Shown: piece after piece, positions 1 to 36,421 of the stretch
Position numbering within the stretch: position 1 is the first letter of the stretch
How the letters are laid out: each line of letters starts with the position of its first letter
From: Rhodoblastus acidophilus
GTDB taxonomy: Bacteria; Pseudomonadota; Alphaproteobacteria; Rhizobiales; Beijerinckiaceae
Assembly (NCBI RefSeq): GCF_025961575.1
Contig: NZ_JAOQNX010000042.1
Coordinates: forward strand, 1-36,421
Direction: 5' to 3'
Length of the DNA stretch: 36,421 bases
Translations under genes and position numbers: made by a program
The notes under the pieces: generated by a model
Database searches by the model: none
Seen by the model: only the letters and a program-made list of their open reading frames with translations
What the model was told of the DNA's origin: nothing

Positions 1-206
1 GTGGCGCGCAACTCCTTGTCGGCATGGTCCATGGCGGCGACGGCGAGATCGGCCTTGGACGGGAAGAAGTGATAAAAGCTGCCCTTGCGCACATCGGCGG
101 CCTTGCAGATGTCGTCGACGCTGACGGACCCATAGCTGCTGCGCCAGATCAACTCCAGCGCTGCGGCGATCAGCCGTCTCTTGGTTTCAGGAATTTGGCC
201 GCCCAT
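1..206 (-). CDS. TetR-family repressor, N-terminal part (cut by window edge)
   Basis: Reading leftward from the ATG at 204-206, the first 68 codons form a typical TetR DNA-binding domain. A short leader is followed by a helix-turn-helix with the pattern VSVDDICKAADVRKGSFYHFF and then PSKADLAVAAM. The GSFYHFF-SK stretch is the recognition helix and the start of helix 4 of this family. A good ribosome-binding site (AGGAG) lies 5-9 bases upstream of the ATG. The C-terminal ligand-binding domain is outside the window, so the inducer cannot be guessed. An imperfect inverted repeat just upstream is the likely site of autoregulation. Confidence 0.88.
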   Translation of the reverse strand, partial: MGGQIPETKRRLIAAALELIWRSSYGSVSVDDICKAADVRKGSFYHFFPSKADLAVAAMDHADKELRA

Positions 207-227
207 CACATTGCTCCTGACAGGCAA

Positions 228-251
228 TTTAGTCCTGTTGACCAAATAGTC
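228..251. promoter_or_regulatory. Candidate TetR operator
   Basis: TTTAGTC at 228-234 and GACCAAA at 240-246 form an imperfect inverted repeat (6 of 7 pairs) with a 5-base centre. A further TAGTC follows at 247-251. It lies about 20-45 bases upstream of the TetR start codon, where autorepressors of this family usually bind. Binding itself is inferred. Confidence 0.45.
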
Positions 252-640
252 AAGAGCGCTGCGGGCGGACCGGCCGGCTGCTCGCCTATCAGCCCGCCGG
301 CGCGACGCCGGATATTCTCGCAACGGCCAAGGGGCTGGGAACGGTTTCCCCATGCCCGTGGAAAAATCGCGTAACCATGATGCCGGGAACGCACGGCCGC
401 ACGTTTGGCGGCAAGCCCCTCGCCATGGCGGTCGCGCGCAAGACTGTTGAGACCGTTGCGGACGAATCCTTCCTCGTGAACACCAGCGGCTCGAGCTCGC
501 AAGCCAAACGGTTCCGCGACGAGCTGTTTCCGTGCGCGGTGTTTCCTTCGGGACGGCCGATCCTGCCCCCCTCCAGGTGCGTAGCCGCAGCGTTCGTGTT
601 CATCTGCGTACAGCCTGAGTCCCAACGCGAAGTGCACCCC
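252..640. other. Intergenic stretch with no convincing gene
   Basis: Open frames exist on both strands, but none has a recognisable domain, a credible ribosome-binding site or a composition that separates it from overlapping shadow frames. The stretch lies between the TetR gene and an IS30 scrap and may be remnant DNA from earlier insertions. Confidence 0.4.
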
Positions 641-811
641 CCTGCCGGCGTGTTGCGGGCGGCCGGGCGCTCCATCGGCGCCATCGCCAAGGCGCTCGGC
701 CGGCCCAAATGCACGCTCAGCCGCGAACTTGCTCGCAACTCTTTGGCTTCAGGCCGCTATTCGCCGCTTCACGCCGCCGGAGCCTCCATGCAGCGCAGGC
801 GGCGTGAGTCA
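641..811 (+). pseudogene. IS30-family transposase fragment (N-terminal HTH)
   Basis: About 57 codons encode a peptide with the IS30 transposase helix-turn-helix pattern: GRSIGAIAKALGRPKCTLSREL, then RN, a short gap, GRY and an Arg-rich run. IS30 transposases are usually 320-400 residues. The DDE catalytic domain is missing here, because the frame runs directly into the antisense of the chemotaxis gene that ends at 809. No start codon with a ribosome-binding site was found and the terminal repeats were not recognised. It is a dead remnant that marks an old insertion or deletion point. Confidence 0.6.
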
Positions 812-2506
812 GGCGGCGCGCACGCTCGCGAGGAAGGCGTCGACCTCCTTGCGCAGCCGTTCGGACTGCTGCGACAGCGTCTGCGCCGAGGCGAGCATTT
901 GCGTCGAGGCCGCGGAGGAATGCTGCGCCGCCGTCAGCACGCCGCCGATGTTTTCCGTCACCGCCTGCGCCCCCTTTGACGCCTGCTGCACGTTGCGGGC
1001 GATTTCCGAGGTCGCCTCGCCCTGCTGGGAGACGGCGGCCGCGATGGTTTGCGCCACGCGGTTGGTCTCTTCGGTGGTGCGCACGATGGCCGAAATGTTC
1101 TGCGCCGCGCGCTGCGCCGTGGCCTGGATGTCGCCGATCTGGCCGGCGATCTCGGCCGTCGCCTTGGTCGTCTGCTCGGCGAGCGACTTCACCTCCTGCG
1201 CCACCACATTGAACCCGCGTCCGGCCTCGCCGGCGCGCGCCGCCTCGATGGTGGCGTTGAGGGCCAGCATGTTGGTCTGCGCGGCAATGTCGGAAATCAG
1301 GCTGACGATGCCGCCGATCTTTTCCGCGGCGGCGGAGAGTTCGCGCATTTGCGCATCGGTCTTTTCCGCCTGCTCCGCGGATTCGCTGGCGATCTGCCGG
1401 GACTGGACGACCTGGCCGTTGATCTCCTGCACCGAATAGGTGAGTTGTTCCGTCGCGGAGGCCACCGAGCCGATATTGGTCGAGGAATTCTCCGAGGCTT
1501 CGGCGACCACCTTGGCCTGGCTGGCGGTTTCCACCGCGGAATCGCTGAGGATACGCGCCGTTCCCTGGAACTCGCCGGCGGCCCTTGCCACTTCGGCAAC
1601 AATTGAATTGACGCTGCGGTCGAAATCCTCGGCCATTTTCAGCGCGTGCGCGCGGCGCTCCTCCGCGGCGCGCGCCTGGCTCCGCGCGGCCTCCGCCTCC
1701 AGTTTGCGGCCTTGCAGCATGTTGGCCCTGAACACCGTCAGGGCCTGGATCAACTCGCCAACCTCGTCCTTGCGCGCATCTGCCGCGATGTCCATCTCGA
1801 AATCGCCGCCGGCCAGCCGCTTGATCGCGGCCGTGGCCTGTCCGAGCGGACGCGACACGCCGCCGATCAGCGCGAAAGCCGCCGCCCCACCAGCAAGAGC
1901 CGCTAGCGCCAGGGCCCCCAGCATGATGAGGCGCGCCGAGGCGTAGATGGATTCTCCCTCTCGCGCGGCTCTGGCGCCTTCGGACGCGTTGAACGCGACA
2001 TCCTTTTCGAGAACCTTCTGGATTTCGATCCGCTTCGGCAGGTTAACCGCCATAGATTCGTCCGCGGCGCGGTCGATGTCTCCATTGAGCGCCCGTTCGA
2101 CCGTATCCATCGAAATCTTGCGGTAGCGCGGCCACAGCTCCGAGAATTCGGCCATCAATTTCTGATCGTCCGTGTTCGCGGAGATCAGAGGCTTATAGTC
2201 GGCATAAGCCTGATCGACCTTATCGAGGGCGGTCTTGTGGTCGGCGAGGGCTTGCGCTGAATCGTGATGCGAGGCCACCGCTAGGAGCAGCGCATTTTCG
2301 GTGCGCCCAACCCGAGTCAGGGCGACATTGAGCTGGTCGATCTTGCCAACAGAAGGCAGCCAATTGTCGCGGATATCGATCGCCCTGGCGTTGATCGCCG
2401 CCATCTGCGTCATGCCCAGCGCGCCGACCACGATGGCCAGCACGAACATGGCGGCCAGGGCCGCGATGATTTTCTTTCCGATTTTCAGGTCGCGCCAGAG
2501 CTGCAT
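809..2506 (-). CDS. Methyl-accepting chemotaxis protein
   Basis: This 565-residue inner-membrane chemoreceptor has the standard layout. TM1 is at about residues 10-33, a periplasmic four-helix-bundle type sensor domain spans 35-188, TM2 is at about 190-213, a HAMP linker covers 213-268, and a long methylation/signalling coiled coil follows. The hairpin tip that contacts CheA and CheW is clear ([20 protein letters not shown] and [19 protein letters not shown]). The protein ends in VRAA and has no CheR/CheB-tethering pentapeptide. The ligand is unknown. No che genes are nearby, so it would feed an array encoded elsewhere. The ATG at 2506 gives the canonical charged leader ([11 protein letters not shown]), although no strong ribosome-binding site precedes it. 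Confidence 0.95.
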
Positions 2507-2543
2507 GCGTCGGGGTCCAAACTTGCAGGGCGTAAACGCCTCT

Positions 2544-2570
2544 AGGTTGTGAAAAGAGGTATTTCAACCT
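2544..2570. repeat. Small inverted repeat upstream of the chemoreceptor gene
   Basis: AGGTTG (2544-2549) pairs with CAACCT (2565-2570), and with a two-base bulge the stem extends through GAAA/TTTC. It lies about 40-65 bases upstream of the chemoreceptor start, so it could be an operator or a leader hairpin. No partner is identifiable. Confidence 0.3.
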
Positions 2571-2685
2571 GTGCGAGAAATATAAAACTACCCTTAATGC
2601 TATGGGCCGCGACAGGGATAACTTTTCCCCCGACAGCTCGAATCTCGACAAGCGTATGGCGGTTTGACGTGATTCTGTCGGATTA

Positions 2686-3441
2686 TCAGTTTGGAACCGG
2701 GCTCAGCGGCGGGCCGACAGTCAAGGAAATGCAGACGCGCGCCGGCCGGTTATATCCGACCATCATCACTGAACCTGTCTGCGGCCAGGCCGTCGTCAGA
2801 TATAGCTTGCCGCCGTAGCCCTCGGCTAAATCTTGCGTGGCCTTGTCCAGCGAAGTTTCGAAGCCGCCGACCTTGCCGCCCCTCATCGACATCGCGCCAC
2901 GGGGCGAGACATCGGACATCGACGCGCCCAGCGACGAGAGCGACTTGAACCCGGGCGAAGCCGCGTTGGCGGCAAGCGTCAAATTTTGCAGGTCGGCCGC
3001 CGTCCGGAGGGGGGCTTGGTCAGCAGATAGGTGACGCCGTGGTTCCAAAATTTGAGGGGAAAGAGCCCGGTTCGGCTCGCATCGCCCATGGCGGCCTCGC
3101 CCAGGAAGGAGTTCTGCATCAACGACACTTCCTTCGCCGATTTGAATAGGAAGAGTCTTGTCAGCAGCGAAGCTTCCGGTCCCGCTTTTTCGAGCGCGCG
3201 CTGGTCCCTTTCGGCAAACGTGACTACGCCGGTTCGGCGGCGCCGGACGTGACCGCCGCCTGCGCGGCGCTGGAGTCGTCCTTCGACAGAGGAGAAACGG
3301 TCACGCCGATTTCAGCGAGCGCCTTCGACGCGCGAAGCGACTTGAGAAAGGCGTCCTCCAGATAGGACTGGGGAACCGCGCTGCGGACCTCACCCGCGAG
3401 AACGTCAGGCGACAAACACAGAAGCACGAGGGACGAAGCAT
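2686..3441 (-). pseudogene. Broken TRAP-transporter substrate-binding protein (DctP-like)
   Basis: Three adjacent minus-strand frames join into one protein-like sequence of about 250 residues. Frame one runs from near 3441 to 3224 (signal-like LVLLCLSPDVLA, then GEVRSAVPQSYLEDAFLKSL). Frame two runs from about 3246 to 3010 (GVVTFAERDQRALEKAG, then FWNHGVTYLLTKPP). Frame three runs from about 3020 to 2686 (ADLQNLTLAANAASPGFKSL, SLGASMSDVSPRGA, GGKVGGFETSL). The last part follows the DctP pattern of a component-lowering 'adl-gl-ira' strand, a shortened 'lGa-p' segment and the 'G-vdG-e' loop. Two internal frameshifts and a damaged start make it non-functional. The family assignment comes from pattern only. 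No TRAP permease genes are next to it. Confidence 0.5.
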
Positions 3442-3527
3442 GGCGCCAACCCTCTCATCTGCCGCCGGGCTCTGCTCAAACAACGCCCGGTCTGCTCGAT
3501 GCGTTCAAACGCGCTTGGGCGCGCAGC

Positions 3528-4013
3528 CTAAGCCGACGTGGGCTTGAACGTCAGGGCGACGCCGTTCATGCAATGGCGCAAGCCTGTCGGCTTCGGCCCG
3601 TCGTCGAAGACATGGCCGAGATGCCCCCCGCACCGCGCACAATGCACGGCGGTGCGCACCATGCCAAAGCTCCGGTCTTGCTCGGTCCCCACGGCCTTGT
3701 CCAACGGCGCCCAGAAACTCGGCCAGCCCGTGCCGCTGTCGAATTTTGTCTCGGACGAGAACAGATCGCGCCCGCAGCCGGCGCAGGCGAACAGGCCGCG
3801 GCGCTTTTCATGCAGCAACGGACTGGTGAAGGCGCGCTCCGTGCCCTCGTGGCGCAGAACGTCATATTGCTCCGGCGTCAGGCGGCGCCGCCATTCCGCG
3901 TCGTCGAGCGTGAGTTCGAACCCGCCGCCCGGCGCGGCGCGCGTGTTGCGGACAAAGCCCAATGCGGCAAAGCTGGCTAATGCGCTTCGGACGAGCGTGC
4001 GTCTGGTGGTCAT
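3528..4013 (-). CDS. msrB: Peptide-methionine (R)-S-oxide reductase, Tat-exported
   Basis: This 161-residue MsrB reduces the R epimer of methionine sulfoxide in proteins. The first 27 residues look like a Tat signal (TTRRTLVRSALASFAALGF, then an Ala-rich cleavage region), which places the enzyme in the periplasm, whereas most bacterial MsrB proteins are cytosolic. The zinc pairs C76-x2-C79 and C124-x2-C127 are present, as are the GTGWPSFW motif and the catalytic Cys147 in RHCMNG. The start at 4013 is supported by GGGAG about 8 bases upstream. A promoter of the same type as that of sigF lies at 4053-4081. The divergent neighbour is a Met-rich secreted peptide, and the next genes encode a YedY-type oxidoreductase and its membrane partner, so the setting is periplasmic methionine repair. 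Confidence 0.95.
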   Translation of the reverse strand: MTTRRTLVRSALASFAALGFVRNTRAAPGGGFELTLDDAEWRRRLTPEQYDVLRHEGTERAFTSPLLHEKRRGLFACAGCGRDLFSSETKFDSGTGWPSFWAPLDKAVGTEQDRSFGMVRTAVHCARCGGHLGHVFDDGPKPTGLRHCMNGVALTFKPTSA

Positions 4014-4052
4014 GAAAAATACTCCCGGCGCCGTGCGATCGACGCAAAGCCC

Positions 4053-4081
4053 GTTACGCGCCGAGGCGCCGGCTTGTTACA
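4053..4081 (-). promoter_or_regulatory. Candidate SigF-type ECF promoter of msrB
   Basis: Read on the minus strand, TGTAAC (4081-4076) is followed by a 17-base spacer and CGTAAC (4058-4053), 40 bases before the msrB start codon. The same -35 word and CGTA -10 core occur at 4126-4153 and 8082-8109, in front of the repeat-peptide gene and sigF. The pattern resembles the GTAAC-containing promoters of ECF factors. That SigF recognises it is inferred. Confidence 0.65.
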
Positions 4082-4125
4082 GCTGACGCACTCGCCCACG
4101 GACACATCGATTTCCGTCGCCGCTC

Positions 4126-4153
4126 TGTAACAAGTCAAATCTCCTTCCGTATC
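4126..4153 (+). promoter_or_regulatory. Candidate SigF-type ECF promoter of the mrpX-cytochrome-yedY operon
   Basis: TGTAAC (4126-4131), a 16-base spacer and CGTATC (4148-4153) face rightward. This promoter and the msrB promoter share the extended -35 CTGTAACAAG and lie back to back. Transcription from here would leave a leader of roughly 130 bases before the repeat-peptide ATG at 4294, with no obvious gene inside it. Confidence 0.65.
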
Positions 4154-4293
4154 TGATAGCGACAAGCGCGCGGCGCCAGCGCGCAGGTCCATCCCCGCTT
4201 CGGCGACCTCGCTCTTTGAGGTCCCAAGCCGCCTTCGACATGTCGGAGGCGGAACAGACGCGGCCATGCCGCAACATCCAGAAGGAGCACACC

Positions 4294-4527
4294 ATGACCG
4301 CCAAGACCTTCAAACATCACGTCGCCGCGGGCGTTGTATTTGCGCTCGCGTCCGCTTTCGCCGCGGGCCCGTCCTTCGCCGCCGACTCGATGAAGGGCGA
4401 CGCCATGCAGTCCGACGGAATGAAAAGTGACAAGGCGACTGGCGCTGCGATGAAAGGCGACAAGATGCAGGGCGACGCGATGAAGTCCGACAAGATGCAC
4501 GGCGACTCCATGAAGGGCGACAAGTAA
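4294..4527 (+). CDS. mrpX: Methionine-rich periplasmic repeat peptide (penta-MxKDx / MrpX-like)
   Basis: The product is 77 residues. A Sec signal peptide (about 1-29, ending FAAGPSFAA) is followed by a mature part built almost wholly from five-residue units of the form M-x-x-D-x: MKGDA, MQSDG, MKSDK, MKGDK, MQGDA, MKSDK, MHGDS, MKGDK. Eight Met residues fall in about 47 positions. This matches the small 'pentapeptide MXKDX repeat' family. In Azospira suillum a Met-rich periplasmic peptide (MrpX) serves as a sacrificial hypochlorite scavenger that is re-reduced by a YedY-type enzyme. The same partners follow here, so that role is inferred. The ATG at 4294 is chosen for the GAAGGAG site 6-12 bases upstream and for the signal peptide. 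Upstream in-frame starts lack both. Confidence 0.85.
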   Translation: MTAKTFKHHVAAGVVFALASAFAAGPSFAADSMKGDAMQSDGMKSDKATGAAMKGDKMQGDAMKSDKMHGDSMKGDK

Positions 4528-4537
4528 GCCGCTGTCG

Positions 4538-4572
4538 GGACGTCCGCCGCGTCTTTCTTGCGGCGGACGTCC
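4538..4572 (+). terminator. Perfect 13-bp hairpin between mrpX and the cytochrome gene
   Basis: GGACGTCCGCCGC (4538-4550) and GCGGCGGACGTCC (4560-4572) are exact reverse complements around a 9-base loop. No T-run follows, and the next gene starts 28 bases later. It is more likely a partial terminator or an RNA-stability element that keeps the short peptide message abundant than a full stop. Confidence 0.6.
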
Positions 4573-4599
4573 AATTCATCTCTCGCGAGGACGCCCGTG

Positions 4600-5475
4600 A
4601 TGACGCAGAGCCAGCCGCTGACCAAAGCCCACGCGAAAATCTTCGTTCACCGGCATGCACTGGTCACGCGCATTACGCACTGGATCAACGTCCTATGCAT
4701 TCTGATCCTGTTGCCGAGCGGATTGCAGATCCTCATGGCCCATCCCGCCTTTTACTGGGGCCCGTACGGCTCGGATCGCGACCGGCCCGCCCTCGAAATC
4801 GGCGCGCAGGAAACCGACGACAACGCGCTGAAGGGTTTTTTGCGCATTGGAGGCAAGACGCTGGACACGACTGGTTATTTGGGCGCGGTCAAGGACGCGG
4901 ACGGCGAATGGCATGACCGCGCGCTTCCCTATTGGGCGACTCTGCCGTCTTACCGCTCACTTGCGCTCGGCCGGCGCTGGCACCTCTTTTTCGCCTGGCT
5001 CTTCGTAGCCAATCTCGCCGTCTATTGTCTCGTCGGCCTCGCCAACGGCCATTTGCGCCGCGATCTCCTGCCGACGCGCAAACAGTTAAATCCGCGCGCG
5101 TTGCTCGCAGACGTCGTCCATCATGTAAAATTGCAGTTCCCGAGAGGCGAGGCGGCGCGCCATTACAATCCACTGCAAAAACTCGCCTATCTCGGCGTCG
5201 TCGCCGTGCTGCTGCCGACGGTGATCCTCACAGGGCTGACCATGTCGCCAGGAATGGACGCCATCCTGCCCTGGCTGATCGATCTGTTCGGCGGGCGCCA
5301 GTCGGCGCGCACGATCCATTTCATCGCGGCCAGCCTGATCGTCCTGTTCATCCTGGTCCATCTGGTCATGGTGGTTCTCGCCGGTCCGATCAACGAGATC
5401 CGCTCCATGATCACCGGAAAGCTCAAAATAGAAGTGGAGGCTGGCCATGAGCCGGATCGTCATTCCGCGCCGTAA
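4600..5475 (+). CDS. Cytochrome b561-type membrane subunit (YedZ1-like partner of the molybdoenzyme)
   Basis: This 291-residue membrane protein belongs to the thiosulfate-reductase/Ni-hydrogenase type cytochrome b family. Four to five hydrophobic helices are visible, with likely haem-ligand histidines in VHRHALVTRITHWINV near the N-terminus, in RRWHLFFAWLF in the middle, and in IHFIAASLIVLFILVHLVMVV near the C-terminus. Its likely job is to pass quinol electrons to the periplasmic molybdoenzyme encoded next, whose start overlaps this gene by 29 bases. The ATG at 4600 has GAGGA 10-14 bases upstream. The upstream frame from 4558 would include the hairpin stem and is not favoured. It differs from MsrQ (YedZ) of E. 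coli in size and motif layout and fits the YedZ1-type arrangement better. Confidence 0.85.
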   Translation: MTQSQPLTKAHAKIFVHRHALVTRITHWINVLCILILLPSGLQILMAHPAFYWGPYGSDRDRPALEIGAQETDDNALKGFLRIGGKTLDTTGYLGAVKDADGEWHDRALPYWATLPSYRSLALGRRWHLFFAWLFVANLAVYCLVGLANGHLRRDLLPTRKQLNPRALLADVVHHVKLQFPRGEAARHYNPLQKLAYLGVVAVLLPTVILTGLTMSPGMDAILPWLIDLFGGRQSARTIHFIAASLIVLFILVHLVMVVLAGPINEIRSMITGKLKIEVEAGHEPDRHSAP

Positions 5476-6223
5476 GTTCCTGCGCTTCAGCGCGCTCGGC
5501 CTCGGCGCGACGGCGCTGGGTTTTAGCCGCCCGGCCGACGCATGGACCTTCGAGGAGCTGATCGCCTCGGCGCAAGGCCTGACTTATCGCGCCCAGCGCG
5601 CCCTCGGAGGCCGTCATTCCATGGCGCGCGAGTTCTCAGCCGCCGACCTGTCTCCGGATTTCAAAGTCAATGGAACCGAGCGGCCCGACACGCCCGAATA
5701 CGAGGCGCTGCTCGCCGATCAGTTTGCGAGCTGGAAGCTGCGTGTGGACGGGCTGGTCGCCACGCCGCTCGACCTGTCGCTTGCGGACCTGCGCGCCCTG
5801 CCGCAACGCGCGCAGATTACGCGGCACGATTGCGTGGAAGGCTGGAGCGCCATCGGCCAATGGCAGGGGCCGCAACTGTCGGAAGTTCTTTCGCGCGCGA
5901 ACCCGCTTCCGGCCGCCCGCTTCGCCGTCTTCCATTGCGCAGATTTCCTGGAGCATGCAGCGGATGGAACCGGCCAATATTATGAGAGCATCGATCTGAT
6001 CGACGCCTTCCACCCGCAGACCATACTCGCGCACAGCCTCAACGGCGCGCCGCTTTCCGTCGGCCACGGCGCGCCTGTGCGCCTGCGCGTCGAGCGCCAA
6101 CTCGGCTACAAGCACGCCAAATATGTGATGCGCATCGAACTGGTCGAGCGGCTCGACACGCTGGGTCGCGGCAAGGGCGGCTATTGGCCCGACCGCGGCT
6201 ACGAATGGTACGCGGGCATCTGA
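5447..6223 (+). CDS. yedY1: YedY/MsrP-like molybdopterin-dependent oxidoreductase, Tat-exported
   Basis: The 258-residue protein starts with a clear Tat signal (IPRRKFLRFSALGLGATALG). It carries the sulfite-oxidase type molybdopterin fold, with the cofactor-binding cysteine Cys129 in RHDCVEGWSAIGQW and a later HGAPVRLRVERQLGYK segment typical of the family. Relatives reduce methionine sulfoxide in periplasmic proteins (MsrP) or act in hypochlorite defence (YedY1). The translational overlap with the cytochrome b gene and the upstream Met-rich peptide favour this role over sulfite oxidation. No dimerisation (Mo-co dimer) domain is present, which also argues against sulfite oxidase. The ATG at 5447 sits in GGAGGCTGGCCATG, a strong site. 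Confidence 0.88.
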   Translation: MSRIVIPRRKFLRFSALGLGATALGFSRPADAWTFEELIASAQGLTYRAQRALGGRHSMAREFSAADLSPDFKVNGTERPDTPEYEALLADQFASWKLRVDGLVATPLDLSLADLRALPQRAQITRHDCVEGWSAIGQWQGPQLSEVLSRANPLPAARFAVFHCADFLEHAADGTGQYYESIDLIDAFHPQTILAHSLNGAPLSVGHGAPVRLRVERQLGYKHAKYVMRIELVERLDTLGRGKGGYWPDRGYEWYAGI

Positions 6224-6281
6224 CGTGCAAAGCGGGCGGGACGGCAACGTTCCACAGATTGAAAACGGTCTTCAGGACCAG

Positions 6282-6847
6282 ATGCGTTTGACGTCTTCTG
6301 GAAAGCTGTACAACGACCCCACGCCTGAGCTGATCCAAGCGCGAGCGAACGCCGTCATTCTGACGAACGAATACAATGCCTCCATTGGACGCGACGCCGC
6401 CTGCCGCGAGAAGATCCTCCTCAAATTGCTGAAGAGTGTCGGGCCGGGGACATTTTTCGAGCCAACCTTTCGCTGCGAATTCGGGTTCAACATTGTCACG
6501 GGCAGAGACTTCTATGCCAATTTCGACTGCGTCATTCTCGATGGCGCCACCGTCGAAATCGGCGACAGCGTGTTGTTCGGCCCACGGGTTGGCATATACA
6601 CGTCAAATCACGCCATTGACGCGATGGAGCGAGCCGCCGTTGGGCCGAGCCCGTCCGCATCGGCCACCGTGTTTGGGTCGGTGGAGGTGTGAACATCAAC
6701 CAGGGCGTCACGATTGGGGACGAGAGCATCATCGGTTCCGGAAGCGTCGTCACGCGCGACATTCCCGCCGGCCTCATTGCGGCCGGCGCACCCGCGCGTG
6801 TCATAAGGCCGATCACCGAAAAAGACCGAAAAGGATTTCGTGCTTAG
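6282..6847 (+). pseudogene. Maa/NodL-type sugar O-acetyltransferase with a frameshift
   Basis: The first part (6282 to about 6640) encodes the maltose/galactoside acetyltransferase N-terminus and the start of the left-handed beta-helix: GKLYNDPTPELIQAR, then GTFFEPTFRCEFGFNI, then the TSNHAID catalytic-His region. The homologous continuation (PVRIGHRVWVGGGVNINQ, then IGSGSVVTRDIPAG, then AAGAPARVIR) lies in another frame and ends with TAG at 6845-6847. A one-base indel in the GC-rich stretch near 6628-6650 explains this. The joined protein would have the usual length of about 188 residues. It is either a recent pseudogene or a sequencing error. It sits at the end of the yedY operon but has no obvious link with it. 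Confidence 0.75.
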
Positions 6848-6866
6848 GACCACGCGATCGGCAGCC

Positions 6867-7505
6867 TCACCAACGCAACAGGCGCCCGCCGGCAAACCAC
6901 CCGGCCACCACGACGATCGCGGTCGCGATCATGTACCAAACCGCGAGGAACAGAGGCGAATCGTCAGGGCAGTTCATCGCGTAGAGCGTCGCCGAAAGGC
7001 CGGCGGCAGCGAGCGCCGCAGCGGCGCCTGCGCGGCGGCCATCGGTGGGCGCGCCGTGGCGGAGCGTCGCGAACAGGCCGACGAGCGGCGCCATCGACAT
7101 CAACGGGATCAGCGTCAGGCAATGGAGGGCGTTATGGCCGATCATCCGCGTCTCCCAGAGACCGGATGGCGTGACCGCCATCTCGACAAGACTGGCGAGG
7201 ATGACGAGCGCCGGGCCAAGCAAGACCGCCTTTGCAGCACGACCCGGATTGGCGCCCGGTCGCGCCAAACGCCAGGCGAGAACCAGCCCGCTCGCCGCCA
7301 TGGTCAGGCTGAAGACGAATTTGAACAGAAAACGTGGCTGGTCGAGCGAAATGAAGAACGTGTCGCGCAAGCCGACGAAGGCGAAAAAGAACGCGATAGA
7401 GGCCGCAAACCCGAGGCCAAGATCGAGCGCCAGGGTCCGCGACAGGGGCGCGGCCTTGGTTTCATTGTCCGCCGTCAGCGCAGCTATGAGGTCTTCGGTC
7501 TTCAA
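6867..7505 (-). CDS. nrsF: NrsF-type transmembrane anti-sigma factor (DUF1109)
   Basis: The 212-residue protein has six predicted membrane helices and a short cytoplasmic N-terminus (KTEDLIAALTADNE) that matches the DUF1109 start. Two conserved cysteines lie in HNALHCLTLIPLMSMAPL and MNCPDDSPLFLAVWY; the second motif is the family hallmark. In Caulobacter and Azospira, NrsF holds SigF at the membrane and releases it on chromate/cadmium or reactive-chlorine stress, and these cysteines are proposed to be part of the sensor. The gene starts with TTG at 7505 in a TTGA overlap with the sigF stop, with AGGA 9 bases upstream, so it is translationally coupled to sigF. Confidence 0.9.
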   Translation of the reverse strand: MKTEDLIAALTADNETKAAPLSRTLALDLGLGFAASIAFFFAFVGLRDTFFISLDQPRFLFKFVFSLTMAASGLVLAWRLARPGANPGRAAKAVLLGPALVILASLVEMAVTPSGLWETRMIGHNALHCLTLIPLMSMAPLVGLFATLRHGAPTDGRRAGAAAALAAAGLSATLYAMNCPDDSPLFLAVWYMIATAIVVVAGWFAGGRLLRW

Positions 7506-8071
7506 CTTGACTTCCTGTAGAGTTCGGCGAGGGATTTCAGTCCGCGATGCACGGAGACGCGCAGCGCGCCTTCCTTGACGCCCAGCGCCGCAGCCGCATC
7601 GCGCAGACTCTGGCCGCGGATCGACACGGCCTCGATCGCCTCGCGCTGCTTCGGACTCAGTTGATCCAGGAGGCGCAGGGCTTCCTGCCGGTCCAATTCG
7701 CGCTCAAGAATTTCTGTCTCGTCGGGCGCAGCGAGAATGTCCTCGAAGGGCGCGATATCCGTCTCGACGCGGCGGCCCCGCCTGCGCGCGGCGTCGATCA
7801 CCTTGTTGCGCGCGATCGCCGCGAGCCAAGGCGCCAGCGGCTGCGTGGGATCCCAAGTGTGGCGCTTGAGGTGGACGGCGAGCAGGGTTTCCTGAATCGC
7901 GTCTTCCACTTCGCTCGCCGACATTCCCGTTCGCGCGCAGGCGCGCAAGGCTATTTTGCGCAGGAAGGGCGCGAGCGCCGTCAGCAGGCGTTTGTACGCC
8001 TGGTTATCGCCCGCAAGGGCTGCGCGCATGTCCGCGCTCCATTCGAGATCCCGCGCTTTCCAGTCCGACAT
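7502..8071 (-). CDS. sigF: ECF sigma factor, SigF type
   Basis: This 189-residue ECF sigma factor has region 2 at about residues 22-95 (ASEVEDAIQETLLAVH and PWLAAIARNKVIDAAR) and region 4 at about 125-180 (LDQLSPKQREAIEAV, then GQSLRDAAAALGVKEGALR). The ATG at 8071 is preferred over a TTG at 8092, because the upstream TTG would lie inside the promoter. The -10 element at 8082-8087 leaves only a few leader bases. The gene is followed by its own membrane anti-sigma gene, and a promoter of the same type as those of msrB and mrpX precedes it. This implies autoregulation and a small stress regulon. Confidence 0.93.
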   Translation of the reverse strand: MSDWKARDLEWSADMRAALAGDNQAYKRLLTALAPFLRKIALRACARTGMSASEVEDAIQETLLAVHLKRHTWDPTQPLAPWLAAIARNKVIDAARRRGRRVETDIAPFEDILAAPDETEILERELDRQEALRLLDQLSPKQREAIEAVSIRGQSLRDAAAALGVKEGALRVSVHRGLKSLAELYRKSS

Positions 8072-8081
8072 TCCAGCCCTT

Positions 8082-8109
8082 TTTACGGCCAACGCTTTCG
8101 ATTGTTACA
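8082..8109 (-). promoter_or_regulatory. Candidate autoregulatory SigF-type promoter
   Basis: On the minus strand, TGTAAC (8109-8104) and CGTAAA (8087-8082) are separated by exactly 16 bases, the same spacing as at 4126-4153. The sigF ATG is only 10 bases past the -10 element, so the message would be nearly leaderless. Confidence 0.65.
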
Positions 8110-8284
8110 TCGGCGAAGCCTTGATGTCGCGCGTTCTGGCGCCTCCCGTGGCGAAGGGCCCCCTCAACATAGCGGCAGGCTATCGAACCCATGGACAGCC
8201 GATATTTCAAATTTCCCGCCCTCCATGGCCAAATCTCTCATGCAGAAGGGAATTGTTCCCCTGCTTAACCAAGAGGATGAAACC

Positions 8285-8506
8285 ATGAAGTCGCTGCTCA
8301 CCATCGCCGCCCTCGCCGCCGCCGCTTTCGCTTCCTCCGGCGCCAATGCCGATACGCTCGATCGTCACCATCGCGCTGGCGTTGGAATCGTGCGCCATAC
8401 GTCCGCGCCCATGCCTGCCCCCACGAGCTTCCAAAGCCTTTATCAGGGCGGCAACGTATCCAACGATTGCGAGCAACGGGTCTTCGGATTTTGCAACGTT
8501 CGCTGA
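8285..8506 (+). CDS. Small secreted protein of unknown function
   Basis: The 73-residue product has a clear Sec signal peptide (KSLLTIAALAAAAFASSGANA), then a mature part of about 51 residues with RHHRAGVGIVRH, a Met/Pro/Ser stretch and two C-terminal cysteines (DCEQRVFGFC). The cysteines may form a disulfide in the periplasm. AGAGGA lies 8-13 bases before the ATG at 8285. No family is recognised. It diverges from sigF, but no copy of the shared ECF promoter was seen in front of it. Confidence 0.6.
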   Translation: MKSLLTIAALAAAAFASSGANADTLDRHHRAGVGIVRHTSAPMPAPTSFQSLYQGGNVSNDCEQRVFGFCNVR

Positions 8507-8596
8507 CGCGGGCGCGCGAGTCTGCTGCGGCCGAGAGTCACCGCCTCGGTCGCCTCCGCCACACCGCTGAGAGGCAAGAAGGCGGACGACAAGGTC

Positions 8597-9577
8597 CTAT
8601 CTCTCAACCATGGTCTGGATGCGGCGCCACCCCCCTGCGGCGCGTCCGATCACGATGGCCGACTTGGTTGGCGCATTCGCCGCGGCCAGAGTCGGATTTC
8701 CTCCCCAATTGATTTGTGCCGCTTCCTTCACCAGCGCCGCGACTGCAGGCGAATGCGGCCGACCGCGGACTGTCACCAAATTGACCTCACGCCACAACTC
8801 GGGATCGACAAGGGGACGCGTCACGACGCCCTGGTTGGAGGCGCAATTCTCGGGCATGAAGCCAAAGCCCTGGCCAGACGCAATCATGGCCAAAACCCAG
8901 TCGTCGCGCTCGCTGCGGAACACGACCTCGCATTTGACTCCCCTTTCGACGAAAAACCCGCCCAAATAGCCTCTGAACTCGCACTTCGCCCGGTTGATGT
9001 AAGGCTCGCCATCGAGATCGACGACGCGGATGGCGTTTCGCGTTGCGAGTTTATGCTCGCGAGGCAGGACGATCATCATCCGCTCGCAGAACAGCGGGCG
9101 AAACAGAAGCTTTTCGGAGGCCTCATCATTGGGCAGGCAGTAGATGGCGACATCGAGTTCGCCCTCGATGAGTTTCTCGTTGAGTTCACGCGCGCTCGCG
9201 TCCACCAGCTCCACCTCGATGCCGGGATGGCGGGCCCGGATGGCGCCGACGAGACCGACCAACTCCGTCGGCGCGACCGTGCACATGAGGCCGAGTTTGA
9301 GATGCAGCTTCTGCAATGTCTTGAATTCGCGAGCGACGCGTTTGGCGATATCTGACTGGACCAGTGCATCCTGGAGATGAGGCCGCACGGATCGGCCGAG
9401 TTCGGTCAGATGCGTGTTGGCGCGCTCGCGGTGGAACAGGGGGCCGCCCATTTCCTCTTCCAGCAGCTTGATGGCGCGCGTCAGCGAAGGTTGCGCCACA
9501 TGGCATTTTTCCGCCGCGCGCGTGAAATTCAGCTCTTCTGCGACCGCGAGGAAATAGCGGATTTGATGCATTTCCAT
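8597..9577 (-). CDS. LysR-family transcriptional regulator
   Basis: The 326-residue protein has the LysR winged helix-turn-helix at residues 1-65 (QIRYFLAVAEELNFTRAAEK, then CHVAQPSLTRAIKLLEEEMG, PLFHRER) and a type-2 periplasmic-binding fold effector domain from about 90 onward. The effector region has an acidic LVDASARELNEKLIEGELDV segment and a long FCERMMIVLP strand. The start at 9577 (MEMHQIRYF) gives the normal family length. An upstream ATG at 9613 would add 12 unusual residues. LysR regulators usually face their target gene, but upstream there is only about 240 bases of non-coding DNA and then the end of a convergent-type mobile operon, so the target is unknown and may have been displaced. 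Confidence 0.92.
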   Translation of the reverse strand: MEMHQIRYFLAVAEELNFTRAAEKCHVAQPSLTRAIKLLEEEMGGPLFHRERANTHLTELGRSVRPHLQDALVQSDIAKRVAREFKTLQKLHLKLGLMCTVAPTELVGLVGAIRARHPGIEVELVDASARELNEKLIEGELDVAIYCLPNDEASEKLLFRPLFCERMMIVLPREHKLATRNAIRVVDLDGEPYINRAKCEFRGYLGGFFVERGVKCEVVFRSERDDWVLAMIASGQGFGFMPENCASNQGVVTRPLVDPELWREVNLVTVRGRPHSPAVAALVKEAAQINWGGNPTLAAANAPTKSAIVIGRAAGGWRRIQTMVER

Positions 9578-9605
9578 GGGCGTCCCCGACGAAGCCGAGA
9601 GGGCG

Positions 9606-9626
9606 CCGGCCACAAGTTTTGGCCGG
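9606..9626. repeat. 7-bp inverted repeat upstream of the LysR gene
   Basis: CCGGCCA (9606-9612) and TGGCCGG (9620-9626) are exact inverted copies with a 7-base centre, about 30-50 bases upstream of the LysR start codon. The position suits an autoregulatory site or a leader hairpin. Confidence 0.35.
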
Positions 9627-9820
9627 TCCGAGCCCCGTCCTCAGCGAAGCTGACCAGCCTAGAGTACGCGGCGCGCACCGATTTTTCCACCGCCTTGTGA
9701 TGTTCACGGTGGCAAACGAATGCGATCCCAGGCCATAACGACCAGGGAAAGTCTAATGATTGCGACCGTTCGCTCTTGGAGAAGCGGAAGTGGGTGATCG
9801 CCGGCATTCGAGCGTCGGCG

Positions 9821-10708
9821 TTAGCTTCGTCCCGCAACTTCGCGGACCTGACGTTCCCATACGTCGGCGAAATCGTCCCCGGCGCATGGCGGTAGAACAA
9901 TATCAATTTCCAGATCGCGGCCAGCGGACAGCAAGGCGTCGGCGGCCTCGCGTCCTGGCTTGTCATTGTCACCAAATATGGTGAGCCGCCGAACTTCCGG
10001 CGGAAATTTCGCGATCAAGAAGCGGTCGCGGCTCAAGGTCGCCCAGACCGGAAGTTTGTGAACGAGAGAAGCCGCCCAGGCGGTTTCAAATCCTTCGGCT
10101 ATGCCAAGGTGGGACCCGGCCGGCGCGAGGCGCAACATCCCGTCGGCATAGGGGCCAATGGCGCGGCGCGGATATGTCACAGGCGCTTTTCGGCCGTCTG
10201 CGCCAAGAAACGTGAGCTGGACGGCGATTATCTCGCGAGACGGCGCCTGGACTGCGGCGATGAGGCATGGAAACTCGCGAATCGCGTCGTAGCGGTAACG
10301 CGGCAAAAATCGAACGGTGGCCGGAGGCGGCGCCGTGAACCCGCGCGACCGCAAATATTTGTCTGCGAGCGTGCCGGCGATAGGCCGGGAATAGGCCCAA
10401 AGCTTCCGCGCAAATGTGCTGGTGGTTTTCGGCTTCACGCCGCCGACGATGGGCGACGGGGCCGGCAGGGGAGACCCGGCGAAATTGTTGATCGCGGCCG
10501 CCACTTGGTCATGCGAGCAGCCAGCGAAGCAATGAAAGACGACGCCGCGCCGACCGTCGGAAACGCCGAGCGAGGGCCGGCGGTCGCCGCGCCCTTTTCC
10601 ATGGGTGAGCACAGGGCAACGACACAGATAACCGGAGCCTTCAGGATGTCCGTGCAAAATGGCGGCGACTTCAGCCGCTGTGTAATTCTTGAGGGCGACG
10701 AGCGGCAT
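9821..10708 (-). CDS. Toprim-domain primase-like protein with zinc-finger N-terminus
   Basis: The 295-residue protein has a Cys/His cluster near the N-terminus (C29, C31, H36, then C60 and C64 in VVFHCFAGCS) similar to the CHC2 finger of primases. A Toprim domain follows: the catalytic glutamate motif AEGFETA at 204-210 and the metal motif FGDNDKPG at 245-252. Proteins of this type (DUF7146/Toprim_3) are common on alphaproteobacterial plasmids and integrative elements, where they probably prime the incoming strand after conjugation. It is the last gene of the leftward operon of the type IV secretion locus. The start is placed at the ATG at 10708, although no strong ribosome-binding site is visible. 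Confidence 0.85.
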   Translation of the reverse strand: MPLVALKNYTAAEVAAILHGHPEGSGYLCRCPVLTHGKGRGDRRPSLGVSDGRRGVVFHCFAGCSHDQVAAAINNFAGSPLPAPSPIVGGVKPKTTSTFARKLWAYSRPIAGTLADKYLRSRGFTAPPPATVRFLPRYRYDAIREFPCLIAAVQAPSREIIAVQLTFLGADGRKAPVTYPRRAIGPYADGMLRLAPAGSHLGIAEGFETAWAASLVHKLPVWATLSRDRFLIAKFPPEVRRLTIFGDNDKPGREAADALLSAGRDLEIDIVLPPCAGDDFADVWERQVREVAGRS

Positions 10709-10722
10709 TACGGCGTCGACGA

Positions 10723-11304
10723 TCAGCGCGCTGACGCCGGCTGCCGCGCGGCGCGCGCCGCATCAGCCAGAATCTTGTTGGGATTGGGAAAGTCCGGCGC
10801 GGCCCATAGTCCGCGCCGGTGGCTACGAGCGTCGTCTTCGGCGATCACGTAAGGAAAATGGATCGGCTTGCCGTTGGCGTCGAGGGCGGCGAGTGCGAAT
10901 CCTTGGCTGATCAGGACGGTTCCAAGATCGAGCGTGTTGGCGCCGATATGCGCGGCGCAAACGGCGTAGATGACCGGCGGCTGCCCGGCTTGGGCTATCG
11001 CGGTGCAGCGGGGCTTGGTGTCGCGGATGATAGCGGCCAGATAGTTCAATGAGGCTTCGCAGCAGTCGGTTTTCAGGCCAGCGGGATTGGTGAAATAGGT
11101 CTGGCGAATGCAGCTCTGGACGGCATAGAGCCGGAACGTCTGCCCGTTCTGCTCCCATGTGTCGCCGGTCTGAAACTCCACGCCGGATTGCGGAATATCG
11201 AAGGCGGGCGATGCCTTGGGCTCTGCCGCAGCGGGCTGCTGGGCGCAGGCCGGCGCGATCACCAGCAAGAGCGCGAGCGCAGAAATGGCGTGGGGGGACT
11301 TCAT
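10723..11304 (-). CDS. Secreted thermonuclease-like (SNase-type) protein
   Basis: The 193-residue protein has a Sec signal (HAISALALLLVIAPACA) and a fold resembling staphylococcal nuclease. A GDTWEQNGQTFRLYAVQSC strand opens the domain and VIAEDDARSHRRGLWAAPDF closes it, the latter close to the usual 'E-x2-Ar-x4-GlWa' motif. Six or more cysteines (for example TDCCEASL) suggest periplasmic disulfides. The usual catalytic Arg/Glu pair is not clearly conserved, so nuclease activity is uncertain. The ATG at 11304 has CAGGAG upstream. Similar proteins often accompany conjugation operons of Rhizobiales; the role is unknown. Confidence 0.65.
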   Translation of the reverse strand: MKSPHAISALALLLVIAPACAQQPAAAEPKASPAFDIPQSGVEFQTGDTWEQNGQTFRLYAVQSCIRQTYFTNPAGLKTDCCEASLNYLAAIIRDTKPRCTAIAQAGQPPVIYAVCAAHIGANTLDLGTVLISQGFALAALDANGKPIHFPYVIAEDDARSHRRGLWAAPDFPNPNKILADAARAARQPASAR

Positions 11305-11319
11305 GTCGCGCGCTCCTGG

Positions 11320-11904
11320 TCAGTGCAGCGGTATCGAGCCGGCGCAGGCTGCAATGTCCTGATGCGCGACGGTCGCTCGGGTGAGGAATGCCTTGGTCTT
11401 CACGTCATAGGCGGCGTAGACCACAGTGGCGGTCGAATCCTCGGGCTCGCGACCAGCGAGCTTTTCGAGCCAGCAGCCGGCGCCGTCGATTACGCGGAAT
11501 TCGTCGCCCTGATAGGTGACGACCCGGGCAGGACAAACCCAGATCCGCGTGCCCGCGGAAGGCGAGGGGATTTCGCGGGTGCAACTCGTCGGCGTGTAAA
11601 GGACCGTCAGCACGACCAGCTTGTTCTGAAAATTGACGGTGAAGTGCCATGCGGCGGCGGCGCGGTTGCCAAAGGCGTAGCTCGCGATCGGCGAGGATGT
11701 TGGCGCCGGCTGGGCGTTGTTCTTCTCCAGAAGGTCAGACCACATCGATGCGTAGGAGGCGGCGTCGCCCACAGGCAGACGAAGGTCAGAATAGGCGACG
11801 GGTCGCCAAGCTTCGGGATCGTCGGTAAAACTCGCGGCGGCGGCGAGGGGTGCAAACGCACACATGACAACGCCAGCAGCAATGCGAATTGCAAGATCAC
11901 GCAT
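11320..11904 (-). CDS. Secreted protein of unknown function in the conjugation operon
   Basis: The product is about 194 residues. A Sec signal (RDLAIRIAAGVVMCAFAPLAA) is followed by a soluble periplasmic domain with four cysteines (PTSCTREI, IWVCPARVV, GAGCWLEKL, IAACAGSIPL) and a basic/hydrophobic beta-rich pattern. No family is recognised. The ATG at 11904 gives a clean signal peptide. A TTG at 11916 is an alternative, and neither has a strong ribosome-binding site. It lies 15 bases upstream of the nuclease-like gene, in the same operon. Confidence 0.6.
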   Translation of the reverse strand: MRDLAIRIAAGVVMCAFAPLAAAASFTDDPEAWRPVAYSDLRLPVGDAASYASMWSDLLEKNNAQPAPTSSPIASYAFGNRAAAAWHFTVNFQNKLVVLTVLYTPTSCTREIPSPSAGTRIWVCPARVVTYQGDEFRVIDGAGCWLEKLAGREPEDSTATVVYAAYDVKTKAFLTRATVAHQDIAACAGSIPLH

Positions 11905-11960
11905 ATCGAATTCCAAGGGGCTGCAAAGATTTTCGCCTCAAAGCGACGCAACGGGCGCGC

Positions 11961-12638
11961 TCATCCGGCGTTCGCCGGCAGGTTCAATGTCGGCGTGTTC
12001 GTCGGCGGGGTGCTTGATCCGGGTGTGGTGGCGCCGCCGTCCGGGCAATTTCCGCCCGTCGATTTCTGACCGGTGAAACAGCTCACGTCGTAGCCGGCGC
12101 CCTTGACGATGTATTGCGCGATGCAGACGCCATTGCCGTCATTGGTCGAGCTGCTCCCGCCGCTGCCAACGCAATGACCGCCATTGGCGATGTAGTTGGC
12201 GAGCTTTCCCTTGCTGCCGCATCCGAACTGGCAGGCCATCAGGATCGCGGATTGATCGACTGTGACGCACTTGCCGCCATAGCAGACTTGCTGACCAATG
12301 AGGCTGGTCGATCCCGCCTTTTGGGCCTGCGCCCAAGAATCCTTTTCATACTGCGTCCAGGCCGAAACCTGCGAGGATGGGCTCGATAAAAAGGAAGACG
12401 CCGAGCCGCTGTAATATCGCTCGAACGTCCCTGGACAGAACTGGAAGGCGCCCAGGCAGCCAAAGCGGTTGACGGAACCCCAATTGCCCTCGCTCGCCGA
12501 TACTTTCGCGGCGAACTGAGAGCATTGCTCGGGCATTCCGGCAGCGGCGATGGAGGCGGCGGATTGACCCGCCTGAACTGTAGAAGCTGTGAGAATAACG
12601 CCTGAAAATAAAACAGAAACAATCAATCGCATCGTCAT
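11961..12638 (-). CDS. Secreted lysozyme-like protein, Cys-rich
   Basis: The 225-residue secreted protein has a signal peptide (RLIVSVLFSGVILTASTVQA). Its domain resembles goose-type/SLT muramidases: FAAKVSASEGNWGSVNR with a candidate catalytic glutamate, followed by GCLGAFQFCPGTFERYY, similar to the 'ESGG-N ... GAyQf' pattern. Ten or so cysteines and a Thr/Pro/Ser-rich tail (TTPGSSTPPTNTPT) follow. It may open the peptidoglycan for the secretion channel together with VirB1, or be displayed on the pilus. Two starts are possible: ATG at 12638 overlaps the upstream stop as ATGA, while ATG at 12632 is better spaced from AGGAA. Confidence 0.6.
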   Translation of the reverse strand: MTMRLIVSVLFSGVILTASTVQAGQSAASIAAAGMPEQCSQFAAKVSASEGNWGSVNRFGCLGAFQFCPGTFERYYSGSASSFLSSPSSQVSAWTQYEKDSWAQAQKAGSTSLIGQQVCYGGKCVTVDQSAILMACQFGCGSKGKLANYIANGGHCVGSGGSSSTNDGNGVCIAQYIVKGAGYDVSCFTGQKSTGGNCPDGGATTPGSSTPPTNTPTLNLPANAG

Positions 12639-13102
12639 TTCCTGGGGGCAATCTTGAATTGATTGTCGCCGGCAATGAGCGCGTGCGCGTCACCAGATAA
12701 CTTGAAGGGATGCTTCGCGAAGTCGGCGGTCTGGGGTAGGTCCGCGAGAGCGCTTCCAGGCGGAATGACCTGTTGCATGTCAGCTTCCAGGCGAAGCGTC
12801 CTCCCCCCATTTTTGTTGATGAAGACCAGCCGCGTCGGGCAGGTGCTCGAACCACAATTTTCGTTCCAGATCTGCGAGGCGATCCAGCGCCCGTCAGGCG
12901 CGTTCAAGGAATAGGTGTAGATAGACACGGACCCGCCGGGTGGAGGCGTGAAGTCGTCGCTCGACCAGATGCCGTTAGGGTCGGCTTTGGCGTCCGTCGT
13001 CGCCTGGGAGAATGAGAACGGGAGCGCATTCGAAGCAGCGACAGCCGGTCCAGCAAACAGAATTCCCGCGAGGGTGATCGCGGTAAGCGATTTGAACAGC
13101 AT
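12635..13102 (-). CDS. Secreted protein of unknown function
   Basis: The product is 155 residues. The signal peptide (FKSLTAITLAGILFAGPAVAA) is followed by a compact periplasmic domain with one cysteine pair (ENCGSSTCPTRLVFINKNG), which suggests a disulfide-closed loop, and a basic end (FKIAPRK). No family is recognised. The ATG at 13102 is preceded by CAGGAG at 8-13 bases. The stop overlaps the next start by four bases, so it is co-translated with the lysozyme-like gene. Confidence 0.65.
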   Translation of the reverse strand: MLFKSLTAITLAGILFAGPAVAASNALPFSFSQATTDAKADPNGIWSSDDFTPPPGGSVSIYTYSLNAPDGRWIASQIWNENCGSSTCPTRLVFINKNGGRTLRLEADMQQVIPPGSALADLPQTADFAKHPFKLSGDAHALIAGDNQFKIAPRK

Positions 13103-13129
13103 GGGATGACTCCTGATATTTCGGCGCGC

Positions 13130-13561
13130 TCAGCGTGAAGCGCGTTTGGGCGGCATTGCGATCCTGGCGCGATAAATCCCGCGCGCGAAGTCTGCGACGG
13201 CGCTGCAGCAGGTGTGCACGATGGCCGCGCCGCGGAATGCCCAGCCGAGTGCGCCCAGCACGAGTCCGATCGCGGCGACGGCGAACGCGATAACGCCCGC
13301 GCATAGAAGGCCGACAAGCAACGCCCCAACGTTGCCGCGAAATGGCGTGATCGCCTCCGGGAACAGGATTTTATTCACGGTCCATTCGAGGGGATAGAGG
13401 ATGTAGCCAAGGATCGAGAACGTGTGCTGATCGACCCACATCAAAGGCTCGTATGCGAAAACGACGGCAAAGACGCTGAAAATGCCGAAGGCGCAGAAGC
13501 GGTCGAGCGCGCTCGGCGACGTCTCATAGGCCTCGTAGACTGGAGGAGGGGGAGACAGCAT
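13130..13561 (-). CDS. Small inner-membrane protein, first gene of leftward operon
   Basis: The product is 143 residues. A Pro-rich N-terminus (LSPPPPVYEAYETSPSAL) is followed by about three hydrophobic segments (ILFSVFAVVFAYEP-like, VGALLVGLLCAGVIAFAVAAIGLVLGALG) and a basic tail. The start at 13561 is chosen because GGAG lies 7 bases upstream and the longer frame adds 32 residues of antisense character. No family is recognised. Its position next to the divergent promoter suggests a role in assembling or regulating the secretion locus. Confidence 0.6.
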   Translation of the reverse strand: MLSPPPPVYEAYETSPSALDRFCAFGIFSVFAVVFAYEPLMWVDQHTFSILGYILYPLEWTVNKILFPEAITPFRGNVGALLVGLLCAGVIAFAVAAIGLVLGALGWAFRGAAIVHTCCSAVADFARGIYRARIAMPPKRASR

Positions 13562-13698
13562 TCTTGTGCTCCAAGTGATGAAACGACGGGGGGAGCAGCG
13601 ACGCTCCAACTCGAACGCCATCAGCGTACGCGAACCTTTTTTAGTTGCCAACAACATTTATTTTTTGTAAGCAGCATCTAAATTCCAGAGGCAATCTC
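13562..13698. promoter_or_regulatory. Divergent control region between the two conjugation operons
   Basis: These 137 bases separate the leftward accessory operon from virB1. The stretch 13636-13683 is unusually AT-rich for this DNA. It contains GTTG-CCAA-CAAC (13644-13655), an inverted repeat, and the self-complementary GCGTACGC (13624-13631). Either could be an operator for a regulator that is not in the window. Exact -35/-10 boxes cannot be assigned with confidence. Confidence 0.45.
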
Positions 13699-14412
13699 AT
13701 GCGCTTACCAGTTTCAGTCTGTGCGTTCTTGTGCGCCGTGGCGGGCGCTATGGCGCGAGATGCATCGCCTCCGCCGGGTGAAGCGCAAGCAAGAGTCATA
13801 AAGGTTCGTCGTTCCGCGCAATTGTGCCAGGCGACTTTTTCTGACAACGACATTCAGAATCTGGTCCGCAGCGAAGCAGCCGCGCAAGGCGTCGATGAAA
13901 AGCTTGCGTTGGCGATCTCGATGCAGGAGTCCCGCCACGGCCGCGATTTGAACAGCCCGGCGGGCGCACGCGGCCCCATGCAATTGATGCCAGGCACGGC
14001 GGCGCAATATGGCGTCGAGGACATTTGCGATCCTGCGCAAAACATCCGGGGCGGGGTCCACTATCTCAAGGACCTGACCGCGCTATTTCAAGGCAACGCC
14101 ATGCTCACGGCGGCGGCCTACAACGCCGGCCCGGAAGCCGTCTTTCGGGCGCGCGGCGTGCCGCCCATTGCCGAAACCGTGCGCTATGTCGCAGCCGTCA
14201 CCAACACTTATTTCGGCCTGGATGTGCTGTCGACGCGCAAAAGCCGATTGACGCGAATGGCCGACAAGGAAGCCGCGCCGTCCGCTAGAGCCGCGCTTAT
14301 TGCAGACGCGCGGGATGCCTCTGGCGCGGCAGCGAAGCTCAACTGGATCGGCGGCTCGGTGCTTTATGTCAGCAACGAGGATGGAGAGAAGCAGTATGTT
14401 GAAACGAAATGA
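13699..14412 (+). CDS. virB1: VirB1-like lytic transglycosylase
   Basis: The 237-residue secreted enzyme cuts peptidoglycan glycan strands so the secretion channel can pass. It has a signal peptide (RLPVSVCAFLCAVAGAMA) and an SLT domain at about 48-180: the catalytic Glu77 in ISMQESRHGRD, the GPMQLMPGTAAQYGV motif at about 92, and AAYNAGPEAV near 145. The ATG at 13699 is preferred because CAGAGG lies 8-13 bases upstream and it gives a clean signal. The longer frame from 13645 adds a non-signal leader. It is the first gene of the virB operon and overlaps virB2 by 17 bases. Confidence 0.93.
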   Translation: MRLPVSVCAFLCAVAGAMARDASPPPGEAQARVIKVRRSAQLCQATFSDNDIQNLVRSEAAAQGVDEKLALAISMQESRHGRDLNSPAGARGPMQLMPGTAAQYGVEDICDPAQNIRGGVHYLKDLTALFQGNAMLTAAAYNAGPEAVFRARGVPPIAETVRYVAAVTNTYFGLDVLSTRKSRLTRMADKEAAPSARAALIADARDASGAAAKLNWIGGSVLYVSNEDGEKQYVETK

Positions 14413-14710
14413 TATTGTTCTGGTCGCGACGCTTGCCGTTCTGGGCCTGACAGCCAGCGCGGACATGGCGTGGGCCTCGGCCTCGACCTTCCAGCCGTTG
14501 AACACGGCGATGAGCGCTGTCCTCCAATTCATGACCGGAACATTCGCGACAACAGCCGCGACAGTCGCGGTCGCAGCCGTCGGCTTTCTGGCTTTGACGA
14601 GCCGCATTCCCTGGTCTTGGGCGTTCTCCGTCGTGATCGGCGTCGCGCTGATTTTCGGCGCCGCGCAAATCGTCTCGTCGCTGACCAGCGGCATGAGCAG
14701 CGGCGGCTGA
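14396..14710 (+). CDS. virB2: VirB2-like major pilin
   Basis: The 104-residue TrbC/VirB2-type pilin subunit has a long N-terminal signal (about 1-29, ending DMAWASA) and two hydrophobic helices (FATTAATVAVAAVGFLALTS and WAFSVVIGVALIFGAAQIV) separated by a short polar loop with RIPWS. This is the standard pilin hairpin. The start lies inside the end of virB1 with a GGAGAGAAGCAGT ribosome-binding region. The pilin family evolves fast, so the call rests on size, topology and position. Confidence 0.9.
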   Translation: MLKRNDIVLVATLAVLGLTASADMAWASASTFQPLNTAMSAVLQFMTGTFATTAATVAVAAVGFLALTSRIPWSWAFSVVIGVALIFGAAQIVSSLTSGMSSGG

Positions 14711-14713
14711 CGG

Positions 14714-15004
14714 ATGCAGCAGGTCGAGCCAACACTTGACCCGCTGGTGGGCGGCCTCACCCGCCCACCCATGATGCTCGGTGTACCCTACACTTTGTTT
14801 GTCATGGAATTTTGTCTGGTGGTGCTGATCTTCATCAACACGAAGAACCTGCTCATGTTTCTTCTGCTGATCCCGGTCCACTCCATCGCATACGCGCTGA
14901 CCGTCCGCGACAACAGGTTCATCGACATCATCCTCGTGCGGTTCGGGAAATGTCCGGTGACGCGAAATCATCGGTTTTGGGGCGGCGATTCCTACGAGCC
15001 TTGA
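14714..15004 (+). CDS. virB3: VirB3-like membrane protein
   Basis: This 96-residue VirB3 is a small inner-membrane partner of VirB4 in pilus assembly. The pattern LVGGLTRPPMMLGVPYTLFV, two hydrophobic helices and a C-terminal CPVTRNHRFWGGDSY are typical of the family. It starts 3 bases after virB2 stops, and 10 bases separate its stop from virB4. Confidence 0.93.
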   Translation: MQQVEPTLDPLVGGLTRPPMMLGVPYTLFVMEFCLVVLIFINTKNLLMFLLLIPVHSIAYALTVRDNRFIDIILVRFGKCPVTRNHRFWGGDSYEP

Positions 15005-15014
15005 GGGGACCGTT

Positions 15015-17444
15015 TTGGCGAATTTGGCGAGGCATATTCTATCGTCCGTGTCCTTCGGCGGCGTGGCGGCAAGCGAGGCCAAGGTGGCGCGGCATGTGCC
15101 GTATTTGCGCCATGTCGCGGAGGACATGATCAAGACCAAGGAAGGCCACTTCCTGATGGTCGCGCATGTCGGCGGAATTTGTTTTCAGACGGCCGATCAG
15201 GCCGAAATCGACCTGCGGCTGACCGGGCGAAACACGATCATCCGCGCGATGTACGACAGCCGGTTCGCGATCTACTCGCATATCGTTCGTCGCGAGGTGC
15301 ATCCGACAATTGGCGGACAGTTCGACAATTTCTTCTGCGCCGAACTGGACCAGCGCTACATGGCGGCACAAAGCCATAAGCGCATGTTCGTGAACGATTT
15401 ATACGTGACGATCATCCGTCGCGGCTTTCAAGGCAAGGTCGGCCTCGCCGATTCCGCGACCAAGCTGTTCAGAAAAGGTCTCGGCGTCGATCAGGGCGAA
15501 ATCGAGCGGGAAGCGAGGCAGGAACTTCGCGACACGATGGGCAATTTCGCCAAGGAACTGGCGAGCTACAACACAAAGATTCTCGGCTGCAGACTCGTCG
15601 ACGGCGTGGTTCGCTCCGAGATTTGCGAGTTCCTCGCCCAGATCATCAATGGCGGCTGCCCGATCAAAATGGCGCTGCCGCGCATGGCGCTCGACGAATA
15701 TCTCCCGACGAAGCGCATCACCTTCGGCAAAAAGGCGCTAGAGGTGCGCGGGGCGACCGACGCGGACACCCGGTTCGGCGCCATGCTGTCGATCCGCGAA
15801 TATCCCGCCTATTCCGGCGCCGGAATGCTCGACGGCCTGTTGCGCATTCCCCACGAATTCATCATCGCCCAGTCCTTCGCCCTGGAGGACCGCGCGCCGG
15901 TCCTGTCGAGCGTCGCGCGGGTGCAGCGCCAGATCGGCGCGTCGGACGAGGCCGGGACCGAAGTCGAAGAGGCGATCAACATCGCCCGCAACGAGCTGGT
16001 CACAGGCGCGACCGTGCTTGGCTACCATCATCTGACCGTTCAATGCCTCGGGCGCACCATCCGCGAAATGGAAAAGTGCGTGCAGGAGGCGACGCAGGAA
16101 TTGCAAGGTTTTGGCACGATCGTCGTCCGCGAGGACATGAATGCCGAGCCGGCATTTTGGGCGCAACTACCCGGCAACCTCTCCTACATCGCCCGAAGAG
16201 CGCTGATTTCGTCCCGGAACTTCGTGGGTTTCACCAGCCTGCATAATTTTGCGGTCGGCCAGCGGGACGGCAACCGATGGGGACCGGCGATCTCGATCCT
16301 GGAGACGACGAGCCAGACCCCCTACTATTTCAATTTCCACCGCCGGCAGGTGGGAAATTTCACCGTCTGCGGCCCGACGGGCGCGGGAAAAACGGTCGGG
16401 CTGGGCTTTCTGCTGGCGCAAGCGATGCGCGTCGCACCCAGGCCGCGCATCGCCTTCTTCGACAAGGACCGCGGCGCGGACCCGCTCATCCGCGCTATGG
16501 GCGGGTCCTATGAAACACTGAACCCCGGCGTTCCCACCGGCTTCAATCCGCTGCAGCTCGAGGGAACGCCGGATGATCGGGCGTTCCTTACGGACCTGCT
16601 CAAATTTCTGGTGCGGCCGACGGACGGGACCGATCTGAGCGCGCAGCAAATCAAGATCGTCGAAAGCGCGGTCGAGCAGATTTTCACGGTCCCCAAACAT
16701 GAGCGGCGCTTCCGCGACGTCGCGCAGCTCCTGAGCGGCGCGGAGCGGCAGGGGCACAGCGATCTGGCGTCGCGGTTCGATGTCTGGACGAAGGCGCGGG
16801 GCTGGTTGTTCGACAATCCCGTGGACACCTGGTCGGCGGCCAACGGCATTTTCGGCTTCGACATGAGCAAGGTTCTCGATGACGAGGACGTTCGCACGGC
16901 GGCGCTCGGCTACATTTTCCACCGCATCGAACAAATGATGGATGGCACGCCGATGATGCTGTTCATCGATGAGGGCTGGAAAATCCTTACCGACAACAAG
17001 TTCGCGGCGTTCCTGAACGACAAGCTGAAAACCATCCGCAAATTAAACGGGATCGTCGGCTTCGGCACGCAATCGGCCAAGGACATTGTGTCATCCGCCA
17101 TGGGCCACACGCTGCTGGAGCAGACGCCGACGAACATTTTCTTCCCCAATCCAAAAGCGGATTTCGACAGCTATGTGCACGGCTTCAAGCTGAGCGAACG
17201 CGAGCTGCATTGGGTGCAGAACACGCACCCGGACAGCCGCCAGTTCCTGGTGAAGCACGATCAGGATTCCGTCATCGCACGCCTCGACCTGTCGGCGATG
17301 CTCGACATTGTGAAGGTGCTCTCGGGCAACGTCGAATCCGTCGAGGAATGCGAGCGCATCCGCGCCGAAGTGGGCGACGATCCCCGCGCTTGGCTCCCGA
17401 TTTTCTGTGGCTGGAAGAAGGAGCATGGTCATGTCGCGCATTAG
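15015..17444 (+). CDS. virB4: VirB4-type secretion ATPase
   Basis: The 809-residue cytoplasmic ATPase powers pilus biogenesis and substrate transfer. The N-terminal CagE/TrbE/VirB4 domain (about 1-400) precedes the nucleotide-binding core: the P-loop GPTGAGKT at about 453, Walker B MMLFIDEGWK at about 647-656 (D652 E653), and a GFGTQSAKD motif near 680. The start codon is TTG at 15015, with GAGGGG about 7 bases upstream. No ATG lies near in the right frame. The length is close to the family norm of 790-830. Confidence 0.96.
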   Translation: MANLARHILSSVSFGGVAASEAKVARHVPYLRHVAEDMIKTKEGHFLMVAHVGGICFQTADQAEIDLRLTGRNTIIRAMYDSRFAIYSHIVRREVHPTIGGQFDNFFCAELDQRYMAAQSHKRMFVNDLYVTIIRRGFQGKVGLADSATKLFRKGLGVDQGEIEREARQELRDTMGNFAKELASYNTKILGCRLVDGVVRSEICEFLAQIINGGCPIKMALPRMALDEYLPTKRITFGKKALEVRGATDADTRFGAMLSIREYPAYSGAGMLDGLLRIPHEFIIAQSFALEDRAPVLSSVARVQRQIGASDEAGTEVEEAINIARNELVTGATVLGYHHLTVQCLGRTIREMEKCVQEATQELQGFGTIVVREDMNAEPAFWAQLPGNLSYIARRALISSRNFVGFTSLHNFAVGQRDGNRWGPAISILETTSQTPYYFNFHRRQVGNFTVCGPTGAGKTVGLGFLLAQAMRVAPRPRIAFFDKDRGADPLIRAMGGSYETLNPGVPTGFNPLQLEGTPDDRAFLTDLLKFLVRPTDGTDLSAQQIKIVESAVEQIFTVPKHERRFRDVAQLLSGAERQGHSDLASRFDVWTKARGWLFDNPVDTWSAANGIFGFDMSKVLDDEDVRTAALGYIFHRIEQMMDGTPMMLFIDEGWKILTDNKFAAFLNDKLKTIRKLNGIVGFGTQSAKDIVSSAMGHTLLEQTPTNIFFPNPKADFDSYVHGFKLSERELHWVQNTHPDSRQFLVKHDQDSVIARLDLSAMLDIVKVLSGNVESVEECERIRAEVGDDPRAWLPIFCGWKKEHGHVAH

Positions 17445-18135
17445 GCTCCTGCTGATCGCAGGCTTGACCGGGGCGTCGAGCGCAGCTTTCGCGCAAGTGC
17501 CAGTCGCCGACTCCGCGCGCCAGGGCAAGGAAAAGTCGATCGCGGATTGTTTCACGGCGTCAAAAACCTACAAGAAGGCGCAGGAGCAGCCGCAAGGCGA
17601 CATCCAGAAAAGCGTGGCCTCGCCAGGGCAGGGGGCGACGCCCGTCAACGCCGGCAAGGACGTGGTGTCGGGCGCGGGAACGCAGGCTGGCGGCTCCATC
17701 ATCTCGGGCATGGATTTCAGCGGCGTCGGCGCGAGCGTCCCGACGGGCGTTTCGTCCGGCAGCATGTTCGCGGGCGCCGCGACCGCGACGAACGTGAATT
17801 TCAACACGGCGGCGCAAGTCGTCGCCTCACTCGGCGCGCTGAACGGCGCGACCGGCGCCAACAATTCCGGCTTGGCGACGGCGGCGGGGCTGATCGGGAC
17901 GATGGCCGGAATTCAAGGCGCGTGGAACCAGAACACCGCCAACCGGATCGCAGCGGGATCGGTCTGGAATCAATACCTCCAGCTCGCATCCGTCACCGCG
18001 CAACTCTTCAATCAGCGTCTGACCAATCGCGTCAATGCGGCGAGCATCGCCGCGCAAATCATGACCTATGACGCGCAGAAAGCGACGCTAACCGGTTCAG
18101 ATGCGCAACCGCAAACGTCCCAAACCGGCAACTGA
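17425..18135 (+). CDS. VirB5-like minor pilin protein, first copy
   Basis: The 236-residue secreted protein has a signal peptide ending at SSAAFA and a mature start QVPVADSARQG, the same opening as the next gene's product and as VirB5 proteins. A Gly/Ala/Ser-rich middle (GVGASVPTGVSSGSM) contains no recognised domain. The C-terminal helical part (QYLQLASVTAQLFNQRLTN) ends in YDAQKATLTG, nearly the ending of the second copy (YDASKATLIG). The start lies in the last codons of virB4 with AAGAAGGAG directly upstream. VirB5 caps the pilus tip and helps contact the recipient. Two tandem copies suggest duplication and specialisation. Confidence 0.7.
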   Translation: MVMSRIRLLLIAGLTGASSAAFAQVPVADSARQGKEKSIADCFTASKTYKKAQEQPQGDIQKSVASPGQGATPVNAGKDVVSGAGTQAGGSIISGMDFSGVGASVPTGVSSGSMFAGAATATNVNFNTAAQVVASLGALNGATGANNSGLATAAGLIGTMAGIQGAWNQNTANRIAAGSVWNQYLQLASVTAQLFNQRLTNRVNAASIAAQIMTYDAQKATLTGSDAQPQTSQTGN

Positions 18136-18147
18136 TTGGAGGTCCGC

Positions 18148-18867
18148 ATGTCCAAACGTGTAATCGCCGCGTGCCTGGCCTCGACGCTCCTTATTGCGCC
18201 GGCGATCGCGCAGGTGCCAGTCATCGATTCCGCGACGCTTTCGCAGGCGACGGCAACGGCGTCGAACACAGCCGCCATCATGCAGTCGAACCAGCAGATT
18301 TTGACGACGGTGAACCAGACGCTTTCGGCCGTCACTGGCAGCCGCCAGACGGATGCCTTGTCTTCGATCGGGCTCAGCGGCGGGTTCAGCATGTCGGCGG
18401 TGCCGTCGATGAGTTCGCTGCTCGGCGGTGGAGGCATTTCGATGGGCGGGCTCGGCTCCTATGGGTCGCTCGCCGCCACCATCATCAACGGCCTGAACCT
18501 TGTGAAGACGCTATCGGGAGCGACGAGCGCCAGCGGCGCGACCGATCAGGCCTACACGGGCGCCGTCAACACGGCGGCTGCGATCACGGCGGGCATAGCC
18601 GGCGCGCAGGCGGCGGCCTCGTCGCGCAGTTCGGCCTTCACGACCGCCGCAGCCTCGATCGGCAGCGCCGCGGACATCAAGGGATCGATCGACCAGAATT
18701 CCCAGCTTCAAACCCAGACCGGCCAGACCATCAACGAACTGATCGGCACGGTGAACCTGACCAATGCGGCGCTCAATGCCCAGCAGCAACAGGACCTGGC
18801 GGCGCAATCGAAGCTCTCGAACGTCCTGAGCTACGACGCCTCGAAAGCCACCCTGATCGGAAACTGA
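18148..18867 (+). CDS. virB5: VirB5-like minor pilin protein, second copy
   Basis: The 239-residue secreted protein has a signal peptide (SKRVIAACLASTLLIAPAIA) and mature QVPVIDSATLSQATATASNT, with a long helical region (IMQSNQQILTTVNQTLSAV) like VirB5. A Gly-rich centre (SSLLGGGGISMGGLGSYGS) and a helical C-terminus (LNAQQQQDLAAQSKLSNVLS) follow. Its QVPV start and YDASKATLIGN end are shared with the preceding gene's product. TTGGAGG lies 8-14 bases before the ATG at 18148. Confidence 0.8.
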   Translation: MSKRVIAACLASTLLIAPAIAQVPVIDSATLSQATATASNTAAIMQSNQQILTTVNQTLSAVTGSRQTDALSSIGLSGGFSMSAVPSMSSLLGGGGISMGGLGSYGSLAATIINGLNLVKTLSGATSASGATDQAYTGAVNTAAAITAGIAGAQAAASSRSSAFTTAAASIGSAADIKGSIDQNSQLQTQTGQTINELIGTVNLTNAALNAQQQQDLAAQSKLSNVLSYDASKATLIGN

Positions 18868-18874
18868 GACCATC

Positions 18875-19045
18875 ATGAACAAAAGCAGATTGCTCCACGC
18901 TGCCGGTTTGAGCGCGATCTTGCTCGCGCTGTCGGCCTGCGGCCACCACGACCTCACGGCGCCGTGCGAGCGAGACAGCCATTTGTGGTCATTCGGATCC
19001 GCCCATGCGGACGATTGCGGCCCGCTGCTCCCGGTCAACAGGTAG
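18875..19045 (+). CDS. virB7: VirB7-like outer-membrane lipoprotein
   Basis: The product is 56 residues with a lipobox LSAC (residues 19-22) and three further cysteines. The C-terminal DDCGPLLPVN resembles the 'CGPL-PVN' ending of conjugation lipoproteins. VirB7 anchors the VirB9/VirB10 outer-membrane ring. The gene falls between virB5 and virB6, and its stop overlaps the virB6 ribosome-binding site (TAGGAG). Confidence 0.75.
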   Translation: MNKSRLLHAAGLSAILLALSACGHHDLTAPCERDSHLWSFGSAHADDCGPLLPVNR

Positions 19046-19055
19046 GAGCGCGCCC

Positions 19056-20123
19056 TTGGACCTGATCACGCAGCTCTTCAACAAGGTCGACACCCTGTCC
19101 ACGACCGCGGTCCAGTCCATCTATCAGTCGCTTTCCTCCAGCTTGCTGCCGGTGTTCACCGTCGCCTTGACGATCTACGTTGCGTATTGGGGCTATGAGA
19201 TGATTTTCGGGCGCGCGCCGGTGACGGCGCCCGCATTCATTTGGCGCGTGGTCCGGATTGCGCTGATTTACAGCCTCGCTTTCGGCTGGGCGGATTTCTC
19301 AGCGTTGGTGGTGCCGACCTTTTCTCAGTTTGGCGACACCGTCGCAAGCGCGGTGTGCTCGGGTGTCGGCGGCACAAACTGCTCGTCAAACATCAGTTCT
19401 GTTTCGACAATGATCGCGAACGTGTTCAACAACGGCATGGCCGCCTCCAAGGCGGTTGGCGCGGGAGCGGGCGCGACCGCCATCGGTCTTTACATCATCG
19501 CGGACATCATCCTCGTCACCACTGTTGTTTTCGTCGCCTTGGCCGTGACTTATGTTCTGATTGGCAAGGTGGCGCTGTTCATTCTCCTGGGACTAGCGCC
19601 TGTCTTCATCGCCATGGCGCTGTTCCAATTCTCATCGCCGCTGTTTTCGGGCTGGCTGAGAACCTGCGCGCAATATGCGCTCGTGCCGGTGGTCGTCTAT
19701 GGGATGCTGTCGTTCCTGCTGAACATCATGCAGGCGACGATCACAAATGTCGGCTCGATCACCGATATGTCGTCCGGGCTGACGGTCATCGCCCCGTTCA
19801 TGATCCTATGTTTCGTCGGCACGGTGTTGCTGCCAATGTCCGTGGCGATCGCGGCCTCCATTGCTGGAGGCCACGCGCTGAGGAATCCGATCGCCTCATC
19901 GGTGTTGTCCGGGCTGTGGGCCGGCCCGAAGCTGGCGATGACAGGCGCCGGATACGCCGGGCGCGGCATCACCGGCGGAACACGCAAAATCTACAATTAT
20001 TACGCCGAGCGCCCGGCGCTCGCCGCGGCGGGGACAAACACGATGCAGGCGCCGCCTCCGCACGATCCGCGAGCGCAACAGGTTTCGAGCGCGCTGACCA
20101 ACGCTCGCGAGAGCCGGACTTAA
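19056..20123 (+). CDS. virB6: VirB6-type polytopic channel protein
   Basis: The 355-residue inner-membrane protein has about six hydrophobic helices. The TrbL/VirB6 pattern is seen in SSSLLPVFTVALTIYVAYWG, YEMIFGRAP, LIGKVALFILLGLAPVFIAM and FSGWLRTCAQYALVPVVVYG. It forms part of the translocation channel. The start is a TTG at 19056 with AGGAG 9-13 bases upstream. The reading frame from 19005 would start inside virB7 and lacks a site. The soluble tail is short and polar. Confidence 0.93.
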   Translation: MDLITQLFNKVDTLSTTAVQSIYQSLSSSLLPVFTVALTIYVAYWGYEMIFGRAPVTAPAFIWRVVRIALIYSLAFGWADFSALVVPTFSQFGDTVASAVCSGVGGTNCSSNISSVSTMIANVFNNGMAASKAVGAGAGATAIGLYIIADIILVTTVVFVALAVTYVLIGKVALFILLGLAPVFIAMALFQFSSPLFSGWLRTCAQYALVPVVVYGMLSFLLNIMQATITNVGSITDMSSGLTVIAPFMILCFVGTVLLPMSVAIAASIAGGHALRNPIASSVLSGLWAGPKLAMTGAGYAGRGITGGTRKIYNYYAERPALAAAGTNTMQAPPPHDPRAQQVSSALTNARESRT

Positions 20124-20141
20124 CCGCAAGGATTTTCAGTA

Positions 20142-20894
20142 ATGACAGAGGCCCAGGGCGGGGCGACTCGCCAGATTGTCAGCGATTCCTATTTCCATGA
20201 CGGCGCTCGCTGGGAGCGGGACATCTATCGCAAGCTGCAATGGTCGCGGAACGCCTGGCGCGTGGTGGCGGTCACTCTCGGCCTGATCGCGCTCGCGAGC
20301 CTTGTCGTGCTCGGAATGCTCGTGCCACTCAAATCAACCGAAGTCGTCACGCTGCTGGTCGACAAGGCGACGGGCTTTGTCGAGGTCGCGAGGCCGCTCG
20401 AAGCCGGCGGCCCGATTTCGGAACGCGAGGCCGTCACGCAGATGAACATCGTCCGCTTTATCCGGGCGCGCGAAACCTATGATCCGCCCGCGCTGCGCGA
20501 CAATTTCGAGCTGGCGTCCCTGCTGTCGGCCGGCACGGCGAGCAAGGAGCTCGCCGACTTGTACCAAGCGTCCAATCCGCAGAACCCAGTAAGACTCTGG
20601 GGCGTGAAGGGGCGCGCTTCCGTCTTCGTGAAATCGGTCATCTTCCTCACGAACGGCTGGATGACGAACCCCGGCGCGCCGGCGACGGCGGCGGTGCGGT
20701 TCCAGACGACGCTCACGACGGAGCGGGGCGAAAACGTCGTGCAGAACTGGGTGGCGAACGTGCGTTTCCGCTACACACGCGAACCCCTTAAGAACCAGTG
20801 GCGTTTCGATAATCCGCTTGGCTTCCAGGTGATTGAATATCGACGCGACCAGGAAACGGTGGCTCCGGCCGCGACTTCCGGAGCGCTTCAATGA
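20142..20894 (+). CDS. virB8: VirB8 assembly factor
   Basis: This 250-residue bitopic inner-membrane protein has a short cytoplasmic N-terminus (DSYFHDGARWERDIYRKLQW), one helix at about 41-62 and a periplasmic NTF2-like domain. The domain is marked by FIRARETYDPPALRDNF, then TNGWMTNPGAPATAAVRF, then NWVANVRFRYTREPL. VirB8 nucleates assembly of the channel. AAGGA lies 11-15 bases upstream of the ATG. The stop overlaps virB9 by four bases. Confidence 0.95.
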   Translation: MTEAQGGATRQIVSDSYFHDGARWERDIYRKLQWSRNAWRVVAVTLGLIALASLVVLGMLVPLKSTEVVTLLVDKATGFVEVARPLEAGGPISEREAVTQMNIVRFIRARETYDPPALRDNFELASLLSAGTASKELADLYQASNPQNPVRLWGVKGRASVFVKSVIFLTNGWMTNPGAPATAAVRFQTTLTTERGENVVQNWVANVRFRYTREPLKNQWRFDNPLGFQVIEYRRDQETVAPAATSGALQ

Positions 20895-21736
20895 GAATGA
20901 TCAGTCTGGCGCTTTTGGTTGGCGTGGCTTTAGCGCTGGCGAGCGGCGCGCGTGCTGAGAAGCACCCACGCGCCGTTCCTGGCGACGCGCGCATTCGGAC
21001 GATCGCGTTCGACAAGGACAATGTCGTCCAGATCTTCGGGACGCGCGGCGTCTCCACCATGCTGGTCTTCGGCGAGGACGAGCACGTGGCGACCGTCGCG
21101 ATCGGCGACTCCGTCGGCTGGCAGGCGGTGCCGGATCAATCCAAGAGATTCCTGTTCGTGAAGCCGCTCGAACCGGATGCGCGCACCAACATGAACGTGG
21201 TCACGAACAAGCGCATCTACAATTTCGTGCTGATCGGCACGGCGGCGCCGAAGCGCGTCGTGTTCAAGGTGCGCTTCACTTACCCGGATGAAGAATATTC
21301 GGCGAAGCTGATCGAGAAGGCGCGGGCCATGGCGCAGCCGGCCGGCATTCACCAGATCATGAGCCAGCCGAACGTCAATTACGACTATTCGTACAAGGGC
21401 CATTTTACGGAAAAGCCAGGCGTAGCCTTCGACGACGGCGTGAAGACCTATTTCAAGTTCAACGGCCAGGCGCCCTCGATCTTCCGCGTCAACACCGACA
21501 TGACGGAAACGCTGATCAATTATCGGCGGGAAGGTGAATTCGTCGTCGTGGACGAGGTCGCGGGTCAATGGGCCATGCGAAACGGCCCCAGCACGGCCTG
21601 CGTGTTCAATCTGCGGGCGGTCAAGGAGCCGGCGCCGAAGCGCAATGAAACCGATGTCCAACCCGACGTCCAGACCGTCCATGCGGAACCCGAATTTCTC
21701 ACGCGCGTCTTTGGCGCCCCCGCCGGGGCGAACTGA
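20891..21736 (+). CDS. virB9: VirB9 outer-membrane ring protein
   Basis: The 281-residue periplasmic protein has a signal peptide (ISLALLVGVALALASGARA), an N-terminal beta domain (DARIRTIAFDKDNVVQIFG, DQSKRFLFVKPLE) and the C-terminal CagX domain that binds VirB7 (YSYKGHFTEKPGVAFDDGVK, TYFKFNGQAPSIFRV, QWAMRNGPSTACVFN). It is translationally coupled to virB8 through ATGA. Confidence 0.95.
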   Translation: MRMISLALLVGVALALASGARAEKHPRAVPGDARIRTIAFDKDNVVQIFGTRGVSTMLVFGEDEHVATVAIGDSVGWQAVPDQSKRFLFVKPLEPDARTNMNVVTNKRIYNFVLIGTAAPKRVVFKVRFTYPDEEYSAKLIEKARAMAQPAGIHQIMSQPNVNYDYSYKGHFTEKPGVAFDDGVKTYFKFNGQAPSIFRVNTDMTETLINYRREGEFVVVDEVAGQWAMRNGPSTACVFNLRAVKEPAPKRNETDVQPDVQTVHAEPEFLTRVFGAPAGAN

Positions 21737-21754
21737 TCGATTTTGGAGGCCCCG

Positions 21755-23125
21755 ATGGCGGCAGATTTTGAAGAAGAAAGCAGGCTGGCGCGTGAGACGG
21801 TTACACGGCCGGCGTCGAACCCCAATCTCGTCATGGGGCTGGGGGCCTTCGGCCTCGTAGCCGTCGTCCTCGGCGTCGGCTGGTATGCGTCCCTAAGCAA
21901 GCAGGCCGCGAACAAGCCGCGAAATGTCGGCGATGAATCGTTCAAGACCGCGCAACTGCCGCAGGGGTTCTCGGTCGAAAAGGCCGCCGCTGAACAGTCG
22001 CCCGCCGACAACAAGTTTGTCATTCCCGTCCCGCCGCCGGTTGTTCCCCCCGCTCCCCCGGTGGTGGCGCCAACGCCGCCCGCCGCTCCCCTGACCACGG
22101 TCGCCCCCGTCGACCAGGACGCCTTGCGGCGGGCGGCTGAGGCGGAAAGGCTGCGTAAGGAAGCGGAGGCCAAGCTCCAGGCGCGCCTGCGATCTCCGAT
22201 GCTGCTCGTCTCGGACCGAGAGGGCACAGCCTCGGTCGATCCTGAGGCCGCGAAGGTCACGGCGGACAAGGACGACGAGGATCCGAACAAGCGTTTCCTG
22301 CAGCGGTCGGAAGCGGATGTGGTAAAGGCCCGCGCGACGGTCAACAAACGGACGGACGCCCTGGTGCCGCAGGGCTTCATGATCCGTGCGGTTCTGGAAA
22401 CGGCCGTGCAATCCGATCTCGCCGGCATGGTCCGGGCGATCACGACCGAAGACGTGTATTCCTTCGACGGGCGCAGGGTGCTCATCCCGAAAGGGACGAT
22501 GCTGACCGGCGAATACAAGTCGAGCCTGTCGAGGGGCCAGACGCGGGTTTTCATGATCTGGACGCGCATGCTGCGCGCGGACGGCGTCTCGATGATGCTC
22601 GGCTCGATCGGGACCGACAGCCTGGGCCGCTCGGGCCTGACCGGCGAAGTGGACGATCATTTTGTCGAGCGGTTCGGCGCCGCCATGATGCTGACGATCG
22701 CGGGCGGCACGGCGCAATTCATCGGCGCGCTGGGTTCGGATCAGTCGAGCACGGGCGTCCAATACGCCTATGATTCAACGACCGGGCAGCTCATCCCGAT
22801 TGCCGGCTCGCAGAATTCGACGCTGAATAGCGCGCGCCAGATCGGCGCCAACACGGTTGCGCAGTCGGTTTCGAAAATGGCCGAAGAGGCCCTGAAAAAC
22901 TCGATCAACATTCCGCCGACGATCCACATCGATCAGGGCACGCGCATCATTGTGTTCGTGAAACGCGATCTCGATTTCTCCGAAATCTATCCCGATCCGG
23001 TCAAGGAAGCTCTTTATGGACTACGTCACCAAGGGCGAAAGCCTAAAGGACCCAATCTGGGATCATCTGCCAGTTTTCTTCCGCCAGGCGGCTACCCCGA
23101 TCCGACAGTGGCTGCAAAACCCTGA
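21755..23125 (+). CDS. virB10: VirB10 energy-sensing scaffold
   Basis: The 456-residue protein spans inner and outer membranes. A short cytoplasmic N-terminus, one helix at about 26-47, a Pro-rich periplasmic linker (VIPVPPPVVPPAPPVVAPTPP) and the TrbI/VirB10 beta-barrel follow (GFMIRAVLETAVQSDLAG, RVLIPKGTMLTGEYKS, TRVFMIWTRML). The family usually ends near FVKRDLDFSEIY. Here about 39 more residues continue and overlap the first 110 bases of virB11. The ATG at 21755 follows GGAGG by 5 bases; the earlier frame start at 21743 lacks a site. Confidence 0.94.
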   Translation: MAADFEEESRLARETVTRPASNPNLVMGLGAFGLVAVVLGVGWYASLSKQAANKPRNVGDESFKTAQLPQGFSVEKAAAEQSPADNKFVIPVPPPVVPPAPPVVAPTPPAAPLTTVAPVDQDALRRAAEAERLRKEAEAKLQARLRSPMLLVSDREGTASVDPEAAKVTADKDDEDPNKRFLQRSEADVVKARATVNKRTDALVPQGFMIRAVLETAVQSDLAGMVRAITTEDVYSFDGRRVLIPKGTMLTGEYKSSLSRGQTRVFMIWTRMLRADGVSMMLGSIGTDSLGRSGLTGEVDDHFVERFGAAMMLTIAGGTAQFIGALGSDQSSTGVQYAYDSTTGQLIPIAGSQNSTLNSARQIGANTVAQSVSKMAEEALKNSINIPPTIHIDQGTRIIVFVKRDLDFSEIYPDPVKEALYGLRHQGRKPKGPNLGSSASFLPPGGYPDPTVAAKP

Positions 23126-24080
23126 TGTGATCGAAATCTGTTGCAATCGGCCCGGAGAGGTCTGGGTTGAGGCGGTCGGCAAACCGGCGATGGAGCGTTT
23201 CGAGGCGCCATCGCTGACCAAGGACGCGGTGCAAAGGCTGGCGGAGCACGTAGCCTCGGCGACAAAGCAAAGCGTCAACGAGGAAACCCCGCTTTTGTCC
23301 GCGGCCATGCCGCATGGCGAGCGGTTTCAGGGCGTGCTCATGCCGGCCGCGCCGGTCGGCGGGGCGTTTTCGATCCGCAAGCAGGTCGTGTCCGATCTGC
23401 GGCTTGAAGATTATGCGGTGATGGGCGCCTTCAGGCAGGTGAAAGTGCGCGGCCCGCGCGATGTCGATGCCGAATGCCTGTCGGACGCTGAAGTCGAGTT
23501 GGCGGAGCTGCTGCGGGATCAGACCGAAGTCGGCATTCAGGCGGCACTCCGCTTCGCCATGGAAAACCATATTACCACGGTCATTTCTGGCGGCACGTCC
23601 TCGGGCAAGACCACGTTCCTGAACGCGCTGCTGAAATCCATTCCCGACGATGAACGCGTGGTGTCGATTGAGGACACGCGCGAACTGCGCCCACCGCAGC
23701 CGAATTGGCTCTCCATGCTGGCGTCCAAGGGCGATCAGGGCCGCGCCAAAGTGACGGTCCAAGACCTGCTGGAAGCGAGTCTGCGCCTGCGACCGGATCG
23801 GCTGTTTCTCGGGGAAATTCGCGGTGCGGAAGCCGCGACCTTCTTGCAGGCCGTCAACACCGGCCATCCCGGCTCCCTGACGACGCTGCACGCGGACTCG
23901 ACCTTCGGCGCCTTCGAGCGCCTCGCGCTGATGACGCTGCAATCTGGCCTGAAGCTCAGCAAGGCGGAAGTGCTGGAATACGTCCGCATGGTGGTTCCGA
24001 TGGTAATTCAGTTGCGCCGGCGGCCGACGCGCGGCGTCGCCGAGATTTATTTCCGGGGTTTTAAGCGCGAGCAGGCTTAG
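23016..24080 (+). CDS. virB11: VirB11 traffic ATPase
   Basis: The 354-residue hexameric cytoplasmic ATPase switches the machine between pilus assembly and substrate transfer. Features are Walker A GGTSSGKTTF at about 192-201, the Asp box EDTREL, Walker B LRPDRLFLGEIRG, and the His box NTGHPGSLTTLHAD. The start at 23016 is supported by AAGGA about 8 bases upstream and by the normal N-terminus. It lies inside the virB10 frame, giving a 110-base overlap. Confidence 0.96.
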   Translation: MDYVTKGESLKDPIWDHLPVFFRQAATPIRQWLQNPDVIEICCNRPGEVWVEAVGKPAMERFEAPSLTKDAVQRLAEHVASATKQSVNEETPLLSAAMPHGERFQGVLMPAAPVGGAFSIRKQVVSDLRLEDYAVMGAFRQVKVRGPRDVDAECLSDAEVELAELLRDQTEVGIQAALRFAMENHITTVISGGTSSGKTTFLNALLKSIPDDERVVSIEDTRELRPPQPNWLSMLASKGDQGRAKVTVQDLLEASLRLRPDRLFLGEIRGAEAATFLQAVNTGHPGSLTTLHADSTFGAFERLALMTLQSGLKLSKAEVLEYVRMVVPMVIQLRRRPTRGVAEIYFRGFKREQA

Positions 24081-24174
24081 GCCGGTTCAGACTTGCCTCA
24101 GGTGACGCCGCAACCCGCGCACGCGCGAACGCGCCGGCCTGATCCTGGCGGCGCAAGGGCAGGGCGGGGGACTA

Positions 24175-26646
24175 ATGGCCGAATATGATCCGAGCAAAGA
24201 GGCGCGGCAGGGGCTGGGAACGTTTGCTGCGCTGGGGGTGCTGCTCGCTGGCGGCGTCCTCGTCGCTGTAGCCTGGGAAGTGGCCTTCGCAGTCACGGTC
24301 GGCCTCTCCACCAAATCCTGGGCGCTCTGGCAGAGGTTCGCCCACGGCGAGCTGCTGTTGCCGGCTCAGACCGTCATGGACCAGTGGGGGGCGCCATTGG
24401 TGCGCGAACTCGCCGGCCGTGCTCTGCTGGCGACAGTCGCAGCAATCGTCATCGTCGGCGCCGGCGTTGCGCAACTGGCGCAGCAATTCGTGGGCGCCCG
24501 GGCGCCAAAGGGCGGGGCGCGGTTCGCAGGCGCGGCCGAATTGCGCAAGGCCGATCTGTTCAATGGCACAGTGGGGTACAGCATCTTTCTCGGCCGTTTC
24601 GACGGGCGAGACGTGCGCTATTCCGGGCCGAGCCATGTCTATGTGAACGGCCCCACCCGCGCGGGCAAGGGCGTGGGCTTTGTACTGCCGAACGCCCTGG
24701 AATGGCGGGGATCTCTGATTGGCCTCGACATCAAGCGGGAAATGTGGGCCGAGATCGCCGCCGCGCGCGTGCAGATGGGCCAGAGGGTGTTCCTGTTCTC
24801 CCCTGGTTCTGAGGAAACGCATCGGTGGAATCCGCTCGATCTCGTCGCGCCCTGGCCGGCGCGCGCGACCGACGTCGCCAATATCGCGCGCAGCCTGATC
24901 GCAGCGCCGGCGACCGGCGACGCCTACTGGGCGGAAACCGCGCGCGGCCTGTTCGCCGGGATTTTGGCTTACGTCCTCGACAGCCGCGAGATGGAAGGCC
25001 GGCGCACGATCAAATCGGCCCTGAAGATGTTCAGCCGGGGCGAGCCTCTGGCGCGGGTGATGGCCAAGATTCTGACCGAAGAACCGGACCTGCATGAATT
25101 TGTGAAGGACAAATTCGCGCAGCACATCGGCCGCGAAGAAAAGCAGCGCATGTCTTTCGAAGCCCATATCGTGACGGCGCTCGACGCCTGGAACAACAGC
25201 CTGGTCGAAGAAGCCACGGAGGCGAGCGATTTCAACATCGCAGACCTCAGGCGGAAGCCCTTCACGATCCTGATCGGCACACCGATCGGCGACTTCGGCG
25301 CCGTCGAGGCCGTCATTCGGCTGCTGGTCCAGCAGGTGCACGACGTGCTGCTGCGGGCGCTTCCCGGCCTGGATGAGCCGCACAAGCTCCTGCTGATGCT
25401 TGACGAGTTCTACCAGTTTGGCCGGATGCCCGAGATTGTCGACCGCGCGCCGCTCGTCGCGGGCTACGGCTTCCAGATCGCGGTGATCGCGCAAGGGCTG
25501 ACTCAGTTGGACGTTCGCTATGGCAAACCCACCCGCGACATGCTGATCGGCAACATGGACGTGAAGCTGTTCATCGGCGTTGGAGACGAAACAACCGCGA
25601 AATATGGCTCCGACGAAGTGGGCAAGCATTATGTTCGCCGCGAAGGCTGGGGCGCGTCGTTTGGCGTCGGTGGCTCCGCGCGGATGAGCCGGTCGATTCA
25701 GGGCCGGTGGGAGCTGGAGCCGCTGTTGACGTCCGAAGGCCTTCGTCGCCTCGACAGCCGGAAATCGCTCCTGCTGGTGCGCGGGCAATATGGCGCCATC
25801 CTGGACAAAGTGAACTTCTTCCTTGATAGCGCTTACAAACGCCGGGCGAACGACGCGGCATCGTTCAAGTCGGCGGTGCTGATGCCCCACCTGCACGTCG
25901 ACCACGGCGACCCGATGCCTCGGATCCAGGCCGGTGCGGCCCAGGCCGGGACGCCGTCCTTGACAGCGGCAGCGCATCATGAAGCCGCCATTAAAGCGAT
26001 CATGCGCGAAGCGCGTGCGCTGTTCGCGGACGTTAGCGACTTTGAATCAGCCTTCCTTACGGCCATGCAGGCTCGCGAAAATGCAGCAGTCGCGGAGGTC
26101 TGCAACATCCTCCGCACTAAGCCCGAAACGTTCGGGACGTTGCGATCGCTCAACTTGCGGGCGCGGCTGCTCACGGCGAACGACGATCGCACGCTGGTCT
26201 TGAGGGCGCAAATCATCGCCGCGCGCCAAGCGCTGAACAACGAGCGCGCCGAAACGGTGATGGATCGCGCCGGCGTCGTTCCGGCTCTCAGAGTGGCGGC
26301 GGGCATTGCCGACAGTGGGTTGGCGAATTTGCCGGAGATCGCAGCGCCGGCGAACCCGCCAGACGAGGCGACGCGGGCAGCTGGCGGCGGTGCGGTAAAC
26401 CGGGTCGAGGCCGCGCAACCCGAAGCAGCTGACAAAGACGTCGAGGAAATCTCCGATGAGGAGGTTCGCTCTGCCGCGCAAGAGAGCGAAGCGAAAGCAC
26501 TGGCGATCAAGGCGAACATTGACGCGAAGCTAACCGAGTTTGACGAACGAACCAAAGAATTGCTTGCAAATGAATTGAATGTTCTCGGCGCAGCGGCGCC
26601 TCAATTTGTCGACACGCCCGACGACCTGCCATCCTTAATGGGCTAA
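24175..26646 (+). CDS. virD4: VirD4-type coupling protein with long C-terminal extension
   Basis: The 823-residue type IV coupling ATPase brings DNA-protein substrates to the channel. Two membrane helices lie at about 15-42 and 80-103. The TraG/VirD4 core has Walker A GPTRAGKGVGFVLPN at about 159 and Walker B LLMLDEFYQFG at about 406-416, plus a VIAQGLTQLD motif. The core ends near residue 590. About 230 extra residues follow, helical and charged, with a KPETFGTLRS motif near 649-658 that resembles the BID-type secretion-signal domain, then an acidic tail. Typical VirD4 proteins are 550-700 residues. It starts 94 bases after virB11 and ends the operon. Confidence 0.93.
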   Translation: MAEYDPSKEARQGLGTFAALGVLLAGGVLVAVAWEVAFAVTVGLSTKSWALWQRFAHGELLLPAQTVMDQWGAPLVRELAGRALLATVAAIVIVGAGVAQLAQQFVGARAPKGGARFAGAAELRKADLFNGTVGYSIFLGRFDGRDVRYSGPSHVYVNGPTRAGKGVGFVLPNALEWRGSLIGLDIKREMWAEIAAARVQMGQRVFLFSPGSEETHRWNPLDLVAPWPARATDVANIARSLIAAPATGDAYWAETARGLFAGILAYVLDSREMEGRRTIKSALKMFSRGEPLARVMAKILTEEPDLHEFVKDKFAQHIGREEKQRMSFEAHIVTALDAWNNSLVEEATEASDFNIADLRRKPFTILIGTPIGDFGAVEAVIRLLVQQVHDVLLRALPGLDEPHKLLLMLDEFYQFGRMPEIVDRAPLVAGYGFQIAVIAQGLTQLDVRYGKPTRDMLIGNMDVKLFIGVGDETTAKYGSDEVGKHYVRREGWGASFGVGGSARMSRSIQGRWELEPLLTSEGLRRLDSRKSLLLVRGQYGAILDKVNFFLDSAYKRRANDAASFKSAVLMPHLHVDHGDPMPRIQAGAAQAGTPSLTAAAHHEAAIKAIMREARALFADVSDFESAFLTAMQARENAAVAEVCNILRTKPETFGTLRSLNLRARLLTANDDRTLVLRAQIIAARQALNNERAETVMDRAGVVPALRVAAGIADSGLANLPEIAAPANPPDEATRAAGGGAVNRVEAAQPEAADKDVEEISDEEVRSAAQESEAKALAIKANIDAKLTEFDERTKELLANELNVLGAAAPQFVDTPDDLPSLMG

Positions 26647-26695
26647 CGTTCAAGCGATTTCATTGCGGAGTGCCTGTCCAGCAATTGGCCCGATC

Positions 26696-26771
26696 CGACT
26701 GCCGCCGATCGAAATGTGCGGCGGCGCGAGAGGGACCGCGGAATAGTGGACATTTCGAGCGGCGGCAGTCG
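26696..26771. repeat. Long imperfect inverted repeat after virD4
   Basis: The arms at 26696-26717 and 26750-26771 are 22 bases each and pair at 21 positions (core ACTGCCGCCGATCGAAATGT against its complement with one mismatch). The centre is 32 bases and GC-rich. The first arm starts 50 bases after the virD4 stop. Options are a terminator, a recombinase or transfer-origin site, or a MITE-like scrap. No T-run follows, so a simple intrinsic terminator is less likely. Confidence 0.6.
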
Positions 26772-26959
26772 CCTCGCTCCACCACAACTCTTCACGAAAT
26801 CAACGCTTCGCTTTTCTGCAACCCTAGCGACATTAATCAAAATTGACAAAATCAGCTGACAGCAGACACTGAAGTAGTTGAGAACGAACGTCGCCCGAAG
26901 TTGTTTGGAACGATTTCCCAGCGATATTCTCGCCTATACCGTGCAAGTCGGAGGCACGC
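26772..26959. other. Leader region of the hybrid kinase
   Basis: There is no gene here. The stretch is AT-richer than its surroundings and includes TTGACA at 26843-26848, a possible -35 box, but no good -10 box at the right distance. GGAGG lies 7-11 bases before the kinase ATG at 26960. Confidence 0.3.
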
Positions 26960-31462
<4,503 letters not shown>

Positions 31463-31511
31463 TTAGTCCGATAGCTGAATGACCGCCTCAGAGCGGCGTT
31501 GCCGCACGAAC

Positions 31512-31535
31512 GGTGACCGGAATGCCACGGTCACC
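31512..31535 (+). terminator. Hairpin downstream of the kinase
   Basis: GGTGACCG (31512-31519) and CGGTCACC (31528-31535) are exact inverted copies with an 8-base loop, 50 bases after the kinase stop. No T-run follows, so it could work as an RNA-end stabiliser or Rho-linked terminator. Confidence 0.4.
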
Positions 31536-31689
31536 AGCGTCGGCTTCGAATAGATCAGAGCCGTGTACCTGAAAGGTCACGAAACTGCGGCGGATTTAAA
31601 GACGTAACGGATGCCTCCAGCGCAAACTGAGGATTGGATGATTGAAAAACCTCCACCCCAAAGCAGACACAAATTAGCTGATTTGACGC

Positions 31690-32386
31690 TCAGTACTGGA
31701 CCGTTGTGCGCACGCCGAGAACGAGGGCGTTGGGAATAGAAAGAAAGACATTCGGTTTGTGCGGGTCCGGAGCGCAGAGCCGGGATGAATGACCTATTGT
31801 ATGCGTGGCTTTACGAGAACGCCCATAGCCACCTTGAAGGAATAGGTTACTTCAATGATCGACTCGAAAGTCCGAGCGGCGCGGTTTGCGCCAGTGAAGT
31901 AATTGGCGTCGAGATCGGCGGCGTGTGCTATGGCGCTGATCCGTGCGAACGTTCCAAGCAAGGCGAACTGGTCGTCAGGACGGCCGGGGACCATGCCCTG
32001 GAACGTCAGCCCCCCGTCCCCATAGAATCCACGATCTTGCGGTCGGGTGGGGCGAAGGCGAGGCGGCCGAAGGCGAAGGCGCCATCGTCCGCCTTTCCCG
32101 GCTTTTGCTAAACCTGCCGGTCCAAAATGCCGTAAAACGCTAAATCGCCGCGATGCTGACGAAGCGAACCGCTGCCGCCCGGATCCCAAATGGACCCGCC
32201 GTCGCTGGCGAAGCGCTCGTCGGCGAAGCAGCCGAAATGGCTCCAGCCGCCGATCCGCAACGTTCCGGGCAGGAGCGAGCCCATCTCCGCGCCATATTTT
32301 GAACTGCGCCTCAGCAATTGCGAACGGCGGGTCTGTTATGCGGAAATTCAGTCCATAGGCATCGTGCTTCTGTGGATCGCCACGAG
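31690..32386 (-). pseudogene. OprB-family carbohydrate porin, heavily broken
   Basis: Minus-strand frames join into the C-terminal two-thirds of an OprB porin. From high to low coordinate they read RGDPQKHDAYGLNFRITDPP; after a frameshift PGTLRIGGWSHFGCF and HRGDLAFYGILDRQV; a TAG where Trp is expected; QKPGKADDGAFAFGRLAFAP; a frameshift; YGDGGLTFQGMVPGRPDDQF and ANYFTGANRAARTFESI; a TAG where Tyr is expected (RIQ-stop-VIHPG); another frameshift; and NALVLGVRTTVQY with TGA at 31692-31690. The terminal aromatic residue is that of outer-membrane barrels. The 5' part is missing and the gene joins directly onto mgtC at about 32384. Two stops and at least three frameshifts show old decay. Confidence 0.8.
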
Positions 32387-32690
32387 CACCACAGCGTCGC
32401 GGCGGCGTTGAGGCCCCAGACCTTGCTGCCCTCCTTCATGATCGCGCCGGCGCCGAGAAAGCCGATGCCGGACACCACATAGGCGGCGATTTGCGCCGCG
32501 CCCGCGGCGCCGCTGATTCGAAACCCGAGCGAAACGAAGGGCGCGGCGCCCACGACGACAAGCACATTCGTCCTCAGTCCGGCGCTGCGCTGGCGGTATT
32601 GCCGCTCGGCGCCGATCAGCGGCGCCAGCACGAAGGCGACAGCGACGCGATGGTCAGATCCATCACCGGCCCGATTTCGACCTTGATCAT
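32383..32690 (-). pseudogene. MgtC/SapB-family gene, frameshifted and truncated
   Basis: From ATG at 32690 (GAGGG upstream) the frame reads IKVEIGPVMDLTIASL. Then a one-base indel moves the family sequence to another frame: VAFVLAPLIGAERQYRQRSA, GLRTNVLVVVGAAPF, YVVSGIGFLGAGAIMKEG and LNAAATLWCS. At about 32384 the homology stops and OprB sequence starts. MgtC-family proteins are inner-membrane proteins of about 150-230 residues linked to Mg2+ and acid stress. The C-terminal part is lost here. Confidence 0.8.
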
Positions 32691-32730
32691 GATATCGCCC
32701 TCGCGAGTCCGGCGTCGCGCGCTAGACTTG

Positions 32731-33330
32731 GTCATCGACTCATTAAACCGGCACCATATGCGAAACGCCGCGAGCTTGACGCCTGCGAGGAAGTTGTCGG
32801 CTCGCTTGTCGTAACGCGTGGCGACGGCTCTGAAGTGCTTCAGTTTGTTGAAGAACCGCTCCACTAGGTTGCGATACCGGTAGAGGTATTTGCTGAAGGC
32901 GGGCACGTTCTTTCTGTTGGGCATGGGTTTGACGTTGGCCCATGCGCCGCGATCGGTGAGAGCTTTGCGCATCGCGTCGCTGTCATACGCGCGATCGGCC
33001 AACAGGATTTGCCCGTCCTTCAATGCGGCGTGTTGATGGACGCGGATCGACGAGGAGTCGATCATTTGGATGTCGCCGTCGTAAGCCTTTGAAACAGCGT
33101 TGAGAAGCCGATCCCACACGCCCGCTGCGCCACCGGTTGAAGCGATTGACGCAAGTTGTGTGCGGCCCGTAGCGGGCCGGGATGTCAGCCCAGGGGGCCC
33201 CGGTGCGTAGACGCCAGAAAATCCCGTTCAAAACCATCCGGTCGTCCGAACGCTCGACGCCGCGCACCTTGTTCGGCAAAAGCGGCTGGATCACCGACCA
33301 TTCAAAATCCGTCAAATCAAAACGAGCCAT
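32731..33330 (-). pseudogene. IS5-family transposase, two frames, internal deletion
   Basis: Frame one starts with ARFDLTDFEWSVIQPLLP and NGIFWRLRTGAPWADIPARY. Frame two continues GVWDRLLNAVSKAYDGDIQM and IDSSSIRVHQHAA, then jumps to LADRAYDSDAMRKAL and ends NLVERFFNKLKHFRAVATRY. Two frames are normal for this IS group, which often uses programmed frameshifting. The block between the first catalytic Asp region and LADRAYD (usually with SRGGLTTKIH) is missing, about 50 residues, so the enzyme should be inactive. Frame two has no stop inside the element and runs on to 32616. Confidence 0.85.
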
Positions 33331-33404
33331 TCTCATGCCCCCCAGATCGGGGAAACTGAATCAGAGCGGCCGCGATTCGGGAATCCCGTTTATGAGTTCA
33401 TGAC
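32731..33404 (-). mobile_element. IS5-family (IS427-like) insertion sequence, internally deleted
   Basis: The ends GTCATCGACTCATTAAAC (32731 onward) and, on the other strand, GTCATGAACTCATAAAC (from 33404) are near-matching terminal inverted repeats. They are flanked by CTTG (32727-32730) and CTAG (33405-33408), close to the YTAR target preferred by IS427-like elements. At about 674 bp it is shorter than the usual 800-900 bp because the transposase lacks a central block. The insertion sits exactly at the 3' end of the CDF transporter gene. Confidence 0.75.
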
Positions 33405-34304
33405 CTAGGGCGCCGAAGCCAAGGGCTGATCGGCCGTCTTCTCGGCCTTGTCGTGCGGCTCGACGTGGATGGTCACGACGGCTTCGAGCAAAGCCTCCGT
33501 CAAGGCGGCTTCGATCCGGTCGCAGATTTCATGCGAGCGGGCGACGGTCATGTCCCCGGGAACGACGAGATGGAGATCGATGAAGGTGACCTTGCCTGCA
33601 TAGCGCGTGCGAAGGTCGTGAAACTCGATCGCGTCCTGTGCATGATCGGCGAGAACTTTTCGAATGGCGACCAACTGGTCCTCCGGCGCGGTCTCGTCGA
33701 GCAAACTTCCGGAATTCTCCTTGAATACCTCCCAGCCGCTCCACAGGACGTGGAGCGCCACCAGACCGGCGATCACGGCGTCGAGAACGTGGATTCCGGT
33801 GACGATCACCAGTCCAACGCCCACCACCACGCCGCCCGAAGTGACGACGTCCGCGAACAGGTGCTTGCCGTCGGCGACGAGAGCGGGCGAATAATGTTTC
33901 CGTCCCTGGCGAATCAGGACGGCGCTCCAGACCGCGTTGAGGGCGGTGGCGATGCTGCTGATCCCCACGCCGAGCAAAGGCGCATCGATCGGCTTGGGCG
34001 CGAGAAGACTGTTGTAGGCTTCGTGGAGAATGGTGACGCCGGCGAGGACGATGAGGACGCCAACGACGACGGCGGACAGATATTCCGCCTTGTGATGACC
34101 GTAGGGATGCTTTTCGTCCGCCGGTTCGGCGGCATAGCGGATCGCCGCGATGGCGGCGATGGCGGTCACGACGTTGATGACGCTTTCCAGCGCGTCGGAA
34201 AACAGCGCCACGCTGCCCGTCATGTGCCAGGCAAAGCCCTTGATGAGCAGAACAATCAGGCTGATCGCCAAATTGCCCAAAGCGATTTTTCGGGAAAGGG
34301 GCAT
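33405..34304 (-). CDS. Cation diffusion facilitator (CDF) metal transporter
   Basis: This 299-residue inner-membrane exporter of divalent metal ions has six membrane helices, with the metal-site patterns LFSDALESVINVV in TM2 and HLFADVVTSGGVV in TM5. A His-bearing loop (DEKHPYGHHKAEYLS) and a cytoplasmic ferredoxin-like C-terminus (YAGKVTFIDLHLVVPGDMTV) are also present. Zn, Co, Fe or Mn could be the substrate. The stop TAG (33407-33405) is made by the CTAG that flanks the IS element, so the true C-terminus may have been trimmed slightly or left intact. The ATG at 34304 has a weak site (GGAA). The gene lies 3' of an Nramp remnant, which suggests a former metal-transport cluster. Confidence 0.92.
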   Translation of the reverse strand: MPLSRKIALGNLAISLIVLLIKGFAWHMTGSVALFSDALESVINVVTAIAAIAAIRYAAEPADEKHPYGHHKAEYLSAVVVGVLIVLAGVTILHEAYNSLLAPKPIDAPLLGVGISSIATALNAVWSAVLIRQGRKHYSPALVADGKHLFADVVTSGGVVVGVGLVIVTGIHVLDAVIAGLVALHVLWSGWEVFKENSGSLLDETAPEDQLVAIRKVLADHAQDAIEFHDLRTRYAGKVTFIDLHLVVPGDMTVARSHEICDRIEAALTEALLEAVVTIHVEPHDKAEKTADQPLASAP

Positions 34305-34400
34305 GAGGAATTCCGTCGAAAGGGAAGATGTTGGCGCGCCATCCGCGTTCGACCATGCGGACGAGCGGGTCGATGCGCCGGGAATGTTTCGGTTTCATGA

Positions 34401-34423
34401 CAGCCGGGATTGTCGCCCGGCTG
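34401..34423 (-). terminator. Hairpin between the Nramp remnant and the CDF gene
   Basis: CAGCCGGG (34401-34408) and CCCGGCTG (34416-34423) pair exactly around a 7-base loop, 23 bases past the Nramp stop in the leftward direction. No T-run is seen. Confidence 0.45.
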
Positions 34424-34445
34424 CGCTGCTCAGGGGAAAGCGGCT

Positions 34446-34982
34446 TTATTGAGTCGTGAGCGCAAGCATCACGATCCGGTAGAGCACCAGCCCGCCGGCG
34501 AAGACGAGGTAGAAGCGCAGCACGGACATCCACAGCCGCGACGCCCTTGAAAGGCGCGCCGGCGGCAGTTTGTGCAGCGGAGGCATCCGCCAGCAGGCGC
34601 GAACTTCGGGCTCGACCTTCACCGCCTCGCCCTTGCCGCGCAGCGCGAAGGCCGCCAGCGTGCCGACCAGGGTCAACGCGTCGCCGCCGCCGAGAATGGC
34701 GAGAATGGCCTCCTCGTCGGTCGCGTCAGGCAGCATCACCGAGGCCGTCAGGATGATCGACAGGATCACCAGCACCCCGATCACCGCGCAGGTGAAGACG
34801 TTGAGCCAGCGCCCATTGACCCAGGGTCCGAGCACGTTCTTGTCGTTGCACAGCAGCAGCAGGAACACGGTTACCGAAGGCACCAGCACGCCGGCCAGCG
34901 TCTGCACCGCATCGGTCAGCAGGCCGAGCGGCGCGCCGGGGGTGAGGACGAGGCCGGCGGCGAGTGTCCATTCGGCCTGCAC
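34446..34982 (-). pseudogene. Nramp-family metal transporter, C-terminal remnant
   Basis: About 178 codons match the last third of an Nramp (divalent metal/proton) transporter: GAPLGLLTDAVQTLAGVLVP, SVTVFLLLLCNDKNVLGPWV and NGRWLNVFTCAVIGVLVILS, then a cytoplasmic stretch and a last helix. Full proteins have about 11 helices and over 500 residues, so the first two-thirds, with the metal-binding DPGN-type motif, are missing. In-frame codons continue a little upstream until a stop near 35006. Confidence 0.8.
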
Positions 34983-35078
34983 TCCATCGTCGGTAGCAGG
35001 TGCCTATGCGGAACCCGTACCGTCCAACGAATCTCACGTGAAGGTCATGTCGCGTTACTCTTAACACTTTAAGCCAGG

Positions 35079-35252
35079 AGCTCGGGGACGACGATCGCCC
35101 AAGGTAAGGCGAATTGGTCCGCCGTTTTCGTCGGCGTCGGCGTCCTCGCGGTCATCTTGGCCCTCAAAAATTACAAGCGCGTCCCTGCCGTGGTGATCGC
35201 CGTGGTGGGGGCGACGTTTATGGCCGGGGTTTTCGGCCTTGACGAAAAATAT
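35079..35252 (+). pseudogene. SulP-family anion permease fragment
   Basis: About 58 codons read GTTIAQGKANWSAVFVGVGV, LAVILALKNYKRVPAVVIAV, VGATFMAGVFGLDEK. This resembles the membrane stretch of SulP sulfate permeases before the conserved 'lG-lP-GLP' region. The sequence then breaks off and no other part of the gene is present. It lies against the truncated Nramp gene on the opposite strand, so a deletion probably joined the two remnants. Confidence 0.5.
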
Positions 35253-35595
35253 AAATCTTGCGCGCGAGACCACCGAACACGCGTCCCTCGTCGTGCTCGT
35301 CGGTATAAACCGCAACTTCGGCGAAGCGTTTTGGGACCTGAGTGGAACTGATGGGCTTTGGCCCTAAACTGCGCATTAAGTGTTCCGGGGCGCAAGGTCG
35401 GTCATCTTTATAAAAAGACGCCCGCAGGATCCCATTCCTGGCGGGCGATGTTTCGCAGTGTAGAGGGAATTCCCATATAATTGTGCAGGCGCGAAATAGT
35501 TCCGCAGCGCAGCACCGAAGTGGAGAACCCGCGTGACACCTCTGCAGAAACTTGGCATTTTAGGAGACGTTTCCTGACGCCAACCGTTATCTTCA
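35253..35595. other. Intergenic stretch with one hairpin
   Basis: No gene can be supported. A plus-strand frame near 35255-35365 (ETTEHASLVVLVGINRNFGE) looks protein-like but is not recognised. At 35420-35446, GCCCGC-AGGA pairs with TCCT-G-GCGGGC (one bulge), a stem that could end transcription before the FixJ gene. Confidence 0.35.
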
Positions 35596-36120
35596 ATGGC
35601 TCAGCCTTCTACAATTCATATCGTCGACGACGAAGCCGATATCCGTCACGCGATGGAGCTTATTCTTGAGAGCGCCGGCTACCGGGCGCGCAGCTATAGT
35701 TCGGCGCGTGAGTTCTTCGACGCCGACCACCGCGGAAGCAACGGCTGCGTGGTCCCCGATTTAAGCATGCCCGACGAGAGCGGAATCGAGCTGTTGGCGC
35801 GGCTCCAGCAGAGCGCCGCCGCCATGCCCGTCATCGTTGTCTCCGGCCGAGGGGATATTGCGCTCGCAGTGCATGCAATGAAGAAGGGCGCGGTCGATTT
35901 CATCGAAAAACCGTTTTCCGCCGAGCGGCTGATCCAAGCAGTTCGCGTCGCCGTCGAGAAAGCCAATCTGAATGAGCCTATTCCGCAAACCGATTTGCCC
36001 ATGCTGAGCAGACGGGAAAAGGAGGTGTTGAGCGAGGCTCTCGTTGGGAAGGCCAACAAGATTATCGGCCAGGAGCTGAAGATCAGCGAGCGGACAGTGG
36101 AATCGCATCGCGCGTCGATC
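35596..36120 (+). pseudogene. FixJ-type response regulator, truncated at the C-terminus
   Basis: The receiver domain is complete: IHIVDDEADIRHAM, phospho-acceptor Asp55 in VVPDLSMPDESGIELL, and the VSGRGDIALAVHAM and GAVDFIEKPF motifs. The LuxR-type helix-turn-helix starts (LSRREKEVLSEALVGKANKI, GQELKISERTVESHRASI) and then stops at about 36120, just after the recognition helix. The usual last 20-25 residues are replaced by unrelated sequence, and the open frame continues to 36294 as Arg-rich nonsense. The protein may still be made but probably binds DNA poorly. There is no partner kinase next to it. The start at 35596 has only a weak upstream site. Confidence 0.82.
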
Positions 36121-36130
36121 GCTGATCCGG

Positions 36131-36283
36131 CCTTCAAGCTCGCCCGCGACCTATGTGCGTCGCGTCGACCGTGTGCGCTATCATCCGGCCTATCACGCGC
36201 TGATGGAGATCGCGGTCGAAGGCGGGCTCGCCGCGCCAGAAGAAAAACCCGGCGCCCACGTCGAAAGGGCGGCACGGTTCTAG
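36131..36283 (+). pseudogene. AidB-like acyl-CoA dehydrogenase fragment
   Basis: In the frame ending at TAG 36281-36283, the codons read SSSPATYVRRVDRVRYHP, AYHALMEIAVEGGLAAPEE. This matches the N-terminal 'GrRvDeVefHPayHaLM' region of AidB-type proteins of the DNA-alkylation response. Only about 50 codons remain, joined to the cut end of the FixJ gene. The rest of the gene is absent from the remaining 140 bases. Confidence 0.5.
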
Positions 36284-36421
36284 ATGCAGACTGAGGTCGA
36301 AGCCTGCCATCTCTAGCGCGCGAAACAGAGCTGGTCCCGGTTGTCTGAACAGTTTCCCGCGACCGATAAGTGCTTTTCTGCCGGGTTCTTTCGTCAGAGG
36401 GCGCCGGGGTGTTGGGTGTGA

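Follow-up and report, generated by a model that had tools for sequence, protein, structure and literature searches.

A predicted SigF/NrsF envelope locus of Rhodoblastus acidophilus that sets an exported MsrB beside a YedZ-YedY-peptide arm

Within a 36,421-nucleotide stretch of Rhodoblastus acidophilus DNA (the window; contig NZ_JAOQNX010000042.1) lies what is probably an oxidant-induced ECF16 (SigF/NrsF) envelope locus, in which a quinol-fed YedZ-YedY-peptide arm would stand beside a thiol-fed MsrB arm running on borrowed electrons. Periplasmic methionine repair has two known forms, one built on quinol-fed molybdoenzymes and the other on MsrA/MsrB, whose electrons come from thiols on the far side of the membrane. 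The source assembly comprises 80 contigs (4.9-Mb genome, rated 100% complete). Papers are cited by PMC number, for the parts of their text that were accessible.

Gene content of the locus

Six genes, encoding an ECF sigma factor, NrsF, a repeat peptide, a cytochrome, a molybdoenzyme, and MsrB, lie within 4.6 kb (Table 1), and family matches confirmed this content as the sequence-only reading had given it. MsrB matched PF01641 (167.2 bits) and TIGR00357 (172.4 bits), and by eye its N-terminal residues (MTTRRTLVRSALASFAALGF...TRA) look like a twin-arginine signal. The peptide, of 77 aa with 9 Met and a Sec-type N-terminus, matched the TIGR02953 "pentapeptide MXKDX repeat" model (54.3 bits, cut-off 41). 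The b-type cytochrome, predicted to lie in the membrane, is of the b561 type (PF01292, 90.7 bits, over cut-off); PF01292 was its sole domain at E up to 0.01, and no MsrQ-type domain was found. The YedY-type molybdoenzyme, which has an RHDC site and whose RR export signal was again judged by eye, scored 113.4 bits against PF00174, over cut-off, and 91.6 bits against the MsrP equivalog model NF003767, under the cut-off of 207. By these scores, cytochrome and molybdoenzyme do not qualify as MsrP/MsrQ proper of the E. coli type. NrsF matched PF06532 at 173.8 bits, over cut-off, and scored 79.5 bits against the stricter NCBIfam NrsF model, under the cut-off of 300. For sigF, a start at ATG 8071 is likelier than the drawn start at 8092, because the latter adjoins the gene's own -10 element (8084-8087).

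Two genes of the locus are broken, one behind msrB and one behind yedY, and we count this against our best explanation. The acetyltransferase-like gene is probably outside the system. In two congeners the DctP/DUF900-hydrolase gene is open and lies between msrB and mrpX. The sequence-only reading had noted neither of these genes, nor the promoter element described below.

Table 1. Features of the locus, in window coordinates
Feature	Coordinates	Strand	Remarks
DctP/DUF900-hydrolase gene remnants	2689..3454	-	several frames; behind msrB
msrB, Tat-type signal	3528..4013	-	5 Cys: 4 zinc-type and catalytic Cys148
ECF16-type promoter of msrB	4055..4081	-	TGTAAC-N17-CGTA
ECF16-type promoter of peptide operon	4126..4151	+	TGTAAC-N16-CGTA; back to back with msrB promoter
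MxxDx repeat peptide, methionine-rich, secreted, MrpX-like	4294..4527	+	
b561-type membrane cytochrome, YedZ1-like	4600..5475	+	
Sulfite oxidase family molybdoenzyme, Tat signal, YedY1/MsrP-like	5447..6223	+	
Maltose-acetyltransferase-like gene (Mac-type)	6225..6848	+	two frames; between yedY and nrsF; remnant or frame error
NrsF/DUF1109 anti-sigma factor	6867..7505	-	Cys129 and Cys179
ECF sigma factor, SigF type	7502..8092 as drawn	-	
ECF16-type promoter of sigF-nrsF	8084..8109	-	TGTAAC-N16-CGTA; autoregulation

A promoter shared by three units

The same ECF16-type promoter, TGTAAC-N16/17-CGTA, stands upstream of msrB, the peptide operon, and sigF, and msrB is therefore a predicted member of the regulon. 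It resembles published motifs of the form GTAAC(g/a)-N14-15-(c/t)CG(t/a) (PMC3420878), GTAACC-N16-CGAA (PMC3511200), and (T/C)GTAAC-N17-CGAA (PMC8315932). Genome-wide, the pattern TGTAACN{15,17}CGTA occurs at 5 sites, 3 of them in the locus (reversed-pattern control, 24), and simulating the window 300 times with a first-order Markov model gave a mean of 0.013 matches to the TGTAAC form and a maximum of 1. According to the ORF tables, no plausible envelope-repair gene follows the other genome sites, two of the CGTA form and three of the TGTAACAA form; the regulon may be larger, because the genome scan left out forms such as TGTAACC...CGAA. At the level of sequence, the promoter set bears out two earlier proposals, that the module is self-contained and that msrB is part of it.

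MsrB and its relatives

Besides the four zinc-type cysteines and catalytic Cys148, the window MsrB has no candidate resolving cysteine. Only zinc-type and catalytic cysteines occur in 97 of 101 exported MsrBs, while 43 of 49 others have more; this family comparison points to a single-cysteine form for the exported MsrB. The exported and non-exported labels are heuristic (a hydrophobic stretch plus RR, with no signal predictor), and six were changed by hand (L095, L152, and L153 to exported; L161, L243, and L257 to no signal). The MsrB loci that were named, 80 in number, are the top-ranked of at least 579 confirmed candidates and are biased to exported forms because the scan patterns include the signal peptide; 40 further MsrBs are part of the ranks below the top 30 of a listing.

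An ECF16-type motif lies upstream of 37 of the 101 exported MsrBs, among them that of the window (4 in the reversed-motif control), and of 2 of the 49 without a signal (4 in the same control). Its absence at the other 64 exported MsrBs counts against our best explanation. The sequence-only reading had presented MsrB as added to the module, but the addition is not peculiar to this locus: among the relatives sampled, exported MsrBs behind ECF16-type promoters are found repeatedly. The order msrB-dsbD/thioredoxin-msrA appears in 20 of 100 MsrB neighbourhoods. Operons of this kind, msrB-dsbD(CcdA-thioredoxin)-msrA, in relatives (for example L175, L176, L177, L179, L067, L089) likewise encode a homologous five-cysteine MsrB with a Tat signal behind an ECF16-type promoter; there, however, the conduit and MsrA adjoin msrB, and both are absent at the window locus. 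At L089 (Cypionkella), nrsF-sigF, msrB, dsbD, msrA, a Met-rich peptide, and yedZ-yedY are all linked. A strict swap of msrA-dsbD for mrpX-yedZY inside the genus was considered and rejected, as G151, G153, and G158 each have a close yedY in addition to msrB accompanied by msrA.

How often msrB adjoins sigF-nrsF had been proposed as a check, and the answer is rarely: linkage to nrsF was seen in none of 67 other NrsF neighbourhoods and in 2 of 100 other MsrB neighbourhoods, which we count against our best explanation. Such rarity is what one would expect if msrB merely adjoined the module by chance and served general envelope repair under other control. We find this scarcely credible, because the shared promoter is concentrated at the locus on the genome scale and because the two closest congeners (G150 and G154) keep a motif-bearing msrB beside mrpX-yedZ even though nrsF is unlinked there.

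Electron supply for the exported MsrB

The window MsrB combines a predicted export signal, a catalytic cysteine, and an ECF16-type promoter. Congener G150 has the motif in front of a secreted thioredoxin-CcdA pair as well. A search of the R. acidophilus genome with PF02683, G150 CcdA, G150 thioredoxin, and PF08534 (PF13386 was not used on its own) found no co-regulated DsbD/CcdA with thioredoxin. PF02683 and G150 CcdA both matched a single gene, a CcdA at C4:67743-68438 that has no promoter match near it; the genome yielded neither a DsbD-like fusion nor a close relative of the regulated G150 pair, and its best match to the secreted G150 thioredoxin is 28% identical and without a signal. No exported MsrA was found either, the single PF01625 match in the genome (contig C15) being unlinked and without a hydrophobic N-terminus. 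Of the eight PF08534 matches (L290-L297), two, L292 and L293, combine a membrane anchor with a CxxC site, whereas L290 has a hydrophobic N-terminal stretch without CxxC, L291, L294, L295, and L296 have no clear anchor, and at L297 the longest frame is probably not the gene. A literature search on DipZ-Msr returned nothing relevant. Because the genome yielded no dedicated conduit, we propose that MsrB would borrow electrons from a general CcdA and a CxxC protein; the missing conduit also counts against our best explanation.

The same findings could mean that msrB is left over from an msrB-dsbD-msrA operon and still transcribed, its enzyme idle without electrons while the YedZ-YedY-peptide arm works. 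The window MsrB falls in a (starred) clade of 17, and next to msrB in the 16 other members lie msrA (12) and a DsbD-like gene (8); together with the missing DsbD-like fusion and thioredoxin-CcdA relative and the broken gene behind msrB, this favours an idle enzyme. So does human MsrB3, which is poorly reduced by thioredoxin when it lacks resolving cysteines (PMC6488974), a point that also counts against our best explanation. We nevertheless judge an idle MsrB unlikely: within the conduit-poor group msrB evolves under purifying selection (dN/dS 0.08-0.17 against G150 and G154), its promoter is kept in 3 of 3 members of that group, and the genome does encode a general CcdA as well as anchored thioredoxin-fold proteins with a CxxC site.

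Comparison with known systems

Azospira suillum reportedly carries a SigF/NrsF-MrpX-YedY1-YedZ1 module. That module likewise joins an ECF/NrsF pair, a sacrificial Met-rich peptide, a YedY-type molybdoenzyme, and a b-type cytochrome (cited in PMC8315932 and PMC7402097), and the likeness drawn in the sequence-only reading is supported at the level of sequence. The locus in the window differs, comparing locus with locus and not whole genomes, by including an exported MsrB whose gene shares the promoter type.

The module was also announced as an alphaproteobacterial version; alphaproteobacterial relatives are already in print from Brucella (PMC8315932) and Bradyrhizobium (PMC3420878). In Brucella melitensis, bcrXQP/bcrS-abcS shares an ECF16 sigma/anti-sigma pair, an MXKDX peptide, a methionine sulfoxide reductase operon, ECF16 promoters, and autoregulation, and is induced by HOCl; BcrQP is described as an MsrQP homologue, whereas the window cytochrome is of b561 type, and the term msrB is absent from the paper's text (PMC8315932). 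EcfF/OsrA of Bradyrhizobium japonicum has ECF16 control, a similar promoter, and the same two NrsF cysteines, although its targets are scattered over several genome places; its regulon holds three MetSO reductases, among them Blr7043, predicted to be exported and, in the accessible text, of unstated MsrA/MsrB type (PMC3420878). The regulon also contains a DsbD-core/thioredoxin pair, Bll1027/Bll1026, proposed as the electron path (PMC3420878). An answer to MsrB's electron source, earlier put as an open question, had therefore already been offered, but the question opens again for this genome, which yielded no regulated pair of that kind. The MsrAB-Trx-CcdA system of Haemophilus influenzae, under the ECF sigma factor RpoE2, likewise ties a periplasmic thiol Msr to hypochlorite and is needed for hypochlorite resistance; there MsrAB is fused and the conduit operon-encoded, and a repeat peptide and YedYZ go unmentioned in the accessible text (PMC9404787). 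We count this last system as a published parallel in favour of our best explanation.

Methionine-rich peptides can bind copper, and SigF/NrsF might answer Cr, Cd, and Cu, with the peptide acting mainly as a metal ligand whose methionines the reductases keep reduced. A sigma factor of this type in Caulobacter does respond to chromium and cadmium, and a YedY gene is under its control (PMC3511200); the metal response we count against our best explanation. A metal response is still quite improbable here, given the HOCl induction of the homologous Brucella operon and the response of the Azospira operon to reactive chlorine (as cited in PMC8315932); moreover, DUF692 and DUF2282, found in other Caulobacter SigF targets, were unmatched among the ten window proteins scanned. 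A literature search on bufferin and copper returned nothing relevant.

Proposed mechanism

We hypothesize that an oxidant acts on NrsF, probably through periplasmic Cys179 as the OsrA and BcrS work would imply, and frees SigF, which would then transcribe its own operon, mrpX-yedZ-yedY, and the divergent msrB from the promoter elements observed. Methionines of MrpX and of envelope proteins would absorb reactive chlorine or oxygen species. The b561 cytochrome would feed the molybdoenzyme from the quinol pool, so that both sulfoxide epimers are reduced, and in parallel the Tat-exported MsrB would act on the R epimer, in envelope proteins and perhaps also in MrpX, to reduce it. MsrB may follow a single-cysteine cycle in which a thioredoxin-fold protein directly reduces the sulfenic acid, with electrons from the general CcdA (contig C4) by way of an anchored CxxC protein, candidates being a TlpA-like protein on C5 and a CcmG-like protein on C11. 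MsrP is reported to be non-stereospecific, with lower efficiency on the S epimer in R. sphaeroides (PMC7402097). The R epimer as such would then not call for MsrB, whose contribution beside MsrP would be another electron source.

A relay between the arms is a long shot. In genomes that kept the exported single-cysteine MsrB but lost its thiol conduit, MsrB could take up the R-sulfoxide oxygen of a client protein as a sulfenic acid and hand it to a repeat-peptide methionine, from which YedZ-YedY would remove it with quinol electrons. The idea draws on the reported R-specific methionine oxidase activity of sulfenylated human MsrB3 without resolving cysteines (PMC6488974) and on the reportedly lower efficiency of R. 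sphaeroides MsrP on the S epimer (PMC7402097). If true, the repeat peptide would be an oxygen relay between two enzymes, beyond a sink, and MsrB would need no outside electrons.

Significance

Both kinds of repair enzyme are already known; what is unusual is that they adjoin each other although the search found no dedicated electron supply for one of them. One stress sensor appears to switch on both kinds from one small locus. With the two arms predicted to be under one sensor and at one divergent promoter region, the locus makes it testable how a thiol enzyme in the periplasm can work if it has no conduit of its own, and whether the two arms duplicate each other, divide the epimers between them, or serve a common sacrificial peptide.

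Locus Composition and Promoter

Re-examination of the locus genes found the gene list drawn up from the sequence alone to be correct in identities, order and coordinates (see table), and the core picture of a SigF/NrsF methionine-repair module carrying an exported MsrB holds at the sequence level. The window NrsF keeps both Cys129 and Cys179, which match the cysteine positions given for OsrA of Bradyrhizobium in the accessible text of PMC3420878.

Features in and around the locus (window coordinates unless another locus is named; export signals of locus proteins assigned by eye)
Feature	Position	Strand	Remark
DctP-type solute-binding part joined to DUF900 hydrolase, remnants	2689-3454	(-)	behind msrB
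Tat-signal MsrB	first gene of 3528-8092	(-)	signal by eye
MxxDx-repeat secreted peptide (MrpX)	second, after MsrB	(+)	signal by eye
b561-type cytochrome (YedZ)	third, after peptide	(+)	
Tat-signal molybdoenzyme, sulfite oxidase family (YedY)	fourth, after cytochrome	(+)	signal by eye
NrsF	fifth, after molybdoenzyme	(-)	
ECF sigma (SigF)	last gene, stretch ends 8092	(-)	
Small secreted-looking protein, family unassigned	8285-8506	(+)	upstream of sigF
LysR-type regulator	8597-9613	(-)	close to locus
LysR, Cypionkella locus L089	7919-8866	(+)	150 bits
Match to 8285-8506 protein, locus L172	194-472	(+)	congener G150

The pattern GTAAC-N15-18-CGTA matches the 36.4-kb window at exactly three places, one each ahead of msrB, mrpX and sigF. 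The form TGTAAC-N15-17-CGTA occurred on average 0.013 times (maximum 1) when the window was simulated 300 times with a first-order Markov model, and the genome holds five matches to it, three of them in this locus (reversed control pattern, 24); the probability that at least three of five random sites fall inside the 4.6-kb stretch is 8e-9. A second promoter form, TGTAACAA-N13-16-CG, occurs at six distinct sites genome-wide (seven rows), again three in this locus (reversed control, 55), and inspection of ORF tables revealed no plausible target behind the sites of either form outside it. The element resembles published ECF16 promoters in the accessible text of PMC3420878, PMC3511200 and PMC8315932, although its −10 element is CGTA and that of two of these sources is CGAA. 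Given the motif common to msrB, mrpX and sigF and this likeness, a common sigma factor is predicted to control msrB and the peptide operon.

Two neighbors have few counterparts in the 168 loci searched. The only second LysR above 120 bits lies inside the linked Cypionkella module, and such a LysR may be a second regulator of these modules. The sole other match to the small protein lies ahead of a thioredoxin-CcdA pair.

Linkage and Promoter Association

Across 150 genomes of the order, 48 matched PF06532 (NrsF; E ≤ 0.001). Each of the other 47 places above the cut-off was examined with as much as 9 kb of flank on either side, as contigs allowed; none had msrB there, and two (L010, L046) had yedZ plus yedY. 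Within the family, NrsF occurs in 26 of 36 genomes, the window's counted, at 28 places; the 20 neighborhoods examined (the others being the window, two in the order-wide set already and five left out) also held no msrB. From the other side, NrsF occurs in two of 80 named MsrB loci (L068, L089), the best 80 of 579 confirmed candidates, and in none of 20 MsrB loci in relatives. The frequency of msrB in sigF-nrsF loci, a check proposed by the sequence-only reading, is thus low: direct msrB-nrsF linkage is rare, but association at the promoter level is not. Of 101 exported MsrBs, the window's counted, 37 have GTAAC-N15-17-CG(A/T) upstream (reversed control 4; its density in the loci predicts about 1.4), versus two of 49 signal-less MsrBs (reversed control 4; Fisher p 6.7e-6, uncorrected for relatedness of rows). 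Exported MsrB is therefore not the local addition it had been taken for. The motifs close upstream of the two signal-less MsrBs (L255, L256) are probably chance, because the reversed control is equally frequent in that class.

Cysteines and Electron Supply

Exported MsrBs have exactly five core cysteines in 97 of 101 cases (four in two, six in two), aligned at four zinc-type columns and the catalytic column, and the window MsrB is of this kind. Signal-less MsrBs have six or more in 43 of 49, the extra cysteine aligning most often with window residue 64 (49% of 49) or 79 (27%). The five-cysteine pattern would imply a single-cysteine cycle in which MsrB is reduced directly by a thioredoxin-fold partner. 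In the accessible text of PMC6488974, direct thioredoxin reduction of human MsrB3 without resolving cysteines is inefficient, which argues against an easily borrowed electron supply; the same source notes that a mechanism without a resolving cysteine has been proposed for MsrB2.

Electron supply is not the unaddressed question that the first reading made it, since the accessible text of PMC3420878 proposes a DsbD/thioredoxin path for a Bradyrhizobium methionine sulfoxide reductase predicted to be exported and under ECF16 control. Among the named loci (best 80 of 579) and the 20 in relatives, respectively, a same-strand DsbD-like gene adjoins msrB in 17 and 8, a same-strand MsrA-signature frame in 27 and 13, both in 13 and 7, and neither in 49 and 6. 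One conduit protein (L179) combines redoxin and Thioredoxin_10 domains with a DsbD-type membrane part, the latter scoring 23.2 bits where Pfam's cut-off is 27.1. Congener G150 has the promoter element ahead of a secreted thioredoxin and CcdA as well, in a 7-kb cluster that also contains msrB and mrpX-yedZ-yedY. CcdA and thioredoxin searches of the window's genome did not find such a regulated pair, returning one general CcdA (contig C4) and only a signal-less thioredoxin (28% identity); its sole MsrA (C15) is unlinked to the locus and lacks a signal. The most reasonable donors to MsrB would be the C4 CcdA and an anchored CxxC protein, either TlpA-like (C5) or CcmG-like (C11).

History of the Two Arms

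A tree of MsrB built on 150 rows and 127 columns, with 52 of its 147 inner branches open and the bootstrap unsettled, groups the window MsrB with those of congeners G154 and G150, in a starred set of 17 exported rows. Over the whole tree the exported label needs eight changes, so the tree does not establish exported MsrB as one clade. In the 16 other rows of the starred set, matched by genome, msrA adjoins msrB in 12 and a DsbD-like gene in 8; the simplest reading is that the window's lineage lost the conduit and msrA. In the window/G150/G154 lineage msrB is under purifying selection (dN/dS 0.08-0.17). In G150 and G154 the DctP/DUF900-hydrolase gene is an open frame lying between msrB and mrpX; in the window it is in pieces.

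The window yedY is nearer to those of G158 (82% identity) and G151 (80%) than to that of G150 (73%), so the YedZ-YedY-peptide arm, predicted to be quinol-fed, and the MsrB arm, predicted to be thiol-fed, may differ in history; the G154 contig stops inside yedZ and shows no yedY. The Cypionkella locus L089 and the Comamonas MAG locus L079 each have yedZ-yedY and a methionine-rich peptide no more than 8 kb from an exported msrB, which suggests that the two arms were brought together more than once. The L089 peptide has 20 Met and does not match the MxxD/E repeat pattern. On the betaproteobacterial L079 contig, these genes and a dsbD-like gene fit within 4.8 kb.

ECF16 reportedly controls a peptide plus YedY-type reductase in Azospira. 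The same control is described for Brucella (PMC8315932), and an ECF-controlled MsrAB coupled to a conduit for Haemophilus (PMC9404787), both in accessible text. In the part of the literature that the search covered, with subscription journals mostly outside it, periplasmic or exported MsrB appeared in one paper, on Streptococcus; nothing united MsrB, periplasmic, twin-arginine, methionine sulfoxide reductase and alphaproteobacteria, and no earlier report was found of the two arms meeting at a single divergent promoter next to the sensor or of the single-cysteine trend among exported MsrBs. The locus is real and well-formed, with known parts in a new arrangement.
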